A stretch of DNA of 64,000 nt from a virus: positions 1-64,000 of IMG/VR virus record IMGVR_UViG_3300042898_004347, one strand, 5' to 3'. Shown here in pieces: positions 1-64,000 of the stretch. Below the pieces are notes generated by a model. The model made no database searches. It saw only the letters and a list, made by a program, of their open reading frames with translations, and was not told the DNA's origin. Each line of letters opens with the position of its first letter. Within the stretch, counting starts at the first letter, position 1. The position numbers and the translations under genes were made by a program.

Positions 1-1709
1 GTAGTGCTGTATATTCTAAATTCTTTTGCATATAACAGTTGTCCATTTCCAGTGGATGGATTTCCACTGCCGTCAGACGAAACCATTTGTAATTCAAAAA
101 TATCTCCTGGTGTTACACTGGAAACTGTTCCAGCAAATCGTCTGTAGGCATGAACTTCAGCAACCTGACCAGTATCTAATCCACTACCGTAATTACCAGA
201 AGAGGCTACTGTTACGCTATTTTGAAGAAGTCTCCATGCCCAGTAATAAGATCCACTTTGAATGTAGCCCGAAAATTTAAATTTGAAACTGCCAGACTTT
301 GAAGCAACAAAGGTCTTCATTGTCTTGTAGTTTGAGTCTGCAGAACTATCAGCTATTGAATATTCTGGCTCATCGGTCCAAGCAATATAAGTTTCTCCTG
401 CACCATAACTAATTGCGCTTCCTGCACTTGTTGAGACGTTGCCTGTCGAAGTGATACGCATCCTTTCGGTTGCAACAGAATCTGCTGTCCCACTTCTTGT
501 GGCAAAATAAAGGTCTTTCGTGTTGTATCCAGAGGCAGAAGTAACCACGGCTCCAATGAGTACAGGGGAATATACTCCGCCTGTTGGCCCAGTCCCAAAT
601 CCAATCTCTGTCACGCGACTGACATTATTACCATCATCGCCTATAAGACGAAGTACTTCGCCTGAACCCACCGTATTAGTTGCAAGATTTTTATTTACTT
701 CAAGTAATTTACCGGGACTCGTCGTCCCAATGCCGACGTTGCCGCTGCTGTCGATAATCATTCGAACTGTTCCAGTAAGAGTCGTTTTATTTGCAGCAGT
801 ATAAAATGTATGAGAAGTAGCTGAATTTAATATCCCAGAACCACCACCATAATTTATTTCATTTGATGTGGTTAAACCTCTAATATCAAATGCCAAAAAA
901 TCAGTATCCGCATTTGTAGATTGCCTGCCAACAATTCTCCCAACTTTATTCGTTGCGTCTGTTGCATTATCAGCCATGCGTAAACTTCCAGATGTAGTTC
1001 CGATTATATCTAGCTTTACAACAGGACTCGTCGTCCCAATACCTACGCTACCACTACTCGAAATAATTAAACGAGCAGTATTGCTTGTCGCTAATACTAA
1101 TGGATACGCACCTGTTGTTGTAATCGCAGCGCTTTCTCCAGCTGGTCCACCTGTTATAAGAGAACCAGAATATGAACTTCCAGAATAGTCAATTTCTAAT
1201 GCGCGATATGCTGAATCTTGATCATTGTAGATTCTAAGACCTGCATAACTACCTGAACTATTTTGTTTGAGAGTGACTGTGGAAGTTGATGCATTAAAAG
1301 TTGCAGACGTAAACGCATTTGTTCCAGTAAAGGTATTGTTTAATCCAAGAATCGATGCACCTGAGATACCCTGAATACCCTGGATACCCTGTGTTCCCTG
1401 AGTACCTTGAGATCCAGTGATACCTTGTGCACCTAGAGTTCCTTGCACTCCTTGGATACCTTGAAGCCCCTGAGTTCCCTGCGTACCTTGGATTCCTTGA
1501 GTGCCCTGAGCACCAGTGATGCCCTGCAATCCCTGAGTGCCTTGCGTTCCCTGTGTACCCTGAGTTCCTTGGACACCTTGTATGCCTTGAAGTCCCTGAA
1601 CACCCGTGATGGTATTATTTTGCCAATGGCTTCCACTCCAGGACCATGTTCTGGAACCTGAGGTGACCTGCTGTCCGACTGTGGGTGATGTTGGAAAATC
1701 AATTGCCAT
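1..1709 (-). CDS. Collagen-like tail fibre protein, C-terminus cut by window edge
   Basis: The reading frame opens at ATG 1709 ([15 protein letters not shown]) and stays open to base 1, so about 569 codons are visible and the end is missing. The first ~35 residues resemble a short fibre-anchoring head. A G-x-Q collagen-like stretch follows ([15 protein letters not shown] type), then a region with repeats of the [10 protein letters not shown] type, as in many phage fibres that end in an S74 chaperone. Such proteins are receptor-contacting or decorating fibres. The start lies 5 nt after a late-promoter-like AATAAATA and 11 nt after the stop of the next fibre gene. The function as a tail fibre is inferred from architecture and neighbours. 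Confidence 0.8.
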
Positions 1710-1714
1710 AAGGG

Positions 1715-1722
1715 TATTTATT
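1715..1722 (-). promoter_or_regulatory. Late promoter AATAAATA for the leftmost fibre
   Basis: AATAAATA reads leftward and matches the NATAAATA late-promoter form of T4-like phages. Only 5 nt separate it from the ATG at 1709, so any transcript starting here would be almost leaderless. It overlaps the stop codon of the upstream fibre gene. Confidence 0.5.
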
Positions 1723-4700
1723 ATTTAGATTCAAGAGCGGCAAGGCGAGCGGTCAGATTGCTGATCAGAGCTTGTTGTTCTTTGATTGCGGCTGTTAAAA
1801 GTGGAACTATATGATCGAACGCCATGCCTAACATTCCATCAGAATCTTCTGTAACCGCCTCTGGTAAAACCGCATTAACATCTTGAGCAAACATAAAAAC
1901 CCGGCGTTTATTAATATCGTCGGTCTTATATTTACCAATGACAGTTCTAAGGGTAGAAACCTTTTCAATTGCATTTTCAATTGGCTCAATGATGTCTTTC
2001 AAGCGTTCATCAGAATAGGTTGTCCAAGCATTATTCCCAGCGGTAAGACGAACACCGACAGCGGTCGAGCTTCCAGAATATACCCGCAACTCTCTTGAAT
2101 TGGAATTTTGACCTATGTAATAGGCTGTCGCATCAAGAAAATGGTAGCCAGTATATCCTGCACCAGTAATGTGAAACTGCGAGGTACTTTCTGTTCTATC
2201 GGTGGCGTCGGTAACATGAAGCCTTCCCGCAGGACTTGCCGTCCCAATGCCGACGTTGCCACCGTTAAAATAAGTTACTCCACTTGCTCTTAATTTTATC
2301 GGTTCTGAATATGTAGGATAAGAACTGTTATATTCGTTAGCAGTAAATGTAACTACCGTTAATTGATCTGCTGAATACCAGCCTCTATTATTATCAGCAA
2401 AAAATGCATTTACTCTTGTTGCACCAGCTGCTGTTTTTTGACCAAACCCCCAAAAGTATCCACTATTATCGCTTATATAACTATCAAATCTAACATATGG
2501 ATAATTATTAGCCATTGGCCCGATTCTTAGATTTGAAGAATTACTTGTGTCTTCGTATTTGAAAGATGCACCTACTACGTGAAAAAGCGCACTAGGACTC
2601 GTCGTCCCAATGCCGACGTTGCCTGTTTTTGAAATCGTCATCCTAACACCCATACTGCCAGCATCTGCGGTGCTAAACGATAGCTTTGTAGATGTATTAG
2701 CATCAATACGTGAGGCAAATATTTCAGCTAGACGAGTTCCCTGATTTCCAAACACCACTCGTCCCAAATCCGCATCAGAAGTACGGTAACCCGCCAACTC
2801 TATCATTCCCATACCCGCTGCACTATTACCTACACTTAGAACTGTGTGGTCAATTCCAATTCCTGTAAAGTTAGGACTCGCCGTCCCAATGCCGACGTTG
2901 CCGTTAGAAATTATACGAACAGCTTCATTAGTTGTGCTGAATGCCAAATAATTTGTTGAGTTGTTAGTAATACCGCTTGCAACAATAGAATTTTTATATG
3001 CGCCTTGCTGTAATACCTGTAATTGATAACCGCCACCTTCGCCGGTAGCAACATTAAATTCAACATTAGCAAACATCTTAACATAATCTGCTTTTGCAGA
3101 TGCTGAATTTAGTCCGCTAAATATAAGTCCAGATAATGCTCCAGCAGAAGCTGTGCTACCTATATCAAGTTTAGCGCTTGGACTTGTCGTACCAATGCCG
3201 ACGTTGCCGCTGCTGTTAATTCGCATACGCTCGGCACTGGCAATTCCAAACACCATATTAGTTCCGCTATTAGTCCAGATGAGAGCATTGCTGATGTTTT
3301 GGAAATAAAGACTGCCGAGACCAGCATTTGCTAATCCACAAGTTGTGCCAGTTGCTGAATTTCCATTTTGATAAAGAATGGAACTTGTATAACTTGGTAC
3401 GCTTGAATAGTCAGAGGCATTTAGATTTATTTGTGAAGCACCAGTAGCAGATGTCCCTGATACAGTAATTGCATTTGTGCTCGTTAGCGATGTGAACGCA
3501 TTTGTATTCGTGAATGTATTTGCTGTACCAAGAATTGATGCACCGCTAATACCTTGAATACCCTGAAGTCCTTGTGCTCCCTGTGTCCCTTGAATTCCTT
3601 GGACACCCTGAATGCCCTGGATACCTTGCACACCTTGAATACCCTGGACACCCGTGATGCCCTGAATACCCTGAATGCCCTGAATACCCTGTGTGGAACT
3701 TGGATCAATATCAACCCATTGTGAGGATGTTCCGTCATAATAATAAATGCGAAGCATACCCACACTTGAATCCCACCAAAGATCACCAGCATTCGGAGAT
3801 GCAGGAGCCGTGTCACTCGTGAGAACATTTGCATTCACACCTGTGATACCCTGAATGCCCTGACGACCCTGAGTTCCCTGTGTACCCTGGACTCCTTGAA
3901 TACCTTGTACACCCTGAGATCCGGTTATACCCTGAATACCTGCACTTCCGGAAAGATCGTCGACAAATGTATAGGAAGATCCGGTCCAAAGATAGAGGCG
4001 CGAGTTCTCCGCGTCTTCCACATTCGTCGTATTAATCAATGCAAATTGACCCGCAACAATTGATGTGGGTGATGTGTCAGCCGTCAATGCGGCAACAGAC
4101 AGATATGTCTTTGCAATGGTAAATGCAAGACCCGTAATACCTTGTAGTCCCTGAGTACCTTGAAGTCCCTGTGCACCCTGCGTGCCTTGAATACCATCAA
4201 ATCCTTGGACTCCTTGAAGGCCCTGAATACCTTGCGTACCCAATGCTCCTTGAATGCCCTGGACTCCTTGCGTGCCTTGAATTCCTTGAATGCCCTGGAT
4301 ACCCTGAACACCTTGGATGCCTTGGATGCCTTGCACTCCCTGAGTACCCTGAATTCCTTGAATACCCTGAATGCCTTGAGGTCCAGTAATACCAGAATTT
4401 GCAGACACCCATTGAGCCGAGGTGCCATCATTATAGTACACCATCAAAATACCAAGATCAGAATTCCACCAAAGATCATTGTCTGAAGGTGACGCGGGTG
4501 CAGTATCCGAAGGAGTAATCTTTGTTCCCTTGAGACCTTGAATACCCTGAGTACCCTGAGTTCCTTGGATGCCCTGTGCACCTTGTGCTCCATTCGAACC
4601 TACAAATCCAGCAAGACCCTGAGTACCTTGTGTACCCTGTGCACCATTCGATCCTACAAATCCCGCAGCGCCTTCTGTGCCTTGTACTCCATTAATGCCT

Positions 4701-7603
4701 TGAACGCCCGCGATGCCCTGAAGACCTTGGATACCCTGTTGACCCTGAGTTCCCTGTGTGCCCGTGATTCCCTGAATGCCCGCGGTACCCGAGAGGTCAT
4801 TCACAAATGTATAAGCGGATCCTGTCCAAAGATATAACCGTGAATTCTCTGGATCGTCTACATTTGCTGTATTGATAAGAGCAAATTGGCCAGCAACGAT
4901 GATTGTCGGAGAAGTGTCCGCAGTCAGTGCCGCAACGGAGGCATAGGTTTTTGCAATTGTAAATGCAAGACCCGTGACACCCTGAGTTCCTTGAACACCC
5001 TGTATTCCTTGGATACCCTGAATACCTTGCTGACCCTGAGTGCCTTGCAATCCTTGAGCGCCTTGCGTTCCTTGCACACCTTGTATTCCTTGAATTCCTT
5101 GAATACCCTGTTCACCCTGTGTGCCTTGTGTTCCCTGAGTTCCCTGGATTCCTTGAACGCCTTGAATGCCTTGTTGGCCCTGTGTGCCTTGCAATCCTTG
5201 TGCGCCTTGAGTCCCTTGAATGCCTTGAACACCCGTGATTCCTTGAATGCCCTGCGTACCCTGCACGCCTTGAATTCCTTGAAGACCCTGCGTGCCCTGA
5301 GTACCCTGCGATCCTGTAATGCCCGCGGTGGCAGATACCCACTGAGAGGTATCGCCATCAAAATAATAAATCATGAGCATACCGCCCACAGAATTCCACC
5401 AAAGATCGTTTAATGATGGAGAGGCTGGAGCCGTATCGGAAATTGTAATTTCAGTTCCTTTGAGACCCTGGATACCCTGTGTACCCTGAGTTCCTTGAAC
5501 ACCCTGTGTACCTTGCGTTCCCTGAAGTCCTTGAATTCCCTGCAGACCTTGAATACCTTGCGCACCCTGAGTTCCTTGCAAGCCCTGTGTTCCTTGTGCA
5601 CCCTGAATGCCCTGCAATCCTTGAATGCCCTGTGTACCCTGAGTTCCTTGCAAGCCCTGGGTTCCTTGTGCACCTTGCGTTCCCTGAACACCTTGTAATC
5701 CTTGGATGCCTTGAATGCCTTGTTGGCCTTGAGTTCCCTGAGTTCCTTGGATACCCTGAATGCCTTGAGTTCCCTGAGTTCCTTGGATACCCTGAATGCC
5801 CTGTGTACCCTGTGTACCTTGTGTTCCCTGAGTTCCTTGGATACCTTGTATTCCTTGAATGCCCTGAATACCCTGTTCACCCTGGGTGCCTTGTGCACCT
5901 TGTGATCCTAGCGTTCCTTGAATACCGGTGAGACCTTGGATACCTTGCGTACCTTGTGCACCTTGTAATCCTTGAGCACCTTGAATACCAGTAAAACCCT
6001 GAATGCCAGTGAGACCTTGAATACCTTGGATACCTTGGAGCCCCTGAGTACCTTGAGCACCTTGAGTACCTTGCCCTCCCGTCCCTCCTACAAATCCAGC
6101 AGTACCCTGAGTGCCTTGAGCACCAGCAGTACCGGATGTCGCACTCACCCACGCAGCGTTTACGCCGTCAGAATAATAGACCATCAACACACCATCAGTC
6201 GAATCAAACCAAAGATCGTCGATTGAAGGTGATGCTGGAGCCGTGTCTGAAGAAATTATTTTTGTTCCCTTGAGACCCTGAATACCTTGTGTTCCTTGAG
6301 CACCTTGTAATCCTTGAGAACCTTGAATACCAGTGATGCCTTGAATACCTTGAATGCCTTGCTCGCCCTGAATGCCTTGCAGACCTTGAGGTCCTTGGAT
6401 ACCTTGGATTCCCTGTGTACCTTGGACACCTTGAATGCCCTGTAGACCCTGAGCGCCTTGAAGACCTTGAATTCCTTGTGTACCTTGCGTTCCCTGAGCT
6501 CCAGTGATACCTTGAATACCGGCTGAGCCTGAAAGATCGTCAACAAAAGTATAGGCGGATCCGGTCCAAATATACAATCTTGAATTCTCTGCATCTTCGA
6601 CATTCGTCGTATTAATGAGAGCAAACTGTCCAGCAATAATTCCTGTTGGAGCCGTGTCTGCATTCAGTGCCGCAACTGAAAGATATGTCTTTGCGATTGT
6701 AAAGGCAAGACCCGTAGTTCCCTGCAGACCTTGTATGCCTTGCGTTCCTTGAATGCCCTGAAGGCCTTGTGCACCTTGAGTTCCTTGAAGGCCCTGTGCA
6801 CCTTGAGTTCCTTGGATACCTTGCACGCCCTGAGTGCCTTGTAATCCTTGTGTTCCCTGAGTGCCTTGGGTTCCTTGAACACCTTGAATTCCTTGTATGC
6901 CTTGGATGCCCTGGATACCCTGTTCACCCTGAGTGCCTTGAGTTCCCTGTGTTCCTTGATTGCCTTGAAAACCCTGAATGCCTTGGATACCTTGTGTACC
7001 CTGCGTGCCTTGAAGTCCTTGGGTTCCCTGCGTGCCTTGAATGCCTTGAATACCCTGCGCGCCACTTGTACCAGAAACTGCCGCAACCCACAATGCAGCA
7101 ACGCCATCATCATAATAAATCATTAACGCTGCATTTTCAGAATCCCACCAAAGATCATTAGCAACAGCGCCAGCTGGAGGAGTATCAGATGTCGTAATCT
7201 TTGTACCTCTGAGACCTTGGATACCTTGTAATCCTTGCGCACCTTGAATACCCTGAATCCCTTGGGTTCCTTGGGTTCCTTGTGTACCCTGAATTCCTTG
7301 GATGCCTTGAATACCCTGTTCGCCCTGAGTGCCTTGTGTTCCTTGTGTTCCCTGCGCGCCTTGCGTACTCTGAGTTCCTTGTACGCCTTGAACTCCCTGC
7401 ACACCTTGAACGCCTTGTAATCCTTGTGTACCCTGAGTGCCTCCACTCTGGTAGTAGAATGTCCCATCCGTATCTGAAACGAGAAAACGCGTGAGTCCCT
7501 GAACACTCTGCAGGCCTTGAACGGCGAGAGTTCCAGTTACGGTTGCGTTACCAGCCACATCAAGGCCGTTTTTGACTTTAAAGTTTTTATCGATAGATGA
7601 CAT
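1721..7603 (-). CDS. Giant collagen-like tail fibre with S74 self-cleaving chaperone domain
   Basis: The product is 1960 aa. Residues ~1-55 form a non-repetitive head. Residues ~55-1330 are collagen-like G-x-Q repeats interrupted by two alternating module types: five copies of a DTAPASP...DLWW...YYxDG...WV module and three copies of an AFTIAKTY...AGQFALINT...WTGS module. A shaft with several [10 protein letters not shown] repeats follows. The C-terminus carries a Peptidase_S74 intramolecular chaperone with the conserved SDERLK Ser/Lys motif and a final coiled coil. In this family the chaperone trimerises the fibre and then cleaves itself off. Proline is almost absent from the collagen repeats. 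A Shine-Dalgarno-like AAGGAA precedes the ATG and a TATAAATA lies 45 nt upstream, so expression is late. The receptor-binding role is inferred. Confidence 0.9.
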
Positions 7604-7648
7604 TCTGTTTCCTTATTTCCACAGAAGGTTACTGAGCAGTTATTTTGC

Positions 7649-7656
7649 TATTTATA
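7649..7656 (-). promoter_or_regulatory. Late promoter TATAAATA for giant fibre gene
   Basis: A perfect TATAAATA reads leftward, 45 nt before the ATG at 7603 and inside the short gap after the neighbouring fibre gene. This one allows a normal leader with a ribosome-binding site. Confidence 0.7.
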
Positions 7657-7712
7657 ACATTCTAGGTGATTGTAATTGTATCTCCGTCTTTTACCTGAAT
7701 TTATTACGAGCC

Positions 7713-9323
7713 TTATGGCGACGGCATCAAAGCTTTCAATTCTTTTTTCAGTTGATCCACTTTATCGCTAAGAGCTTTAATAGCTTCTATTAGAACCGGC
7801 GTAAAGCGCGAATAGTCAATTGAATCTGGCTTTCCATTTTTATATCCCACAACGCTTGGTAATACTCGTGCCACATCCTCAGCAATGACTCCATGCTCTC
7901 GAGACTTATAACCGTCTTTTCTATCGTAGATGACTCCATTCAGATTTTTAATTAAATCAATTGCGTCTTCGATCGGAGTAACATTCATCTTGTATGCGAT
8001 GGATGATGTAGCATTAAAGCTACCAGCAGTGACACTACTAAATGTGACAGAATTGTATGTGTTTAAATCTTGATTGGCTCCGGGACCTGGAGAACCGTTT
8101 GTGCCATTCGTACCTGCAGTACCTTGAGCACCAGGCCCGCCATTATTACCATTCGTACCTGCAGTACCTTGAGCACCAGGCCCGCCATTATTACCATTCG
8201 TACCTGCAGTACCTTGAGCACCAGGCCCGCCGTTCGTACCGTTTGTGCCATTACTACCTGCTGTACCTATCGTACCTTGAGCACCGTTTGTGCCATTCGT
8301 GCCATTACTACCATTTGCGCCTGCAGTACCTTGAGCACCGTTTGTGCCATTCGTACCATTTGCGCCTGCAGTACCTTGAGCACCGTTTGTGCCATTCGTG
8401 CCATTACTACCATTTGCGCCTGCAGTACCTTGAGCACCGTTTGTGCCATTCGTACCATTACTACCTGCTGTACCTATTGTACCTTGAGCACCATTCGTAC
8501 CGTTTGTACCATTACTACCTGCTGTACCTATTGTACCTTGAGCGCCCGTCACACTTGTACCAATCGTACCCTGAATGCCCGTGAGGCCTTGAACACCCTG
8601 TATTCCTTGGATACCCTGAAGACCTTGAGTCCCTTGTGCACCTTGAGTTCCGATTGCACCCTGCGTTCCATTGCCTCCTTGAAGTCCCTGTATTCCCTGA
8701 AGGCCTTGAGTTCCTTGAGCACCTTGAGTGCCCTGAATACCAGTGAGACCTTGAATTCCTTGAGTACCTTGTAATCCTTGAGTACCCTGTGCACCTTGTA
8801 ATCCTTGTGCACCTTGAATACCTGTAAGGCCCTGTGAACCAGTGATACCTTGAATACCCGCCGAACCTGAAAGATCGTCAACGAAGGTGTAAGCTGATCC
8901 TGTCCAAATATACAATCGAGAATTTTCAGCATCCTGAACGTCTAGCGTATTAATAAGAGCAAACTGTCCAGCAATAATACTCGTGGGTGATGTATCCGCG
9001 GTAAGTGCAGCAACAGAAACATAAGTTTTTGCAATGGTAAAGGCGAGACCAGTAGTACCTTGAAGACCTTGAATGCCCTGCAGACCTTGAGTTCCCTGTG
9101 CACCTTGAATTCCAAGTAGTCCTTGCAATCCTTGAATACCCTGTGTACCTTGTAATCCTTGAATACCTTGGATGCCTTGCGCACCCTGAATGCCTTGGAT
9201 ACCCTGAACACCCGTTGCGCCGCCATTATAAGCTACCCACGAGGTTCCGTCCCAGATCCATGACGTGCCATTCGCGGAATAAACTTGACCGACTGTTGAG
9301 GGTGTTGGAAAATTGAGTGCCAT
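7713..9323 (-). CDS. Collagen-like tail fibre with S74-type C-terminal domain
   Basis: The product is 536 aa. It begins [16 protein letters not shown], a [11 protein letters not shown]-type anchoring head, then G-x-Q collagen-like repeats, one AFTIAKTY...AGQFALINT module like those in the giant fibre, and a second collagen block made of TGxNG and TAGANGTNG repeats. The C-terminal ~100 residues are an S74-like chaperone ([42 protein letters not shown]) ending in a coiled coil. The SSIAYK segment supplies the expected Ser and Lys. It is probably a trimeric fibre. The module shared with the giant fibre indicates duplication or recombination between the fibre genes. It is driven by the TATAAATA at 9356. 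Confidence 0.88.
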
Positions 9324-9355
9324 TGTGACGGAGTTTTAAATAGACCTTATTGGGC

Positions 9356-9363
9356 TATTTATA
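9356..9363 (-). promoter_or_regulatory. Late promoter TATAAATA
   Basis: A perfect TATAAATA reads leftward, 32 nt before the ATG at 9323, in the gap between the glycosyltransferase and the fibre gene. Confidence 0.75.
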
Positions 9364-9378
9364 TAAACTCCGTTCACA

Positions 9379-10920
9379 TTAAAAGCCCAGATGCTTCGAC
9401 CGAACAAACCCTAGATCATAGGTCGTGGTGGAAAGTGGCTGATTCTCGAATGGTTGTTTTGATGGAGAACAATATCTCCAATTCGGACCCCACTTCGAAG
9501 TCATATAATCGATATTGCGAAGATTTACTCGATTCAATTTATCCTGAAGAATCGGATCACTCTTACCAGTTTGGCTTCCATGCTTGTGATATTCGTTCTT
9601 CTTTCCGGGCCCATGATAGTATTCACTCTGAAGTGACATAATCTTGCGAATCGGACGGTGAATGAATCTGAGGAAGTAATCCGCATCCTCGTTATATGCA
9701 GGATAAAGGTTCTCATCAAAGAGTCCATACGTTTGAATGATGTGATCCCGAATGAGAAAGAGATCCCAGCTGCCAATATTATGGTCTCCCGCAAAGCCAT
9801 GAACAATACCCGCAAGAGGATCACGAGTCGTGGCAAGATACATTTCAGAAAGAAAACCAGAACCAAAGGCAACATCATCATTCACAATGATCCAATAGGG
9901 ACAATTCATATAGGATTTAATCATGAGATTCCAGGAACTCGGAACACCAAGATTTGAAGGCATATGAACAACTTTGATCTTTGAAATATAGGGATGAGGA
10001 GTTGCAGCAATAGCATCCAGTTCAGCATCAATCTCTCCGCGGCCATTGTTATTGATGATGAAAAAATTTGTGACGGGATAATCAACACTCTCGACCAATC
10101 GTTTCACCCAATGCGTGTTTGTCACCACTGCAGTACCGATCATCGGAATCGGATCCGCAACATGATTCATCAACTCATATATCGAGGTCTTTGGACCATT
10201 CTTTTCCCACCATGCCGTCACACTTGCCTCGGATGCTGCATTATGCTCTTTCACTCCATGGAGAAAATTAGATGAAAAGGTATTCTTCTCTGTAAAGATA
10301 GGAAAGGTATAGACATTCGGTTCCGCAGGAAAGTAAATCAGATTCTCAACAATCGGTATTGCCTTACGATCACCCGATAACCAAAGGCGAGTATGGTCTC
10401 CGTTCACATACTCCGCAATAATCCGTTTTGCATAGTCACGCTTCAGCATATATGCCGTCACGGACCAATCCTTGTTATTACGATCACGAAGATTTACATT
10501 TTCAATAGGATCAGGACGAATACGACAGAACTGTATTGCCTCCCAGCCTAATGGAAGCAGAGGTGTCACCTGACTCCAGGTAAAATTCCAATTCTTGCAA
10601 TTCTCAAGGTTCACATCATCCTCGAAAAACATTGCTGTTTCCGAAGTTGAATTATCCAGCCAGTATTTAATCATCTCAATATGACCCACCGCAACAGCAA
10701 TCTCCTGAGACGACATATTGTGAAAATAATCACCGGATATGTTTGGATGGTTCTTGAGATCCCTTCCGCGACCGTCAACACCCTGCCCGCCACCGTGCAT
10801 TCGGACAGTCGTATTTGTGATACCGTAATTCTCGAACTGAGCCTTCATGTATTCATGTCTCTCGACAGAATCGTGAAGCGTCATCCAATAGACTGGAGGA
10901 AAATTCTCAAGCCTGCTCAT
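9379..10920 (-). CDS. Two-domain glycosyltransferase (GT25-like plus GT2-like)
   Basis: The product is 513 aa. Residues ~1-240 resemble GT25-type lipooligosaccharide glycosyltransferases: VYWMTLHDSVERHEYM near the start and an acidic FFEDDVNLEN motif near residue 100. Residues ~255-480 resemble family 2 GT-A transferases: IIVNDDVAFGSGFL as the nucleotide-sugar/metal site and an EDADYFLRF motif further on. It overlaps the following methyltransferase gene by 4 nt and belongs to a three-gene unit (9,379-13,084) between fibre genes. The likely job is adding sugars to a virion protein or a host surface glycan. Substrate and donor cannot be read from the sequence. Confidence 0.75.
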   Translation of the reverse strand: MSRLENFPPVYWMTLHDSVERHEYMKAQFENYGITNTTVRMHGGGQGVDGRGRDLKNHPNISGDYFHNMSSQEIAVAVGHIEMIKYWLDNSTSETAMFFEDDVNLENCKNWNFTWSQVTPLLPLGWEAIQFCRIRPDPIENVNLRDRNNKDWSVTAYMLKRDYAKRIIAEYVNGDHTRLWLSGDRKAIPIVENLIYFPAEPNVYTFPIFTEKNTFSSNFLHGVKEHNAASEASVTAWWEKNGPKTSIYELMNHVADPIPMIGTAVVTNTHWVKRLVESVDYPVTNFFIINNNGRGEIDAELDAIAATPHPYISKIKVVHMPSNLGVPSSWNLMIKSYMNCPYWIIVNDDVAFGSGFLSEMYLATTRDPLAGIVHGFAGDHNIGSWDLFLIRDHIIQTYGLFDENLYPAYNEDADYFLRFIHRPIRKIMSLQSEYYHGPGKKNEYHKHGSQTGKSDPILQDKLNRVNLRNIDYMTSKWGPNWRYCSPSKQPFENQPLSTTTYDLGFVRSKHLGF

Positions 10921-12092
10921 AGACCAAGAATATTCGCCTTCATGAACTTAAGGTTATTGATGACGGCACTCTTATGGGTTTCGTCCAATGGATGATTTTG
11001 ATAGAGTTCAATGAACATATTCTTGGAATCTTCACAGAGACCCACCCACCAGCCACTCACGGCCTTTTCAAAGAGCATGCCATAGTAACCAGGATATTCG
11101 ACCCAGGTGCGAAGCGGTCCGCAATTAAAATCGCAAATCTCGAGCGCCATTGCAGCATAGGTGTAACAGTTCACCCAGCTCTCAACTGTGCTTTCGCGTT
11201 CGTGATAACGAGCCAGAAGGAAATAAGCCTCGGGACGTTTTGGCATAATTGAGATGGCACGCTGGAGCAATCCGCGAACCGAAAGACCACGTGTGCCTTG
11301 CTTTTGAAAGCAAAGTGCAGCACGAATGAGGCACTCGTATTGATAGAACGGAATATCACTGCGCTCTGCTGAACGAATGTAATAGGAGATAGCAGAAGCA
11401 GTCTGTCCAATATTGTCGTACCAAAGGGCGAGGACGTAGTTATTGTATTCGTTTGATGGATCACCAACGTAGGCATTCATCATCTCGTTAAAACCAATGT
11501 CATGAGCCCACGCATGAAAGTTGACAAGATTCAACCACTTCTTGCGGTTCTTCTCAAGATTCTCATAGGTGATTTCTTCTTTTACTTCAAGGTATTCAAT
11601 TGGTTCAATTTTATTCTTACGACTAATGATACCGCAACCATGATCCACATCAACGACTGTGACGTCATATTGATAATTCTGTTTGCGGAATTCGACAAGA
11701 GCTTTCCAGCAATCGCCATTCCACATACCTTGTCCCGAGTACGGAATCTCCTGAGCGCGTTGCGTCAACGGATTCATATCATGACACACAATGTAACCAT
11801 CCGGGTTTAAACACTTTGTGGCATTCGTGAGGTCTTTAAGGACCTGATCCGCATGATGAAGGCCATCAATAAAGATGACATCAAAGGTCTCGGTATTCTG
11901 AGCAAAGAATTCATCCGAGGTCATGACCTTACAGAGTTCCGGATTCTTTAATTTCTCAGGAGAAGGATCAACGCCCACACGATTGGCGCAGACAATATTG
12001 TCAAAGTTATGTCCGTTCCAGACACCAATCTCAAGATAGGACTTTGCCTTGCACTTTGAAATTAAGTAATTAATGATTGTGGTGCGGTTCAT
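10917..12092 (-). CDS. SAM-dependent methyltransferase with C-terminal helical repeat domain
   Basis: The product is 391 aa. Residues ~1-150 form a class I methyltransferase of the Methyltransf_24 kind: SYLEIGVWNGHNFDNI is the SAM-binding glycine motif, GVDPSP the acidic end of strand 2, and DVIFIDGLHHADQVLKDL the following core motif. Residues ~190-391 look like TPR-type helical hairpins (ALWYDNIGQTASAISYY, RPEAYFLLARYHER). It overlaps both neighbours by 4 nt (ATGA), so it is translationally coupled with the glycosyltransferase and the propeller gene. It may methylate a sugar or a protein in a glycan-decoration pathway; the substrate is unknown. Confidence 0.75.
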   Translation of the reverse strand: MNRTTIINYLISKCKAKSYLEIGVWNGHNFDNIVCANRVGVDPSPEKLKNPELCKVMTSDEFFAQNTETFDVIFIDGLHHADQVLKDLTNATKCLNPDGYIVCHDMNPLTQRAQEIPYSGQGMWNGDCWKALVEFRKQNYQYDVTVVDVDHGCGIISRKNKIEPIEYLEVKEEITYENLEKNRKKWLNLVNFHAWAHDIGFNEMMNAYVGDPSNEYNNYVLALWYDNIGQTASAISYYIRSAERSDIPFYQYECLIRAALCFQKQGTRGLSVRGLLQRAISIMPKRPEAYFLLARYHERESTVESWVNCYTYAAMALEICDFNCGPLRTWVEYPGYYGMLFEKAVSGWWVGLCEDSKNMFIELYQNHPLDETHKSAVINNLKFMKANILGL

Positions 12093-13084
12093 TTGCTGTT
12101 CTCCTCAATGAAGTTCATAACTGTAGAAATTGGGCAACGAAGCACATATGCCGCATTGTCCTGGAAACCAAAGGTAATAATCACGTCATCATTTGATTGG
12201 CACATACCAATTGCAAATTCAACCTGTGCATCAAGAAAGAAGAATTCCTTCGAGTGTTTCACAATGTTCCAGTTCTCATCCCACATGACCCAGCGATGAT
12301 GATAGACTGCATCCTTACGACCCACATCCGATTTGAAGAGATCCACCTCATGAGTAATGGCAATATAATGATTACCCATCTTAATTGCCTGAGTACCGCC
12401 GCGAAGATCACGTCGAACACTCGGATGATTCTGTGCGAGCAATACTCGTTCACAGCCTTGAGTTTCTGGAATTGCTTTTACAATCTCTGTGGGACCACAC
12501 CACTTGATGTAATGATAGGGCTGATCAAGGATGGGCATCCAATTCTTTTCGCAATATGCATTCGGATCAATCGGAGTTGGAATACGAAAGCGAGAAATTT
12601 CCTTGACCGATTCAGGAGTTACAACTATCTCAGAGAGTTCCATGCGACCCTGACCATTTGTGGTTGTATCGCGACGAACACCAGTGATATACAGTTTACC
12701 ATCCCAACGAACGATTCGAGCATCTTCAAGACCCACAAACTCCCACTTAGGTTCATAGGTATCACCAAAACTCATATCAATCTGTGTGACACGAGTAAGA
12801 TCAAGATCCGAGGCGTTATTCAGTTCACCATAATAATTCGTGGTGCGAAGATGCTGGTCATTCTCCGGGTGCAGATATGTGAGTGGTCCCCAAGGATGCA
12901 AAAACAGTTTGTTCTCGGAATGATAAAAGGTGTAATTCACGTGGCGAATGACAACTCGCAGAACTCCATCGTCATTCAGAATCGAGGGATTCATAAGTCC
13001 AGTACCCTTCGTGAGGTTTGCTGGCACAATTAACGGTTTGATGGCACCGCCATCCTGCAGGGCTAATTTAACAAAGTTTTTCAT
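12089..13084 (-). CDS. GH130-like five-bladed propeller protein
   Basis: The product is 331 aa. Repeated beta-strand motifs include TGLMNPSILNDDG near residue 30, FVGLEDARIVRWDGKLYITG near residue 115, and GGTQAIKMGNHYIAITHEV. This is the pattern of glycoside hydrolase/phosphorylase family 130 and related propellers, with E-D-A-R where active members carry an acidic metal- or substrate-contacting motif. A late DAQVEFAIGMC segment matches the last blade. It is the first gene of the glycan unit that also holds the methyltransferase and glycosyltransferase. Catalysis (mannoside phosphorolysis or hydrolysis) is possible but unproven. A role in trimming or binding host surface sugar fits the location beside fibre genes. 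Confidence 0.65.
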   Translation of the reverse strand: MKNFVKLALQDGGAIKPLIVPANLTKGTGLMNPSILNDDGVLRVVIRHVNYTFYHSENKLFLHPWGPLTYLHPENDQHLRTTNYYGELNNASDLDLTRVTQIDMSFGDTYEPKWEFVGLEDARIVRWDGKLYITGVRRDTTTNGQGRMELSEIVVTPESVKEISRFRIPTPIDPNAYCEKNWMPILDQPYHYIKWCGPTEIVKAIPETQGCERVLLAQNHPSVRRDLRGGTQAIKMGNHYIAITHEVDLFKSDVGRKDAVYHHRWVMWDENWNIVKHSKEFFFLDAQVEFAIGMCQSNDDVIITFGFQDNAAYVLRCPISTVMNFIEENSK

Positions 13085-13200
13085 AATATGCTTAAACTAT
13101 ATATTACATTCGTTTGAATGTAAATTCAATTATTACACTTTCTTCATCATTATCCTATTTACATCATTCCCGCGAATGATTAAAATCTATCTCTAATCTC
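13085..13200. other. Intergenic region with small hairpin
   Basis: About 115 bp without a gene. It contains ACATTC-GTTT-GAATGT, a 6-bp hairpin at about 13,112-13,127, and an AT-rich stretch. A leftward TTTACA about 16 bp from ATATAG could be a weak early-type promoter for the glycan unit, but the -10 is poor. No good NATAAATA box is present. Confidence 0.3.
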
Positions 13201-13695
13201 TTAAATAACAATACCAATCCGCTGACCCTTCACCGTGGTGTTTGCATTCACGGGAGAAACTCTGAGTACAAGAGATGATCCAATTAGAACGGCCGAGACT
13301 GTTCCAAGAGTTGCACTTGATGCAATTGTGGCATACTCTGTAATATAAACATCAGTGCCATCATGCATGACTAGCACTTCGGTTGACTGATAACTTGATC
13401 CCGCAGTCATTTGAATTAAATACTTGGCGGTACGATAATCCGCATAAGGAAAGGAATCAACGCTTTGATTCGCGGATGTTGTAGTGAGAGCCGTACTAAA
13501 TGCAATGACCTCACCTCCACCCACGAGAGGGTTGGCTCGAATTCTGACAATCTCATCAACTCCGCCACTTACAAACCTGCGTAGATACACATATCCATCC
13601 GCAGTATTCAGTGCAATCTCGCCGACTTCAAGTGATGCGGTGGTAGGAGCCGTTCCCGCAACCGCATTTCTCTTATGTTTTAAAATAGTTGGCAT
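13201..13695 (-). CDS. Structural protein with tropism-determinant-like N-terminus
   Basis: The product is 164 aa. The first ~50 residues (ILKHKRNAVAGTAPTTASL, then EVGEIALNTADGYVYLRR) match the small N-terminal fold seen in major tropism determinant and many fibre or collar proteins. The rest is beta-rich (YLIQMTAGSSYQSTEVLVMH) and resembles a virion surface domain. It lies between the glycan unit and a fibre gene, on the same strand. A role as a small tail-associated or fibre-connecting protein is inferred. Confidence 0.55.
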   Translation of the reverse strand: MPTILKHKRNAVAGTAPTTASLEVGEIALNTADGYVYLRRFVSGGVDEIVRIRANPLVGGGEVIAFSTALTTTSANQSVDSFPYADYRTAKYLIQMTAGSSYQSTEVLVMHDGTDVYITEYATIASSATLGTVSAVLIGSSLVLRVSPVNANTTVKGQRIGIVI

Positions 13696-13740
13696 AATTA
13701 TACTTATACATCCACTCCACCATCTAAACTAAAGATTCAA

Positions 13741-15945
13741 TTAGAATGTTCCGCCATCAAGTGAATTTGTCCAGGCGGGTACTCCAGCATTTGAAGAGAG
13801 GAAGAATCCAGAGTTACCAGCTCCTGCAGATGCAACTGCCGTGACCTGAAGTGCGCCGGAACCATTACCATATAGAATACCATTTGCAGTAAAGCTCGAT
13901 GCTCCAGTGCCGCCATCCGCCACAGTGATATCGGTAATTCCCGTGACTGAACCACCAGTAATTGTAGCATTCGAAGAACTAAGAGTGACATTCGTGACTG
14001 AACCACCAGTGATTGTAGAATTAGTAGACTCAAGGTCAGCAACAAGTGTGGCAACAGCATAACCAGTACCCGAGGTGTTAACCGTTGTTGTTGGTGCTAC
14101 CTGAAGGTCTTTAAACAATTTCCATTTGCCATCCGTCGCATCACGATACAAACCAGCATATTGATCTTGAGTTCCGCTAGAATCGTAGAGACCAAAGAGA
14201 CCGATATCGATCGCATCTGTTGCATCATTATCTTTCGCAACAAATACCAATGGATCCGTGACAGTAAGAGTAGTAGAATTGACCGTTGTAGTATTACCGG
14301 AAACCGTAAGGTTACCCGCAATCGTCACATTGTTTCCTGACATTGTGATTGCAGTAGAACCGTCCGATGCAAGAATGTCATTACCACCAACCTTAAGGTC
14401 ACCCGCAATCGTAACATTTCCAGTCGCATTTACCAGAGTAATTGCTGTCGTGCCATCCGATGTGAGAATGTCATTACCACCAACTTTTAGATCGCCCGTG
14501 ACTGTAAGGTCATTGCCAATCGTCGTTGTTCCAGTTGCAGCACCAATTGCTGTTGCTGTAGATGCACCGAATGCTGATACCGTTGTTGCAGTTGTATTAA
14601 AGACCGCAAGAGTTGTACTGTTCGTGAGTACCGATGTTGTGAACGTTGGCGTTGTACCAAATACCAGAGCGCCGGTTCCAGTTTCATCGCTAATAACGCC
14701 TGCCAATTCAGCAGAAGTTGTTGCAGCAAACTGACTCAGTGCTGAACCAATGATTGCCAATGTACCACTCGTTGGCAGTGTCACATTTGTTGTACTCGTC
14801 GTATTCAGCGTCAGCGAGTTTGAACCCGTCGTGACGAGTGCACCAGCCAAAGTAATATTTCCGCGTAGGTCAATTGTGCGTGCCGCATCGTTGACCGTGA
14901 GCAGAAGAGTACGTCCAACCGATAAGTTTTCCGTATTGCTTAAAGTAAGATCAAACGGGCCCGTGCCCGTGGAACGAATTCCGAGAGATGTGAGACCAGT
15001 ATGAGTACCACCAGCAATTGATGGCGTGACCAATGATGGGCTGTTTGTAAATGCAACTGTTCCTGTTCCACCTTCATCAGTTAATGCTGCCGCAAGATTT
15101 GCAGAAGATGGTGTTGCCAAGAATGTTGCAACGCCGGTACCGAGACCACTAATACCCGTTGATACTGGAAGACCCGTGACATTGGTAAGTGTACCTGATG
15201 CTGGAGTTCCAAGCACAGGAGCCGTCATGACCGGCGCAGTGAGCGTCTTATTTGTAAGAGTCTGCGTATCCGTCAACGTTGCGACTGTGCTATCAATACT
15301 AAAGGTAACTGTATCCGTCGTTGCACCGGATGTAATGACACTGTCCAAACCATTACCACCCACAAAAGCAAGAGTATCCGTCGCAAGAGCAACAGAGGAT
15401 GTTCCTGTATCACCACTAATACCCAGAGTGGTTGTAATCGATGCGGTCGTTACACTTGTAATTAAACCCTTCGCATTGACCGTAATGATTGGAATCGATG
15501 TGGTTGAACCAAATGCGCCAACATTTGCATTAACAGTGGCAAGAGTAAGTGCTGCTGAGACTGCGGCTGATCCGTCAACAGATGCGAGAGAGGCGGTAGC
15601 ATCACCCGTGAGTGAAAGAGTACGAGGTGTCGCCCAGGTCGTGGCGGTTGTCGCATTTCCACTTAACGCCGCGCTAATTGTACCCGCGATAAAATTACCA
15701 GAGGCGTCACGTTTTACCAGAGTTGATACTGTATTTGCACTTGTTGCTGCATTGACGATATCGGTGTAGTACTTACCACCGATCTGAACCGCCTCAACAT
15801 GCCCCGAAATAAGCTGACCGATATACAGCCTATCACCGGTGCCTCCCGCAAGAAAGGAATATGCTTGCTCGCCAACCGAAAGTACGTCGGATGCCGGAGT
15901 AGCCGTTGCTGTGCTGAATTTTGTTTTGATGACTGTGCCGGGCAT
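13741..15945 (-). CDS. Repetitive tail fibre or structural protein
   Basis: The product is 734 aa, rich in Thr, Ser, Ala and Gly. The head ([20 protein letters not shown], then [22 protein letters not shown]) is of the same kind as the neighbouring 164-aa protein. The body has repeats such as [41 protein letters not shown] (two near-copies) and [20 protein letters not shown], typical of beta-helical phage fibre shafts. There is no S74 domain at the end, which closes with [20 protein letters not shown]. It overlaps the 81-aa gene upstream by 1 nt. Probably a fibre or a fibre-like decoration. Confidence 0.7.
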
Positions 15946-16190
15946 TAGAATGATCCTCCGATGATACTTGTGTTAGAATTATTAATCTCTACATTAGAGA
16001 CAAATTTATGTGTTGTGTTATTGTAAATAAGCATTGATCCGTCTCCGAGATTGGTAAGATCGACGTCTGTTAGCTGACCCAAGGATATATTATTCGTCGC
16101 CGTAACGCTATTCGCTTGAATACCGCTCGCGCTCTTGAACTTGGCTTTAACTGACGGATTTAATGAAAAATTGGCTCTGATTGCACTCAT
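15945..16190 (-). CDS. Small fibre-associated protein
   Basis: The product is 81 aa. The segment [21 protein letters not shown] plus the following NNTTHKFV resembles a linker motif found inside large marine phage fibre proteins. It overlaps the next fibre gene by 1 nt and the preceding gene by 4 nt, so it is made together with them. It could be a separate adaptor or a split-off fibre segment. No enzymatic motif is visible. Confidence 0.5.
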
Positions 16191-16525
16191 GGTTTGGTGA
16201 CTCCTGGAGAGATTTCAACCTGACCTTCAACGACGCGAGTGACATTGCCAGTCGATGTCTGTACCACCTCAACATCATACCGATATCTTCCCGCCGCAAG
16301 GGCGAGAGTTTGCTGGGCAGTGAGGCTCACGGTAATCGTTCCATTGACTGCGCTTAAAACTGTTGCAGTAAAGGCGGTAAATGATGTGGATGAGTAGCTT
16401 TTACGAATCTGACCTCGCACGGTATATCCTGCAAGGTTAAAGATAAGACCATCAGATCCTTCTACGGTAACCGTGGAAGAAAACGTAGATCCCTGATCGA
16501 TTGAGATGTTAGCATATACGGCCAT
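16187..16525 (-). CDS. Small beta-sandwich virion protein
   Basis: The product is 112 aa. It begins MAVYANISIDQGSTFSSTV and continues with FNLAGYTVRGQIRKSY and GRYRYDVEVVQTSTG, the pattern of an Ig-like/BppU-N-type beta-sandwich found in T4-like marine phage tail regions. It is the first gene of a late transcript: TATAAATA lies 9 nt upstream. It overlaps the 81-aa gene by 4 nt. A structural role at the tail or baseplate periphery is inferred. Confidence 0.55.
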   Translation of the reverse strand: MAVYANISIDQGSTFSSTVTVEGSDGLIFNLAGYTVRGQIRKSYSSTSFTAFTATVLSAVNGTITVSLTAQQTLALAAGRYRYDVEVVQTSTGNVTRVVEGQVEISPGVTKP

Positions 16526-16534
16526 GAGTTGTTC

Positions 16535-16542
16535 TATTTATA
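16535..16542 (-). promoter_or_regulatory. Late promoter TATAAATA, 9 nt before a start codon
   Basis: A perfect TATAAATA on the leftward strand. The ATG at 16525 begins 9 nt after it, which leaves no room for a normal leader with a Shine-Dalgarno sequence. Confidence 0.7.
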
Positions 16543-16583
16543 ATAACACGGCGATATGCTTTTAGATGGTATAGAACGAAAGA

Positions 16584-16817
16584 TTAGTCGCTATACTGTA
16601 TTGTATCTCCCTCTTGAAGAGGAATTAGCTCTCTTTGTTCGTTCATAAGCCAGAACATATCTCCGACTAAAATTTCTTCGATGATACGGTAACCATGGCA
16701 CGTAATTCTCTGATCTCCGCGAACTAGAATGAGAGTACCTTTAGAAAGGCCACCCTTCCTTGAAGCAACGAACGCTTCGGGTAGAGTTACCCGAGTAATA
16801 TTTGTTAAAGTTTTCAT
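16584..16817 (-). CDS. Hypothetical 77-aa protein
   Basis: I place the start at ATG 16817 (MKTLTNITRVTLPEAFVASR), which overlaps the TAA of the upstream gene (TAATG), rather than at an upstream start inside that gene. The 77-residue product is beta-rich and mildly charged, with GDQRITCHGYRIIEE near the middle. No family is recognised. Its position among small structural genes suggests a virion or assembly role, which is not shown by the sequence. Confidence 0.5.
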   Translation of the reverse strand: MKTLTNITRVTLPEAFVASRKGGLSKGTLILVRGDQRITCHGYRIIEEILVGDMFWLMNEQRELIPLQEGDTIQYSD

Positions 16818-17230
16818 TAGCATGCTGTAGATCCACCAATGGTTGCACCTGAGTAAAGACTCACAGTCCCATCCCAAGCACACGTTGTTGAAAATGCAGA
16901 CTGGTATGCAGCGCCAGGATCATTTAAATCGTCATCCTGGGTAGCAAACCCGCCATAGCATGTTGTCCAGGAAGCCCCTGCATTTCCACCCGGCCCTCGT
17001 ATAATGTCGTACGTATAGCAATTGTGCTTCTCCATAAACGCATTCGAAATATCAGAGCCGTTTGTCGAATATCCAACGTCTCCAATCTTTGCCGTCGATC
17101 CTCTGGGCTCATAACGGTCATTTAAATCTGTTCCGCTAACGTTATAATTTGTTGCACCGCCCGCGCTACCGGATCGGGCCATAAATTTATTGTCCAGATC
17201 AACACCGTTAACTGAAAAATTTGAAGGCAT
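16817..17230 (-). CDS. Hypothetical virion protein with repeated NGxDLxxxF motif
   Basis: The product is 137 aa. Three near-repeats fill the N-terminal half: FSVNGVDLDNKFMARSGS, YNVSGTDLNDRYEPRGST and YSTNGSDISNAFMEK. Proteins with this motif occur beside fibre genes in T4-like marine phages. The C-terminal half contains four cysteines and Gly/Ser-rich sequence. It is followed without a gap by the 77-aa gene. A small structural or fibre-tip protein is plausible. Confidence 0.5.
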   Translation of the reverse strand: MPSNFSVNGVDLDNKFMARSGSAGGATNYNVSGTDLNDRYEPRGSTAKIGDVGYSTNGSDISNAFMEKHNCYTYDIIRGPGGNAGASWTTCYGGFATQDDDLNDPGAAYQSAFSTTCAWDGTVSLYSGATIGGSTAC

Positions 17231-17235
17231 TGTGA

Positions 17236-20163
17236 TTATTTAGATTCTAGTTTTTCAAGGCGAGCAAGGATATCTTTCACAGCCTCGATGAGTACTGCTG
17301 AAAGACGACCGTAATCAACTGAATTTGCCATACCTTCAGAATTGAGGCCCACGATTGCAGGAATCAGTTGCTGAACTTCTTCCGCAATAACACCCACGTC
17401 ATTCTTTACGGTACCATCTTTACGGTCATATGATACACCCCGAAGTTGTTTTACTAAGTCCGAAGCACCTACAAGAGTTATAACATTGTCTTTATATCGA
17501 AGTGATGATGTTGCATTGTAGCTGCCAGCAGTCACCGAAGCAAACGTTGGACTATTTCCAGTTCCTACCGATTGGTTAATTGTGTAGGCTGTAATGTTGC
17601 TTGCGGTACCGGTCGTATCTTGATTCCATGTCGGAACTGTTCCAGTTAGACCGCTATATGCAACATTCGTTGCAGTTGCTGCATTACCTGTGCAAGAGCC
17701 GGATGATCCCGTTGTATTTTGATTCAGAGTTCCAATCGATCCGCCCAAAGTTAAAGTACCACTTCCTGTAATTGATCCAGTGAGTGTAATTCCGCTTACA
17801 GTTCCCGTTCCAGAAACTGAGGTGACCGTGCCTGTATTTGTAGTATAACCAGAAGGATTTGTTGAGTTGTATGGAGTAAAGCCCAACGCAGTCGTCACAT
17901 TGCCCGAGTTGATCCCACTGATGTAGCCGCTTGGATTTGTTGCGTTATATGGCGTAAATCCTAACGCAGTCGTCACATTGCCCGAGTTAATCCCGCTGAT
18001 GTAGCCGCTTGGATTTGTTGCGTTATATGGCGTAAATCCTAAACCAGCCGTGATCTGACCGCTCGATACCGTATTGCCAGAAATGCTTGAGACAGTTGCC
18101 GCATTACCAGAACAGCTCGATGAAGTTGATGCATTGCCACTCAGTGCTGCTGTAATTGTACCCGCACTAAAATTGCCCGATGCATCTCGTAATACAATCT
18201 GATTTGCTGTATTTGTACTTGCCGCTGTAATTGTTGCACTGTTTGCTTGGCTTGTAATTGTGGCAGCATTTCCTGTGCATGAACCAGATGAACCGGTTAC
18301 ATTTCCCGTGACGTTACCCGTGACGGCTCCAGTTAAAGGTCCCACAAATGATGTGGCTTCTATACTACGATTGAATACAAATCTATTCGTGCCATTTACA
18401 TATAGCAGTGTTGGACTGCTATCGTATGAACCAATCGTGAAACCCGCACCATTTGCTGCAGAAGCCGTAGCAGCATCTTTTGCAATATTGATATTTAAAT
18501 CCGCGATATTTAAAGTACTAGAATTTACTGTAGTAGTTGTACCTGAAACCGTAAGATTGCCTGAAACCGTCAAGTTTCCTGCAACTGTGCCTCCGCTGCT
18601 GATCTGAAGATAACGACCATCTAAATCTACTGATGCTAATCCAGTAATATGCCCATATGTATCCAGCGTAATATCCTGAATTACAGTTCCAGCCGAATTG
18701 TCAACTGAAGCCTGGGATGACGTATTATTGTGCGCAATGCTAACAGTTTTTGATACATTATCCGTAGTGATTACAATTCCGATAATGCTATCAACAGACG
18801 CCGCTGCAAGATTCAGCGTTGCCGTATTCGTTTCGGCAGTAACTGTTGTTTGTCCTGAAACTGCAATATTCTTAAAGATATTCTGCGATGAACCTTTATC
18901 CGTATTTGCAAGAGTAATCGTGAGAGGGTCAGGAGTATTCACTCCAAATGCTGCTGAACCAGCCTCAGTAGCATTCACGCTTAGACCCGCTGTACTGGCT
19001 ACTGTGATCAAACCGTTATTACCCGGAGCAGTTGTACTCGTAATCGTAATTGAATCTGTGGCCGCATTCGTTGTAATTGCGATATTACTACCCGCAACTA
19101 GATTCACAGTGTCGTTATTTGTGTTGGCCGACACTGTGGATTGACCAGTGACTGCAAAGTTCTTAAAGATATTCTGCAGTGAACCTCTATCACTATTTGT
19201 AATTGTAATTCCTGCATTTTCCGACCCTGATCCAGATACCGTAATACCATCACCAGCCGCTGCGGTTGCAATATAATTGCCTGTTGTATCAGTTCCAAGA
19301 GCAACTGAGTTTGCTCCAATTGTTGTGGCGAATGATGCGGTAAATGGGCCCTCAGTACCTAAAGCACCTAAATTTGAGAGAGTGGCAGATCCGGATCCCG
19401 TTACGTCACCCGTCAGAGTGACTGTGATAACGGGCGAAGGCTTGTTATAAAGCGTATTAAAGTTGGCAGATACATCACTTGAACCAACAAGTGTCGTGGT
19501 ACCTAATACCTGAAGATTTCCAGAGATAATTGTATTACCCGTGGCATCATCAATAGTAAATTTGTCAACCGCACCTGAGGTCTGAACTTTAAAGTCTGCA
19601 CCTTTTACGGTCAACGATCCGTTTACCAAGGTTGAATCATCAGTAGCATTACCAAGAGTCGTACTACCCTGAACACCAAGAACACCTTGAATACTTGCAG
19701 TTCCCTTAACGCCTAGATCTCCGCTTATTACGGCAGAAGCTAAAGATAGAGGACCCTGAATATCAACGGTGCCCTGTAATGTAGCTGCACCTTGAACTCC
19801 GAGAGAACCTTTAAGTGTTGTTGCTCCCTGAACGCCTAATACACCCTGAAGATCGGTTGCGCCCTGCACCCCGAGAGTACCTTGAACCAAAACATTGCCC
19901 GAGAATGTTTTATTGCCATTAAAGGTAATACTACTGTTTCTGATTTCATTTGCTGCACCACGAAGAGTTGTTGCAGTGAAGTTAGAAAGAGCCTGTACAC
20001 CAATATCACCCTGCAATTCGTTCACTGCGGCGGTCACATTTGTACGATCCACAGTGATCCCAGCATCGAGTAGAGCAATATCTCCTAGCTCAGTAGATAC
20101 TGTATTGGTTTTTGTGCGCCAGGCCTCAAAGGTATCTGTACGATTGACAATTGTTAATGACAT
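17236..20163 (-). CDS. Long tail fibre with S74 chaperone domain
   Basis: The product is 975 aa. Near the N-terminus it has V-Q-G-x-L/T repeats (VQGTLGVQGATDLQGVLGVQ). A beta-rich shaft follows with duplicated units such as LGFTPYNATNPSGYISGINS (three copies) and TGNVTGSSGSCTGNAAT. The C-terminal ~100 residues are an S74-type chaperone (SSLRYKDNVITLVGASD, DVGVIAEEVQQLIPAIVG, VDYGRLSAVLIEAVKD) ending in a coiled coil. Ser and Lys of the SSLRYK segment fit the self-cleavage dyad. It is the first fibre gene downstream of the baseplate operon and probably attaches to the baseplate, an inference from gene order. Confidence 0.85.
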   Translation of the reverse strand: MSLTIVNRTDTFEAWRTKTNTVSTELGDIALLDAGITVDRTNVTAAVNELQGDIGVQALSNFTATTLRGAANEIRNSSITFNGNKTFSGNVLVQGTLGVQGATDLQGVLGVQGATTLKGSLGVQGAATLQGTVDIQGPLSLASAVISGDLGVKGTASIQGVLGVQGSTTLGNATDDSTLVNGSLTVKGADFKVQTSGAVDKFTIDDATGNTIISGNLQVLGTTTLVGSSDVSANFNTLYNKPSPVITVTLTGDVTGSGSATLSNLGALGTEGPFTASFATTIGANSVALGTDTTGNYIATAAAGDGITVSGSGSENAGITITNSDRGSLQNIFKNFAVTGQSTVSANTNNDTVNLVAGSNIAITTNAATDSITITSTTAPGNNGLITVASTAGLSVNATEAGSAAFGVNTPDPLTITLANTDKGSSQNIFKNIAVSGQTTVTAETNTATLNLAAASVDSIIGIVITTDNVSKTVSIAHNNTSSQASVDNSAGTVIQDITLDTYGHITGLASVDLDGRYLQISSGGTVAGNLTVSGNLTVSGTTTTVNSSTLNIADLNINIAKDAATASAANGAGFTIGSYDSSPTLLYVNGTNRFVFNRSIEATSFVGPLTGAVTGNVTGNVTGSSGSCTGNAATITSQANSATITAASTNTANQIVLRDASGNFSAGTITAALSGNASTSSSCSGNAATVSSISGNTVSSGQITAGLGFTPYNATNPSGYISGINSGNVTTALGFTPYNATNPSGYISGINSGNVTTALGFTPYNSTNPSGYTTNTGTVTSVSGTGTVSGITLTGSITGSGTLTLGGSIGTLNQNTTGSSGSCTGNAATATNVAYSGLTGTVPTWNQDTTGTASNITAYTINQSVGTGNSPTFASVTAGSYNATSSLRYKDNVITLVGASDLVKQLRGVSYDRKDGTVKNDVGVIAEEVQQLIPAIVGLNSEGMANSVDYGRLSAVLIEAVKDILARLEKLESK

Positions 20164-20171
20164 AGTATGTT

Positions 20172-20387
20172 TTACTTAGAAGAGGTGGACGCTGATAATA
20201 AAGATGAAACGAGAGCTTTAAGCTGGTATACTTCGGATTTTAAATTTTCAAATTCTAGAGCTTTGCTTTTTTCAGACTGTTTTGCGGAAATTCGATTCAG
20301 ATATTCGTTTCTATTGGTATTTATAATGCCATTCGAAGACATATCTCTCTGAAGATTTTCGTGATCAATGACGGTTGCTCTTGGCAT
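20172..20387 (-). CDS. Small coiled-coil protein
   Basis: The product is 71 aa, strongly helical and charged at the C-terminus (KALEFENLKSEVYQLKALVS). It lies 8 nt before the 975-aa fibre and 4 nt after the large DUF4815-type gene, so it is in the baseplate-fibre operon. The final helix could trimerise or join a fibre. The function is unknown. Confidence 0.55.
   Translation of the reverse strand: MPRATVIDHENLQRDMSSNGIINTNRNEYLNRISAKQSEKSKALEFENLKSEVYQLKALVSSLLSASTSSK
20318..20325 (-). promoter_or_regulatory. Possible internal late promoter TATAAATA
   Basis: A perfect TATAAATA lies inside the 71-aa coding sequence, 154 nt before the 975-aa fibre gene. It could give the fibre gene extra late transcription, but in AT-rich DNA a chance match inside a coding region is possible. 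Confidence 0.35.
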
Positions 20388-20391
20388 ATTA

Positions 20392-23300
20392 TTACGTCAA
20401 TGCAATTGCTCTGAAGTTTCTAAGCGAAGGAACCTTGGATGAATTAGTAGAAGTCAACGATATTTTTACCGCAAATGCAGTAAATGCTGCAGGATCCACG
20501 TTGTATTCAACTTCCGAGAAGCTATTGGGATTGTCGGAAATTTTAATAGGTGATACCGGAGTAACGGGTCCAACCCATGGAAGAGCATCAAAGTTTTGAT
20601 CCAGAGATGTTTGAACCTTATAATAAAGACCGATTCCCGCCTGAGGAGGATTATTTGCGAGAACGATGATACGCAGTGTTTCGGCAGGTTCGTTTAATTC
20701 AATTTTGCGAGTAATGTATTTCGACAGAGTAGATCCTCCTGAAGAAGCAGTTTCTGCAACAAAGGAAATTCCATGGCCATCCACGTCATTAAATCCACTT
20801 GCACCAGTTGCGTCAGGATTGTCAATACGATTTGCAATTGTAATCACAGACATACGATCTAGATCAATAACAGGACTCAGATTATCACGCGGCCCAGAGC
20901 GAAAGAATTCACCCTTCAGGAAGTAACTTTGACCGCCTGCTGGGAAACTTGCTGCAATATTTGGCGCAGAAGTAATTACTTGAGGAGTGCTAAATTCTGA
21001 TGTGGCATTCACTCTCGTTTCAACATATGCTGCCAATGTATGCTGCGATTCTGTACCAGCCAAAGATTTACCCGAAGTAACTCGAGTTGACCATTGAATG
21101 TCCGTTGAAGGAAGAATAAGATCCTGAACAATTGGATTGATGTAGTTGAATGTTTTATTCTCTGTTGCACGTACTGCAGAGCCTCCAGCTCTTCCAGTTG
21201 CATTTGCCGTGGCTGAATTGCTTACAATTACATCAATCGTATAACTATCCATGGTTACTGACTGAATTGTATGCGTTGCATTTAAATCAGCAATGAGAAT
21301 GTTATTCAATGCTGAGCTTGCGGTTGCTGCAATTCCAGAGAATGTGACCTTTGAGTTTGCAAAATGGCCATGATTCTTGTGGAATACTCGGATCACCTTT
21401 GAACCTGAAACAGTATAGATTGCATCAGTTCCGAGAAGTCTTGTTGGAATTTCAGCATTGTGAAAGACTGCAACTCCAGGTTGATCCGTAAATACGCACC
21501 GACGAATTACAAACTTAATGTCTTTTGTTTGTTCCGGAGTCCACGTTGAAGCGTTTGCCGATTTAAACATGACACCATTATAAGGTTGTTCAGTGATTCG
21601 GTATGTTGTATTCGTGACATCATTCTGCCCAAGTTCTGCCACCCACAATTTATATTTGTCCGAATTAGTCATGACAACAAAACAGTATTCAACACCACCC
21701 GTAAGATACACGGGTGATTCAAAGGTGAAAGTTGTTGCTGTTGCCGCGGTTGAACTGAGTGACACTGCACTTGCAGCCTTTGTCACCTTCGAGAAAGGTA
21801 CGACAGTCTGCGTAGGTGCGCCATTCATCATTGTTCGAATTTCTACAGAAACTGGAGCAGGAGATGTTGCAGATTCATCTTTTTCTTTAAAGTATAAATC
21901 AATACCGGATAGGAAAATACCACCCTCGGTATCAATTAAAATTGATTGGGCAAGAGGGTCTGACCAACGGATCCGACCGCCTTGCTCTTCATCCCATGGA
22001 TCCGGTTCTGGAAGTGTGAAAACCTCTTCAGGTGGCGGCTCTACTGGGGCTGGTGGCTCTACGACAACTGGAACCTCGACGTCAACAGGAGGAACAGTGC
22101 TACGATCCCACGAATTAGTCAGTGATGTTATTCTATGCGAAACAGACTGAGTTGTATTTGAGATTGCAACAGGAATATCCGATACGGCTGAACGGCTAAA
22201 CACCGGAACTTTTGTTGAGACGACCTGATTTTCCACTGTATTCATTAGCCCCTGCGCAAAATATACACATTCTGCGGAAGTGTCGCAGTGACGAGTGTCA
22301 TTCGTTACGCTGTCCGTGAGTCTAAAATTCCGTTGGCCCGTCTTAAACTTAACAGCGGCTGTATTTGGAATAATAAAAGAGCCAATGATCTCGCCAACGC
22401 TATCACTAACCAACGTTGTGGCTCCATCCGGATGAGCAGTCTGATTTAAATAATTTGCTGTATTTGTTGCTGTCGAATATTCAACGAAAGAACTTTCCTC
22501 GCGAATATAATCTGCAAGACTAATACCATCAAAGAAAGCATAGACTCGAGTATTTGGCTTTAACCGGGTCGCCTTAAAGTAGATTTTCCGTGAGCGAATG
22601 AATGGTACAAAATTAATTTCAACAACACGATCTCCCATATTCGTAAGAACCGTATCGGGTACCACTGAAGTACGAACTCCAGATCGATTCAATGTTCCTG
22701 TTTGTGTGGCCGTGATTGTTGTTGCAACGTCTGTAATTACTGTGGTCGAACCGACGATACCATCTCCTGAATTTACAGCATTTGCAGTAACTTCATTGGC
22801 AGAAGAAGTGGTCTCTCCTGTCCAATTTGTCTGCCATTCATTCCAGACAGTACCAATTGCACCCGCAGCATCCGCCATCTGTATGAGACTGTCGTAAATT
22901 CCGGTTTGATCGATAACGACATCAGGCGCACGGAGTGTTTCTTTCCATTCATCCGAACCAGGTGAAAGAACTACGTCTCCGGTCCAAGAAAACACCATGT
23001 ATGGATTTACATTCTCTGCGTAAGAAGCGTATGGCTGAGAAATATAGTTAGCGGTATAATAGTTTAATGTTAAAAGCGATCCAGTCTTTCTTACATTTGA
23101 TGAAACGCCGGAATTAAAAATAAGGCGAAGATTGTCTTCATAGAACATTGGACGCAGGCGCCCTGCTGAACGATCCATTGATACGCTATAGTCGTTGTTT
23201 GTGACTGCACCTACATTTGAACCATAGAAGCTGTCTACCACAAATCCATTTTTAAACCGATTTCCGGTGGCATCAAAGATTTGAGTACTTGCTGTGTCTT

Positions 23301-25926
23301 TTTCCAGCAATGAAAGAGAGGTATAATATTCTAAATTTGTGACTCGTTTTTCAATTTTACCAATATCTCGCATCGTATAGCGCTTATTGTCAATCATTGT
23401 CGGAATCGTATCCGCATCGCTGAATGTATAAGCACCAAGACGAATGATGTAAAGAACCATTGCATCTTTCGGATCTTCTGGTGCAACTGGATTAATAGCA
23501 GAAGTACCCTTTACAACACCGAACTGTCCGTCTCCCGTAACATAAATCTTATCAACTCGCGGAAGATAATGTTGAATATCCGTGGTCATAATACTATTGG
23601 TCTGGAATAGCGTTACGAGCGAGGAGTTTGTTCCTGAAAAATTTGCACCATCATTTCCCTTTGTGGGTCTAAAATCGATGGCATCGCGCAGCTGAATAAA
23701 TCCATTTGAAGACTGATACGATGGAATTGCACCGTAATCAACACTATACGAATTAACAGAGAAATAGTCTCCGCCGCCATGAGTAAAATTCTTCAAAACA
23801 ACTAATAACTGACCCACCGGAGCTGGGACGTTGTACTTTAATTGAATTCGAGCTTGATCGTAAAAATTATCACGTTGACCATTATCGACAATATAACGAT
23901 CCGTCACATTTAGATGCTCATTTGTTGCAGCTGTACCTAAACCTGGAGACATATAGATTGCACTTACTTCGAACAAATCTGTTACTCCAAGAAGATCGTA
24001 ACTACCCGCAGCTGTGTTTGGTGTTGCAAAGGCGACATTTGTATTTGCAGAGAGAGTTTTAGTCTTTTCAACAATATTTCGGCGAGTAGGAGCAATAATG
24101 TTTGCGGTTATACTTGTTACGCCACTGTATGTGAGGGTGACGCTTGAACCGCCACCCACAAGGGCGACTGCGCTTGGTACAATGAACTCACCGCTATTAC
24201 CACCGCTAGCGCGTACTGTTATGTAATCCGCGGGTGTTGTTGATTGAAAAATTTCGTTTGTAATTGCCGAAAGTGTGCATACAGAACTACCGTTAATGCT
24301 AACTGCATCAAACTTACGTTTTACATAGTATAAATTGTCATTCGTAATGTCATCGAGACTGCGAAGTGAATTTACAGTATTGACTGGTAATGCAAACACG
24401 AGTGAATTGTTTGATGTATCCTGTAAACCAGATCGTAACGAACCGGAGGGTATAACATCAGCCACATTTGCAGTGAAAGCAGCACCATATCCACTCTGCT
24501 GCAGAGTAACAATATCATTGTTAAACGTATAGCCAGCATTCATCTGTATATCGAACAGATACAGTTTGTAAATTGCTGCTGAAGTGTTGACTGTTCCACT
24601 TACATATTCGATGGCTCTTGCACGTGCAGTACCACGAACGGTCGTACCGCTATCTTTAAGATTGATTGTGCTAAAATTGACGATGTCGGGAAGACTTACA
24701 ACTGTATCAATGTAAATATAATTTCCAAGAGGTAAAAGAGTCGAAGCTGCATTCAGGAAGTTTTCGTCACGAGCCTTTTCAACCTCAACATAGACAGTTG
24801 ATTCACTTGCAATTCGATATCCCTTTACGTATGCAACAGAAGGTTCAAGACCGACTGCCAAGCGAGCATCTCCAAAGGTGTTGGCTGCGCCATCAGTAGT
24901 TAATTGAAGAGGATAGAGTGCTCTGAGTTGAGCAGTTGTATAACGTCCACCATTGCTTCCGGTATTGCGTAATTCACGCACATTCACCTGAAAAGGACGT
25001 ACCGTGTAATTGCCAGATTCTTCAAAGGTTCTTTGGGCAAGAATATCTCCAAGTTCAGAGTATTCTGTACGTGCGGTTGCTTTAACGTCACCATTCTCGA
25101 TCACGAGCAACTGAATGATATTTGCCTCGACTCGTGAGGAAAGTAATAATGGTTCTTTTGCTAGTGTCAGAGTAATCTGATAACGATGAGCTCCTGGAGC
25201 TGAAGCATTTGGAGAACCTGCCGCATTGTCAGTGAGGGTTGAATCTGTTGAAGATGTGACAACTTGTTCAAGGACCTTATATACGACACGAGCATTTACG
25301 TTCGTGGTGTATTTTTCTAGAATAATACTTGCAGCTGGAGTATAAACAAAATTGCCCGAAACGAAGAACACGCCTTCATTTACTGAAACCCGAGTTCCGA
25401 GGCCAGTCGGAAGAACTCCAGATGCAGTGGCCTTTACTTTAAAGAGCGTGGCTCCACTATCGCTTGCCGTAAGAACTTCTTCCGGAGCAAAAACGAGTGT
25501 TGTATTATTTGTTCCGGCCTTTGTGTACTTTACAAAAAGCGTAAGAGGATCCGGTGACGCTGTTGCAGTCACATCAAGAACTGTTGCCGTGACACCGCTT
25601 GTTCCGCCCGTGAGAACTTTGCCAATGACTGCGGCGCGTCTTCCAGCGGTGTCGGATGTGTATGACGCACCCGCATTTGAGAATGTAGTTTCACATTTAA
25701 CATATGCAAATCCGGTATCCAGAGATGCAAGACCCCCGATTGCAGGAGAACCATCCTTAAAAATATGCCGACCAAATCGATCGATCTGAGCCTGAAGCGC
25801 GGTCTGAAGTTGTGTCAGTTCTCGAGTTTGTACCGAGACGCCTGGACGAAACAAAATCCTTTGATAGTTTTTTGTTTCATCATAATCATCATAATAAGGC
25901 GCAACATTGTATGTTTTAATTGGCAT
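20392..25926 (-). CDS. Large DUF4815-type virion structural protein
   Basis: The product is 1844 aa. The N-terminus (MPIKTYNVAPYYDDYDETKN, then YQRILFRPGVSVQTRELTQLQ) is the hallmark of the DUF4815 family of very large tail proteins in T4-like marine phages. It continues with a long beta-rich body, a proline/valine-rich hinge near residue 1290, and C-terminal domains with jelly-roll-like features. It directly follows gp8 in the operon, where T4 carries gp9-gp12, none of which is recognisable here. It is therefore likely to supply the peripheral baseplate or fibre-attachment function. That role is inferred from position. Confidence 0.75.
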   Translation of the reverse strand: MPIKTYNVAPYYDDYDETKNYQRILFRPGVSVQTRELTQLQTALQAQIDRFGRHIFKDGSPAIGGLASLDTGFAYVKCETTFSNAGASYTSDTAGRRAAVIGKVLTGGTSGVTATVLDVTATASPDPLTLFVKYTKAGTNNTTLVFAPEEVLTASDSGATLFKVKATASGVLPTGLGTRVSVNEGVFFVSGNFVYTPAASIILEKYTTNVNARVVYKVLEQVVTSSTDSTLTDNAAGSPNASAPGAHRYQITLTLAKEPLLLSSRVEANIIQLLVIENGDVKATARTEYSELGDILAQRTFEESGNYTVRPFQVNVRELRNTGSNGGRYTTAQLRALYPLQLTTDGAANTFGDARLAVGLEPSVAYVKGYRIASESTVYVEVEKARDENFLNAASTLLPLGNYIYIDTVVSLPDIVNFSTINLKDSGTTVRGTARARAIEYVSGTVNTSAAIYKLYLFDIQMNAGYTFNNDIVTLQQSGYGAAFTANVADVIPSGSLRSGLQDTSNNSLVFALPVNTVNSLRSLDDITNDNLYYVKRKFDAVSINGSSVCTLSAITNEIFQSTTPADYITVRASGGNSGEFIVPSAVALVGGGSSVTLTYSGVTSITANIIAPTRRNIVEKTKTLSANTNVAFATPNTAAGSYDLLGVTDLFEVSAIYMSPGLGTAATNEHLNVTDRYIVDNGQRDNFYDQARIQLKYNVPAPVGQLLVVLKNFTHGGGDYFSVNSYSVDYGAIPSYQSSNGFIQLRDAIDFRPTKGNDGANFSGTNSSLVTLFQTNSIMTTDIQHYLPRVDKIYVTGDGQFGVVKGTSAINPVAPEDPKDAMVLYIIRLGAYTFSDADTIPTMIDNKRYTMRDIGKIEKRVTNLEYYTSLSLLEKDTASTQIFDATGNRFKNGFVVDSFYGSNVGAVTNNDYSVSMDRSAGRLRPMFYEDNLRLIFNSGVSSNVRKTGSLLTLNYYTANYISQPYASYAENVNPYMVFSWTGDVVLSPGSDEWKETLRAPDVVIDQTGIYDSLIQMADAAGAIGTVWNEWQTNWTGETTSSANEVTANAVNSGDGIVGSTTVITDVATTITATQTGTLNRSGVRTSVVPDTVLTNMGDRVVEINFVPFIRSRKIYFKATRLKPNTRVYAFFDGISLADYIREESSFVEYSTATNTANYLNQTAHPDGATTLVSDSVGEIIGSFIIPNTAAVKFKTGQRNFRLTDSVTNDTRHCDTSAECVYFAQGLMNTVENQVVSTKVPVFSRSAVSDIPVAISNTTQSVSHRITSLTNSWDRSTVPPVDVEVPVVVEPPAPVEPPPEEVFTLPEPDPWDEEQGGRIRWSDPLAQSILIDTEGGIFLSGIDLYFKEKDESATSPAPVSVEIRTMMNGAPTQTVVPFSKVTKAASAVSLSSTAATATTFTFESPVYLTGGVEYCFVVMTNSDKYKLWVAELGQNDVTNTTYRITEQPYNGVMFKSANASTWTPEQTKDIKFVIRRCVFTDQPGVAVFHNAEIPTRLLGTDAIYTVSGSKVIRVFHKNHGHFANSKVTFSGIAATASSALNNILIADLNATHTIQSVTMDSYTIDVIVSNSATANATGRAGGSAVRATENKTFNYINPIVQDLILPSTDIQWSTRVTSGKSLAGTESQHTLAAYVETRVNATSEFSTPQVITSAPNIAASFPAGGQSYFLKGEFFRSGPRDNLSPVIDLDRMSVITIANRIDNPDATGASGFNDVDGHGISFVAETASSGGSTLSKYITRKIELNEPAETLRIIVLANNPPQAGIGLYYKVQTSLDQNFDALPWVGPVTPVSPIKISDNPNSFSEVEYNVDPAAFTAFAVKISLTSTNSSKVPSLRNFRAIALT

Positions 25927-25937
25927 ATTCGGAAATA

Positions 25938-27398
25938 TTAAAATTCGGTGATAACCTTGATATCTTCAATCTGTGAGGCAGAGCGGTTAATCGGTGCACG
26001 ATTTTCAACAAAGATGATTTTTCCAGAGAATCTATCTACTTCAGGATTCTGTAATGAAGCAATGACTCCCGTTCCAGTGCTGCTCTGGCCCGTGATTGTT
26101 TCCGTTGTTATAAAGGTTCCATATCCAGTTTTATCATTTTGATGATAACGAACAACACCAGTTGCACTATCCCACGAATCAAGGTATGCAACGGCTCCAC
26201 TTGTTCCACCTGTAAAATAATTACCAACCACCAGAGCAGAAGAACCCGTGAGAGTCATGCCTTTCAGAGCCTTTAGCGTTGATGCTGTTGCGACTGTTGT
26301 AGTTCCGTAGGTGAATGGATTTTTCACAATTCCCAATTGGCGAAATGAGTTATTAATGATAAAATCAGAACCTTCTGCACCCGTGAGGCTTATGCTCAGG
26401 CCGCTATAAAATCCGCCTAATTCCTCAACTGGATTTGATCCATGACCATTTGCAGGAGAGAGAACCGCTCTGACTGTGGCCGCAGTTGTAAAACCACCAC
26501 CGCTCAATACTACATTTGCAACACTGTAGTTAGATCCAGCATTTGTATTAAAGCCCGAACCAGTTGTTGTAACTGTTACTCCTGTTACAACACCACCAGC
26601 AATTGTTGCTGTGGCAAGAGCACCGGTACCATCACCAACTACTGTAACTGTTGGAGCAGTAGCGTATCCTGTACCGCCACTCGTGACAACATAACGATAA
26701 ATTTTACCTTTAAGAGCTGCAATATTTGCATTTTGATTTGCATATTGCGTTTGATCAGCTTCACTTAGATCTCCAGCAACACCAACAGTCTTCGTCACGG
26801 TCGTCACTGAACCAGACGTTGACGATGTTGTGACAACCGGAAGTGTTACTGTTTTGACAGGAACGTAGAAATTAGTAAGGAACTTTACAGCATCCACCGT
26901 TGGAACAGTGTACATGTATTTCCAAAGATATCCATCACCCAGCAGAACGGGTGCAACTGTTGCGGTATCTACTGGTTTACTTGTGCTTGTTCCTGCACCA
27001 GCCCTAATGCACTTGTAGACCTTATACTCGTCGGTAATAATGTAATATGGTTTCGAATAGATGTCAGGATCTTGATCATCCCATGCAACATATGTGGCCC
27101 CCGATACCCATGTGAGTGAAATATCAACATTTGAAACGGAAGCATACCGTGGCATAACATTACTAACATCACCAGCACTAATTTTCTTTAATGCGGACAT
27201 ATTCTGATATGCGTCATTGATTTCAACGACAGTATCTAGAGGTGTGGGTGATTCTGAATCTGCGGTGGTTGCAAGATTGGCTGACCACGCATCTGATTTA
27301 CCCAGAAATAGATAATAGCTGTTTGCAAGATCCGCGACGGAATCCTTGAAGTTATTTGCGTTGAGCGTACGGAAATGAGAAGTGATAATAGCAGCCAT
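25938..27398 (-). CDS. 8: Baseplate wedge protein gp8
   Basis: The product is 486 aa against 334 in T4. The N-terminus (IITSHFRTLNANNFKD, then YYLFLGKSDAWSANLATT) matches the T4 gp8 pattern VTSKFRT...FGRSEPW, and VYKC...LLGDGYLWKYMYTVP matches the conserved gp8 core. gp8 is a dimeric wedge component that binds gp7 and gp10 in the baseplate. The extra length is a Thr/Gly-rich beta region around residues 230-330. It sits after gp7 in the same order as in T4. Confidence 0.85.
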   Translation of the reverse strand: MAAIITSHFRTLNANNFKDSVADLANSYYLFLGKSDAWSANLATTADSESPTPLDTVVEINDAYQNMSALKKISAGDVSNVMPRYASVSNVDISLTWVSGATYVAWDDQDPDIYSKPYYIITDEYKVYKCIRAGAGTSTSKPVDTATVAPVLLGDGYLWKYMYTVPTVDAVKFLTNFYVPVKTVTLPVVTTSSTSGSVTTVTKTVGVAGDLSEADQTQYANQNANIAALKGKIYRYVVTSGGTGYATAPTVTVVGDGTGALATATIAGGVVTGVTVTTTGSGFNTNAGSNYSVANVVLSGGGFTTAATVRAVLSPANGHGSNPVEELGGFYSGLSISLTGAEGSDFIINNSFRQLGIVKNPFTYGTTTVATASTLKALKGMTLTGSSALVVGNYFTGGTSGAVAYLDSWDSATGVVRYHQNDKTGYGTFITTETITGQSSTGTGVIASLQNPEVDRFSGKIIFVENRAPINRSASQIEDIKVITEF

Positions 27399-27409
27399 AG
27401 TGAGGATCT

Positions 27410-29032
27410 TTAGGGGATATTAGAGAGAGTAATGAGAGAACCTACGTTACCCCAAGGTATTTGGTTATTTATATCAGTTGAGTCCGCCTGTTCAATCGTA
27501 TAATTTGCATAAGAGTGCATTTCTGTACCTGGATCAAAGAAATGAGCAATACTCTGGTATCTTTTTACTAACATTTCGGGATGTGCAGAATTAGCCGGAA
27601 CAATTGGTATTTGATCAAACAGAAGGGTAAAGTGAGTTCCCTTGAATACTGTTGAATCATAAACCGCAGTCATAACGCCAAGTTTATGAGGACTGAGCAG
27701 ACTAGCACCAGTAAAGATACTCCGAAGATATGCGGTATCAGCGTTCTTCTTTGGAAACGGGATCATTGCCTGAGGAACTACAAAAGACTGATTCCAGACC
27801 ATCGTGGCAGTGTCAATGGTACCAGCCTCAATTGTACATAACCATGCAGTATTTCGATTCTGGACGGACCCGTGAGGAATAAACACAAATGCTGAAACCA
27901 GCTCATCACGAGTATCAGCGTCGGTGGTACGAGTCCATGCTCCGGCGTTTACTTGATAGATGCCATTCTCAGAGGTAGTTGTTTGATTCTTCACTAAAAC
28001 ACGATCTCCCGCAATTACAGCCAGACCGTCAATTGTCTGAGGGCCACTCAAAGTAATATTTGCTGTTGTTGCCGCAACACAACGTTCTTTTCTACTAAAT
28101 GGCTCGCCGGAAATGCCATCGGTAAGACTCTCGGCAAATCCAACAAAAACCGGTACTGCCAAATCTTCATCTGAAATTAATCCAGGTTGATGAGTATGCA
28201 TCGAACTATAGATTCGAACATCGTCTCTTCCATCAATGATATCTAAAAGTTTAATGTTTAAATTTTCGAGTGTGAGAGGAACGGTAATACCATTTATTCT
28301 CTGATAGCCAGATAACCACAGATCTAAGTCCTGAATAATGTCAACCGGAAAGGCATTTACGTTTTCAATAAAGATAACGATCTGACCAAAGAAGATAAAT
28401 CCAGCAGGGTGTACTAAACGATTAAATTCATTTTTCCAGGTATCCGTGTTATTGCCCGTCTGAATCACGTAAGAAAATTGTTGATAAAAATACGAATCCT
28501 GAAGCTTTATGGTGTCCGAAAGAAATCCTTTGTTATCGACATAACCGCCCGAAGAATATCCCGTAAGCGTATTGCCGCTATAGTTTGGCCTCAACGCATT
28601 TGGATCCCAATTACCTGAAGATGGTATCAGCATATCCTCACGAGGGTAATATATCTGTACATTATCCTGAAAGAGGATTTTAAAAAATAAACGAATGGAA
28701 TCAACCGAACCTCTTACGGAATAATACTGGAGTAAGCTTTTGTATAGTTTTACCTTGTCAATCTGTACGTTTTTAGGAATTGCAGCAGCAATTTCTTTTT
28801 GTAAAAGTGTCAAATATTTTTCGTCGACAAGGTCAATATCACGAGCATTGTTAATCGAATTAATCTCATAACTTGGATTCCCGGACAAATTCATGTAGTC
28901 GTAATAACTCTTCAGCAACTCAATGAGTGCTGCTGACTTATCGCGTAGACCCGAAGGAATTAAAGATTCTACGCGAGAAGTCTCTTTTCTTTTCCGACGA
29001 GTGCTAGCAAGAGTTTCGATTGAATACGCCAT
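27410..29032 (-). CDS. 7: Baseplate wedge protein gp7, short form
   Basis: The product is 540 aa, about half of T4 gp7 (1032 aa). It matches the C-terminal half of gp7: LLQYYSVRGSVDSIRLFFKI corresponds to the FYSTKGIEASYKFLFKVL region of T4, and RLVHPAGFIFFGQIVIFI to its RFVHPVGFGFIA segment. The N-terminal part of T4 gp7 is absent. An inserted middle segment (residues ~310-420; ANITLSGPQTIDGLAVIAGD, then VLVKNQT) resembles a small beta domain common in phage structural proteins. gp7 forms a wedge arm with gp6 and gp53. The order 25-6-7-8 follows T4. Confidence 0.75.
   Translation of the reverse strand: MAYSIETLASTRRKRKETSRVESLIPSGLRDKSAALIELLKSYYDYMNLSGNPSYEINSINNARDIDLVDEKYLTLLQKEIAAAIPKNVQIDKVKLYKSLLQYYSVRGSVDSIRLFFKILFQDNVQIYYPREDMLIPSSGNWDPNALRPNYSGNTLTGYSSGGYVDNKGFLSDTIKLQDSYFYQQFSYVIQTGNNTDTWKNEFNRLVHPAGFIFFGQIVIFIENVNAFPVDIIQDLDLWLSGYQRINGITVPLTLENLNIKLLDIIDGRDDVRIYSSMHTHQPGLISDEDLAVPVFVGFAESLTDGISGEPFSRKERCVAATTANITLSGPQTIDGLAVIAGDRVLVKNQTTTSENGIYQVNAGAWTRTTDADTRDELVSAFVFIPHGSVQNRNTAWLCTIEAGTIDTATMVWNQSFVVPQAMIPFPKKNADTAYLRSIFTGASLLSPHKLGVMTAVYDSTVFKGTHFTLLFDQIPIVPANSAHPEMLVKRYQSIAHFFDPGTEMHSYANYTIEQADSTDINNQIPWGNVGSLITLSNIP
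27466..27473 (-). promoter_or_regulatory. Possible internal late promoter TATAAATA upstream of gp8
   Basis: A perfect TATAAATA lies near the 3' end of gp7, 67 nt before the ATG of gp8. It would allow gp8 and downstream genes to be boosted late, but it is inside coding sequence and may be a chance match. Confidence 0.35.
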
Positions 29033-29040
29033 ATAAAATA

Positions 29041-30867
29041 TTACCGATGACGTGACGTTGTTGTATAGACCACAGCGCCAGAAGAGCCCGCAACCGCAAT
29101 CGTATCATTTTCACCCACCACAACGACTTCTTGCAAATCAATTGAAAGAAGCTGGTTTCTTTTTGGAGCAATGTCATTTGAGTTCGGAACCACAGTAAAC
29201 CGAATTGGCGTAGTCGTATCTGTTATAAACCCAGAAATCGTAATATTGCCTGTTGCTGCATATAACATTCCGACTTCCTTCACTTTTTCCACAGCTCCGT
29301 TCACAAGTTTGCACATGAAGATTTTTCTATCGTATGATCCTTCAACCACAAAATCTCTAAAATAATGTTCAATGCCACCCACCAAAAAGGCATTTGTTGA
29401 GAGTACAAATGAATCAGAAGAACTCTGATAAATCGGACCTGAAAAATTTAAATCAAAGTAATTGTTATTTGTATTGGATGGAGTGGCTTCTTTATACATG
29501 TAGACACGAATCGTAGAATTCAGAATTGAAGGTTCCGAAGTATCAATTTGTCTTAAGAGTTTTGAATGACGAAACACTCCATCGAATTTTAAAAGATCGT
29601 CATTGTTATACGCAATTATTGCTTCGCGTACTATTGTCTGCAATTCAACAAGAGCTCTATCTGTTAGATTGCCATTGTATTTAAAAAATACATCCAGCTC
29701 GAGGTAGGTATATTCTGGATCAACTAGAATAGGAGTGATCGAAACGACGTTTTTACCCGCAAGAACAGAAGATAAAATTGTAGTTTTCTCAGCGGTTGTA
29801 AGAGTTTCAGCTCCAATGGGTTTTACAGAAATATAAACCTTTCCGAAATTTGGAACAATATCATCTTCTCCACCCCATACTGAAATTGCCTCAACGTTTG
29901 CTACATTCTTTAAGATGATTGCACGATAGTCATCCGCCGTGACTGCGCGGTTCTGTGCAGTAAAGGTAAGAGGTGCATTATAGCGAATTGATTCAATTGA
30001 TTCACGTACTCCTCCACCATATGAGTCTACGGCAACAGTCACCGCAATATTGCTATAGCCCGAGATGGTATCAACGGAAGTAAATAGATTGGCTCCGTCT
30101 GCAACTGTTCCATCTGTATAGACGTATTCGATCTCGACAATGTTATTTGCGGTTGGCATCTTGCCCAGAATACCGTCTCCAAAGTAAATCTCATAGAGTC
30201 CCTGAGGAGTTTCCTGTAAGTAATAAATCTGAGAATTCTCGTTGATATTTACGAGTGATGTAAATTGCGTATAGATTGAATATGAATCGGATTCAGTGTT
30301 CGCCTTTAATCTGACGCGCATTGTACTTGTATCAATATTTGCATCTGGAATTTCAAATTTCTGATTTCCAAGTGAGGTATCAACTCGATAGATCATTCTC
30401 TTGAGCGTACCCTGACGAACAGGAATATTTGTAAAAGTGTATTTACCTCCATTTATTGGTTCAACATGCGATTCAAGAGCAACAAAGTAATAGCGAACTT
30501 GATCCACAACAGTAGAAAACCGAGTTCCGCGTAGGATTGTTGCCTGATTTGCAACTGTAGATCCTGGAGTGACTACAACATTAATAACTGCCTTTGATGA
30601 TGCCAATGATCTTGGAACATATCCTAATAGCTTTGCATGAGAGACTACATTTCCACGAATCTGTGCTGAATCTAAAAACGTCTCATTCAAAGAGAGATGC
30701 GCCACCATTGCATTATAGTGAGTATTATATGCGAGCACATCAAGAAGAACGGAAAGACCCGAGCCATTAAAATCCCAATCATTGTATTTTGATTGTGACC
30801 GAAAGTGGGCTTTGATTGAATCCTTGATTGCGGCAAAATCAAGTTCGGAGACGTTGAATGAAGACAT
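29041..30867 (-). CDS. 6: Baseplate wedge protein gp6
   Basis: The product is 608 aa, near the T4 length (660). The N-terminus (LDFAAIKDSIKAHFRSQSKY, DVLAYNTHYNAMVAHLSLNE, then TFLDSA) and the central Baseplate_J-type segments (YGGGVRESIESIRYNAPLTF) are typical of gp6. gp6 forms the iris-like dimer ring that joins wedges round the hub. It lies between gp25 and gp7 with short gaps, as part of one long leftward late transcript. Confidence 0.9.
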   Translation of the reverse strand: MSSFNVSELDFAAIKDSIKAHFRSQSKYNDWDFNGSGLSVLLDVLAYNTHYNAMVAHLSLNETFLDSAQIRGNVVSHAKLLGYVPRSLASSKAVINVVVTPGSTVANQATILRGTRFSTVVDQVRYYFVALESHVEPINGGKYTFTNIPVRQGTLKRMIYRVDTSLGNQKFEIPDANIDTSTMRVRLKANTESDSYSIYTQFTSLVNINENSQIYYLQETPQGLYEIYFGDGILGKMPTANNIVEIEYVYTDGTVADGANLFTSVDTISGYSNIAVTVAVDSYGGGVRESIESIRYNAPLTFTAQNRAVTADDYRAIILKNVANVEAISVWGGEDDIVPNFGKVYISVKPIGAETLTTAEKTTILSSVLAGKNVVSITPILVDPEYTYLELDVFFKYNGNLTDRALVELQTIVREAIIAYNNDDLLKFDGVFRHSKLLRQIDTSEPSILNSTIRVYMYKEATPSNTNNNYFDLNFSGPIYQSSSDSFVLSTNAFLVGGIEHYFRDFVVEGSYDRKIFMCKLVNGAVEKVKEVGMLYAATGNITISGFITDTTTPIRFTVVPNSNDIAPKRNQLLSIDLQEVVVVGENDTIAVAGSSGAVVYTTTSRHR

Positions 30868-30882
30868 ATGGCAAAAATTAAA

Positions 30883-31332
30883 TTAGCGGAGACGTGAGAG
30901 ATAAAGCGTGATATCTACTTCAATGTTTTGGGATATCACTCGAAATGATAAATTTACGTGATATCTGTTTCTGTCCGAATCATCTATCACCTCCGCAATA
31001 ATTGAATCGATTCGAGGTTCATTTTTTTGAAGAACTTCAAGAATTGATTGTTTTAAACGGATGATTGTAATGATATCAGCAGGTTCAAACAGAATGTTAC
31101 TTAAATTTGATCCTAGATTTGGCCGAAATGGGCGTTCATGAAAATTAGTGAATATCAAATTTTTGACTGCATTAATAACAGCGTCAGTATCTGTTAAAGG
31201 CATAATATCATGAAAAATAGGATGGAGAGTCAATGACAGATCCAGGTCAGAATACAGACGCTTGCTCGAAACGACGGATGCTTTCTGACCCGATGTGTTA
31301 TAATCCGAGAAGGTTTGAACAGAATTTGCCAT
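30883..31332 (-). CDS. 25: Baseplate wedge protein gp25
   Basis: The product is 149 aa (T4: 132). It has the GPW/gp25 fold signature: DLDLSLTLHPIFHDIMPL, then NLIFTNFHERPFRPNLGSNL and the Glu-Pro segment LFEPADI. gp25 helps start sheath polymerisation on the baseplate. A TATAAATA lies 13 nt before the ATG, so it begins a late transcript that runs through gp6, gp7 and gp8. Confidence 0.9.
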   Translation of the reverse strand: MANSVQTFSDYNTSGQKASVVSSKRLYSDLDLSLTLHPIFHDIMPLTDTDAVINAVKNLIFTNFHERPFRPNLGSNLSNILFEPADIITIIRLKQSILEVLQKNEPRIDSIIAEVIDDSDRNRYHVNLSFRVISQNIEVDITLYLSRLR

Positions 31333-31345
31333 GAAGAGTGTAGCC

Positions 31346-31353
31346 TATTTATA
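31346..31353 (-). promoter_or_regulatory. Late promoter TATAAATA for gp25 and downstream wedge genes
   Basis: A perfect TATAAATA reads leftward in the 29-bp gap before gp25, 13 nt from its ATG. Confidence 0.75.
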
Positions 31354-31361
31354 TGAATTGT

Positions 31362-31976
31362 CTAGACTCTAGGTTTATTGGCCTCTGCGCCATTAGCACT
31401 TGCAACTGCCGGAGTTACTTCTGTGGTTAATGTTGCTGATGCTGCTGCAGTTGCTGCTGAATCTGCTTCAAGTTCCGCCGCCGAAGCTTTTGCAAAATCA
31501 AGAGCAGCTCCAGCATTCGACAGAAGCGATCCTGGAGACTGTACTAATTGCGTGAAGGCATATGCCTTCTTCACCTGAAGAAAAATGCCTGTTTGTGGTA
31601 TTGCTGGAATAATGCTATCCAGCGTCGGCAGTTTTATATTTCGACAGTCTAATTTGGCCAACTTGTCTTGTATTGCAGTGAGTAGTTTTGTAAAAGCAGC
31701 AACCGTCCTCATGTATAATTCTACCAGTGCTATATACTTGGCATATGCTCCGCCAGCAATCTTTTTTGCCCATTTAATTAGTTTTTTAAGACTCGTTGGG
31801 GGAATTGCGAGCTCGGCCTGACGCGCAAGTTCTTCTAACATTGTTTCAAGCTGTAGTTTAATCATCGCCTGAATGTCTTTTATGAGTTCCTCGAGTGCAC
31901 TGCAATCTGGAATTTCTACAATTTTATCGGCCAATTTGTTAATCTGATCAATTGGATCATTTGATGCGTTTGTCAT
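31362..31976 (-). CDS. Helical baseplate-region protein of unknown function
   Basis: The product is 204 aa. It is mostly helical, with ELIKDIQAMIKLQLETMLEE near the N-terminus and an Ala-rich tail (ASAAELEADSAATAAASATL). It lies between gp5 and gp25, a place where T4-like marine phages commonly carry an uncharacterised virion protein. It has no signal peptide and no convincing membrane span. It may be a hub- or wedge-associated component. I do not recognise the family. Confidence 0.5.
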   Translation of the reverse strand: MTNASNDPIDQINKLADKIVEIPDCSALEELIKDIQAMIKLQLETMLEELARQAELAIPPTSLKKLIKWAKKIAGGAYAKYIALVELYMRTVAAFTKLLTAIQDKLAKLDCRNIKLPTLDSIIPAIPQTGIFLQVKKAYAFTQLVQSPGSLLSNAGAALDFAKASAAELEADSAATAAASATLTTEVTPAVASANGAEANKPRV

Positions 31977-31988
31977 AATTTATGTTTC

Positions 31989-33176
31989 CTATATTGGTGT
32001 AATTCCGGTAATGATGCCGTTCGTAATTTGAACAACACTGTTACCGCATGTCACAGTTCCAGATGCGCCATTTCCGCATCTGACAGATCCATTTAGATCT
32101 ATTGTTGCATAGTTTAAATTGATTCCATTGGATGTGAGACTCACAATTGTTCCATCCGTATTGTTTGCGGCTAAATTTCCATTCGATTTAAGTTTATTAG
32201 TGTGAGTATTTGCAATTGTTTTTGATGAATTTATACCTCGCTCAGCATCAATGTGATCGGACTGCGCTATCTTTGATTGGCGATGACCGTGAATATATTC
32301 GGTTTTATCTCCCCGCACCTCGAGATGATAATTTCCTCCAACGTACTGCCTGAGATTGCCATCAATTGTCATGTTAACATTACCTTTGCCTCCGCCATCA
32401 GTTGACGAAGCTCTTACGTGTATGTAATCATCACCAATAATTACTGTTTGATTAGATCCAACGACCGTTGTTATTTTATTTCCCTTCTTATCAATTTCTG
32501 TATATGTTCCTGATTTATGATAATCAAGTAATCGTTCATGGCCCGGTGTATCATCAACTTCAAAAACATGGCCCGATTCACTTTTAAAAACGTGATTTTT
32601 AGGATATTCTGGTTTTACAGTATCACCGATATTCCAATTGGTCATTTTGTATGCTTCTGGTTCTGACGCCTGTCCCGTCATGGGAGGACGCTGAGCAACT
32701 GGAATGTCTGTGCCTAAATATTTTTCTCTGGACTTATACGCCTCAGATTCGGCAAATTTAGTTCTGGCCTCAAGCGGAATATCAGGAGTTCCTAATTTAG
32801 CTGGAAGAGGATACTTTCCGGCGGGATCAGAAAACCCCTTTGTTTTATCCGGCTGTTGTTCCGTCATTGATGGAATTGTACCAAGAACAATTGGATCTTG
32901 AGCAGATGGTCCGTCGCGGAAGAAACCAATTACCCAAGAACCGGGCAGTACTCCTGTTGCGGACATTCCAATTCCAGACATTGATGCAGAATTTACAGGA
33001 GTCATAACTGAAGCCCAGGGTAGGTTTTCTGTTTTAATGAGACCCCGATCATCTGTATGATAACCAATGCAACGAACTCTTATGCGTCCCATCTGCAAAG
33101 GATCATTCACATCTTCCACGACACCGGTGAACCAGGAGAAGACGCCACCTATAAAACTATCTGGGGAGTAACTCAT
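31989..33176 (-). CDS. 5: Baseplate hub spike gp5-like, without lysozyme domain
   Basis: I place the start at ATG 33176 (MSYSPDSFIGGVFSWFTGVV), which overlaps the stop of the upstream gene by 4 nt, giving 395 aa. Residues ~1-110 form the OB-fold (EDVNDPLQMGRIRVRCIGYH). A linker rich in Pro and Glu follows. The C-terminal half is the gp5 beta-helix needle with short strands (MTIDGNLRQYVGGNYHLEV, then RGDKTEYIHGHR). The lysozyme domain that T4 gp5 carries between these parts is absent, as in other marine T4-like phages. A separate endolysin gene lies at 46,179. Confidence 0.8.
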   Translation of the reverse strand: MSYSPDSFIGGVFSWFTGVVEDVNDPLQMGRIRVRCIGYHTDDRGLIKTENLPWASVMTPVNSASMSGIGMSATGVLPGSWVIGFFRDGPSAQDPIVLGTIPSMTEQQPDKTKGFSDPAGKYPLPAKLGTPDIPLEARTKFAESEAYKSREKYLGTDIPVAQRPPMTGQASEPEAYKMTNWNIGDTVKPEYPKNHVFKSESGHVFEVDDTPGHERLLDYHKSGTYTEIDKKGNKITTVVGSNQTVIIGDDYIHVRASSTDGGGKGNVNMTIDGNLRQYVGGNYHLEVRGDKTEYIHGHRQSKIAQSDHIDAERGINSSKTIANTHTNKLKSNGNLAANNTDGTIVSLTSNGINLNYATIDLNGSVRCGNGASGTVTCGNSVVQITNGIITGITPI

Positions 33177-34618
33177 ACACTTAAAACATCCATCGAATAT
33201 GCATCGGTATTTGCACGAACCTCGCAATAATATTGTTGTTCAAATTTATGAACGACCGAAGTGATTAAATAGTATCCGCTAAACATTGCCTGATTCTCAA
33301 CGATCTCCTTTTTATTTGGATCTTTTGTTGGCTTAAAGGTTGATCTTAATAACAATTTGACAATTTTACCCGAATGAAAATCAAGGTCACCCGTAATAGT
33401 AAAGTCATGGGATATAAATTGCATGTTTTCGTTCACTGAATTTGCAATATTTATAAATTTATTTTTTGTTGCACTATGGTAATTGTTACTGGTTCCAAGT
33501 GATTTTTCGTTTAACGAAATGTAATTGATATTGGCATTACTAAAATCTGAAAGTGCTGATCCAATTCCAGTTTCGAATAACTTTTCCTGTGCATTAATAA
33601 TTTTACCATCGAATCCGGATGTAGCTTCATTTATTTTATTAAACGGTTCGCGTGTTTCCGGAGTAAATGAATCGGAAAGCGAAGAATTTGCTCCAATTTT
33701 TGCCATCTTTGGAAATTCTACACGATAATCAAAATCAAGAGTTTCAATTTTTTTTGACGAAATATTTACATAAACAGATTTTGAAGCATAGGCTCCATTT
33801 ATACTAGACAAATATTTTGATATTCCGACGTTTGAAGCCAGATTTAAAATGCGGCCCTTTCTCTGATTAAAATCTTCAGTGGTTCCAACCTTGTACTGAA
33901 AGAACTGTCCATCAGTATATTCATTAATATTATTCTCTTTGGCTTTTGCATTAATATCCATATGCGATTCGATATGAATTTTTCCATCAAGCGTTTCATA
34001 GCAATACCATGGGCTTCCATGAGAATCATAGCAGCGGCGAAGGACCCACATAATAGCGTCTATTGGGTTTAAATTTGGAACAATAAATGAAACTAACGGT
34101 GAAGACTGTTTACTCTGAACAATATCTAATGTATTTACTTTTAAATCCTCGGTTAACGTAGTCTTAATAAAATCAGCCATAGTGCCACTAAATGCCCGTG
34201 AAATCTTTTTAAGTTTTGATAGGTAAATATGTCGAGATACTCCCTTTATAGTATAAACCTGAATTCTATTCTCCATTTTTCCATAGAGCGGATATTCAGT
34301 AACAAAAAACATTCTACTTATTGTTTTAGGCTTTTGATTAGCATCGTCTAGCTGACTACCCTGTGTTAAATTTACTGTAATGGTTTCTTGGCCTGTTAAT
34401 TCGCCAATTTCGAAAAAATTAATAGAATCTTTTATACTAATTGAAAGAATCAATCCTGCATGATATATGCTCTCGGTAATTGAAAAATCAGTTTGCATTG
34501 AAGTCAAATCATATGTTTGACCATAATGATTTTCAAGAACAATACTTGTAATTCGATATGCTTCCGGAACGTGAAGTTCGTTAGCATCTCTTTTTTCTAA
34601 ATTTGCCGTCTTACTCAT
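33173..34618 (-). CDS. Probable gp27-type baseplate hub protein
   Basis: The product is 481 aa. The N-terminal beta-domain (ITSIVLENHYGQTYDLTSMQ; GLILSISIKDSINFFEIGEL) and a late segment (MFSGYYLITSVVHKFEQQYY) fit a gp27/GPD-like hub fold, in which two tube-like domains carry the spike. It sits between gp53 and gp5 and overlaps both by 4 nt, so it is co-translated with its expected partner, gp5. Sequence similarity to T4 gp27 is not obvious by eye, so the assignment rests on position and general layout. Confidence 0.55.
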   Translation of the reverse strand: MSKTANLEKRDANELHVPEAYRITSIVLENHYGQTYDLTSMQTDFSITESIYHAGLILSISIKDSINFFEIGELTGQETITVNLTQGSQLDDANQKPKTISRMFFVTEYPLYGKMENRIQVYTIKGVSRHIYLSKLKKISRAFSGTMADFIKTTLTEDLKVNTLDIVQSKQSSPLVSFIVPNLNPIDAIMWVLRRCYDSHGSPWYCYETLDGKIHIESHMDINAKAKENNINEYTDGQFFQYKVGTTEDFNQRKGRILNLASNVGISKYLSSINGAYASKSVYVNISSKKIETLDFDYRVEFPKMAKIGANSSLSDSFTPETREPFNKINEATSGFDGKIINAQEKLFETGIGSALSDFSNANINYISLNEKSLGTSNNYHSATKNKFINIANSVNENMQFISHDFTITGDLDFHSGKIVKLLLRSTFKPTKDPNKKEIVENQAMFSGYYLITSVVHKFEQQYYCEVRANTDAYSMDVLSV

Positions 34619-35808
34619 GAGGCATTTTTATTAATTAAACTGTAGTACAGCTGAACAAACTTATAGATGTAATTAGGATGGATGATTCGAATCTTTGATC
34701 TTTGTTCATTTACTTCAATTTCATATGCTCGGTTTGAAACTGCAGTAAGATCCGCATCGCCTGTTCCAACTTGATTTCCTGGGCCGACATCATTGATTCC
34801 TTGTTCATCAACATGCACACTATTATAGGATATTAATCCCTCACTATTTAAATAGTGATGCGGGGCATCCGGAGAACTATAAACTTTATATGATGTAATT
34901 TTATCACCTGAATTCTGGCCAGTAATGATTTCGGTATCCTGGAACAACCTCTCAACCTGAGTAATTGATACATGCGCTCTGGAGCATTTTGACGTGGCTC
35001 CAATGAGAGAAAGACCTGCCGTAAAACCCCCAGATACGTATCCAACCATGAGACTTGTTTGTGATTCAACTTCAAAAATAAGAGCGGATCGAATTGTTCC
35101 GTTTGGCAGAGTCATAGAAATACTTTCTCCCACAGTATATGTGGGATGAGCAGTTCCAGTTCCAGTTCCAATTCCAGTTGCTGTAAAAACAGAGCCAACA
35201 GTGTTTATTACTGCCCCTGGAAATGTTGTATTCCCAACTGTTACAATTTTATAATTTGCCCCTATAACGAAGGAACCCGCAGTTACTGCAACAGGTGCAG
35301 CAACAGTCAGGCGAAATTGAGCAAGAGTAACTGCCTGAAGCTGACTTTGTTGGATATTTTTACTTATTACAATCCCGCGTGCACTAGAGGTACTTCCAAA
35401 AATCGTTTCACCAAACAGAAATCGATTGGCTAAAGAATTTGGTTGGTCAAAAATTAAGCCATCGCCGGTTCGAGATATGTATGGACGAGTTTCAATTATA
35501 ATTCCTGGATATTCCTCCGCAATATATTCAATTAATTCTTGGTCTGGCATTGGCCAACCTGAGATTCCATTCTTTAGATGTTCGTTTATCAGAAAAAACA
35601 CCCAGTAATATTCCGATGTACCATAAAGCGAATTAGATACAATGTCTGGACGTTCACCGTCTCTAATCTGATAATTAATATACGTTGTAATCTCATCGAA
35701 ATATTGTTCATTCGCCTTTACAAATCTAAACAAATCGACGATATTTGTATCGATGCCGTTAGAATCAAAATCGTATGGTATCTTAGGGAACTGTTGAAAG
35801 AATGGCAT
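34615..35808 (-). CDS. 53: Baseplate wedge protein gp53 with inserted domain
   Basis: The product is 397 aa, twice T4 gp53 (196 aa). The N-terminal ~110 residues are the gp53 core: FQQFPKIPYDFDSNG, then EYYWVFFLINEHLKNGISGW and PMPDQELIEYI. Residues ~172-222 form an inserted mini-domain (AGSFVIGANYKIVTVG, then NTVGSVFTATGIGTGTGTA), a sequence type that recurs in unrelated marine phage structural proteins. gp53 joins wedges together. It overlaps the hub gene by 4 nt and lies 9 nt downstream of gp48. Confidence 0.8.
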   Translation of the reverse strand: MPFFQQFPKIPYDFDSNGIDTNIVDLFRFVKANEQYFDEITTYINYQIRDGERPDIVSNSLYGTSEYYWVFFLINEHLKNGISGWPMPDQELIEYIAEEYPGIIIETRPYISRTGDGLIFDQPNSLANRFLFGETIFGSTSSARGIVISKNIQQSQLQAVTLAQFRLTVAAPVAVTAGSFVIGANYKIVTVGNTTFPGAVINTVGSVFTATGIGTGTGTAHPTYTVGESISMTLPNGTIRSALIFEVESQTSLMVGYVSGGFTAGLSLIGATSKCSRAHVSITQVERLFQDTEIITGQNSGDKITSYKVYSSPDAPHHYLNSEGLISYNSVHVDEQGINDVGPGNQVGTGDADLTAVSNRAYEIEVNEQRSKIRIIHPNYIYKFVQLYYSLINKNAS

Positions 35809-35817
35809 GAGAATAAA

Positions 35818-36987
35818 TTAGGATTTTCTTCCTTCGGACAATTTTTCAATATCCGCAAGAGTAAGCGCTCTGGTTTCTTCGAATGTTAACTGAACATCTG
35901 TTTCGACTGGATGTCCATCCGCGTGAAACATATTACCGCTACTGTTATACACCGAGCTCATTCCTGTAAGGTAACAGTCATATATCCCTGGAAGTTTTGT
36001 ATTTTCTGAAGCCGTGGATCCATCGTAAAAATGTATATTCCATATTGGAGGATATGTTAAAATTAAATCATTTCCCATCGGATACATATTTTGCCGAAAT
36101 CTTTTTATAATTTCAGTAATTGCATCTGCTTCTTTTTTATCCTTTGGCATCATTTTAAATGAAAACTGAAACTGTCTTATTGTACTATTCTGAAATGCCG
36201 TATTTGTATTTGGAGCAACAACCTGACGAGAACCAAAATCTATAAAATTGCTAACATTGTCAAATCCTGTAATTTTAGCCGCAAGTGATGCAACTGCAGC
36301 ACCATTTGCGCTTCTCATTTTATTCATCAGTGTTCCGGCAGCAGCACCAATTGCTCCGCCAGCTCCAGACATAAATCCACCTTCATTCACGGCTGCCGTT
36401 GTTGCTTTTGCGATTGTGGAACCAATAATTCCAAGATCAATGGCGGAATACTGCATATTGTCCGAAAAGGAAATACCTGGAGGAATTGGAAGATAGATAG
36501 ATCTTTCTCCAGAAGCACCCTTTCGGGCAACAAAACCTATAAAGGGAAGCGCGCGAGCGGTAGTAGTAAGGTTAGATGGAAATAGAAGAGGTGGTTCTGA
36601 TCTTGTCCATATCTTTGGGTCGCCCGCATATTCTGAAATTGATGTTCCATTCTGTTGTCGAAGCGTCACCCCGTCAGTATTCTGTCGTTCTGTTAATGCG
36701 GCAGGTGACGCGGTGTTTGGTGGGTCACCTGCTATATTGCCTTCATTTTCGTAACTACGGTCATCATTACGATTAATCTTAGACTCATTAACACTTGGAG
36801 GCGGTGCCTCTGCAATTATAGGGGCCGTTTGCGCAGCTTTTATGGCCGCAGTTTTGTTTACCATCGCCTGAGTATTGCTTGTTGCATCTGCAATATTTTC
36901 AAAGAAGTTACCCAGGGATTTGACCAGAGCTCCAGCAGGATCCGATGGATTCGTGGTACTAACTGGCATGAAATACAAGCCTGGCAT
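35818..36987 (-). CDS. 48: Tail-tube cap / baseplate protein gp48-like
   Basis: The product is 389 aa (T4 gp48: 364). The N-terminal third is Ala/Asn-rich and disordered. The core resembles the gp48 group: RQFQFSFKMMPKDKKEAD, then IIKRFRQNMYP and a final DVQLTFEETRALTLADIEKL. gp48 caps the hub and is the platform on which gp54 and the tail tube assemble. It is the first gene of the leftward baseplate operon. TAGGAG precedes the ATG, and a leftward TATAAATA lies 50 nt upstream. Confidence 0.75.
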   Translation of the reverse strand: MPGLYFMPVSTTNPSDPAGALVKSLGNFFENIADATSNTQAMVNKTAAIKAAQTAPIIAEAPPPSVNESKINRNDDRSYENEGNIAGDPPNTASPAALTERQNTDGVTLRQQNGTSISEYAGDPKIWTRSEPPLLFPSNLTTTARALPFIGFVARKGASGERSIYLPIPPGISFSDNMQYSAIDLGIIGSTIAKATTAAVNEGGFMSGAGGAIGAAAGTLMNKMRSANGAAVASLAAKITGFDNVSNFIDFGSRQVVAPNTNTAFQNSTIRQFQFSFKMMPKDKKEADAITEIIKRFRQNMYPMGNDLILTYPPIWNIHFYDGSTASENTKLPGIYDCYLTGMSSVYNSSGNMFHADGHPVETDVQLTFEETRALTLADIEKLSEGRKS

Positions 36988-37019
36988 TAGAGTGCACTCC
37001 TAACTTTAAATTTGGTTTG

Positions 37020-37045
37020 CATAAATAGCATTTTAACTATTTATA
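37020..37045. promoter_or_regulatory. Divergent late promoters between gp48 and gp4
   Basis: On the plus strand CATAAATA (37020-37027) reads toward gp4, whose ATG at 37045 begins 17 nt later. On the minus strand TATAAATA (37045-37038) reads toward gp48, whose ATG at 36987 is 50 nt away. The minus-strand box overlaps the first base of the gp4 start codon. This is the point from which the two arms of the tail gene cluster diverge. Confidence 0.7.
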
Positions 37046-37485
37046 TGGCATACCGAGGTCGATTCAGCCCAAAGAACCCAAGTAAGTACAGAGGTGACGT
37101 GATTGGCATTGTCTATCGCTCGCTCTGGGAACGACAACTTTTTCGGTGGTTAGACGAACAATCTTTTGTTGCATCATGGTCATCCGAGGAGGTTGTAATA
37201 CCATACCGATGCAAAACGGATGGTCGAATTCATAGGTACTTTGTGGATGTCAAGTTTGAATTTACGGATGGTCGCATTATGTTAATTGAGGTGAAACCGT
37301 CAAAGGAAGTGAGTCCGCCAAAGAATACTGGAAGAAAGACTCGTAGATACATCACAGAGGTTATGACGTATGCAAAGAATATCTCAAAATGGGAGGCGGC
37401 CACTGAATATGCTGCGGATCGGGGATGGATCTTTGAAATCTGGGATGAAAACATGTTAAGGAAACTGGGTATGAAGATCCTTTAG
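37045..37485 (+). CDS. 4: Head completion protein gp4
   Basis: I place the start at ATG 37045 (MAYRGRFSPKNPSKYRGDVI), giving 146 aa, close to T4 gp4 (150). The N-terminal RGRFSP motif and the nuclease-like core (YRSLWERQLFRWLDE; HRYFVDVKFEFTDGRIMLIE; then VKPSKE) are typical. The D-x-K...E-x-K pattern is that of a TnsA/restriction-endonuclease fold. gp4 (also called gp50) is needed to finish the DNA-filled head before tail joining. It is the first gene of the rightward arm. Confidence 0.85.
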   Translation: MAYRGRFSPKNPSKYRGDVIGIVYRSLWERQLFRWLDEQSFVASWSSEEVVIPYRCKTDGRIHRYFVDVKFEFTDGRIMLIEVKPSKEVSPPKNTGRKTRRYITEVMTYAKNISKWEAATEYAADRGWIFEIWDENMLRKLGMKIL

Positions 37486-37493
37486 GATTGTGA

Positions 37494-37501
37494 TATAAAT
37501 A
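37494..37501 (+). promoter_or_regulatory. Late promoter TATAAATA
   Basis: A perfect TATAAATA reads rightward in the 24-bp gap after gp4. The next ATG, at 37510, is only 8 nt downstream, so its transcript would be almost leaderless. Confidence 0.75.
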
Positions 37502-37509
37502 GATGATCT

Positions 37510-38109
37510 ATGGCAGTCTCACTCTTCACTACTCTCGAAAAAGAGTTCACCACGACGGGATTCGAAAAGCGTTCCGCCCAGGCTCGAGCCTGGTTCACTG
37601 AAAGAGTTAAAGAACTGAATGGTAGAATTAATAGAGTTAAACTGTTAAAAGATGAAAATTTAACAGTTCGATCGATGCCAATATGGGGATCAATGTACAT
37701 GTTTGCATATGATCCCAAGCTAAAGAAAGAATTACCCTATTACGACCGTTTTCCTTTAGTATTAGTCATTCAGCCAGCAGAAGGCGGGTTTCTGGGTCTC
37801 AATCTTCACTATCTACATCCAAAAATCCGTGCAAAGTTTCTGGACAAATTGATGGGAACAATCTCGGATGATAAACTCACAGAGAAAACTCGTTTAAAGG
37901 TTCGTTATAGCCTCCTTGCTTCGGCAAAGAGACTTCGTGAATTTGCGCCATGTTTAAAGCATTACCTCAAGAGCCACATGAAAACCCGAGCTTCCCAGGT
38001 GTTTGCTCCGGAATGGGAGACGGCAATATTTCTTCCAACCGAACACTTTAAAGGTGCCACGAAGAATAAGGTATGGCTCGAATCACGCAAACAATTTCAG
38101 AAAATTTGA
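37510..38109 (+). CDS. Probable DNA end protector gp2-like protein
   Basis: The product is 199 aa. Central features are PYYDRFPLVLVIQPAEGGFL and GLNLHYLHPKIRAKFLDKLM, preceded by a basic helical region. This protein commonly follows gp4 in marine T4-like phages, where it is annotated as the gp2 DNA-end protector that shields packaged DNA from host exonuclease. It is shorter than T4 gp2 (274 aa), and I cannot confirm homology by eye. An unrelated head- or tail-completion role is the alternative. It has its own late promoter. Confidence 0.45.
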   Translation: MAVSLFTTLEKEFTTTGFEKRSAQARAWFTERVKELNGRINRVKLLKDENLTVRSMPIWGSMYMFAYDPKLKKELPYYDRFPLVLVIQPAEGGFLGLNLHYLHPKIRAKFLDKLMGTISDDKLTEKTRLKVRYSLLASAKRLREFAPCLKHYLKSHMKTRASQVFAPEWETAIFLPTEHFKGATKNKVWLESRKQFQKI

Positions 38110-38114
38110 TCTAA

Positions 38115-38819
38115 ATGGCAACACTAGTCGACAATATTCTTGGATCCAAAATCGGTAACGCCATTCTTGGTAACTCGATTGACAATTTAAAGACCTCGCT
38201 CATTAAACATGGGGGAGTTGCTCATGAAAATCGGTTCACTGTAAATTTTTCTCCGCCAAAACAGTCCTTGTTTAATTTAGATCTACGTAATATTGTCACA
38301 TCCGCTCTTTCTGGGACATTTAATGCAAAGAATCTGATTAACGATTACAGAGACATTACAATCCTGTGCGAATCCTGCTCATTGCCCGGAAGACAAATCA
38401 TGACTTTGGATTATCAGTTAGAAAAACACGCGGTAAAGCGGCCCTACAGTTTCTTTAACGAAGAGGTCAATTTTACCTTTATTCTCACTGGCGATTATTA
38501 CATGAAGAAAATTTTTGATAAGTGGTCTGAAGAAATCATGGGATTTAATAATTATCGTCTTAACTACATTAAAGACTTTGCAGTTGACGTTACAATAACC
38601 CAGTTAAATAAGAAAAATCTTCCCATCTATACTGTGGTCTTGCACAACGCATATCCAGTTACATTTAATTCAATTGTACTTGACAACACCGCGGAAAATT
38701 CAGTTCAAAAGTTTTCCGTGACCATGGCCTACGAAAACTTCTTCGTGGACAAAGTTCCTACAAGCAAAAACGCAAGCGTAACACTTGGACCTCTTAAGGT
38801 TTTAGAACTTGGAGTGTAA
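38115..38819 (+). CDS. 54: Tail-tube-fold protein, probable gp54 tube initiator
   Basis: The product is 234 aa. It has the gp19/gp54 tube fold: ENRFTVNFSPPKQSLFN, ILCESCSLPGRQIMTLDYQ, then NFTFILTGDYYMKKIFDKW and VLHNAYPVTFNSIVLD, ending in a strand (VQKFSVTMAYENFF). Among T4 proteins of this fold, gp54 (with gp48) starts the tube on the baseplate and gp19 builds it. Its place among hub genes favours gp54, although its size is nearer to gp19 (163 aa) than to gp54 (320 aa). It lies 5 nt after the gp2-like gene. Confidence 0.6.
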   Translation: MATLVDNILGSKIGNAILGNSIDNLKTSLIKHGGVAHENRFTVNFSPPKQSLFNLDLRNIVTSALSGTFNAKNLINDYRDITILCESCSLPGRQIMTLDYQLEKHAVKRPYSFFNEEVNFTFILTGDYYMKKIFDKWSEEIMGFNNYRLNYIKDFAVDVTITQLNKKNLPIYTVVLHNAYPVTFNSIVLDNTAENSVQKFSVTMAYENFFVDKVPTSKNASVTLGPLKVLELGV

Positions 38820-38873
38820 AAATTTTACATTTTATAATACTTTTCGATTGATTAACAACTAAATCATACCTAT

Positions 38874-39614
38874 ATGCCACTACCGATTATTGAAACACCG
38901 AAATATGAAACAAAGCTTCCTTCCACCGGAAAGAAGGTTTTTTACCGTCCATATCTCGTCAAAGAAGAAAAGATGCTCATGATTGCACTTGAGTCTGCTG
39001 ATTCAAAGCAGATCATGCAGGCAGTCAAAGATACGATTTCAGCATGCACATACAATAAGGTGGATCCGGGTGAACTACCTATTTTTGATCTGGAGTATAT
39101 GTTTCTTCGGCTTCGGGCAAAATCTGTGGGAGAAATCTCGAAGCTCAATCTAAAATGTACCAGCTGTGAAAAGAACACTCGTGTTGATGTAAATTTAGAT
39201 GAAATTAAGATTGATGTAAAGAATCTTCCTTCTAACACAATTCAACTGACTGACACAATTGGAATCACAATGAATTGGCCCAAAGTTGATTTAGTTGCTG
39301 AGTTTAGTGGTGAAGGTGATCTGGAGAAACAGAATAAAGCAGAATTGGCTTTTAATATCATTGCTGGATGTATTGAATCTATCTTTGATAGCAAGAGGGT
39401 CTATCCCGCAAAGGATCAAACCAAAGCAGAATTACACGAATTCCTCGAGTCATTGAATCAGAATCAATTCAAAAAGATTCAAGAATTCATTGAGGCTATG
39501 CCAAAATTAGAACATAATGTTGAGTTTGAATGCGCACATTGCAAGACTAAAAATTCTGTACTCATCAAGGGTATTCAAAGTTTTTTCTCATCGCCCTCTC
39601 CCACGACAGTTTGA
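38874..39614 (+). CDS. 26: Baseplate hub / tail assembly chaperone gp26
   Basis: The product is 246 aa (T4: 208). The N-terminus (PIIETPKYETKLPSTGKKVF, then YRPYLVKEEKMLM) and the first Cys pair (LNLKCTSCEKNTRVDV) followed late by FECAHCKTKN give a four-cysteine zinc-ribbon arrangement typical of gp26 in T4-like phages. gp26 helps assemble the hub and probably acts as a chaperone for the tape measure. Its TGA overlaps the ATG of gp51 (TGATG). A T-TTT-TTC slippery sequence lies 26 nt before its stop. Confidence 0.8.
   Translation: MPLPIIETPKYETKLPSTGKKVFYRPYLVKEEKMLMIALESADSKQIMQAVKDTISACTYNKVDPGELPIFDLEYMFLRLRAKSVGEISKLNLKCTSCEKNTRVDVNLDEIKIDVKNLPSNTIQLTDTIGITMNWPKVDLVAEFSGEGDLEKQNKAELAFNIIAGCIESIFDSKRVYPAKDQTKAELHEFLESLNQNQFKKIQEFIEAMPKLEHNVEFECAHCKTKNSVLIKGIQSFFSSPSPTTV
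39581..39587 (+). promoter_or_regulatory. Candidate -1 ribosomal frameshift site T_TTT_TTC
   Basis: The heptamer is in phase with the gp26 frame (AG-T TTT TTC). After a -1 slip the reading frame continues through ten codons without a stop into the gp51 ATG and on to the gp51 stop, which would give a gp26-gp51 fusion. No clear downstream pseudoknot was identified. Confidence 0.4.
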
Positions 39615-39778
39615 TGAATCATTATCAGACTAATTTCGCCCTTATGCAACATCACAAATACAGTCTATCAGAATTAGAACTGATGTTGCCGTGGGAGAGG
39701 GAAATCTACGTAGCGCTCTTAGTGGATCATGTCAAAGAGGAGAACGAAAAGGCTAGGAAGAGAACTACATCTAAGTAA
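39614..39778 (+). CDS. 51: Baseplate hub assembly protein gp51-like
   Basis: The product is 54 aa. NHYQTNFALMQHHKYSLSEL followed by ELMLPWEREIYVALL is the short helical pattern of gp51-type hub assembly factors, in which the L-P-W-E-R-E-I-Y motif is the best conserved part. Its ATG overlaps the gp26 stop by one base and it ends 14 nt before the tape measure gene. gp26 and gp51 together correspond to the paired tail assembly chaperones of other myophages. It may also be made as a frameshift fusion with gp26. Confidence 0.65.
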   Translation: MNHYQTNFALMQHHKYSLSELELMLPWEREIYVALLVDHVKEENEKARKRTTSK

Positions 39779-39792
39779 AGAAACATACCATC

Positions 39793-41676
39793 ATGGCTGA
39801 AGCAAAAGACAAAAACGAAACATTCAAGAATATCCTCCTTGAGCTCATGGTCTCGAATGAGACTCTTGATAAGATTAATGCGAACACACTCAATGCCTCT
39901 GAGATGGGACTTGAGGCTGCCGCTAGTCTTGAATCATTAGTCGCAAATCAGTCATTAAGCAACTCAGGAGGATCTGCAGCCAACGAGGGCGGTTCTCAGC
40001 CGCAGATGGAGTTTCTGACTGAGGGTATGATTTCTATTTTAAATCTTATTGCAACAGATTCGCTCAGAACAGTGGTTGCGTTAAATGCTATAAGCCAGTT
40101 AATGAGCGACACGTTTGAACTGAACAAATCTGAGGCTTTAAAAAACGAGGAAGCTCGGCGCGAGGCTGAAAAGAATAAAAACCGAAATGCTGTGGCTGAC
40201 GTAATTGAAACTCCAGAAATGGAAAGCAGCTTTGGAATAATGGGAACTCTTGCTGCAATTGCTGGACTTGTAGTTGGATTTGTTACTGGAGTCGTCAGTG
40301 CTTTAGTGAGTACCTTTACAAAGGTCATGACAGCAATTGGTAAATTCTTAAAATTGGATGTTCTTCTTGCTAAAATTGGTCTGAGTTCGGCTAAAATTGC
40401 TGAGTTTTTTAAGCCATTAACTGACGGTTTTAAAAAGATATCCACGAATATAAGTGAGGCATTTACATTTGTAAAAACTGCCATTTCAGAATCATCCTTG
40501 GTCAAAAATATCAAAAAATTCTTTGAACCATTAAAAGATCTATTTGCATTCTTCTCAAAGGAAGGATCAATCATTAGCAAAATTACTAGTCTGGGTGGAA
40601 AGGTGAGTTCTTGGTTTTCAAAATTAACAGAAATATTTGGTCTATTCTTCCGAGTTGGAAAGGTATTCGGTAAGCTTTTTGGATATGTTGGAATTGCAAT
40701 ATCAGTATTCGAATCAATCAGCAAGGCCTTTGAAGTCTTCCAAAAGACTGGCGATATTGGTGCCGCGCTTGAAGTTGGAGTTGTCGGTTTCATAAATGCC
40801 TTTACAGGAGAAATCCTAGATCTATTAAAGGATGCTGTCTCCTGGATCGCAGGTGCACTTGGATTTAAAGATGTAGAAAAGTTCCTTGATTCATTTAGCT
40901 TTACTGACATTATTGCGGAATTATTTCATCGGTTCATTAAAGCGGGCAGGGATATGTTTGAGAAATTCTTTCAAAATTTTGTCGACATATTTGACGATAT
41001 TTCGACAAAATTCAACGAAGGGGATATTATCGGAGGTATTGCAGAAATTTTTAGGGGGTTTTTAAAAACTGCGGCAACGCTCCTTCTAGATATACCAAAA
41101 AACCTTTTGGCCAGTGCTGCGGAAGGTCTTGGTTTTGCTTCATTTGCAAAAGATGTAAGAGATTTTAGTTTTTCTTCATTGTTCGGCGGCACAAACACAA
41201 AAACTGGAGGAGACGTTCAGACAGATACGAAAAGTATTACTGCTGCAGCGGGCGACACAACGGCAGCAAAGGCAGCAGCAAAGGTTCTTGAGAAAACAAA
41301 AGATCAGCAGAAAGGCGCGGCTGGGGAAAGCGCAGAAGAAAGCAATCCTCTTGTGAATCTTTTTGGATCCGATCCATTTGGTGATTTTAATAAAGCAGTA
41401 TTAGAAAACTTTAACAGGACGACAAATCCTTCAGGAGCTGCAATTACTCCAGCCACGGTCGAAAATGTTGGTGCTCAGATTGCTGCACTTGGCACTAATA
41501 CATCCGATATGGTACAGGATGCGGCAGGGCGAGCAGCATCTTCAGTCGTGGCTCCAGTAACTAATACTAAAAATAACACAACAAACAATAGCAGCGTTAC
41601 AATTCAGCAATCGAATCTGCCGGATAAGACTGCGCTTTCTCTTCGTCCATCTTGGGTATTCCCAGGCGGATACTAA
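39793..41676 (+). CDS. 29: Tape measure / hub protein gp29
   Basis: The product is 627 aa (T4 gp29: 590). It is largely helical with hydrophobic stretches (GIMGTLAAIAGLVVGFVTGV at ~155-175) and long amphipathic helices, then an Ala/Thr/Gly-rich tail ending SLRPSWVFPGGY. It directly follows gp26 and gp51, the expected chaperones. In T4, gp29 sets tail length and starts at the hub. The length and placement support the call more than direct similarity does. Its transcript ends at the bidirectional terminator at 41,681. Confidence 0.7.
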   Translation: MAEAKDKNETFKNILLELMVSNETLDKINANTLNASEMGLEAAASLESLVANQSLSNSGGSAANEGGSQPQMEFLTEGMISILNLIATDSLRTVVALNAISQLMSDTFELNKSEALKNEEARREAEKNKNRNAVADVIETPEMESSFGIMGTLAAIAGLVVGFVTGVVSALVSTFTKVMTAIGKFLKLDVLLAKIGLSSAKIAEFFKPLTDGFKKISTNISEAFTFVKTAISESSLVKNIKKFFEPLKDLFAFFSKEGSIISKITSLGGKVSSWFSKLTEIFGLFFRVGKVFGKLFGYVGIAISVFESISKAFEVFQKTGDIGAALEVGVVGFINAFTGEILDLLKDAVSWIAGALGFKDVEKFLDSFSFTDIIAELFHRFIKAGRDMFEKFFQNFVDIFDDISTKFNEGDIIGGIAEIFRGFLKTAATLLLDIPKNLLASAAEGLGFASFAKDVRDFSFSSLFGGTNTKTGGDVQTDTKSITAAAGDTTAAKAAAKVLEKTKDQQKGAAGESAEESNPLVNLFGSDPFGDFNKAVLENFNRTTNPSGAAITPATVENVGAQIAALGTNTSDMVQDAAGRAASSVVAPVTNTKNNTTNNSSVTIQQSNLPDKTALSLRPSWVFPGGY

Positions 41677-41708
41677 AAAAGAGGCTCCCTTTCGAGAGCC
41701 TCCTTTTG
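41675..41708. terminator. Bidirectional intrinsic terminator between gp29 and gp32
   Basis: GAGGCTC (41681-41687) pairs with GAGCCTC (41696-41702) across an 8-nt loop. An A-run (AAAAAA) lies on the left and TCCTTTTG on the right, so it can stop transcription in both directions. It lies between convergent genes. Confidence 0.85.
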
Positions 41709-41733
41709 CATTATATGGTGAATGAATTTCGGA

Positions 41734-42669
41734 TTAATCTTCCTTTGCAAGTTTTGCAAAGTAGCTGAGGGTATCATCCTCTTTTCCTTCGTCATCGTCA
41801 CTGCCTGCCTCAACAGGCTTAAATGATTCCCTCTGCGGTGCTGCTGCAGGAGTTGCGGCATACCGAGGAGCAGAAGCAGTGGTATCAAGCTCAACCGATT
41901 CAGCGGTTGAAAGAACTTGACCTTCTTCACCCAGGACTTCAAGAAGCTTACGCTTCAATTCATCATAGGACTTGTAATTCTTTGCATCAGTGAATTCCTT
42001 CAGCTGATTCAATTGATTATAGATCTGTTCAAGCTTTGCTTCATCACCGCCAAAGAGGGGTGAAATCGAAGCGAATTCGGATTTGTCATAGTTACGGTAA
42101 CCTTCGACATTACGAATCTTCAGTTTAAAATCCGCACCGGCCCAGAAGTCAAATGGATTGACTGGCTTTTCATCTTGGAAAGATGGCTGCATAAGATCCA
42201 GCATCTTGTCAAAGATTTTCTTACCGAATTTGTAAAGGAAAACCTTTCCATCATTTGCAGGATTGGCTGGATCGGAGATTACCAGAATGTTTGTGACATA
42301 GTGGAGACGGCGCTTACGTGAACGTACGAGATCTTGATCTTCCTGACGTCCAGTTGCCCAGAGTTTAGTATTCAGCTCGCCAACAGGATCAGGCTGGCCG
42401 ATCGAGGTGAGAGAATTTTCGATGTACCAACGACCGCTTGGGCCTTTGAAGCCATGGTCCCAATAACGGACCCATGGAAGTTCTTCACCTTTTGGGGTGG
42501 GAAGGAAACGAATAACGGCATAACCATTACCCGCCTTGTCTACGACTGGTGACCAGAAACGATCATCGTTATAGGATTTCTTCTCTTGGCTTCCTCCAAC
42601 TTTTTGGGCCTGGGCGGTAAGCTTAGTGATTTCGTTTGCACGATTCTTTTTGAGATCTGCGAATGACAT
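41734..42669 (-). CDS. 32: Single-stranded DNA-binding protein gp32
   Basis: The product is 311 aa (T4: 301). The N-terminal cooperativity domain (FADLKKNRANEITKLTAQAQ) is followed by the OB-fold core (DDRFWSPVVDKAGNGYAVIR; FLPTPKGEELPWVRYWDHGF; FGKKIFDKMLDLMQ) and an acidic C-terminal tail (VEAGSDDDEGKEDDTLSYF). The Cys/His zinc ligands of T4 gp32 are absent in the corresponding region (NSLTSIGQPDPVGEL). gp32 coats single-stranded DNA and binds gp59 through its acidic tail; gp59 is the next gene upstream in the same block. Confidence 0.9.
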   Translation of the reverse strand: MSFADLKKNRANEITKLTAQAQKVGGSQEKKSYNDDRFWSPVVDKAGNGYAVIRFLPTPKGEELPWVRYWDHGFKGPSGRWYIENSLTSIGQPDPVGELNTKLWATGRQEDQDLVRSRKRRLHYVTNILVISDPANPANDGKVFLYKFGKKIFDKMLDLMQPSFQDEKPVNPFDFWAGADFKLKIRNVEGYRNYDKSEFASISPLFGGDEAKLEQIYNQLNQLKEFTDAKNYKSYDELKRKLLEVLGEEGQVLSTAESVELDTTASAPRYAATPAAAPQRESFKPVEAGSDDDEGKEDDTLSYFAKLAKED

Positions 42670-42718
42670 AGTATTTTTAGTATTGAGGTTGTATGAGTAA
42701 CGTATATGATAGTATCAC

Positions 42719-43339
42719 TTATTCCCTATTTGTAAACCCTAAAAGCACGATTTCTCGCAACTTTTTTATGTCTACTTTCTGTTTGAGGAATGGCTTAAAC
42801 TTCAGAACTTTCTTGGAAAACTCGGGCCATAGAATGGTCTCTGTAATCTTTGAGCGTTTCATAAAGCCCACCATAATGTCTAGAACTACCAAGGTTTCAA
42901 GCTCAATAGTTTTGTCCATCACCAATGTGGCAATTCGTGGATGAGCACCATTCTCAGACTTAAATAAGTCATCGAATGAAAGCCCACTACCCTTACATTG
43001 CCCCACCAGTCTGTCTACTTGATCCGCAAAGAAATAACTCATCGATTCTATCCTTTTCAGATAGAACTTGTAGTTATCCTCTGCAGACTGTTCGACTAGA
43101 TTGCCCGCCCAGCACTTACTCGTATCCAAGGATGCGAAGTTTGCGACCAGGAAGTCAATCAAAATCTGTTTGTCAGGATACTTCTTGGCCAATTTAGCAA
43201 AGAAGTATTTGTCCTTACGTTGAAAGAACGACTTCTGAGTTGCAGAAGTCTTAAAACTGTATTTGATCGCGTCATAAGAATCGCTCTCAAAATGTAGTTT
43301 GATACTATTATATATCAGGTAGGCGTCCCAGGGCTGCAT
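42719..43339 (-). CDS. 59: Helicase loader gp59
   Basis: The product is 206 aa (T4: 217). It is basic and helical. YDAIKYSFKTSATQKSFFQR and KDKYFFAKLAKKYPDKQILI match the T4 gp59 pattern YDVIKYNW...RRDKYFFQKLSEKY, and ILWPEFSKKVLKFKPFLKQ the later part. gp59 loads the replicative helicase gp41 onto gp32-covered DNA. It lies between gp32 and an unknown gene, overlapping the latter by 25 nt. Confidence 0.85.
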   Translation of the reverse strand: MQPWDAYLIYNSIKLHFESDSYDAIKYSFKTSATQKSFFQRKDKYFFAKLAKKYPDKQILIDFLVANFASLDTSKCWAGNLVEQSAEDNYKFYLKRIESMSYFFADQVDRLVGQCKGSGLSFDDLFKSENGAHPRIATLVMDKTIELETLVVLDIMVGFMKRSKITETILWPEFSKKVLKFKPFLKQKVDIKKLREIVLLGFTNRE

Positions 43340-43893
43340 TTTATTGGATTGCTTTCGACACTGTAACTTTTACTTGGGCTTTTCCACTTAAAATTTACTT
43401 CTGGGTTAATCCAGCTATTATCTGGCCAAACTGTTTTATTGTTAGGATAGGCCACCCATTGACCAGTATTTAAACTGATAATATGGTGATTTTTATGCTG
43501 ATCCGGTATTTCCGACCATCCATCTTTCGCCCAGTCAATTGTAAATATGTAATTGCCCCTACGAGTTATTTTATCTCTTCCATAACAATCAACGGGCATA
43601 TTTTTTAGAAAGTTAAACTGATGGACGGTACTGCATCTACTAAAACCATCCCACCATACGCATATATCCAGTGGTAATGGATCGCATGGTTTACTGCAGA
43701 TCATGTGCACTGGCACTCTGGCCCATTGTGCTCCATTTTCAAGCATGACCTGAAACACTGGTACGCCGTGCGGCTCTGCTCTAAATCCAAAAACAAAACC
43801 ACGGGTAAATTCACCATGACCTTCTTGCTCGTCAAAGAAGAATTGATTTCTTATAAAGCACGGAGTGTAAGGCGTGTCTAATAGAAAAGACAT
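43315..43893 (-). CDS. Hypothetical protein next to gp59
   Basis: The product is 192 aa. It has several aromatic and Pro-rich stretches (QNGAQWARVPVHMICSKPCD-like segment at ~50-70, then PLDICVWWDGFSR). No signal peptide or membrane span is evident. Proteins of this type are found between gp59 and gp33 in T4-like marine phages but have no assigned function. It lies 2 nt after the gp33-like gene and overlaps gp59 by 25 nt, so it is probably co-expressed with the replication genes. Confidence 0.5.
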   Translation of the reverse strand: MSFLLDTPYTPCFIRNQFFFDEQEGHGEFTRGFVFGFRAEPHGVPVFQVMLENGAQWARVPVHMICSKPCDPLPLDICVWWDGFSRCSTVHQFNFLKNMPVDCYGRDKITRRGNYIFTIDWAKDGWSEIPDQHKNHHIISLNTGQWVAYPNNKTVWPDNSWINPEVNFKWKSPSKSYSVESNPIKCSPGTPT

Positions 43894-43895
43894 TG

Positions 43896-44126
43896 TTAAA
43901 TAAAACTCGAAAGTGAATTGTTCTTTGGAAGTAGATTTGCAGACATTGCTTCTGCCTCAATCTTTGCTTTAATTGTGGGACCAATCAACTTGCCAATGTC
44001 TAATGGATCAATGAGGCGTTCGTTACAGATATGCAGGACAGCCTCCATATAGGTCATCTTCTCGGTGTGAACAAGGTTCTCCACAAGTTGTGTTACGATG
44101 GCTTTTGTCAGGATGTTGTCGAGCAT
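43896..44126 (-). CDS. 33: Late transcription co-activator gp33-like
   Basis: The product is 76 aa. The helical core TEKMTYMEAVLHICNERLID followed by PLDIGKLI and KAKIEAEAMSANLL fits the short gp33 proteins of marine T4-like phages (T4 gp33 is 112 aa). gp33 bridges RNA polymerase and the sliding clamp at late promoters together with sigma factor gp55. The many NATAAATA boxes in this window need such a system. gp55 and the clamp are not in the window. Confidence 0.6.
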   Translation of the reverse strand: MLDNILTKAIVTQLVENLVHTEKMTYMEAVLHICNERLIDPLDIGKLIGPTIKAKIEAEAMSANLLPKNNSLSSFI

Positions 44127-44133
44127 GGTAGTA

Positions 44134-44481
44134 TTAGCGGTGAAGTTCTACGCGCTGAATTCTGTAAGTCCGAACGTCTTCTGGAATATTCATATCTTTT
44201 GCCATTTGAGTCATCTCGGGAGTTGATTCCGACTGATGGTAATACATAATGCCATAGACAAAATGACTATTCTTATACTTATTAAAGTTTAAAAGTTTAT
44301 TTAACTGAGCCTCAAAGCTCATATCGGAATAGAACTTCGGCGTTGGATTTGCGTCACTCTTGACTTCAAGAGGATACAATTCGTTCAGTTTTGATAGCAC
44401 CGATTCTTTACTACCGACGATCACGGATGCCATTCGAGCAATGGCCATAACGTCGGGTGGTTGTGTTACTGGAGTATCCAT
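44134..44481 (-). CDS. Hypothetical 115-aa protein
   Basis: The product is 115 aa. SFEAQLNKLLNFNKYKNSHF and VYGIMYYHQSES are the most distinctive parts. It is mildly acidic and has no membrane segment. It lies 3 nt downstream of the 415-aa gene and 7 nt upstream of the gp33-like gene in a compact leftward block. No family is recognised. The context suggests early or middle expression with replication and transcription genes. Confidence 0.45.
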   Translation of the reverse strand: MDTPVTQPPDVMAIARMASVIVGSKESVLSKLNELYPLEVKSDANPTPKFYSDMSFEAQLNKLLNFNKYKNSHFVYGIMYYHQSESTPEMTQMAKDMNIPEDVRTYRIQRVELHR

Positions 44482-44484
44482 AGT

Positions 44485-45732
44485 TTATAGTATTCTGAGG
44501 AGCACAATGTCGCCATTGATACGCCCATTTGGTTTTGCAATCTTTGTGGTGAGTTGAGTCCACGCCTTTTCAAGTTGTTTCTCTGTGCTTCCTACAGCAA
44601 TAGGAATGAATTCATCGGGCTTACGGAGACGGATACAGCGGGAGGCTACCTCATCATAGTTCTGGATTGTAGTACCTTTGATGATAAAACCACCTGTCAC
44701 AGTGGCAACATAGTCAAACAATATCCGAGTCTTTACGTTAAAGGCGAGGAGCCGGTAGGCGCCGACAATCCGAATAGGATTGATTGAGGTAATCTTGAAT
44801 TCCTCGCTATGCTTAAGGTACTGGAGCTTTGCAATCTGCTTTGTGGCAGCCGTGGGTTTCTTCTCACGCGGCACCTTGGCAGCCTTGACGCTCGTTTTAA
44901 ACATTGTGAGATCATCAATCATTGTGGCCAGAGCATCAATGCGCATGAGCAGTTGCTTCTTCGTATAAAAACTATACGCTTCAGCAAGATACTCACTGGC
45001 GCCCGTGTGGGCATCAGTCATTTCATTCAGCAACTTCTTAAGATAGTCTTCCACAAAAGTGCATGCTGCAGCAGGAAGTTCATACTGCTGCATCGTCTTA
45101 TAGACTGGAATGACTCGTACTTCATTAGCAGAGTCGCACCATTCGTCCATAAGCACATCAAGATCCATAATCATGGTCCTTGTGCATTTGGCCTTGAGGC
45201 GATCCATCGGAGAAATACCAGCTGGCTTTTCAGCAATAATAGTTTCCACTGCATCTCGATGTTTCAGCTTTTTGCCTTCAAAGATTGAAGTGGCAATTGC
45301 TTCTTTCACAAAGATGTCGCAGGCAATCTGAGGTAATGCATCGCTCCGAAGTGACTTAAGGTAGTCATTGATTCCAGGATGAAATGTTGGCATTCCTTTA
45401 TTCATGCAGGTACAAAGAGTACCTGCCGTCATACCAGGAGAATAATCTGGAGCAGCTTTCACTGCAGAAATATCTTCCTTCGTGTAACCATTGTTGACCA
45501 TCCATTCTAGCACGGCTGGCTTGCTGTCCTTTGCGGTGGAGTAATAGTTGTAGAAATTAAAGGACCGAGAATACTCCTTCCAGAATTGTTCTACTGGCCA
45601 GGTCTCCCAACCATCCCAGATTGGCTCCTCACCTGTGTAGCGGGAGTCGACCGCAGCAATGCCATGGTTCGACTTTCGACCTTTCTTACGGTTCTTTGCC
45701 GCAGCAGATTTGAGTATGTGATCGACGGACAT
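44485..45732 (-). CDS. Hypothetical 415-aa protein in replication block
   Basis: I use ATG 45732 (MSVDHILKSAAAKNRKKGRK), 1 nt after the preceding stop, instead of a longer start inside that gene. The N-terminus is basic. The middle contains HPGINDYLKSLRSDALPQIA and a helical region (YTKKQLLMRIDALATMIDDL, then TMFKTSVKAAKVPREKKP). The C-terminal ~120 residues look beta-rich. No catalytic motif is visible. Similar proteins sit near gp33 in T4-like marine phages without known function. Confidence 0.5.
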   Translation of the reverse strand: MSVDHILKSAAAKNRKKGRKSNHGIAAVDSRYTGEEPIWDGWETWPVEQFWKEYSRSFNFYNYYSTAKDSKPAVLEWMVNNGYTKEDISAVKAAPDYSPGMTAGTLCTCMNKGMPTFHPGINDYLKSLRSDALPQIACDIFVKEAIATSIFEGKKLKHRDAVETIIAEKPAGISPMDRLKAKCTRTMIMDLDVLMDEWCDSANEVRVIPVYKTMQQYELPAAACTFVEDYLKKLLNEMTDAHTGASEYLAEAYSFYTKKQLLMRIDALATMIDDLTMFKTSVKAAKVPREKKPTAATKQIAKLQYLKHSEEFKITSINPIRIVGAYRLLAFNVKTRILFDYVATVTGGFIIKGTTIQNYDEVASRCIRLRKPDEFIPIAVGSTEKQLEKAWTQLTTKIAKPNGRINGDIVLLRIL

Positions 45733-45733
45733 A

Positions 45734-45997
45734 TTAGAGGGTCTCAATAGAGGTAACTGAATCCACTCGGAAAGAGCGCCAGCCCTCATTATCGACGTCG
45801 TACACGCGAACTGTGTCTTCCGACAGATTCAGATTCAGTTTCTTCTCACCCTTGGGCATAAGGTCACCAGGAATAATAGAAGCATCCAGAGTTCCACGAA
45901 GTGCCCGAGCCGTACCATCAACCTTAGTAAAGTTGATCAGTACCAGATTATTATTTTTCAGCGTATCCTTGATTTCAGCGTATGTGTATTTTTTCAT
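45734..45997 (-). CDS. DUF2693-type SH3-barrel protein
   Basis: The product is 87 aa. LVLINFTKVDGTARALRGTL, then SEDTVRVYDVDNEGWRSFRV, match the small DUF2693 SH3-like barrel found in T4-like phages. Such proteins probably bind nucleic acid or protein, but no function is established. It begins an operon driven by an early promoter whose -10 ends 9 nt before the ATG, and the structured RNA at 46,041 lies just upstream. Confidence 0.65.
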   Translation of the reverse strand: MKKYTYAEIKDTLKNNNLVLINFTKVDGTARALRGTLDASIIPGDLMPKGEKKLNLNLSEDTVRVYDVDNEGWRSFRVDSVTSIETL

Positions 45998-46006
45998 TAT
46001 GTAGAT

Positions 46007-46035
46007 ATATTAAAGTGAATTCAGTCAAATGTAAA
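46007..46035 (-). promoter_or_regulatory. Early promoter TTTACA - 17 bp - TAATAT
   Basis: Leftward -35 TTTACA (46035-46030) and -10 TAATAT (46012-46007), with the ATG at 45997 9 nt further on. TTGTTG precedes the -35, as at two other early promoters in this window. Confidence 0.6.
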
Positions 46036-46040
46036 CAACA

Positions 46041-46165
46041 AAAGCATCGTTTCAAAGGAGCCTACTCAAAGAAGATTCTTTATAAGAGATAAACCACCAT
46101 GAGTGGTCGTAGTTGATCGATGATCTACTTCTGAGTGAAAGTAAGCTCTTTTGAAACGATGCTTT
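46041..46165. ncRNA. Candidate structured RNA with 21-bp closing stem and multibranch core
   Basis: 46041-46061 pairs with 46145-46165 over 21 positions with one G-U (plus strand) or A-C (minus strand). Inside, ACTCA/TGAGT and AGAAG/CTTCT form a second stem (46064-46074 with 46128-46136). Three hairpins lie within it: TCTT-TAT-AAGA (46077-46087), ACCAC-CATGA-GTGGT (46093-46107) and GATC-GAT-GATC (46115-46125). No open reading frame fills it. A leftward AATAAATA box ends 7 nt before the stem, which favours the minus strand, and a T-rich tail (TTTTGTTGTTT) follows on that strand. The G-U pairs favour the plus strand. The strand is therefore undecided. Confidence 0.6.
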
Positions 46166-46172
46166 CAGAGGT

Positions 46173-46180
46173 TATTTATT
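46173..46180 (-). promoter_or_regulatory. Late-promoter-like AATAAATA in front of structured RNA
   Basis: AATAAATA reads leftward and overlaps the stop codon of the endolysin gene. No ATG follows within 9 nt, unlike most such boxes here; instead the 21-bp stem of the structured RNA begins 7 nt downstream, where transcription would start. Confidence 0.45.
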
Positions 46181-46616
46181 ACTTTAGGTTTTTGTAGACC
46201 TTGGCCCAATAGGCTTCAAGGTTCTTTTGCTTGGTGTCGGACATTGGAGAAGCCACTCGGCGCCAAGAACCACCGCCACCGTTCCAGATGAAGCCGAGTT
46301 CTTTCTCAGTGGCTTTACGGTTCGTGGTTTTTTCAATGTGTTTCGAGTAAAAATTCAGAACCCCTTTGGCGACTTCACGAGATGTGATTTCGTCAAACAT
46401 GTCCGCATGCCTGTAATTCTTACCCGTGATGCGGTTGAAGTCCTGGACCATCACCGCGTGAATCTGAAGGATTCCAAGCGCCTTACCGCGGTCGCCGATG
46501 GCAGCAGCGTTACCGTTGCTTTCGGTACGAACCAGCGCTTCCACCAAGCGGTCAATATTTTGACCCGAAACGGTAGCGGTAAGGGCAAGAATTGCGACGA
46601 TATGTTTGACTTTCAT
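46179..46616 (-). CDS. Exported endolysin, lysozyme / transglycosylase-like
   Basis: I place the start at ATG 46616 (MKVKHIVAILALTATVSGQ), giving 145 aa; the longer version would begin upstream of the -10 box. The N-terminal ~18 residues are a signal peptide. The mature part carries the goose-lysozyme/SLT pattern: VEALVRTESNGNAAAIGDRG then KALGILQIH, with Glu32 as the likely catalytic acid, and ends with WNGGGGSWRR. It should cut peptidoglycan for lysis. Export through the host Sec system would make it a secreted endolysin. The hub protein gp5 lacks lysozyme, so this is the recognisable muralytic enzyme in the window. An early-type promoter precedes it. Confidence 0.75.
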   Translation of the reverse strand: MKVKHIVAILALTATVSGQNIDRLVEALVRTESNGNAAAIGDRGKALGILQIHAVMVQDFNRITGKNYRHADMFDEITSREVAKGVLNFYSKHIEKTTNRKATEKELGFIWNGGGGSWRRVASPMSDTKQKNLEAYWAKVYKNLK

Positions 46617-46625
46617 TATGGTACA

Positions 46626-46653
46626 ATCATACAACACCCAGCGCGAAAGTAAA
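46626..46653 (-). promoter_or_regulatory. Early promoter TTTACT - 16 bp - TATGAT
   Basis: Leftward -35 TTTACT (46653-46648) and -10 TATGAT (46631-46626). The endolysin ATG (46616) is 9 nt after the -10, so the leader would be only a few nucleotides. The upstream part TTAGGTAATTCTTTGTGA recurs at other early promoters here. Confidence 0.8.
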
Positions 46654-46684
46654 TCACAAAGAATTACCTAAGTTGTTGATATCC

Positions 46685-46960
46685 TTACATCGTCCAATAA
46701 AGTTCGCCGGAAGGGTCGCAGGAATGAGGAGTATCCACTGGAATCTTGACGATAGTACCTGTCATTAGATTTTTGACTTCCTTGTAATCCGTATGAGTCA
46801 CATTCCGCTTAAGCATTTTCTGCTGGCGAGAAGAGAATTCCTTGTAACTGACGATCTGAGTGCTGCCTTTCGCATCGCCCTTTGCGACGATGATCGTGAT
46901 GGCAATACCGTTGTTCTTGACGATTGGAGAATAAACTCCCTTGTAGGTGATGGCTTTCAT
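46685..46960 (-). CDS. Hypothetical 91-aa early protein
   Basis: The start at ATG 46960 (MKAITYKGVYSPIVKNNGIA) lies 9 nt after a TATGAT -10 box, so I prefer it to a longer start upstream of the promoter. The product is a basic, beta-rich 91-residue protein with TQIVSYKEFSSRQQKMLKRN in the middle. No family is recognised. It is a single-gene transcription unit followed by another early promoter, and is probably expressed soon after infection. Confidence 0.5.
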   Translation of the reverse strand: MKAITYKGVYSPIVKNNGIAITIIVAKGDAKGSTQIVSYKEFSSRQQKMLKRNVTHTDYKEVKNLMTGTIVKIPVDTPHSCDPSGELYWTM

Positions 46961-46969
46961 TATGATACA

Positions 46970-46997
46970 ATCATACAACACCCAGACTAAAAGTAAA
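46970..46997 (-). promoter_or_regulatory. Early promoter TTTACT - 16 bp - TATGAT
   Basis: Leftward -35 TTTACT (46997-46992) and -10 TATGAT (46975-46970). The ATG at 46960 follows after 9 nt. About 20 bases round the -10 are nearly identical to the promoter at 46626. Confidence 0.8.
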
Positions 46998-47033
46998 ACA
47001 CTAAGAATGTCCTAAGTGATTGATTGACAACGG

Positions 47034-49073
47034 TCACTTTGAAGTAGCTCTAAAAACTCCATCCCAGGATGGTCCAGGATCCGCTTTTTCTAGGTCAGCA
47101 ATGCGTTCCAGCATCATGTCGTAGTAATCATTGAGGAAATCCATGTGAGCTTTTAAATCAACTCCCAATTCTTTTGCTTTTTTCCAATTGCGCTCCCGAT
47201 AGTAAGTCATGAAACTGTCATGGGATTTGCTGTAGACGCGTGTGCCCTTTTCAAATACCGTGTAAATCTTCACACCTTCTTTCTTACCCTTTACCGCGAT
47301 GCAATCTAGTTCTAGCGTGGGATACACGTCCTTCACATATTCTCGCGTGATGGGACCAATTACAAATTTGACGCCGTAGGGCTTCGACTGACCTTCCAAG
47401 CGAGAGGCAAGATTCACCGAATCTCCGAGGCAGGTATAATCGAACCGTTGAGTCGAGCCCATATTACCCACAACAACGGTACCAGTATTCACGCCGAGAC
47501 CCATTCCGAATGCAGGAATACCTTCCTTCGTCACCTCATCGTTGAATGCTTTCAGACTTCCTAGCATTGTGAGACCCGTTTCAACCGCATGAAGAGCATG
47601 GTCCTTGTCGTCGAGTGGTGCGTTCCAGAAAGCCATCTGTGCATCACCAATGTACTTGTCCAGCGTTCCCTGACTATCCAGAATGGCCTGTGTCATTGCC
47701 GTCATATACCGATTCATAATCTTTGTGAGACCCTGAACGTCCTTGCCATAGTGTTCCGAGATTGCGGTGAAGCCACGAACATCTGTAAACATGATTGATA
47801 GCTCTCGAGACTCGCCTCCCAACTGTAAGAGGTCGGGATTCTTTTGCAGTTTCTCAACCATGGCTGGAGATAGGTACGTTCCGAACTGTTTCTTGATCTG
47901 CTGCTTGAGTTTAAACTCCATGACGAACCGCATGAAGAGAGAACCAGTCCATACAAGGGATGCGGTACCCACAACCCAGGTATAGTCGGCAAGGAGTCCT
48001 TTATCGAATAAATGAAAGCCGTAATACACTGGAAGGCATACGGCAATAAGATAGATGCCAAGATTTAAGGCGTAGCCCAAAAAGGAGATTGCTCCGATTA
48101 GAATAAGTGCTGCACCCACACCAATTGCAATCTCGTAAAGATCGAACTCTGCTGGGCGTTCAAGTCGGTTACCATCGAGCAACATCTGAAGTGTTTGGAG
48201 ACTGAGTTCGTGTCCGTACGCCGTACCCAATGGAGTCGCAACGGTATTTGCAAGCCCCTCGGCCGTAAGAGCGATCACTACAATCTTGTCCTTCACGTGC
48301 CATTCATCATCGGTGTATGGAACTGATTTAAAGGTATATTTAAAGTTGATCCAGACGCGACCATTGCCATCAGTCTTAATTGGCGGCGTACCAGGGACGC
48401 GAATGGCAGACACTCCCGATTCTGTTACCTTAACCTGAAAGCTGGGTTGGTTACCAAAGACACGGAGGATTTCCAGTGGCATTGTGGGATACTTTTCTTT
48501 TTCAATCTGAATCATGAGCGGTAATCTACGCACCACGCCATCAAGCTCTGGAGCCGTCAATAACATACCCACGCCCGTGGACGCCTCACCAATCTCTTTG
48601 AGTGGTCCGATTGCAGCTGGGTAATCAAATAGCCAGTCATCCGTCGTGCCGCCGATTGTTGCAACGCCTCTTGGAATTGGAACGCCTTTACCCTTTAATG
48701 ACGCCGATTGACCCGTAATTACAGGAGCCTGACTCAGCATCTCAATAAATTCCTTATCTCCGCCAAGACGGTCGGGTTCCGCGAAAATAATAGGTAGCAC
48801 AACACCGGTGGCGCCTGACTCCATGGCTTTTCTGATTGCGCCTGCCAGTTCGGTACGCTTCCATGGCCACTGTCCGTTCTTTTCCAGTGCCTTTTCATCA
48901 ATTTCCACGATCACAATGTTATCCGATACCACCTTGTCCTGCTTTCTCTGATAGTAATCCAGACCTTTGAGACGCATTACCTCGATTGGATACGGGTTTG
49001 CAATGCGGAGACCCACGGCAACTGTGAGAAGCATAAGACCAACAAGAAGGATTCTGAATGTGTGTTTGTTCAT
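47034..49073 (-). CDS. CHASE2-domain class III adenylate cyclase
   Basis: The product is 679 aa. Residues 9-22 form a membrane span. Residues ~25-310 are an extracytoplasmic CHASE2 sensor (IVIVEIDEKALEKNGQWPW; the region near 280-295). Three further spans lie at ~313-385. Residues ~415-610 are a class III cyclase domain with both metal aspartates (Asp431 in FTDVRGFT; Asp477 in KYIGDAQMAFW), Lys473 for adenine, Thr547 in FDYTCLGD, and transition-state Asn554 and Arg558 in VNLASRLE. All expected catalytic residues are present, so it should make cAMP. It overlaps the FecR gene by 4 nt; such FecR-cyclase pairs are common in proteobacterial genomes but unusual in a phage. It is the last gene of the curli-like operon. 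Confidence 0.92.
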   Translation of the reverse strand: MNKHTFRILLVGLMLLTVAVGLRIANPYPIEVMRLKGLDYYQRKQDKVVSDNIVIVEIDEKALEKNGQWPWKRTELAGAIRKAMESGATGVVLPIIFAEPDRLGGDKEFIEMLSQAPVITGQSASLKGKGVPIPRGVATIGGTTDDWLFDYPAAIGPLKEIGEASTGVGMLLTAPELDGVVRRLPLMIQIEKEKYPTMPLEILRVFGNQPSFQVKVTESGVSAIRVPGTPPIKTDGNGRVWINFKYTFKSVPYTDDEWHVKDKIVVIALTAEGLANTVATPLGTAYGHELSLQTLQMLLDGNRLERPAEFDLYEIAIGVGAALILIGAISFLGYALNLGIYLIAVCLPVYYGFHLFDKGLLADYTWVVGTASLVWTGSLFMRFVMEFKLKQQIKKQFGTYLSPAMVEKLQKNPDLLQLGGESRELSIMFTDVRGFTAISEHYGKDVQGLTKIMNRYMTAMTQAILDSQGTLDKYIGDAQMAFWNAPLDDKDHALHAVETGLTMLGSLKAFNDEVTKEGIPAFGMGLGVNTGTVVVGNMGSTQRFDYTCLGDSVNLASRLEGQSKPYGVKFVIGPITREYVKDVYPTLELDCIAVKGKKEGVKIYTVFEKGTRVYSKSHDSFMTYYRERNWKKAKELGVDLKAHMDFLNDYYDMMLERIADLEKADPGPSWDGVFRATSK

Positions 49074-50224
49074 TTCTGAATGATGTTTACTTTAAGTTTG
49101 TCTCCGAAGTTGAGTGGATATACCGTAGTTCCATTCGAGTCGGTAATCTTAAACGTTGCGCTTGTGTCTGCTTTTAATTTATAGTGAATGACTCCTTTGG
49201 ATGTGGAAAGATTCATTATTGCGTTTGTGCCGTCCGTAGTAAATCCATTATTGACCGTTGACGTCACAATGAGCGATGGTAATGGACTTGCCGCTGTTGC
49301 AACCGTGACCTCTGGATTTTTAAAAATGACTTCTGCTACGGCCTGAAGTAGCTCGGGCTGCATTGCCTTTACATCGATGATGGCTGTTTTAGTTTCTTCC
49401 ACAGGCTTTTCTTCAGCCTTAACCTGAGTAGACGTACTAGGTTCAACCTGAGCAACCGCAGTAGCGGAATCACTCTTGCCGCTTGATTTTTTGTTTGGTT
49501 TATCATCGGCCGATTCGGATGTGTTTGCCTGTGTCTGCTTTTTGGCTTCCTTTACCGCACTTGTGACGGGTTTCGGAGTCTCAACAAGAATCAGGTTATT
49601 GATTTTGCTTTCATCTTGAAAGTTAAGTATGACGGGATTTGTAGGAGCGGACTGCATTGACGCAATAAAGGTCGCCTGATATGCCTGAGTCATAAGGACA
49701 CTTCCTGCTACATTTGACACCTCGATAACTCCCACGGTTCCAGGAGTTGCGCTATATTCGGGCCGCGAAGGAAGTAGAATGATGAGACTCTTACCATCCT
49801 CGGAGACGGTCATTGAAAAATCCGTACCACGAACAGAAATCTTTGCGGTAGGAGTTTGAACCTTAATGTTCTCTCTACTATTCTTTGCAATCATACCCGA
49901 TGCATAACGAACGGTACCGAATGCCGTCTTCATTGAGACCTTACCCTTACCGCTCGCAGGATCATACACGAATTCATCAATCTTGAGCTTCGAGAACTCA
50001 GTGATCTGCATTACTGTATGATCCTCGAATTCAATGGATACCCGAGCCTTTAAGGTCTCGATGGTATCATCCTGCTCTATCTCCGTGCCAACCTTACCTT
50101 CTAACTTATCCTTGCCACGAACAATCTGAGTGGGACCAGTAACCTCGGTCAGTTTCCCGACCGAGGCACTGGCTTCAGATATAAAAATAACCGCAAACAA
50201 AAACAGTGCTGCGGCTATGCGCAT
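49070..50224 (-). CDS. Periplasmic FecR-domain protein
   Basis: The product is 384 aa. Residues 1-20 are a signal peptide cleaved near ISEASA. Residues ~45-150 form a FecR domain: GTEIEQDDTIETLKARVSIE, then MKTAFGTVRYASGMI and KISVRGTDFSMTVSEDGKSL. A Lys/Ser/Glu-rich low-complexity linker (~215-290) and a small beta-rich C-terminal domain follow. There is no membrane anchor, unlike FecR of the iron-citrate system. FecR-domain proteins of this sort often precede CHASE2 cyclases and may present a periplasmic signal to the CHASE2 domain. It overlaps the cyclase by 4 nt and lies 3 nt after the curlin-like gene. Confidence 0.8.
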   Translation of the reverse strand: MRIAAALFLFAVIFISEASASVGKLTEVTGPTQIVRGKDKLEGKVGTEIEQDDTIETLKARVSIEFEDHTVMQITEFSKLKIDEFVYDPASGKGKVSMKTAFGTVRYASGMIAKNSRENIKVQTPTAKISVRGTDFSMTVSEDGKSLIILLPSRPEYSATPGTVGVIEVSNVAGSVLMTQAYQATFIASMQSAPTNPVILNFQDESKINNLILVETPKPVTSAVKEAKKQTQANTSESADDKPNKKSSGKSDSATAVAQVEPSTSTQVKAEEKPVEETKTAIIDVKAMQPELLQAVAEVIFKNPEVTVATAASPLPSLIVTSTVNNGFTTDGTNAIMNLSTSKGVIHYKLKADTSATFKITDSNGTTVYPLNFGDKLKVNIIQK

Positions 50225-50227
50225 ACA

Positions 50228-51028
50228 TTAGGGAGTCGGAGGCGAAATCGTCGCTGTTGGATTTGCGGCGCCGTAGTTCGAGGATCCCGTAGTCATAATA
50301 GGAGCAGCAGCCGTTGTGGTCTGGATAATCTGAACGGTATTATTACTACCAGTTAAATTATAGACGAGCTTCTGCTGTTCTATTCCAGCTTGATAGACGG
50401 TGAGGTTATTCGTGCTACCCAGGATGGTAACATCTTGATAATGTCCGCCTTTCTGAGTTGATGCGCCAACGCTTCCGATCTGAGTTGATTTTACGATATT
50501 TGAACTACCGGTAATGTTATAATCAATCCAGTTGAATGAAGCATTTTCGAATCCGAATTTCATCGTGTTCGAGCTACCAACAACATCAATGGTGACATCG
50601 CTGTCCGCAATGGTCGCCTTTGACGTATCGACCTCGGAGGTATGATCCACGGTCACATCTTTATTCACGGTTATTGAATTCGTGCTTCCGACCAACGACA
50701 CGTTGAATGTGTTGTTGGCACCGTTCATGAAGTATTTCTGAGTGTTCGTATTACCCGTGGCAACAGCGAGCAAGCTCAGATTGTTGGCTCCGATAATAGA
50801 GAAGTCAGTACTGTTGCTATTTCCCATCTGACGCGTTTCAAAGGTAATGTTATCGCCAGTGATGTCGCTTGCAACTCCAGAGGAGCCGATTCGATTCAGG
50901 CTGCCGACCTGAATTAGGGTTGTGGAACCCGCGGTTGTGATTTGATTCACATATATCTGATTCTGGGCAAAGGCTGGAGTTAATAGCATAAGCCCAAGAA
51001 TGAATCCTAGTTTTAGTTTTGTTTTCAT
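50228..51028 (-). CDS. Curlin-like amyloid subunit
   Basis: The product is 266 aa. Residues 1-21 are a signal peptide ending AFAQ. The mature protein has eleven G-x-x-N motifs (at residues 42, 69, 80, 92, 103, 114, 151, 174, 204, 227, 248). Those at 69-114 are spaced 11-12 residues, later ones about 21-30. This is the two-strand, roughly 22-residue period of curlin repeats (S-x5-Q-x-G-x2-N-x5-Q), with flanking Gln and Asn in several copies (IQVGSLNRIG, VQIIQTT). It overlaps the CsgG-like gene by 4 nt, so the expected outer-membrane exporter is made with it. It is longer and less regular than CsgA (151 aa). Amyloid formation is predicted, not shown. Confidence 0.75.
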   Translation of the reverse strand: MKTKLKLGFILGLMLLTPAFAQNQIYVNQITTAGSTTLIQVGSLNRIGSSGVASDITGDNITFETRQMGNSNSTDFSIIGANNLSLLAVATGNTNTQKYFMNGANNTFNVSLVGSTNSITVNKDVTVDHTSEVDTSKATIADSDVTIDVVGSSNTMKFGFENASFNWIDYNITGSSNIVKSTQIGSVGASTQKGGHYQDVTILGSTNNLTVYQAGIEQQKLVYNLTGSNNTVQIIQTTTAAAPIMTTGSSNYGAANPTATISPPTP

Positions 51029-51840
51029 TTCTTTTTAGCGTTATTGTTGGTTGTGTCTTTGAATTGCCAAAGACCTGCTGTTTGCCCCTGTTTTACGATT
51101 TCGATGACTGCCTGATCAATAGCGCTCCGGACGGCAATGCCATTCGGTTCATTTGCAGTGAGACCAAGTTCTGACTCAATCGGGGTTGTTCCGTGATCAT
51201 AAAATTTAAATAGATTGCCCGAGAGGGCAATACTCGTAATTGTTTTAGTAACAGCTACGCTCAGAAGGACCTCTCCTGTTTGAACGCTTACAAGCCTCAG
51301 TGACACTGTTACTACGTCCTTACGATATTGAGTGCTGCTGGAGATGCCAAGAACACTGGCGCCCGCGCCTCCCGTAAGGATATTGCTATCATATCCGATA
51401 ATACCGCCCTGCGCAATAACGCCGGCAAATAACATCGGGGTGAGTTTCTCGGCGTCTTTACCGAGGAAAGTTTCTCTTGTCTGTGAAATAAGTTGGCGTT
51501 CCTTAATAATGTCGTCAAGGCTCGCACGTTCGAGTACCTGAAACCACGTGCCATTACTTGCAAGACGTAATGCATCAATGAGCCAGCTCTCTGCGCCCTG
51601 CGTGACGGCAGAAGAGAATGTGGCATACGCGTCTGCGGTCTTTCTCTGTCCCGTTTTATCCGCAAAACCATAGACTGCAATTGTCATCCGAGGACCATCA
51701 ATTGGAGGAAGTTCTAATAGCTGTTTCGCCATTGGAGACATTTGTACCTTCGGGGTCTCGAGGATGCCGGGCTTGGATGGAACCGAAGCACAACCCCCGA
51801 ACAACAAAGATAGTAAGAGTATGGAGAGGAATTTAACCAT
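51025..51840 (-). CDS. CsgG-like curli secretion pore lipoprotein
   Basis: The product is 271 aa (E. coli CsgG: 277). The N-terminus is a lipoprotein signal with a lipobox-like LLFGGC ending at Cys17. The body follows CsgG closely: MTIAVYGFADKTGQRKTADA, TFSSAVTQGAESWLIDALRL, WFQVLERASLDDIIKERQLI, then GGIIGYDSNILTGGAGASVL, matching the constriction and barrel segments, and a C-terminal SAIDQAVIEIVKQGQTAGLW. CsgG forms a nonameric outer-membrane channel for unfolded curlin. It lies between the CsgF-like and curlin-like genes. Its target must be the outer membrane of a Gram-negative host. Confidence 0.9.
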   Translation of the reverse strand: MVKFLSILLLSLLFGGCASVPSKPGILETPKVQMSPMAKQLLELPPIDGPRMTIAVYGFADKTGQRKTADAYATFSSAVTQGAESWLIDALRLASNGTWFQVLERASLDDIIKERQLISQTRETFLGKDAEKLTPMLFAGVIAQGGIIGYDSNILTGGAGASVLGISSSTQYRKDVVTVSLRLVSVQTGEVLLSVAVTKTITSIALSGNLFKFYDHGTTPIESELGLTANEPNGIAVRSAIDQAVIEIVKQGQTAGLWQFKDTTNNNAKKK

Positions 51841-51843
51841 TGA

Positions 51844-52302
51844 TCAGCCACCGCCTGGATTCAATGTTCCTACGGGAACTTGAATAGTTGTAGTATTGCC
51901 GGTTACAGGATCAACAATGTAGAGAGTCACCATATCGCCATTCTTTTGCCATGTGACGGTAGATCCGCCTTGAAGATTAATGATGCCAAAGTTTGCTCCG
52001 TTGGAGTTAAAGATGGCATCCGTGACCTGAGAAGCTAGTTGAGAATAGATTCGAGCCTGCAGGTTATTAATGAATGCATTAAGCGGGGTATTCTGTGCCG
52101 TAACTTTTGCAGTTTCAGCATCTGCTTTTGCCTGATCTTTGAATGATTGCTTTCGGGTGCGTGCAAGGTTCTCAATGGTGATTTCATGGGAAGAAAACCC
52201 AATGCCGTTAAACATTGGAGACTTAAAACCATGCACCATATCCGATGCAAAGACGACCTCAGGGAGGAGGCAGAGAAGTAGAAGTAGGAGCAGGTTTTTC
52301 AT
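51844..52302 (-). CDS. CsgF-like curli assembly protein
   Basis: I use ATG 52302 (MKNLLLLLLLCLLPEVVFAS), giving 152 aa with a clear signal peptide. The mature N-terminus MVHGFKSPMFNGIGFSS follows the CsgF pattern F-x-x-P-x-F-x-G, the part that in E. coli plugs into the CsgG channel. NAFINNLQARIYSQLASQVT fits the middle helix, and TLYIVDPVTGNTTTIQVPVG the C-terminal strands. CsgF (138 aa in E. coli) couples secretion to nucleation at the cell surface. It lies 3 nt before the CsgG-like gene. No csgE homologue was found. Confidence 0.85.
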   Translation of the reverse strand: MKNLLLLLLLCLLPEVVFASDMVHGFKSPMFNGIGFSSHEITIENLARTRKQSFKDQAKADAETAKVTAQNTPLNAFINNLQARIYSQLASQVTDAIFNSNGANFGIINLQGGSTVTWQKNGDMVTLYIVDPVTGNTTTIQVPVGTLNPGGG

Positions 52303-52573
52303 TGGTGATTGATGCGGGTGGCACAATATGTGGACCCCCGCGTTGCATTTCGATAGCTGTATTAATTTTTTGTTCTAGTCTAATTAAATCATTATCAAGC
52401 ATACGAATTCGGTCAATCAACGCAATCATAGTTTTCTTTGCTTCCGACAGCTCAGAATTAATGTTCTCCGTCACAAATTTCCAAACAAAGTAAATAAAAT
52501 ATCCCATACCAGCGGCAGCCATCATTGGCATACCGTACTGGTTGATCATCTGTTTTAGTTCAATAGGATCCAT
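52259..52573 (-). CDS. Small membrane protein with coiled coil, holin-like candidate
   Basis: The product is 104 aa. One membrane span lies at ~17-32 (PMMAAAGMGYFIYFVWKFV). A coiled coil follows (ELSEAKKTMIALIDRIRMLD), then NDLIRLEQKI and a Pro/Thr-rich tail. The motif R-x-M-x-N-D-L-x-R resembles that of the neighbouring 94-aa protein, so the two look like diverged tandem copies. The gene overlaps the CsgF-like start by 44 nt. A holin, antiholin or pore-associated role is possible; nothing in the sequence proves it. Confidence 0.55.
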   Translation of the reverse strand: MDPIELKQMINQYGMPMMAAAGMGYFIYFVWKFVTENINSELSEAKKTMIALIDRIRMLDNDLIRLEQKINTAIEMQRGGPHIVPPASITNEKPAPTSTSLPPP

Positions 52574-52575
52574 AA

Positions 52576-52860
52576 TTAATCCCTTCTTGCATCCGTTTTA
52601 CCATCACTGCGTGCTAGACGTTCAAGGTCGACACGTAATCCGAACCGTGATGAGATGAGTGCATCAATCCGAACAAGATCATTGTTCATTGTACGCACAC
52701 GGTTGTTCAACATTCCAGCAAGACCATTCAAAGATTTTACATCGTCAACAACTCCTGCAAGAATATACTTGAGGAGAATGACAATGAAGACTCCACCAGC
52801 AATAACTGCGGCAACTGAGAATCCAAGGTCTGCAAATGATCTAAGTGTTTCGAAACTCAT
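52576..52860 (-). CDS. Small membrane protein with coiled coil, paralogue of its neighbour
   Basis: The product is 94 aa. A strong membrane span at ~13-35 (GFSVAAVIAGGVFIVILLKY) precedes a helical segment (LAGMLNNRVRTMNNDLVRID) related to MLDNDLIRLEQK of the adjacent 104-aa protein. The tail is basic. It overlaps the preceding gene by 1 nt. Two small membrane proteins in a row upstream of an outer-membrane pore gene suggest a membrane complex or a holin pair. Confidence 0.55.
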   Translation of the reverse strand: MSFETLRSFADLGFSVAAVIAGGVFIVILLKYILAGVVDDVKSLNGLAGMLNNRVRTMNNDLVRIDALISSRFGLRVDLERLARSDGKTDARRD

Positions 52861-53123
52861 TAGCCGTTTACAATGCTATCGATCTGAGCTTCGAATTCCT
52901 CAACCTTTTTAATTCGATTCGGCCATTTAATGTATTCCTTCTCAGGATTCTTTTTGAGATTCTGAAGGAGTGGACGAATTGCCTGATATAAACGGTTTAG
53001 TTTATCTTCATGGTGAGCCGCAGCCCTCTCGGCTACGTCTACCTGTTTTGTAACGTCAAGTTCGTCTTCGTCAACGACAGTAAAACCGAAATCGAAGATT
53101 GGTGTAGAATTATTTGTGGCCAT
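52860..53123 (-). CDS. Conserved small phage protein with PNR helix motif
   Basis: I use ATG 53123 (MATNNSTPIFDFGFTVVDED), giving 87 aa, rather than a TTG four codons upstream. DHEDKLNRLYQAIRPLLQNL-like helix and KNPEKEYIKWPNRIKKVEEF are typical of a small protein family widespread in T4-like marine phages, located near structural genes. Its function is unknown. It overlaps its upstream neighbour by 14 nt and its downstream neighbour by 1 nt, in the curli-like operon. Confidence 0.6.
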   Translation of the reverse strand: MATNNSTPIFDFGFTVVDEDELDVTKQVDVAERAAAHHEDKLNRLYQAIRPLLQNLKKNPEKEYIKWPNRIKKVEEFEAQIDSIVNG

Positions 53124-53277
53124 ATTCAAAAGCAAGAATAATGATAGATGCGATAGTGGATCCCAGAAATATACCGGTTACTAAGCACCAGAACATATTA
53201 CAGTTGGTCCATATACGACCTTGCAATGAAGTAATCGCATACTTCTCAGCTAGACATGTTGATTCCGACTGTTTCAT
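53110..53277 (-). CDS. 55-aa single-span membrane protein
   Basis: The start at ATG 53277 (MKQSESTCLAEKYAITSLQG) gives 55 aa. Residues ~30-50 (WCLVTGIFLGSTIASIIILA) form one membrane span. It overlaps the 87-aa gene by 14 nt. It is the first gene after the late promoter at 53334 and a hairpin with a T-run, so it heads the curli-like operon. The function is unknown; small spans like this occur among phage lysis and superinfection genes. Confidence 0.5.
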   Translation of the reverse strand: MKQSESTCLAEKYAITSLQGRIWTNCNMFWCLVTGIFLGSTIASIIILAFEYGHK

Positions 53278-53284
53278 AGGATGT

Positions 53285-53324
53285 AAATAAAAAATGCCGC
53301 CTCATCATAAGATAAAGCAGCATT
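53285..53324 (-). terminator. Strong intrinsic terminator / 5' hairpin
   Basis: On the leftward strand AATGCTGCTTTATC pairs with GATGAGGCGGCATT (14 bp including G-U pairs) round a TTAT loop, followed by TTTTTTATTT. It lies directly after the late promoter and 8 nt before the ATG at 53277, so it may end the early small RNA and also act as a stabilising 5' hairpin for late transcripts. Confidence 0.7.
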
Positions 53325-53333
53325 CAGTATAGC

Positions 53334-53341
53334 TATTTATA
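53334..53341 (-). promoter_or_regulatory. Late promoter TATAAATA for curli-like operon
   Basis: A perfect TATAAATA reads leftward, 56 nt before the ATG at 53277. The next long run of genes (53,277 to 47,034) has no other clear promoter, so late expression of the whole curli-like operon probably starts here. Confidence 0.65.
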
Positions 53342-53417
53342 TAAAACTAGATATGGTAATCCTAGGAGTAACTGTCTATCCCTGACCCAAATAGTCTTTG
53401 TTGGTCTGCAGAGATAG

Positions 53418-53446
53418 ATTATACCGCTCCGCAGCCTAAAAGTACA
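53418..53446 (-). promoter_or_regulatory. Sigma-70 type promoter TGTACT - 17 bp - TATAAT
   Basis: Leftward -35 TGTACT (53446-53441) and perfect -10 TATAAT (53423-53418). It begins just after the stop of the beta-helix gene. No ATG lies close behind it, which points to an RNA gene or a long leader. Confidence 0.55.
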
Positions 53447-53450
53447 TCCT

Positions 53451-54035
53451 TTATTTGGTCTTAATGAAAGTACCAGCTTCTACTGGTTTGAATATGTTTT
53501 TGATACCGCGGGTTTGAATGGCACGGAAAACGAAATATGGCCACCAAATGATCTTCGGGACCTTGACGACCTTAATGTTAGAGTCCGTAATGTTTGGCAT
53601 TTCTGCATCCCATAGTTTGAGAACGAGCGGTTTACCGCTTACTGATTTAGTAAGACCGATTTTACCGTTACGAGTTGGTTTACGGCCGATGTACCAATAG
53701 TTGTCGTATTGGCCAAATTCCATATCACAGTCGGAACCTGATGTAATAAACGACACGGCGTTAATGAAGTAACCATCGACTGAACCCTTGATGGTGATGC
53801 CATTCTTATGTGGAGCCAGGATGGTATTTTGGAATGTGTAATTTGAACCTCTTACCGCGTCGATACAGTCTTCCTTGCCCCCTTCAATGGTGCAACCATC
53901 GACGGTAATGTTAGTGCAGTTAGAGAACTTAAGAACGTCGGAGGTTTGAGTCCAGTCAGCCGGCGCAATAACGCGGTCTGAAATTACTGTTCCATCTTCG
54001 CCCGCGTGGGATTCTAGATTTTTATCGGTTGCCAT
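53451..54035 (-). CDS. Right-handed beta-helix protein
   Basis: The product is 194 aa. Successive short turns fit a pectate-lyase-like parallel beta-helix: LKFSNCTNITVDGCTIEGG, CIDAVRGSNYTFQNTILAP, then HKNGITIKGSVDGYFINAV. Ladder residues Asn and Ile/Val recur about every 20-23 residues. There is no signal peptide; the C-terminus has one hydrophobic aromatic patch (KIIWWPYFVFRAI). It is the only gene of a late unit (TATAAATA 8 nt upstream). It may be a virion-associated glycan-binding or -cleaving protein. The substrate is unknown and no catalytic set is evident. Confidence 0.6.
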   Translation of the reverse strand: MATDKNLESHAGEDGTVISDRVIAPADWTQTSDVLKFSNCTNITVDGCTIEGGKEDCIDAVRGSNYTFQNTILAPHKNGITIKGSVDGYFINAVSFITSGSDCDMEFGQYDNYWYIGRKPTRNGKIGLTKSVSGKPLVLKLWDAEMPNITDSNIKVVKVPKIIWWPYFVFRAIQTRGIKNIFKPVEAGTFIKTK

Positions 54036-54043
54036 AGTGCACC

Positions 54044-54071
54044 TATTTATAATTTCCCAGTATTATAAATA
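54044..54071. promoter_or_regulatory. Divergent late promoters, both abutting start codons
   Basis: Minus-strand TATAAATA (54051-54044) lies 8 nt before ATG 54035. Plus-strand TATAAATA (54064-54071) lies 5 nt before ATG 54077. The two boxes are 12 bp apart in a 41-bp intergenic gap. Neither gene has space for a Shine-Dalgarno sequence after the expected transcription start. Confidence 0.8.
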
Positions 54072-54076
54072 GCCAT

Positions 54077-55036
54077 ATGCGTTTTGTAATTATATTCTGT
54101 ATGTCACTGATTTTGACTGGATGCAGCATGATGGGTGGCTTTAAACTCCCAAATCTTAACTCTAATAAGACAGGAGATAGCGCTGGAACCGTAGCCGCAG
54201 CAACCGCAACATCAGCCGCTGTGGATCGTATGGCAGAAATTAACAGGCGGAATGAAGAGACTCGGGCGGCAATGGAACTGGAATATGCCAAGTTTCGTGA
54301 ACAGCTCGCGGCTGCATATAACAATCGAGAGAAGCTCGATAACGATAACTTCGATCGGATCTCCGAGATTAATTATGGTATTTTTAAAGCCACTGAAGAA
54401 CTTGTAAGTGTGGACACTCGCGTCCTCATTGCAAATCTAAAGTCCAAGGAGAATATGGCTCGCCTTATGCCAATCACAGAGGCAATGAAGAAGACGATTA
54501 TTGCTGAAATTGAAGCGGACCGTAAGAAGCTAGAAGCAGACATTACAAAGAAATACGAAGCACGAGTCAAGGAAGGCGAAGCGGCTGCAGCTGCGTTTGA
54601 AGCTGCAGACAAACTCGTCAAAGAGAAAGAAGCGGAAAAGATTAAACTCCGAGACCAGCAGACTGAACTTCTAGCTAAGCTCAAGGCGAGTCAGGATGCT
54701 GAGCGAGCAAAGCTTCAGAAGGAAGCAGCAGATGCTGTGGCAGTTGCCAAAGAGAAGCAACGCCTCGAGATGGTTGGCTGGATTGTCAAAGCCTTATTAG
54801 GTGTGGGCATAGTAATCCTTGTGATCGGCTTTCTGATGAAGTCTCCCACATTTATCGTATCGGGAATTGCAATGCTAGGACTCGCCTACGTTGCAGCAAC
54901 CATTCCATTCTGGGTCGTGGCAAGTATCATGGGTGTCTTTGTAATCGTGATGGTAATGATGGATCCAAAGACGGGCAAGATCTCAATGCTTGGTAAAAAG
55001 AAAGAGGAGCCAGTAACGGCTCCTCCGAGTGCTTAA
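54077..55036 (+). CDS. Lipoprotein with coiled coil and C-terminal membrane spans, spanin-like candidate
   Basis: The product is 319 aa. The N-terminus is a lipoprotein signal (MSLILTGC, Cys16). Residues ~48-225 are an almost continuous charged, Ala/Glu/Lys-rich coiled coil. Residues ~233-296 contain two or three membrane spans (WIVKALLGVGIVILVIGFLM; VVASIMGVFVIVMVMM). Lipidation at one end and membrane spans at the other is the layout of unimolecular spanins, which join the outer and inner membranes at lysis, though those are usually shorter with one span. It is the only rightward gene in this part and is late (TATAAATA 5 nt upstream). A stress-type or transport lipoprotein is the alternative. 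Confidence 0.55.
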   Translation: MRFVIIFCMSLILTGCSMMGGFKLPNLNSNKTGDSAGTVAAATATSAAVDRMAEINRRNEETRAAMELEYAKFREQLAAAYNNREKLDNDNFDRISEINYGIFKATEELVSVDTRVLIANLKSKENMARLMPITEAMKKTIIAEIEADRKKLEADITKKYEARVKEGEAAAAAFEAADKLVKEKEAEKIKLRDQQTELLAKLKASQDAERAKLQKEAADAVAVAKEKQRLEMVGWIVKALLGVGIVILVIGFLMKSPTFIVSGIAMLGLAYVAATIPFWVVASIMGVFVIVMVMMDPKTGKISMLGKKKEEPVTAPPSA

Positions 55037-55039
55037 TTT

Positions 55040-55056
55040 ATTACCTTTTGGGTAAT
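55040..55056. terminator. Possible weak bidirectional terminator
   Basis: ATTACC-TTTTG-GGTAAT, a 6-bp hairpin between the ends of two convergent genes, with TTATT on the right and AATAAATT on the left. The stem is short and the T-run weak. Confidence 0.4.
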
Positions 55057-55535
55057 TATTTGTTGTCGACTAGTGCGGCAACAATCTTCTCTGCATTCTC
55101 CTGGATAGATGGATAGTGAAGAGTATTAAACGAGTCACCGTGTTTTGCAATGAATTTATCCCAATCTTTCTTTTCTTCGGGAGTAAGAGCAATTTTGGTA
55201 GGACGAGCCGCTGATGCCTCGCGAATAATTTTAATAAGTTTTTCTTCCATAAGACGAGCGGCAGCAGTAATTGCAGACTTTTCTGGATGAATTTGCTGAC
55301 GAATAGAAGTGCATCCTTCTTTAATATGAATGAGCCAAAAGCCTTCGCGCAGACCATCGTAGCTGTAAGGATCGTTTGCAGGAATGAACTTCTTGCCCAC
55401 CTTGCGGTAAAGGCGCTGATCTTCTTTGTTGGCTGCGCTTGCGGTTACAGGGTCAATCTGGAACTTATAGTTAAGCTGGAAACGAAGACGCTCGCATTCG
55501 TTCTTGTAATGTTCTAAATCTTTATTCTTTTTCAT
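55056..55535 (-). CDS. Hypothetical 159-aa protein
   Basis: I use ATG 55535 (MKKNKDLEHYKNECERLRFQ), 4 nt after the preceding stop. The product is basic and helical, with SYDGLREGFWLIHIKEGCTS followed by IRQQIHPEK in the middle and a helix LTPEEKKDWDKFIAKHG. No family is recognised. It is the last gene of a leftward early operon of small genes that begins near 57,827. Confidence 0.45.
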   Translation of the reverse strand: MKKNKDLEHYKNECERLRFQLNYKFQIDPVTASAANKEDQRLYRKVGKKFIPANDPYSYDGLREGFWLIHIKEGCTSIRQQIHPEKSAITAAARLMEEKLIKIIREASAARPTKIALTPEEKKDWDKFIAKHGDSFNTLHYPSIQENAEKIVAALVDNK

Positions 55536-55539
55536 TTTA

Positions 55540-55749
55540 TTAAGTAAACATTGGCATTTTCGAGCGGTCATAATCACTCGGACCCTTAATGTAAGGTTCG
55601 TGCAGAGGGGTTATAATAGGCGTACTGTATGTAATTACAGATATCTTACCGAGTTCTTCTCTTAAAATATCAGTTTCCTTCGTGCAAAGGTAATCTTTGC
55701 CAGCAATAAAACCTCGAAGCCAATAGATGAATTGTTCTTGCGACATCAT
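55540..55749 (-). CDS. Small conserved phage protein
   Basis: The product is 69 aa. EQFIYWLRGFIAGKDYLCTK plus ETDILREELGKI is a motif common in small proteins of marine phages, where its function is unknown. It overlaps the next gene upstream by 4 nt and lies 4 nt before the 159-aa gene. Confidence 0.55.
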   Translation of the reverse strand: MMSQEQFIYWLRGFIAGKDYLCTKETDILREELGKISVITYSTPIITPLHEPYIKGPSDYDRSKMPMFT

Positions 55750-55970
55750 TTTAAGTTACCTCCGTAATAGTCGAACACCTCTTCCATGGCATTCAAAGAT
55801 ACAATAAGCTCGGCCAATTCACGTTTTCGATAATCCTCAAGTTTCTTTGTTTTCTTAAGGACTGTAATGTCTTTGCGAAGGTATTCGATGGTTTGTTTTA
55901 AGGAAGCGCGAACAATACCGTCGGCTGTTTCTGGGTCAATTTCTACATTCATGTTGTTATTCTTTTTCAT
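55746..55970 (-). CDS. Small coiled-coil hypothetical protein
   Basis: I use ATG 55970 (MKKNNNMNVEIDPETADGIV), giving 74 aa. The rest is a charged helix (ASLKQTIEYLRKDITVLKKT then KKLEDYRKRELAELI). It starts 1 nt after the stop of the 91-aa gene and overlaps the next by 4 nt, so it is co-translated in the early operon. The function is unknown. Confidence 0.45.
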   Translation of the reverse strand: MKKNNNMNVEIDPETADGIVRASLKQTIEYLRKDITVLKKTKKLEDYRKRELAELIVSLNAMEEVFDYYGGNLK

Positions 55971-55971
55971 A

Positions 55972-56247
55972 TTAATTCCAAATTCTATGTGTTTCAGCGA
56001 CCCATTCGACGCCGTCATACTCTTCAATCTGCCATTGAACATCATCGGGAATCTTTACAACTTTAAGTTTTGCAAAACCCCCGTTAGCAGTTTCCCCTAT
56101 TTGCTCCACGATTTCTACTAGAATAGGATCGTTGCGCTTAATGTCATCTTCATTGGTAATAATCGCACCAGTGCGTTCGTTAAAAAGAGCAAGAGCAGTC
56201 TTAGAAAGACCAAAGCCACCATGGCAGGTATTAATTACAATTTTCAT
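55972..56247 (-). CDS. Conserved phage protein with INTCHGGFGLS motif
   Basis: The product is 91 aa. MKIVINTCHGGFGLSKTALA followed by a Glu/Asp-rich middle and VKIPDDVQWQIEEYDGVEWV is a widely distributed phage-family layout. No function is established for it. It overlaps the upstream gene by 4 nt and lies in the early operon. Confidence 0.6.
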   Translation of the reverse strand: MKIVINTCHGGFGLSKTALALFNERTGAIITNEDDIKRNDPILVEIVEQIGETANGGFAKLKVVKIPDDVQWQIEEYDGVEWVAETHRIWN

Positions 56248-56564
56248 TTTTTATTGGATACAGCTGATTTTATCGCGAGTGCAGCCGCGCACGGAAACTG
56301 TTCGCCTTTCTTAAAACTAAGTTTGTTAAGTTTAAATGGTTTCAGAACTCTATCTCCGTTCCAGTATGTAGGCTCGATAAAGATATAACCCAGCTCACAA
56401 AGTTTATTGCGCAACTTTGTAAATTCTGGATGATCCTTGCAGGCATACGAGTCACCTTGAACGATAATTTTACCAACCAGATCGCTCAGAACCAGGTACT
56501 TGTCATCGGGTACCGAACTCAGGTATTCTTTTTTGAGTCTAAATTGTTTAATTGGTTTCTTCAT
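56244..56564 (-). CDS. Hypothetical 106-aa basic protein
   Basis: I use ATG 56564 (MKKPIKQFRLKKEYLSSVPD). The product is very basic, with a beta-type middle segment (LCELGYIFIEPTYWNGDRVL) and a lysine-rich tail. No family is recognised. Its start overlaps the end of the 198-aa gene by 17 nt, and its end overlaps the next gene by 4 nt. Confidence 0.45.
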   Translation of the reverse strand: MKKPIKQFRLKKEYLSSVPDDKYLVLSDLVGKIIVQGDSYACKDHPEFTKLRNKLCELGYIFIEPTYWNGDRVLKPFKLNKLSFKKGEQFPCAAALAIKSAVSNKK

Positions 56565-57144
56565 TTTTAGGAATCTCCGAGTAAGGAACGTAGTTGCGGT
56601 CTGCCAAAGCCGTCTTGGCATGTTCTTTGCTCACAGTCTTTAACCATCCCATTCGAGTACCGCCTGTTGCGTGTAGCTCGCCGGGTTGACCAGTTTCTTC
56701 GCAGGTTCTACCAGAAGCAGTCTCGGCAAAGTGAATAATACCATTAATGTAATCCGAATAGCGATCGATAATCCTTTGAAGATCAGGATACTTTCCCGTC
56801 TCAATAAGAGACATGATTTCTTCATTATAATCTTCACGGTAATAAAACCGAAGTGTACCGTACTTTTCCTTGACCTGAGTGGCGATCACCTGTGGCGGCT
56901 CTACACAAAAGTAATAGCTGTCTGCGTATGGTTTAACACCAAGACGTTTACCATCTTCTTCATCTACCTGTACGCCTGTACTATAAGTGTAGGTAAGAGC
57001 TTGACAGAGGGTATCAATAAGATCGTACCAACCATCACCAACTTCAAGACCCCAGAACATACACGACTCGGTCTTTGGCTTGGTACGATCGGCGAAAATC
57101 TTTGGATACTTCTCAAATAGTTTTTGTTGTAGTTCTGTTTTCAT
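56548..57144 (-). CDS. Conserved phage protein with EKYGTLRFYY motif
   Basis: The product is 198 aa. GDGWYDLIDTLCQALTYTYS, QVKEKYGTLRFYYREDYNEE and a late Cys pair region (ASGRTCEETGQPGELHATGG) form a layout seen in many phages of different groups. It may have a zinc- or nucleic-acid-related role, but no function is known. It overlaps both neighbours and lies in the early operon. Confidence 0.55.
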   Translation of the reverse strand: MKTELQQKLFEKYPKIFADRTKPKTESCMFWGLEVGDGWYDLIDTLCQALTYTYSTGVQVDEEDGKRLGVKPYADSYYFCVEPPQVIATQVKEKYGTLRFYYREDYNEEIMSLIETGKYPDLQRIIDRYSDYINGIIHFAETASGRTCEETGQPGELHATGGTRMGWLKTVSKEHAKTALADRNYVPYSEIPKNEETN

Positions 57145-57341
57145 TGGAATAATGTGGTGGTATTTAAAAATTTAGCAAGAGGTTTAATCCAAAATGGAAG
57201 AGCCAGTATAAAAAGCCAGATCATTTGAATAACGATAATATCTGTAAACCTATAGATGAATCCGTTATAGAGACCTACACAAAGGTACCCGAACGTAACC
57301 CAAACGGCGTAATGGACTAAAGAGCGTTGAAATAGTTTCAT
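57141..57341 (-). CDS. Small inner-membrane protein
   Basis: The product is 66 aa. Two hydrophobic segments (HYAVWVTFGYLCVGLYNGFI; then IIVIQMIWLFILALPFWIKP) predict two membrane spans with a short tail. Small membrane proteins of this type are common in early operons of T4-like phages. It overlaps the 198-aa gene by 4 nt. Function unknown. Confidence 0.55.
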   Translation of the reverse strand: MKLFQRSLVHYAVWVTFGYLCVGLYNGFIYRFTDIIVIQMIWLFILALPFWIKPLAKFLNTTTLFQ

Positions 57342-57343
57342 AA

Positions 57344-57556
57344 CTATTCCTCGACCTGATGAAGAGCATTTCCTGCTTCAGTGCGAATATATTGTGCTAG
57401 TTGTTCTACAGTTTTATAATCGCTGGTACCATGCTTCAATATATTGCGACACAAGGAATCAATTTCATACAATGACGCCCAAGCTTGATTGCAATGAACG
57501 GCTCGCATATGCTCATAGTTATCTTCGGGTAGGTTGAATTCCAGTATTGCTTTCAT
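57344..57556 (-). CDS. Conserved small phage protein with AVHCNQAWASLYE motif
   Basis: I use ATG 57556 (MKAILEFNLPEDNYEHMRAV), giving 70 aa; longer starts lie inside the upstream gene. HCNQAWASLYEIDSLCRNIL is a motif found in many phages infecting diverse bacteria. It is helical and has no known function. It starts 4 nt after the preceding stop and ends 2 nt before the membrane protein gene. Confidence 0.6.
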   Translation of the reverse strand: MKAILEFNLPEDNYEHMRAVHCNQAWASLYEIDSLCRNILKHGTSDYKTVEQLAQYIRTEAGNALHQVEE

Positions 57557-57560
57557 AGGG

Positions 57561-57827
57561 TTATTCCAGTTCAACCATCCATTTTGAATCATTGTAAATG
57601 TAGTCCCATACGATGGTATCTTCTGGTTCTTTACCCAAGAATCCCATAGACTCAATGAAACCATCAACAAGTTTATCTTGCTCTGCGAGATGAGCAAAAA
57701 TTATCTTGCGAATCTTTGCGATTTCCTTCTGCTGCTTTTTAGTGAATTTGACTTTTAGTTTATGGTCCATTGCTGAAACGGAATACATTTGGTCGATTGC
57801 TTTTTGCTGGTTTTTAGTGGTTTTCAT
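57561..57827 (-). CDS. Hypothetical 88-aa protein, first gene of early operon
   Basis: The product is 88 aa: a lysine-rich helical first half (KFTKKQQKEIAKIRKIIFAH) and an acidic second half (GKEPEDTIVWDYIYNDSKWM). No family is recognised. Its ATG begins 6 nt after a TAGGAT -10 box, so it heads the early operon that runs to 55,056. Confidence 0.5.
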   Translation of the reverse strand: MKTTKNQQKAIDQMYSVSAMDHKLKVKFTKKQQKEIAKIRKIIFAHLAEQDKLVDGFIESMGFLGKEPEDTIVWDYIYNDSKWMVELE

Positions 57828-57833
57828 AATACA

Positions 57834-57861
57834 ATCCTATACTGAAAGTGCTGAAAGTAAA
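57834..57861 (-). promoter_or_regulatory. Early promoter TTTACT - 16 bp - TAGGAT
   Basis: Leftward -35 TTTACT (57861-57856) and -10 TAGGAT (57839-57834), with TTTTGTTG before the -35. The ATG at 57827 is 6 nt after the -10, which gives an essentially leaderless mRNA. Confidence 0.8.
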
Positions 57862-57869
57862 CAACAAAA

Positions 57870-58286
57870 TTATTCTTTCGGTGCATCAAATACCATTCCT
57901 CTAGCTTCTTTGATGATTTGATTCATTCTTTGACCGTCTAATGCGCGGCAAGAACCAATATAATTTGGACGAAACCTGTTGCCAGAGTCGCTTTCTTCTG
58001 TGATCTCAAGCAAATCAATAAACTCTTTCCAGAGTTTCTCCGCTTTCTCGGCGCGGGCGTTGGCTTCGTTGCATCGTGGTTCTTGTCTTTCAATGATGTC
58101 GTATCGGTGCGCCATAACAAATTCACAATCGGCAATTCGTTTCTTTGCGGCGGCGAGTTCAGCCTCGGCTTTCTGGGCGCGGGCAATTAAATCAATCTCG
58201 GCCATCCCTTGTTTGAAAGAATGAGGAATCTCATCGTCCGTAATTGTGTAATCGGTGTTTGTTGCCGTCAGTGGTGTGGTGCTCAT
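57870..58286 (-). CDS. Hypothetical coiled-coil protein
   Basis: The product is 138 aa. The central part is a long Ala/Glu-rich helix (ARAQKAEAELAAAKKRIADC; ANARAEKAEKLWKEFIDLLE). The C-terminal region (LDGQRMNQIIKEARGMVFDA) is also helical. It lies 1 nt after the 66-aa gene, in a two-gene unit driven by the early promoter at 58498. No family is recognised. Confidence 0.45.
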   Translation of the reverse strand: MSTTPLTATNTDYTITDDEIPHSFKQGMAEIDLIARAQKAEAELAAAKKRIADCEFVMAHRYDIIERQEPRCNEANARAEKAEKLWKEFIDLLEITEESDSGNRFRPNYIGSCRALDGQRMNQIIKEARGMVFDAPKE

Positions 58287-58287
58287 T

Positions 58288-58488
58288 TTAGTTAGGATTG
58301 TTTTTAGAGAATTCCATAGTGTCTTTATTCACCCGAGTAATTTCGTCGGCAATGAACTGTTCGAAGGCTTGGGGGTCGGTGATTTGCACACCTGGAATGG
58401 ACCAGCCATAGGTCATAGCCTTGAGGACGCCTTCCATGGCACCAGATTTGTAAGCGTAGTTGACTGAGTAATTAGTAGTGTTATTCAT
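58288..58488 (-). CDS. Hypothetical 66-aa early protein
   Basis: I use ATG 58488 (MNNTTNYSVNYAYKSGAMEG), which follows a TATGAT -10 by 9 nt; longer starts would precede the promoter. VLKAMTYGWSIPGVQITDPQ and a helix rich in Glu and Asp follow. Its N-terminus resembles that of the 72-aa protein at 61014. Function unknown. Confidence 0.45.
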   Translation of the reverse strand: MNNTTNYSVNYAYKSGAMEGVLKAMTYGWSIPGVQITDPQAFEQFIADEITRVNKDTMEFSKNNPN

Positions 58489-58497
58489 TATGATACA

Positions 58498-58525
58498 ATC
58501 ATACCAAAAACACCTAGAAAGTAAA
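58498..58525 (-). promoter_or_regulatory. Early promoter TTTACT - 16 bp - TATGAT
   Basis: Leftward -35 TTTACT (58525-58520) and -10 TATGAT (58503-58498); ATG 58488 follows after 9 nt. The bases around the -10 and start (TATGATTGTATCATAATGAA) match those at 46970 almost exactly. Confidence 0.8.
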
Positions 58526-58562
58526 TCACAAAGATACGCTCTAAGTGACTGACCTTCAACGC

Positions 58563-59654
58563 TCACTCATAATTTCTGATAGAAGTAACGTACGGAAACC
58601 GCGGAACGCCGTCCGGAGTGAGATGAAAGTACTGCACCGTGGCTTTTTCGCCCATAAGTTTAAACTTATGGGTCAAGAGTTCTGTGAGAAAATCATGGCT
58701 CCCCTTAATGTTAGACTTAAATTGAGAACCATCATGATTTTTAAGAATGGCAAATCCTGCCATTCCTGTACGGTTACCCGAGCCTTCACAAATTTCAATG
58801 ATTTCGTATTCTGCATCCTGAAACTCTTTGCGCTTTAAAAGGGTCTTCGACCGCTTTTGCTCGTAGCATCCATCTGTACGTACCATCTGACCTTCGTATC
58901 CAGCAGCAAGAAAACCTTCGTACAATCGATCGAGTTGCTCGATTGATTCTACGCGTGCAGTCATGACAAGGCGAATCACCGTTGTTGTTGCAATACGGTT
59001 TTCAAGCCAATGCGACCGCTCAGGGAAGGCCTTTGATGTATCCACAATGTCGTAGATGTGATATTGAATCGTCTTCTCAGACTCTTCAAGATCTTTTGTG
59101 GATGGTTTGGTTTTCTTTACCAAAGAGGTGATCTTGTTAAAATCATTCGCAAGCTTATCGCAGTACAACTCTCCATCGAGAATTGCATCAGGATTCTCCT
59201 TGAAGAAATCCTGAAGCGCAACAGACACGTGAGGCACAGACTTAAACTGTTTGCCAGCACGACTAAAGAGACCTTTTGCAGTTGCGATACACCGAATGCC
59301 GTCTAGCTTTGGCTGAGTCCATACTGGCCATTCAATTTCATCCTTGCGGTCCTCATACTTCTGAGCAAGCATCGGTTCAATAAAGGCTGGACGATCGATG
59401 TCCTTGATGTTCTCGTAGTAACCAGCCTCCGACTTCTTTTTCCAGATGGCCTTTGCCTCGAACTCAGCCTGAGCGTTAATGTCACGTTGATTCGCTCTAC
59501 CGACATTGGTAGATTCGGCAACCATCCATTCCGTCGCGGTTTTCTTACCATCGATCTGACCGTATTCTGTACGGTACCGGCCACCATCAATTTCGATGGT
59601 CCAGGTCTGAGTAGCGCCCGTAGAGGTGCGGGAATAAAGTGTTGGAAGTTTCAT
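58563..59654 (-). CDS. ATP-dependent DNA ligase with WGR-like N-terminal domain
   Basis: I use ATG 59654 (MKLPTLYSRTSTGATQTWTI), giving 363 aa. Residues ~1-75 resemble a WGR-like beta domain (EIDGGRYRTEYGQIDGKKTA). Residues ~90-360 form the ligase core: motif I KLDGIR with nucleophile Lys116, motif III DAILDGELYC, motif IV EGQMVR, and motif V LLKRKEF, followed by a small OB-type domain with GSGNRTGMAGFA. The enzyme seals nicks in duplex DNA. The family is the ATP-dependent ligases; the WGR-type addition is unusual. It lies 1 nt after the 119-aa gene. Confidence 0.85.
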   Translation of the reverse strand: MKLPTLYSRTSTGATQTWTIEIDGGRYRTEYGQIDGKKTATEWMVAESTNVGRANQRDINAQAEFEAKAIWKKKSEAGYYENIKDIDRPAFIEPMLAQKYEDRKDEIEWPVWTQPKLDGIRCIATAKGLFSRAGKQFKSVPHVSVALQDFFKENPDAILDGELYCDKLANDFNKITSLVKKTKPSTKDLEESEKTIQYHIYDIVDTSKAFPERSHWLENRIATTTVIRLVMTARVESIEQLDRLYEGFLAAGYEGQMVRTDGCYEQKRSKTLLKRKEFQDAEYEIIEICEGSGNRTGMAGFAILKNHDGSQFKSNIKGSHDFLTELLTHKFKLMGEKATVQYFHLTPDGVPRFPYVTSIRNYE

Positions 59655-59655
59655 A

Positions 59656-60015
59656 TTAAGCCGCGTAAGCGTTCTGTAATTTATAGGGAGCCTTGGTCGT
59701 TTCCTTGACCGAACCGTGCCACTCAACCTGTTGCTTCTCCTCGTGGGTCAGCTCGCCCACGGGAAGGAAGTACCAGTCAATGACGTACTCTTGCCACGAG
59801 TCATCGTTGCGGGTCACCGCGGTACGAAGCTCTTCCACAAAGGAATTGACCTTTGACCGATCCTGGACCTCGCCGAGGTCTAGAGCGATCGGATGGCGGT
59901 ACTCATAACCACCCTTGGCTTTCCAGTACTGAGGGCACTGGCCTTTGCCGTCCCAATCATGGGCTCCGTAGTTTTCGTGAACCTGAGTAGAAATAACGAT
60001 GTTGAACTTGATCAT
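59656..60015 (-). CDS. Conserved phage protein with HENYGAHDWDG motif
   Basis: The product is 119 aa. QVHENYGAHDWDGKGQCPQY followed by WKAKGGYEYRH is a strongly conserved layout in phages of marine and other bacteria, of unknown function. It heads a two-gene early unit with the DNA ligase; the ATG lies 6 nt after a TAGGAT -10 box. Confidence 0.6.
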   Translation of the reverse strand: MIKFNIVISTQVHENYGAHDWDGKGQCPQYWKAKGGYEYRHPIALDLGEVQDRSKVNSFVEELRTAVTRNDDSWQEYVIDWYFLPVGELTHEEKQQVEWHGSVKETTKAPYKLQNAYAA

Positions 60016-60021
60016 GCATAT

Positions 60022-60049
60022 ATCCTACATCAATCCACTTAAAAGTAAA
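60022..60049 (-). promoter_or_regulatory. Early promoter TTTACT - 16 bp - TAGGAT
   Basis: Leftward -35 TTTACT (60049-60044) and -10 TAGGAT (60027-60022). The ATG at 60015 follows after 6 nt. The upstream TTAGGTAATTCTTAGTGA matches the element before the promoter at 46626. Confidence 0.8.
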
Positions 60050-60070
60050 TCACTAAGAATTACCTAAAAC

Positions 60071-60108
60071 GTTGATGGCCAACACCATTTAAGATATTGG
60101 CCATCAAT
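60071..60108 (-). terminator. Terminator hairpin between two early units
   Basis: TTGATGGCCAA pairs perfectly with TTGGCCATCAA (11 bp) across a 14-nt loop. On the leftward strand it is followed by CGTTTTAGG, a short T-run. It lies after the 78-aa gene and directly before the early promoter at 60049, so it probably separates two units. Confidence 0.65.
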
Positions 60109-60127
60109 GATTTAAAGAACTACAGGA

Positions 60128-60364
60128 TTATTCTGTAGATTCCGTCTGGTCACCTTCAACGAAGGCATACAGTTTCTTTGCAATCTTCAGAGCATCACGA
60201 ACTCGCTTATCCTCTGGGAGTTCGTATGGTCCTTTTTCATCTGGACGGGCAGACCGAATACGGTCAACCTCCTGATAGTAAGCGGACTCGGTTTGACCGA
60301 TTGCCATTTGAAGAACCTCGAGACGAATCTCGTAGGCGTTTTTGCCACTGTTGTTATTTGACAT
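60128..60364 (-). CDS. Small conserved phage protein
   Basis: The product is 78 aa. KNAYEIRLEVLQMAIGQTES followed by AYYQEVDRI and DKRVRDALKIAKKLYAFVEG is a layout frequent among T4-like marine phages. Its function is unknown. A clear Shine-Dalgarno AAGGAT lies 8 nt before the ATG, unlike the promoter-proximal genes nearby. The leader is CA-rich (repeated cacaca). It is the last gene of the early operon that starts at 62,095. Confidence 0.55.
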   Translation of the reverse strand: MSNNNSGKNAYEIRLEVLQMAIGQTESAYYQEVDRIRSARPDEKGPYELPEDKRVRDALKIAKKLYAFVEGDQTESTE

Positions 60365-60440
60365 GATGTTATCCTTTTCTTTGTGTCTGTGTGTGTTTGT
60401 GTGTAGATTCAGAGAGACAGACGTTCTCCCTGAAACAAAT

Positions 60441-60596
60441 TTAATTCCGGTCTTTCAATTTAGGCTTCTGTCTTCCATCAGCCGGTTCCGGATTTGCTTT
60501 GGGAAGTTTTTTAAAGATGTTATCCCAGGTCTTTTCAAACTCCTCGCGAGGTACCGAAAAGGGTCGCGTCTTTGATCCTTTGCCATTTGTGCTCAT
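60441..60596 (-). CDS. Small conserved phage protein, KGSKTRPFSV type
   Basis: The start at ATG 60596 gives 51 aa: MSTNGKGSKTRPFSVPREEF, then EKTWDNIFKK and a basic Pro-rich tail. The G-K-G-S-K-x-R-P-F-S-V motif with a following W-x-x-I-F is a small conserved phage protein found widely in T4-like and other phages. Its function is unknown. Its ATG overlaps the stop of the 77-aa gene by 4 nt. Confidence 0.65.
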   Translation of the reverse strand: MSTNGKGSKTRPFSVPREEFEKTWDNIFKKLPKANPEPADGRQKPKLKDRN

Positions 60597-60826
60597 TTTA
60601 GTTTCTTACCGTAAAAAGCCCCGACCGCGCGGATTGCTGGTAATAAGCCTTCAAGGTATTTAAGTTCTTCGATGTAAACCCGCTTTCCGGATTTCTTTAC
60701 TTCCTTGCGAAGTTTTCGGATGTCCTCCGACATTAACGTATAATGGTCTTGAAGGTCATCTGCCACAATGTTATCCCATACCTCAATCTTAAGCTCAAAA
60801 TCCATCTGTAAAATCTTCTTTTTCAT
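60593..60826 (-). CDS. Hypothetical 77-aa protein
   Basis: The product is 77 aa, lysine-rich and helical (LMSEDIRKLRKEVKKSGKRV, then IEELKYLEGLLPAIRAVGAF). No family is recognised. It starts 5 nt after the 74-aa gene and overlaps the conserved 51-aa gene by 4 nt, in the early operon. Confidence 0.45.
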   Translation of the reverse strand: MKKKILQMDFELKIEVWDNIVADDLQDHYTLMSEDIRKLRKEVKKSGKRVYIEELKYLEGLLPAIRAVGAFYGKKLK

Positions 60827-60831
60827 ATTAA

Positions 60832-61056
60832 TCAGTACATTCCATCACCGGGTACATTCATATCAAGGTACTCTTTAAGTTCAATGTTTTCATAATACAG
60901 TTCTTCTAATCTTTGCGCGGCTTCAAATATGGCTGCATTGGCTACACCATCCTCACTCTGTATATCTTTTACGAGTATATACATGGCCTTTATTAGAGTT
61001 TCTGTGGATGATTTCACAGCTTCGTCCACTTTGTGCCAAGAAATAATCGTTGGCAT
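60832..61056 (-). CDS. Hypothetical 74-aa protein
   Basis: The product is 74 aa, helical and acidic (AAIFEAAQRLEELYYENIEL). It overlaps the end of the 72-aa gene by 43 nt. No function is recognised. Confidence 0.4.
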   Translation of the reverse strand: MPTIISWHKVDEAVKSSTETLIKAMYILVKDIQSEDGVANAAIFEAAQRLEELYYENIELKEYLDMNVPGDGMY

Positions 61057-61232
61057 AGTCTACGGAACCAATTCGGCATATGCTTTTTTTCATAGATAAA
61101 ACAGACCATTGTCCAATTATCTCCAAACACATCGCACTTATAGATGGGCTCCTTTGGCTTTGATATCGGCACACTGGTACTGTAAGTATAGTTTACGGTA
61201 TTGTCTGCGCGAGTTTCAGTTTTGTTATTCAT
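61014..61232 (-). CDS. Hypothetical 72-aa protein
   Basis: The product is 72 aa. The N-terminus (MNNKTETRADNTVNYTYSTS) is Asn/Thr-rich and the rest is basic, with KCDVFGDNWTMVCFIYEKK. Its ATG lies 5 nt after the stop of the small membrane protein gene, and it overlaps the 74-aa gene by 43 nt. I prefer this frame to a competing 73-codon frame in the same place because its spacing fits the operon. Confidence 0.4.
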   Translation of the reverse strand: MNNKTETRADNTVNYTYSTSVPISKPKEPIYKCDVFGDNWTMVCFIYEKKHMPNWFRRLCQRLFLGTKWTKL

Positions 61233-61237
61233 AAAAT

Positions 61238-61360
61238 TTAATCATAAAAACCGTCATCCTTGAGATCTTTTTTCATCTTGTCCGAAATATAACCAACGCA
61301 TACTACGCATATCAGTGATACCAACAGTATGATCCCAAGAACTATCAGGACTATTTTCAT
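61238..61360 (-). CDS. 40-aa single-span membrane protein
   Basis: The start at ATG 61360 gives MKIVLIVLGIILLVSLICVV, one membrane span, then a short charged tail with KKDLKDDGFYD. The ATG overlaps the stop of the 79-aa gene by 4 nt (ATGA), which supports translation. Function unknown. Confidence 0.5.
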   Translation of the reverse strand: MKIVLIVLGIILLVSLICVVCVGYISDKMKKDLKDDGFYD

Positions 61361-61596
61361 TGCATGGTTTCTGTAAATATTGGCTTAAAACAATTAATCA
61401 CGCTATCTAACTCACTCCGCTGATCGTTGGTAAGAGCAATCTTATAGGAAAGTCCTCTCAATGAGGTGTAGGCAGAAAATGCAGCTGCAATTTGCAATGG
61501 CGAAATCTCCTGGATATTTTGCTTAATATCCGCTACTCGCTGTTCAGTCAGCCGAGTTTGTTTGTTGGAAAATGACCAGTCCTGAGATGAGCTCAT
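61357..61596 (-). CDS. Hypothetical 79-aa protein
   Basis: The product is 79 aa, helical (RVADIKQNIQEISPLQIAAA), with KIALTNDQRSELDSVINCF near the end. It lies 4 nt after the HAD phosphatase gene in the same early operon. No family is recognised. Confidence 0.45.
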   Translation of the reverse strand: MSSSQDWSFSNKQTRLTEQRVADIKQNIQEISPLQIAAAFSAYTSLRGLSYKIALTNDQRSELDSVINCFKPIFTETMQ

Positions 61597-61600
61597 ATTT

Positions 61601-62095
61601 TTATTCGGTTACAAAAGTCACAATTTCTTGGATCATTTCTAAAGTAAGGTCCTGAGATTCATAGCCGTAATAGGGCTTAATGTTAAAATACTTCGGAACA
61701 GAATCTACTTCACGAAGGAATTCAATCTTGGAACGATTCTCGTGTCTCGGAAGATTGTCAATCAGATATGTCTGAGCATTCGGAAATTTTGACTTTCCAA
61801 TCACGCGATCTGCGATGTCCTTTCTATGGTAAATTTCGAATTCATCAAAGCCGAGTTCGAACACTTTATTCCAGCCTTCTGCATAATTCTGAACTGCAGC
61901 AGTAAGGATGTAACAGGGAGCAATCGCTCTCAGAGCCTTCAATAGTTCATGAACTCCTGGGCGGAGTACCGCCCGATAGGTATCGTTATGCTCAAGAGTA
62001 ATAACCTTAGAATTTTCGACAGGTTCATCGTTCCATGGATTACAGTGAATCAGTGTCTCGTCAAGATCGACAAAAATGTATTTGTTTTTTTCCAT
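61601..62095 (-). CDS. HAD-superfamily phosphatase, FCP1/NIF-like
   Basis: The product is 164 aa. The first motif YIFVDLDETLIHCNP supplies nucleophile Asp10 and Asp12 with Thr14 (D-x-D-x-T). LRPGVHELLKALRAIAPCYI holds motif II at the strand end, and later AQTYLIDNLPRHENRSKIEF supplies the acidic metal site. The layout is that of small FCP1/NLI-type or polynucleotide phosphatases. In T4-like phages similar short HAD proteins are called phosphatases without proven substrate. It heads the early operon: ATG lies 6 nt after the -10. The pairing with a DNA ligase downstream could hint at nucleic-acid repair; this is inference. Confidence 0.7.
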   Translation of the reverse strand: MEKNKYIFVDLDETLIHCNPWNDEPVENSKVITLEHNDTYRAVLRPGVHELLKALRAIAPCYILTAAVQNYAEGWNKVFELGFDEFEIYHRKDIADRVIGKSKFPNAQTYLIDNLPRHENRSKIEFLREVDSVPKYFNIKPYYGYESQDLTLEMIQEIVTFVTE

Positions 62096-62101
62096 AAAAG
62101 A

Positions 62102-62130
62102 ATACTACATTACTTATCAAAATTTGTAAA
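62102..62130 (-). promoter_or_regulatory. Early promoter TTTACA - 17 bp - TAGTAT
   Basis: Leftward -35 TTTACA (62130-62125) and -10 TAGTAT (62107-62102). ATG 62095 follows after 6 nt. The -35 overlaps the T-run of the terminator that precedes it. Confidence 0.65.
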
Positions 62131-62131
62131 C

Positions 62132-62173
62132 AAAAAAGGCTCAATGAATTTATTTTTTTCATTGAGCCTTTTA
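62132..62173 (-). terminator. Strong intrinsic terminator after tRNA-Ala
   Basis: AAAAGGCTCAATGAA (62134-62148) pairs perfectly with TTCATTGAGCCTTTT (62158-62172), a 15-bp stem, followed on the leftward strand by a run of T. It lies 3 nt after the tRNA-Ala 3' end and just before the next early promoter. Confidence 0.9.
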
Positions 62174-62175
62174 AG

Positions 62176-62251
62176 TGGTGGACCAGACAGGGATCGAACC
62201 TGCGACCTTCTGCTTGCAAAGCAGCTTCTCTACCAACTGAGATACTAGCCC
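62176..62251 (-). tRNA. tRNA-Ala (anticodon TGC)
   Basis: A 76-nt cloverleaf on the minus strand. The acceptor GGGCTAG pairs with CTGGTCC and keeps the G3-U70 identity pair of alanine tRNAs. The anticodon loop is TTTGCAA with anticodon TGC, the T-arm GCAGG-TTCGATC-CCTGT, and the 3' CCA is encoded. It lies between the outer-membrane protein gene and a terminator. Confidence 0.93.
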
Positions 62252-62258
62252 GAATTAA

Positions 62259-62927
62259 TTAGAACTTGAGGGTAACAGCCGAACGGAGACCAACCGTGGT
62301 CTTGTCAAGATTACCGTCCTGGAGGACAACAAATCCAGCCGAGAGGACTTTCCATGAAGCATCAAGTGAACCGCCGTAGTAGGCATTGGTGTACTTGATT
62401 TCCTTGATGGTACGTGGGAGAGCATCATTTGCGTCGGTATAACCGGCAAATACTGCACCCGTGAGACCGCAGTTCTTACCAAACTTTACAGCCTGGGAGA
62501 ATTTAGCTTCAAGGTTTGAAAGGTCAGATTCAACATCGTAACGACCAGTAACGGACAATGGTCCTTTACCGACCGAAACGAATGGACGGAAGTGTCCATT
62601 TGAATCCTTACCTGGGCTATTCAACATCGAATACTCGGAGCCAACTTTTACGTTAGCAAGAGTCGAGAAGAATGTGTAACCACCAAGGAATTTGACCTGA
62701 TAGAAATCAACAGAATCAATACCGTTGAGATGGGTATCAGCTGATGCTCCAACATTAAAACTACCGATGGAATAGTCGACTGCAGTCACAGCGGATCCTT
62801 TTGCATCAGTAACTTTGCCAAAGTCAATTCCCTTTTCCTGGTAACCTACTGTAAGGGTTCCTGCCGCAAAAGCGGAAACGGAAGCAGTTAGAATTGCGAG
62901 TAACGTTAGTTTGATTAGTTTGTTCAT
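62259..62927 (-). CDS. Phage-encoded outer-membrane beta-barrel protein
   Basis: The product is 222 aa. Residues 1-21 are a signal peptide (LLAILTASVSAFA). The mature part has alternating amphipathic strands (LTVGYQEKGIDFGKV; FYQVKFLGGYTFFS; AGFVVLQDGNLDKTTVGLRS) and ends VTLKF, with a terminal Phe as the outer-membrane insertion signal. The length suits an 8- to 10-strand barrel. It is late (GATAAATA 7 nt upstream). Phage barrels of this kind may alter the host surface, for example by blocking superinfection, but the role is not shown by sequence. Confidence 0.75.
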   Translation of the reverse strand: MNKLIKLTLLAILTASVSAFAAGTLTVGYQEKGIDFGKVTDAKGSAVTAVDYSIGSFNVGASADTHLNGIDSVDFYQVKFLGGYTFFSTLANVKVGSEYSMLNSPGKDSNGHFRPFVSVGKGPLSVTGRYDVESDLSNLEAKFSQAVKFGKNCGLTGAVFAGYTDANDALPRTIKEIKYTNAYYGGSLDASWKVLSAGFVVLQDGNLDKTTVGLRSAVTLKF

Positions 62928-62934
62928 ACTTTAC

Positions 62935-62942
62935 TATTTATC
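62935..62942 (-). promoter_or_regulatory. Late promoter GATAAATA, 7 nt before a start codon
   Basis: GATAAATA reads leftward and matches the NATAAATA late form. The ATG at 62927 follows after 7 nt. Confidence 0.6.
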
Positions 62943-63015
62943 TTATTTTTCTCCACTTGAGTATTGCCCTGACCCTTTGGGCGGTGGAGTAATGCTCAGG
63001 TCAAACCGAAAAATG

Positions 63016-63108
63016 AATCACGTGTAAGGCTCGAACTTACATCTTCAGTTTCGTTCAGGATGTACTTGTCCTGTAACACTGAAATCTTATCCTTTAGACG
63101 AACGTGAT
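63016..63108 (-). tRNA. tRNA-like RNA with enlarged anticodon loop
   Basis: A 93-nt minus-strand RNA folds as a tRNA: acceptor ATCACGT with ACGTGAT, D-arm GTCT-AAAGGATA-AGAT, anticodon stem TCAGT with ACTGA, a 4-nt variable region, and T-arm GTAAG-TTCGAGC-CTTAC. The anticodon loop is 28 nt instead of 7, and contains an inner hairpin CAGGA...TCCTG. If the extra 21 nt were an intron between positions 37 and 38, the anticodon would read TAC. CCA is not encoded. It could be an intron-bearing tRNA, a decayed tRNA or a tRNA mimic. It is downstream of an early promoter at 63,301 and within a possible non-coding transcript. Confidence 0.6.
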
Positions 63109-63300
63109 TTTTACTACTTTGTGATCTTCTATAGCCTCGTATTACTGATCTATTTTTAGTTGCACCGCGTTTCGTCGAAGCGCGCGAGGTTCAGTTGACA
63201 AGAAGCTTTTGTGCTATCCATGGTTTCGCTAAATTTCCTAGGGGATTATCCCACTAGGAAAGTCAAAATTAAATGTAAAAGAACTGAATTAACTATCTCT
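63109..63300 (-). other. Transcribed non-coding region upstream of the tRNA-like RNA
   Basis: About 190 bp without a convincing gene. The early promoter at 63,301 predicts leftward transcription across it. Strong hairpins lie at 63234-63261 (TTTCCTAG with CTAGGAAA, extended by GGG with CCC) and at about 63,174-63,192 (CGCGTTT with AAGCGCG). A 22-codon frame (ATG near 63,220) is present but has no supporting evidence. It may be a leader or precursor of the tRNA-like RNA. Confidence 0.4.
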
Positions 63301-63328
63301 ATCCTAACAAAGCTGCATCAAAAGTAAA
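63301..63328 (-). promoter_or_regulatory. Early promoter TTTACT - 16 bp - TAGGAT with no gene behind it
   Basis: Leftward -35 TTTACT (63328-63323) and -10 TAGGAT (63306-63301), preceded by TTTTGTTG. No ATG occurs near the expected start, unlike the other early promoters here, so it probably serves a non-coding transcript leading into the tRNA-like RNA. Confidence 0.7.
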
Positions 63329-63337
63329 CAACAAAAA

Positions 63338-63574
63338 TCACTTTTTGTGCAATTCAATGAGTTTATCTAAAATGTAAAGAGCCAGTTGAAAACTTCCAGC
63401 ATCGATTGCTGCAATTAGTTCTTTTTTCAAATTGTGGACCTTTTCAGCGTTGGTCCACGCATCCATGCTATACGCAAGGGAATTCGGTGAGAGTGGAGAG
63501 TTATTTGCGTATGCCGTAGCAACCGTCTTCATGGACGGATTCATTGCCATTGGCTGTACAGGTGCTATCTCCAT
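63338..63574 (-). CDS. Hypothetical 78-aa late protein
   Basis: The product is 78 aa: a Met/Pro/Ser-rich N-terminus (MEIAPVQPMAMNPSMKT) and a helical C-terminus (VHNLKKELIAAIDAGSFQLA, then LYILDKLIELHKK). Its ATG follows CATAAATA after 5 nt, so it should be made late. No family is recognised. It lies alone among RNA genes. Confidence 0.5.
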   Translation of the reverse strand: MEIAPVQPMAMNPSMKTVATAYANNSPLSPNSLAYSMDAWTNAEKVHNLKKELIAAIDAGSFQLALYILDKLIELHKK

Positions 63575-63579
63575 CTATC

Positions 63580-63587
63580 TATTTATG
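63580..63587 (-). promoter_or_regulatory. Late promoter CATAAATA, 5 nt before a start codon
   Basis: CATAAATA reads leftward with ATG 63574 after 5 nt (GATAG). Confidence 0.6.
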
Positions 63588-63606
63588 GTATCGTAACACT
63601 TAGAGG

Positions 63607-63683
63607 TGGTGCTCATTGTAGGACTCGAACCTACGACCTATTGAATGTAAATCAATTGCTCTAACCAACTGAGCTAAACGAGC
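63607..63683 (-). tRNA. tRNA-Val (anticodon TAC)
   Basis: A 77-nt cloverleaf on the minus strand. Acceptor GCTCGTT pairs with AATGAGC, D-arm AGCTC...GAGC, anticodon stem ATTGA/TCAAT with loop TTTACAT (anticodon TAC), T-arm GTAGG-TTCGAGT-CCTAC, and the 3' CCA is encoded. Its 5' end overlaps by one base the CATAAATA box that reads the other way. Confidence 0.92.
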
Positions 63684-63690
63684 ATAAATA
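63683..63690 (+). promoter_or_regulatory. Late promoter CATAAATA, 5 nt before a start codon
   Basis: CATAAATA reads rightward with ATG 63696 after 5 nt (ACACT). Confidence 0.55.
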
Positions 63691-63695
63691 ACACT

Positions 63696-63875
63696 ATGAA
63701 ACTCAAATTTTGCGATTATACCTTTACCCTAATGTCGAATGGTGATATTGTCATGGATGACGCAATCACTGCAGATAAACTTGAAGTTAAATCTGGGGAT
63801 TTATTTGAAACTGTTATTACCCCGGATGGGGTCGTAGTATTTCAAAAGAAAAATGGTGGACCTGAGGGGAGTTGA
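63696..63875 (+). CDS. Hypothetical 59-aa protein overlapping tmRNA 3' end
   Basis: The frame MKLKFCDYTFTLMSNGDIVM continues through LEVKSGDLFETVITPDGVVV and stops at 63875. Its last ~22 nt lie over the antisense 3' end of the tmRNA. The late-type CATAAATA 5 nt before the ATG supports it. The sequence is beta-rich and acidic, with no known family. Confidence 0.5.
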   Translation: MKLKFCDYTFTLMSNGDIVMDDAITADKLEVKSGDLFETVITPDGVVVFQKKNGGPEGS

Positions 63876-64000
63876 ACCCCTGTGTTCAGTACTTTTCCGA
63901 TAATTTTCTACAAGCTTAGTATTACTTAACAGTCCCCATGATACCGTAATACTGTATCATGATTGTTTTAGTGAGGATACGCATCTTGTACACCACTTCA
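63854..64000 (-). ncRNA. ssrA: Phage-encoded tmRNA, 3' part (5' end outside window)
   Basis: Read leftward the strand ends with a tRNA-like domain: T-arm AGGGG-TTCAACT-CCCCT, acceptor strand CAGGTCC, then ACCA. Just before it, ACTAAGCTTGTAG matches the conserved tmRNA segment ACTAAGCATGTAG next to the tRNA-like domain. Further upstream CATGATAC/GTATCATG forms a strong hairpin where a pseudoknot is expected. tmRNA rescues stalled ribosomes by trans-translation. The tag-coding part and the other half of the acceptor stem lie beyond position 64,000, so the tag cannot be read. It neighbours two tRNAs, which supports a phage RNA cluster. Confidence 0.82.

Follow-up and report, generated by a model that had tools for sequence, protein, structure and literature searches.

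A new structured RNA family of uncultured T4-like phages, probably encoded by a late small-RNA gene of its own

A 125-nt element in the genome of a T4-like phage represents a new RNA family, one that is real and that, judged by comparison of its sequences, is most plausibly a late small-RNA gene in its own right. The window analysed here (64,000 nt) comes from a virus record of 140 kb in IMG/VR, IMGVR_UViG_3300042898_004347, and carries the T4-type genes for gp32 (41734-42669), gp59 (42719-43339) and a gp33-like late coactivator (43896-44126). Few small RNAs are known from virulent phages, and those of T4, described in the 1970s, are without known function (PMC4933390). The family reported here is diverse and well supported; it can be described by a covariance model, its boundaries and promoter-like box are defined, and there is a candidate for a protein partner. 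Given a host or a synthetic system, the model, the boundaries and the candidate partner make the question of what late phage RNAs do a testable one.

Conserved fold and covariation

The first-pass annotation described a near-perfect inverted repeat closing a second stem and a core with three inner hairpins. The repeat is present, with AAAGCATCGTTTCAAAAGAGC (46145-46165, minus strand) facing GCTCCTTTGAAACGATGCTTT (46041-46061) over 21 positions with one A.C mismatch, and it does continue inward into the second stem. The minus strand folds at -48.7 kcal/mol (z -8.6) and the plus strand at -47.7 kcal/mol (z -6.2), and none of 200 shuffles folds as well in either case. All three inner hairpins appear in the minimum-energy fold; comparison with relatives upholds the middle one (46092-46108), while the other two are not conserved. 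What is conserved in the RNA, as aligned, is only the long outer stem, one inner hairpin (HB) and a short inner helix (P3) (Table 1).

Table 1. Features of the RNA locus and its flanking genes, in window positions
Feature	Positions	Strand	Basis
Structured RNA, 125 nt	46041-46165	minus	fold, covariation, match to model R1
P1, 5' strand, 16 nt	46150-46165	minus	covariation
P1, 3' strand	46041-46056	minus	covariation
P2, 5' strand, GAGCUUACUU	46139-46148	minus	covariation
P2, 3' strand, GAGUAGGCUC	46058-46067	minus	covariation
Conserved core, GAAGUAGAUC; the GAAG within it is the P3 5' strand	46122-46131	minus	alignment
P3, short helix, GAAG/CUUC	46128-46131 with 46071-46074	minus	alignment
HB, inner hairpin, GACCAC/GUGGUU	46092-46108	minus	alignment
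Conserved unpaired linker, ending in AUAAAG	46078-46091	minus	alignment
SLT-domain transglycosylase-like protein, upstream gene	46179-46616	minus	gap borders at 46179
WYL_2 (PF10902, formerly DUF2693), 87 aa, Sm-like SH3 barrel, downstream gene	45734-45997	minus	next gene in 24/25 loci
Late-promoter box, AATAAATA (family form RATAAATA), overlapping the SLT stop codon	46173-46180	minus	27/27 members
T-rich tail, putatively intrinsic-terminator-like, overlapping the -35 hexamer	46029-46040	minus	T count
Putative sigma70-like promoter of the WYL_2 gene, TTTACA-N17-TAATAT	46007-46035	minus	hexamers

Several dozen IMG/VR contigs from an uncultured T4-like clade of bacterial viruses have a homologue in the syntenic position. 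Syntenic loci were found through the neighbour proteins together with a stem pattern, a search that returns true relatives along with chance matches to a single arm, and many more members came from distant relatives whose syntenic gap was scanned for a long inverted repeat. Choosing members in part by that scan favours P1/P2 pairing, but does not bear on HB, P3 or the core sequence. The members form seven sequence groups (A, A2, B, C, D, E and F) whose outer stems are almost wholly different in sequence, and across the groups the core is recognisable as GAGCYYAYUUC ... AAGUAGAUC ... GGCC hairpin ... AUAAAGCAUACUUC ... GARRUAGGCUC. Extra matches to the core pattern lie in coding sequence or fail the covariance model R1, and the three pattern matches in bacterial genomes do not fit R1 either. 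No reading frame inside the RNA is conserved across family members.

Covariation in homologues, proposed from the outset as the check on this fold, is strong: compensatory double changes occur at 24 of 37 pairs. The counts come from alignment A6, comprising 23 distinct sequences and a structure of P1+P2 (28 pairs), P3 (5) and HB (4); set A7 was left out because it includes antisense matches. Pairing holds in 92.0% of cells, against 75.9% in shuffles and 33-49% when the structure is slid along the alignment, and 117 cells are double-changed against 30.9 in shuffles; on every measure, 0 of 500 shuffles score as high. An independent prediction by RNAalifold also contains P1, P2 and HB, and 21 of the 27 pairs in it show double changes. 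For HB and P3, where the register of a few rows was corrected by hand, the row counts differ in strength. All four HB pairs form in 23 of 23 rows, three of them changed on both sides (relatives carry GGCC/GGCC, GACC/GGUC or GUC/GAC). The central pair of P3 is G-C in every one of the 23 rows, and at the next pair 14 rows have U-A, 3 rows from two lineages have C-G and 6 have a mismatch, so that P3 is only moderately supported by the alignment as a real helix. Taken over its relatives, comparative analysis confirms the minus strand of 46041-46165 as a conserved structured RNA.

The core also contains an AAGUAG (46125-46130, minus) that resembles GAGUAG in the P2 3' strand (46062-46067) and could pair with the P2 5' strand. 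This alternative pairing was considered as a strand switch and rejected for want of covariation, with no double changes and 316 of 500 shuffles equally good.

Model R1 finds the window RNA at 46044-46160 on the minus strand with 94.9 bits, against 44.3 on the plus strand. In each member for which both strands were scored the sense strand comes out far ahead, a gap that amounts to consistency only, the sense strand being what the model was trained on. R1 finds one locus per record, and no second copy was found in the phage's own genome. Other loci from phages and bacteria, about 985 kb in all, contain no match at E<=1; in the seven annotated phage genomes phiM12, DLP_6, OC, PA5oct, S-RIM50, Pet-CM3-4 and C48C1 R1 finds nothing better than E about 0.5, and it does not match the loci of more distant WYL_2, SLT or 415-aa relatives. 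Within the collections searched, these results confine the family to the uncultured T4-like clade with the same synteny.

Gene order, promoter-like box and strand

The RNA lies in a gap of 181 nt between two minus-strand genes, which is gene-free as originally described, running from the end of the SLT gene to the start of the WYL_2 gene. At 46 kb it stands outside the phage tRNA cluster, the window tRNAs being at 62-64 kb. Lineages that retain as little as about 45-50% identity in their SLT and 415-aa proteins still share one order: SLT, late box, RNA, T-rich tail, sigma70-like promoter, WYL_2. Close relatives have RNAs 93-99% identical and neighbours that are more diverged: nucleotide identities for the RNA, SLT and WYL_2 are 92.8%, 88.2% and 53.6% in L016, and 99.2%, 86.1% and 72.9% in L014. 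In some close relatives the sequence directly before the late box is unrelated and the alignment is intact from the box onward, so that the promoter and RNA behave as a unit. (Upstream of L103:5467 (plus), L114:2967 (minus) and L033:4819 (plus), SLT and the promoter-RNA unit have unrelated sequence between them that is probably an additional gene.) In L158 the RNA is present without WYL_2, and the next gene is the 415-aa gene. Together, the unrelated upstream sequences and L158 show the unit to be independent of either neighbour.

Several other features of these loci may be recorded here. The 415-aa protein (phrog_11903; 44485-45732, minus) is tied to the RNA gene neighbourhood and has distant relatives in rhizobial, pseudomonad and stenotrophomonad phages. 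A sub-threshold tRNA-like match lies just upstream of the RNA's late box at L222:2068-2124, and a clear tRNA lies upstream of the SLT gene at L239:44-115. Elsewhere in the window this T4-like phage carries a curli-like cluster (47034-52302, minus) with CHASE2 plus cyclase (47034-49073), FecR (49070-50224), CsgG (51025-51840), CsgF (51844-52302) and a protein judged by eye to have curlin-like repeats (50228-51028), and at 1721-9323 (minus) two fibre-like proteins, of 1960 and 536 aa, that contain very long stretches of collagen-like GTQG/GIQG repeats.

The late-promoter-like box AATAAATA ends 7 nt before the stem, as the first-pass annotation had it, and no other WATAAATA occurs on either strand from 37.5 to 53.3 kb. 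RATAAATA lies 4-20 nt upstream of the RNA in all 27 members examined, an arrangement expected by chance at about 0.1% per locus for a box within 45 nt; the canonical TATAAATA takes this place in none. The TATAAATA boxes of the window stand mostly just before structural genes, as expected of T4-type late promoters, so that the RNA box departs consistently at its first base from the form used there. On the 3' side of the stem the T-rich tail TGTTGTTTAC is likewise present, and the first 10 nt after the RNA contain 5-8 T in the window and in 25 of 25 relatives tested. Most relatives have -35/-10-like hexamers comparable to those of the window at the same place (TTTACA-N16-TATAAT in L154/L155), followed by the start codon of the next gene. 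WYL_2 start codons fall about 10 nt after the sigma70-like -10, with no Shine-Dalgarno; a near-leaderless early WYL_2 mRNA is suggested by this spacing.

Early indications on the strand were divided. Promoter placement had been held to favour the minus strand, and the box upstream in 27 of 27 members agrees. The G-U argument for the plus strand rests on the outer mismatch (A.C on the minus strand, G.U on the plus) and is outweighed by other positions: on the minus strand 12 pair positions show G-U-type variation and 6 show A.C-type. Pairing is also somewhat better on the minus strand (93.2% of cells against 90.8%). With the late box and the T-rich tail (25/25), we regard the minus strand as settled on these sequence features.

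A putative late RNA gene and its alternatives

The minus strand of 46041-46165 is probably (at roughly 70%) a self-contained T4-like phage gene for a late small RNA that acts in trans. Late transcription from RATAAATA would start no more than a few nucleotides from the outer stem, the transcript would fold with a closing stem of P1+P2 around a core of P3, HB and the unpaired GUAGAUC and AUAAAG, and transcription would end at the stem and U-rich tail; an end there suggests that the stem also shields both ends of a stable RNA of ~125-150 nt. Late in infection this RNA would act in trans through its conserved core, which most likely binds a protein; a protein partner seems likelier than pairing with an mRNA because most of the constraint falls on structure and a compact core. 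Comparison establishes the conserved structure, its strand, the promoter-like and terminator-like borders, the synteny and the presence of one copy; we infer transcription, its late timing, action in trans and the existence of a partner. Late transcription is supported by the gp33-type late coactivator that the phage encodes, and there is precedent in the late small RNAs of the virulent myovirus PAK_P3 and the band C/D RNAs of T4 (PMC4933390). Counting against a stand-alone gene are the first base of the late box and the adjacency of WYL_2, which in 24 of 25 loci follows the RNA within 38-62 nt and would also fit the leader of a read-through mRNA.

That leader reading, which we consider unlikely, makes the RNA the 5' leader of a late WYL_2 transcript, in which the P1/P2 stem and U tail end or pass transcription, or control WYL_2 translation, perhaps by binding the WYL_2 protein itself. 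It draws on the adjacency just given, on an Rfam motif (DUF2693-FD) named after the same protein domain, and on the protein. For the superfamily of WYL-type Sm-like barrels, binding of nucleotides or of nucleic-acid fragments has been predicted (PMC4012209), and the predicted WYL_2 model (pLDDT 85.9; a helix and five strands) has weak structural matches that include BrxR, PafBC, CapW, DriD and Hfq. A sequence search of solved structures with WYL_2 gave no significant match. A competing hairpin between the P2 5' strand and the internal AAGUAG is possible in most groups, but has the lack of covariation reported above, and the Rfam motif does not match the RNA. With a sigma70-like promoter between the RNA and WYL_2, and one phage (L158) in which the RNA is not upstream of WYL_2 at all, the locus looks like a self-contained late small-RNA gene and not a leader; these two features, the late box and the T-rich tail make a pure leader role less likely. 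WYL_2 is nonetheless our guess as the leading candidate for the RNA's protein partner. That the two form a phage ribonucleoprotein, with the RNA as ligand of the Sm-like WYL barrel, is a doubtful proposal. If true, it could mean control of host defence or of late phage expression, for instance, and WYL_2/DUF2693, a domain that is common in T4-like phages, would then be a family of RNA-binding partners.

It is improbable that the RNA has no separate function and only forms the 3' side of the SLT mRNA, as a terminator or a structure processed by RNase. Most genomes do have it straight after SLT, and its stem and T tail are terminator-like, but a plain terminator needs no conserved inner core, no HB and no late box of its own, and in several genomes the probable extra gene intervenes. 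A long inverted repeat found once per genome might also be a DNA-level element, such as a replication origin or a recombination or packaging site forming a cruciform; this is very improbable, as the promoter box and T tail are conserved with fixed polarity, G-U-type variation exceeds A.C-type on one strand, and unpaired core motifs are conserved. An apparently late, structured, single-copy and long-stemmed RNA could be a virion or packaging RNA with a role like that of phi29 pRNA, but no Rfam family matches it, phage pRNA included. T4-like packaging motors, to our knowledge, need no RNA, and we give this role hardly any credence.

Comparison with known RNAs

The initial impression that the RNA belongs to no recognised family is borne out by Rfam 15, in which cmscan found no family in the window RNA at the gathering cut-off. 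At E<=10 around the window RNA and in L050, and at E<=1 in nine other member loci, there are only chance matches, or tRNAs outside the RNA; such a test reaches only families deposited in Rfam. No paper on the family was found in a literature search that did not cover the candidate-RNA survey in NAR 2017 (doi 10.1093/nar/gkx699), and some chance is left that the family is described there under another name.

The RNAs of T4 known as rnaC and rnaD (species 1 and 2, or band C and D RNAs) are small stable RNAs of unknown function (PMC4933390), annotated at 139 and 119 nt. Unlike the window RNA they are encoded in the tRNA cluster, and their predicted fold differs. Run with filters off on the 4-kb rnaC-rnaD stretch of T4, R1 reaches at best 12.6 bits, outside the RNA genes, and nothing above 5 bits inside them (rnaC, 4.5 bits). 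Similar by description are sRNA1 and sRNA2 of PAK_P3, intergenic small RNAs of a virulent myovirus from a different phage group that are strongly expressed late (PMC4933390). Structured RNAs are also known from T4-like phages (manA, wcaG) and from a cyanophage (PhotoRC-II), where they may be the 5' leaders of genes for metabolism or photosynthesis (PMC2864571); none of these cyanophage RNAs has a cmscan match in the window RNA or in members. DUF2693-FD (RF02926) is, like the window RNA, a structured RNA associated with DUF2693, that is, WYL_2. The association holds in 24 of 25 loci and is insufficient alone for membership in RF02926, whose model has 49 positions and finds no match in the window genome; a directed search of related records gave one sub-threshold match of 11.3 bits, elsewhere in one contig. 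Alongside RF02926, the family reported here is a second structured RNA with a link to the WYL_2/DUF2693 domain.
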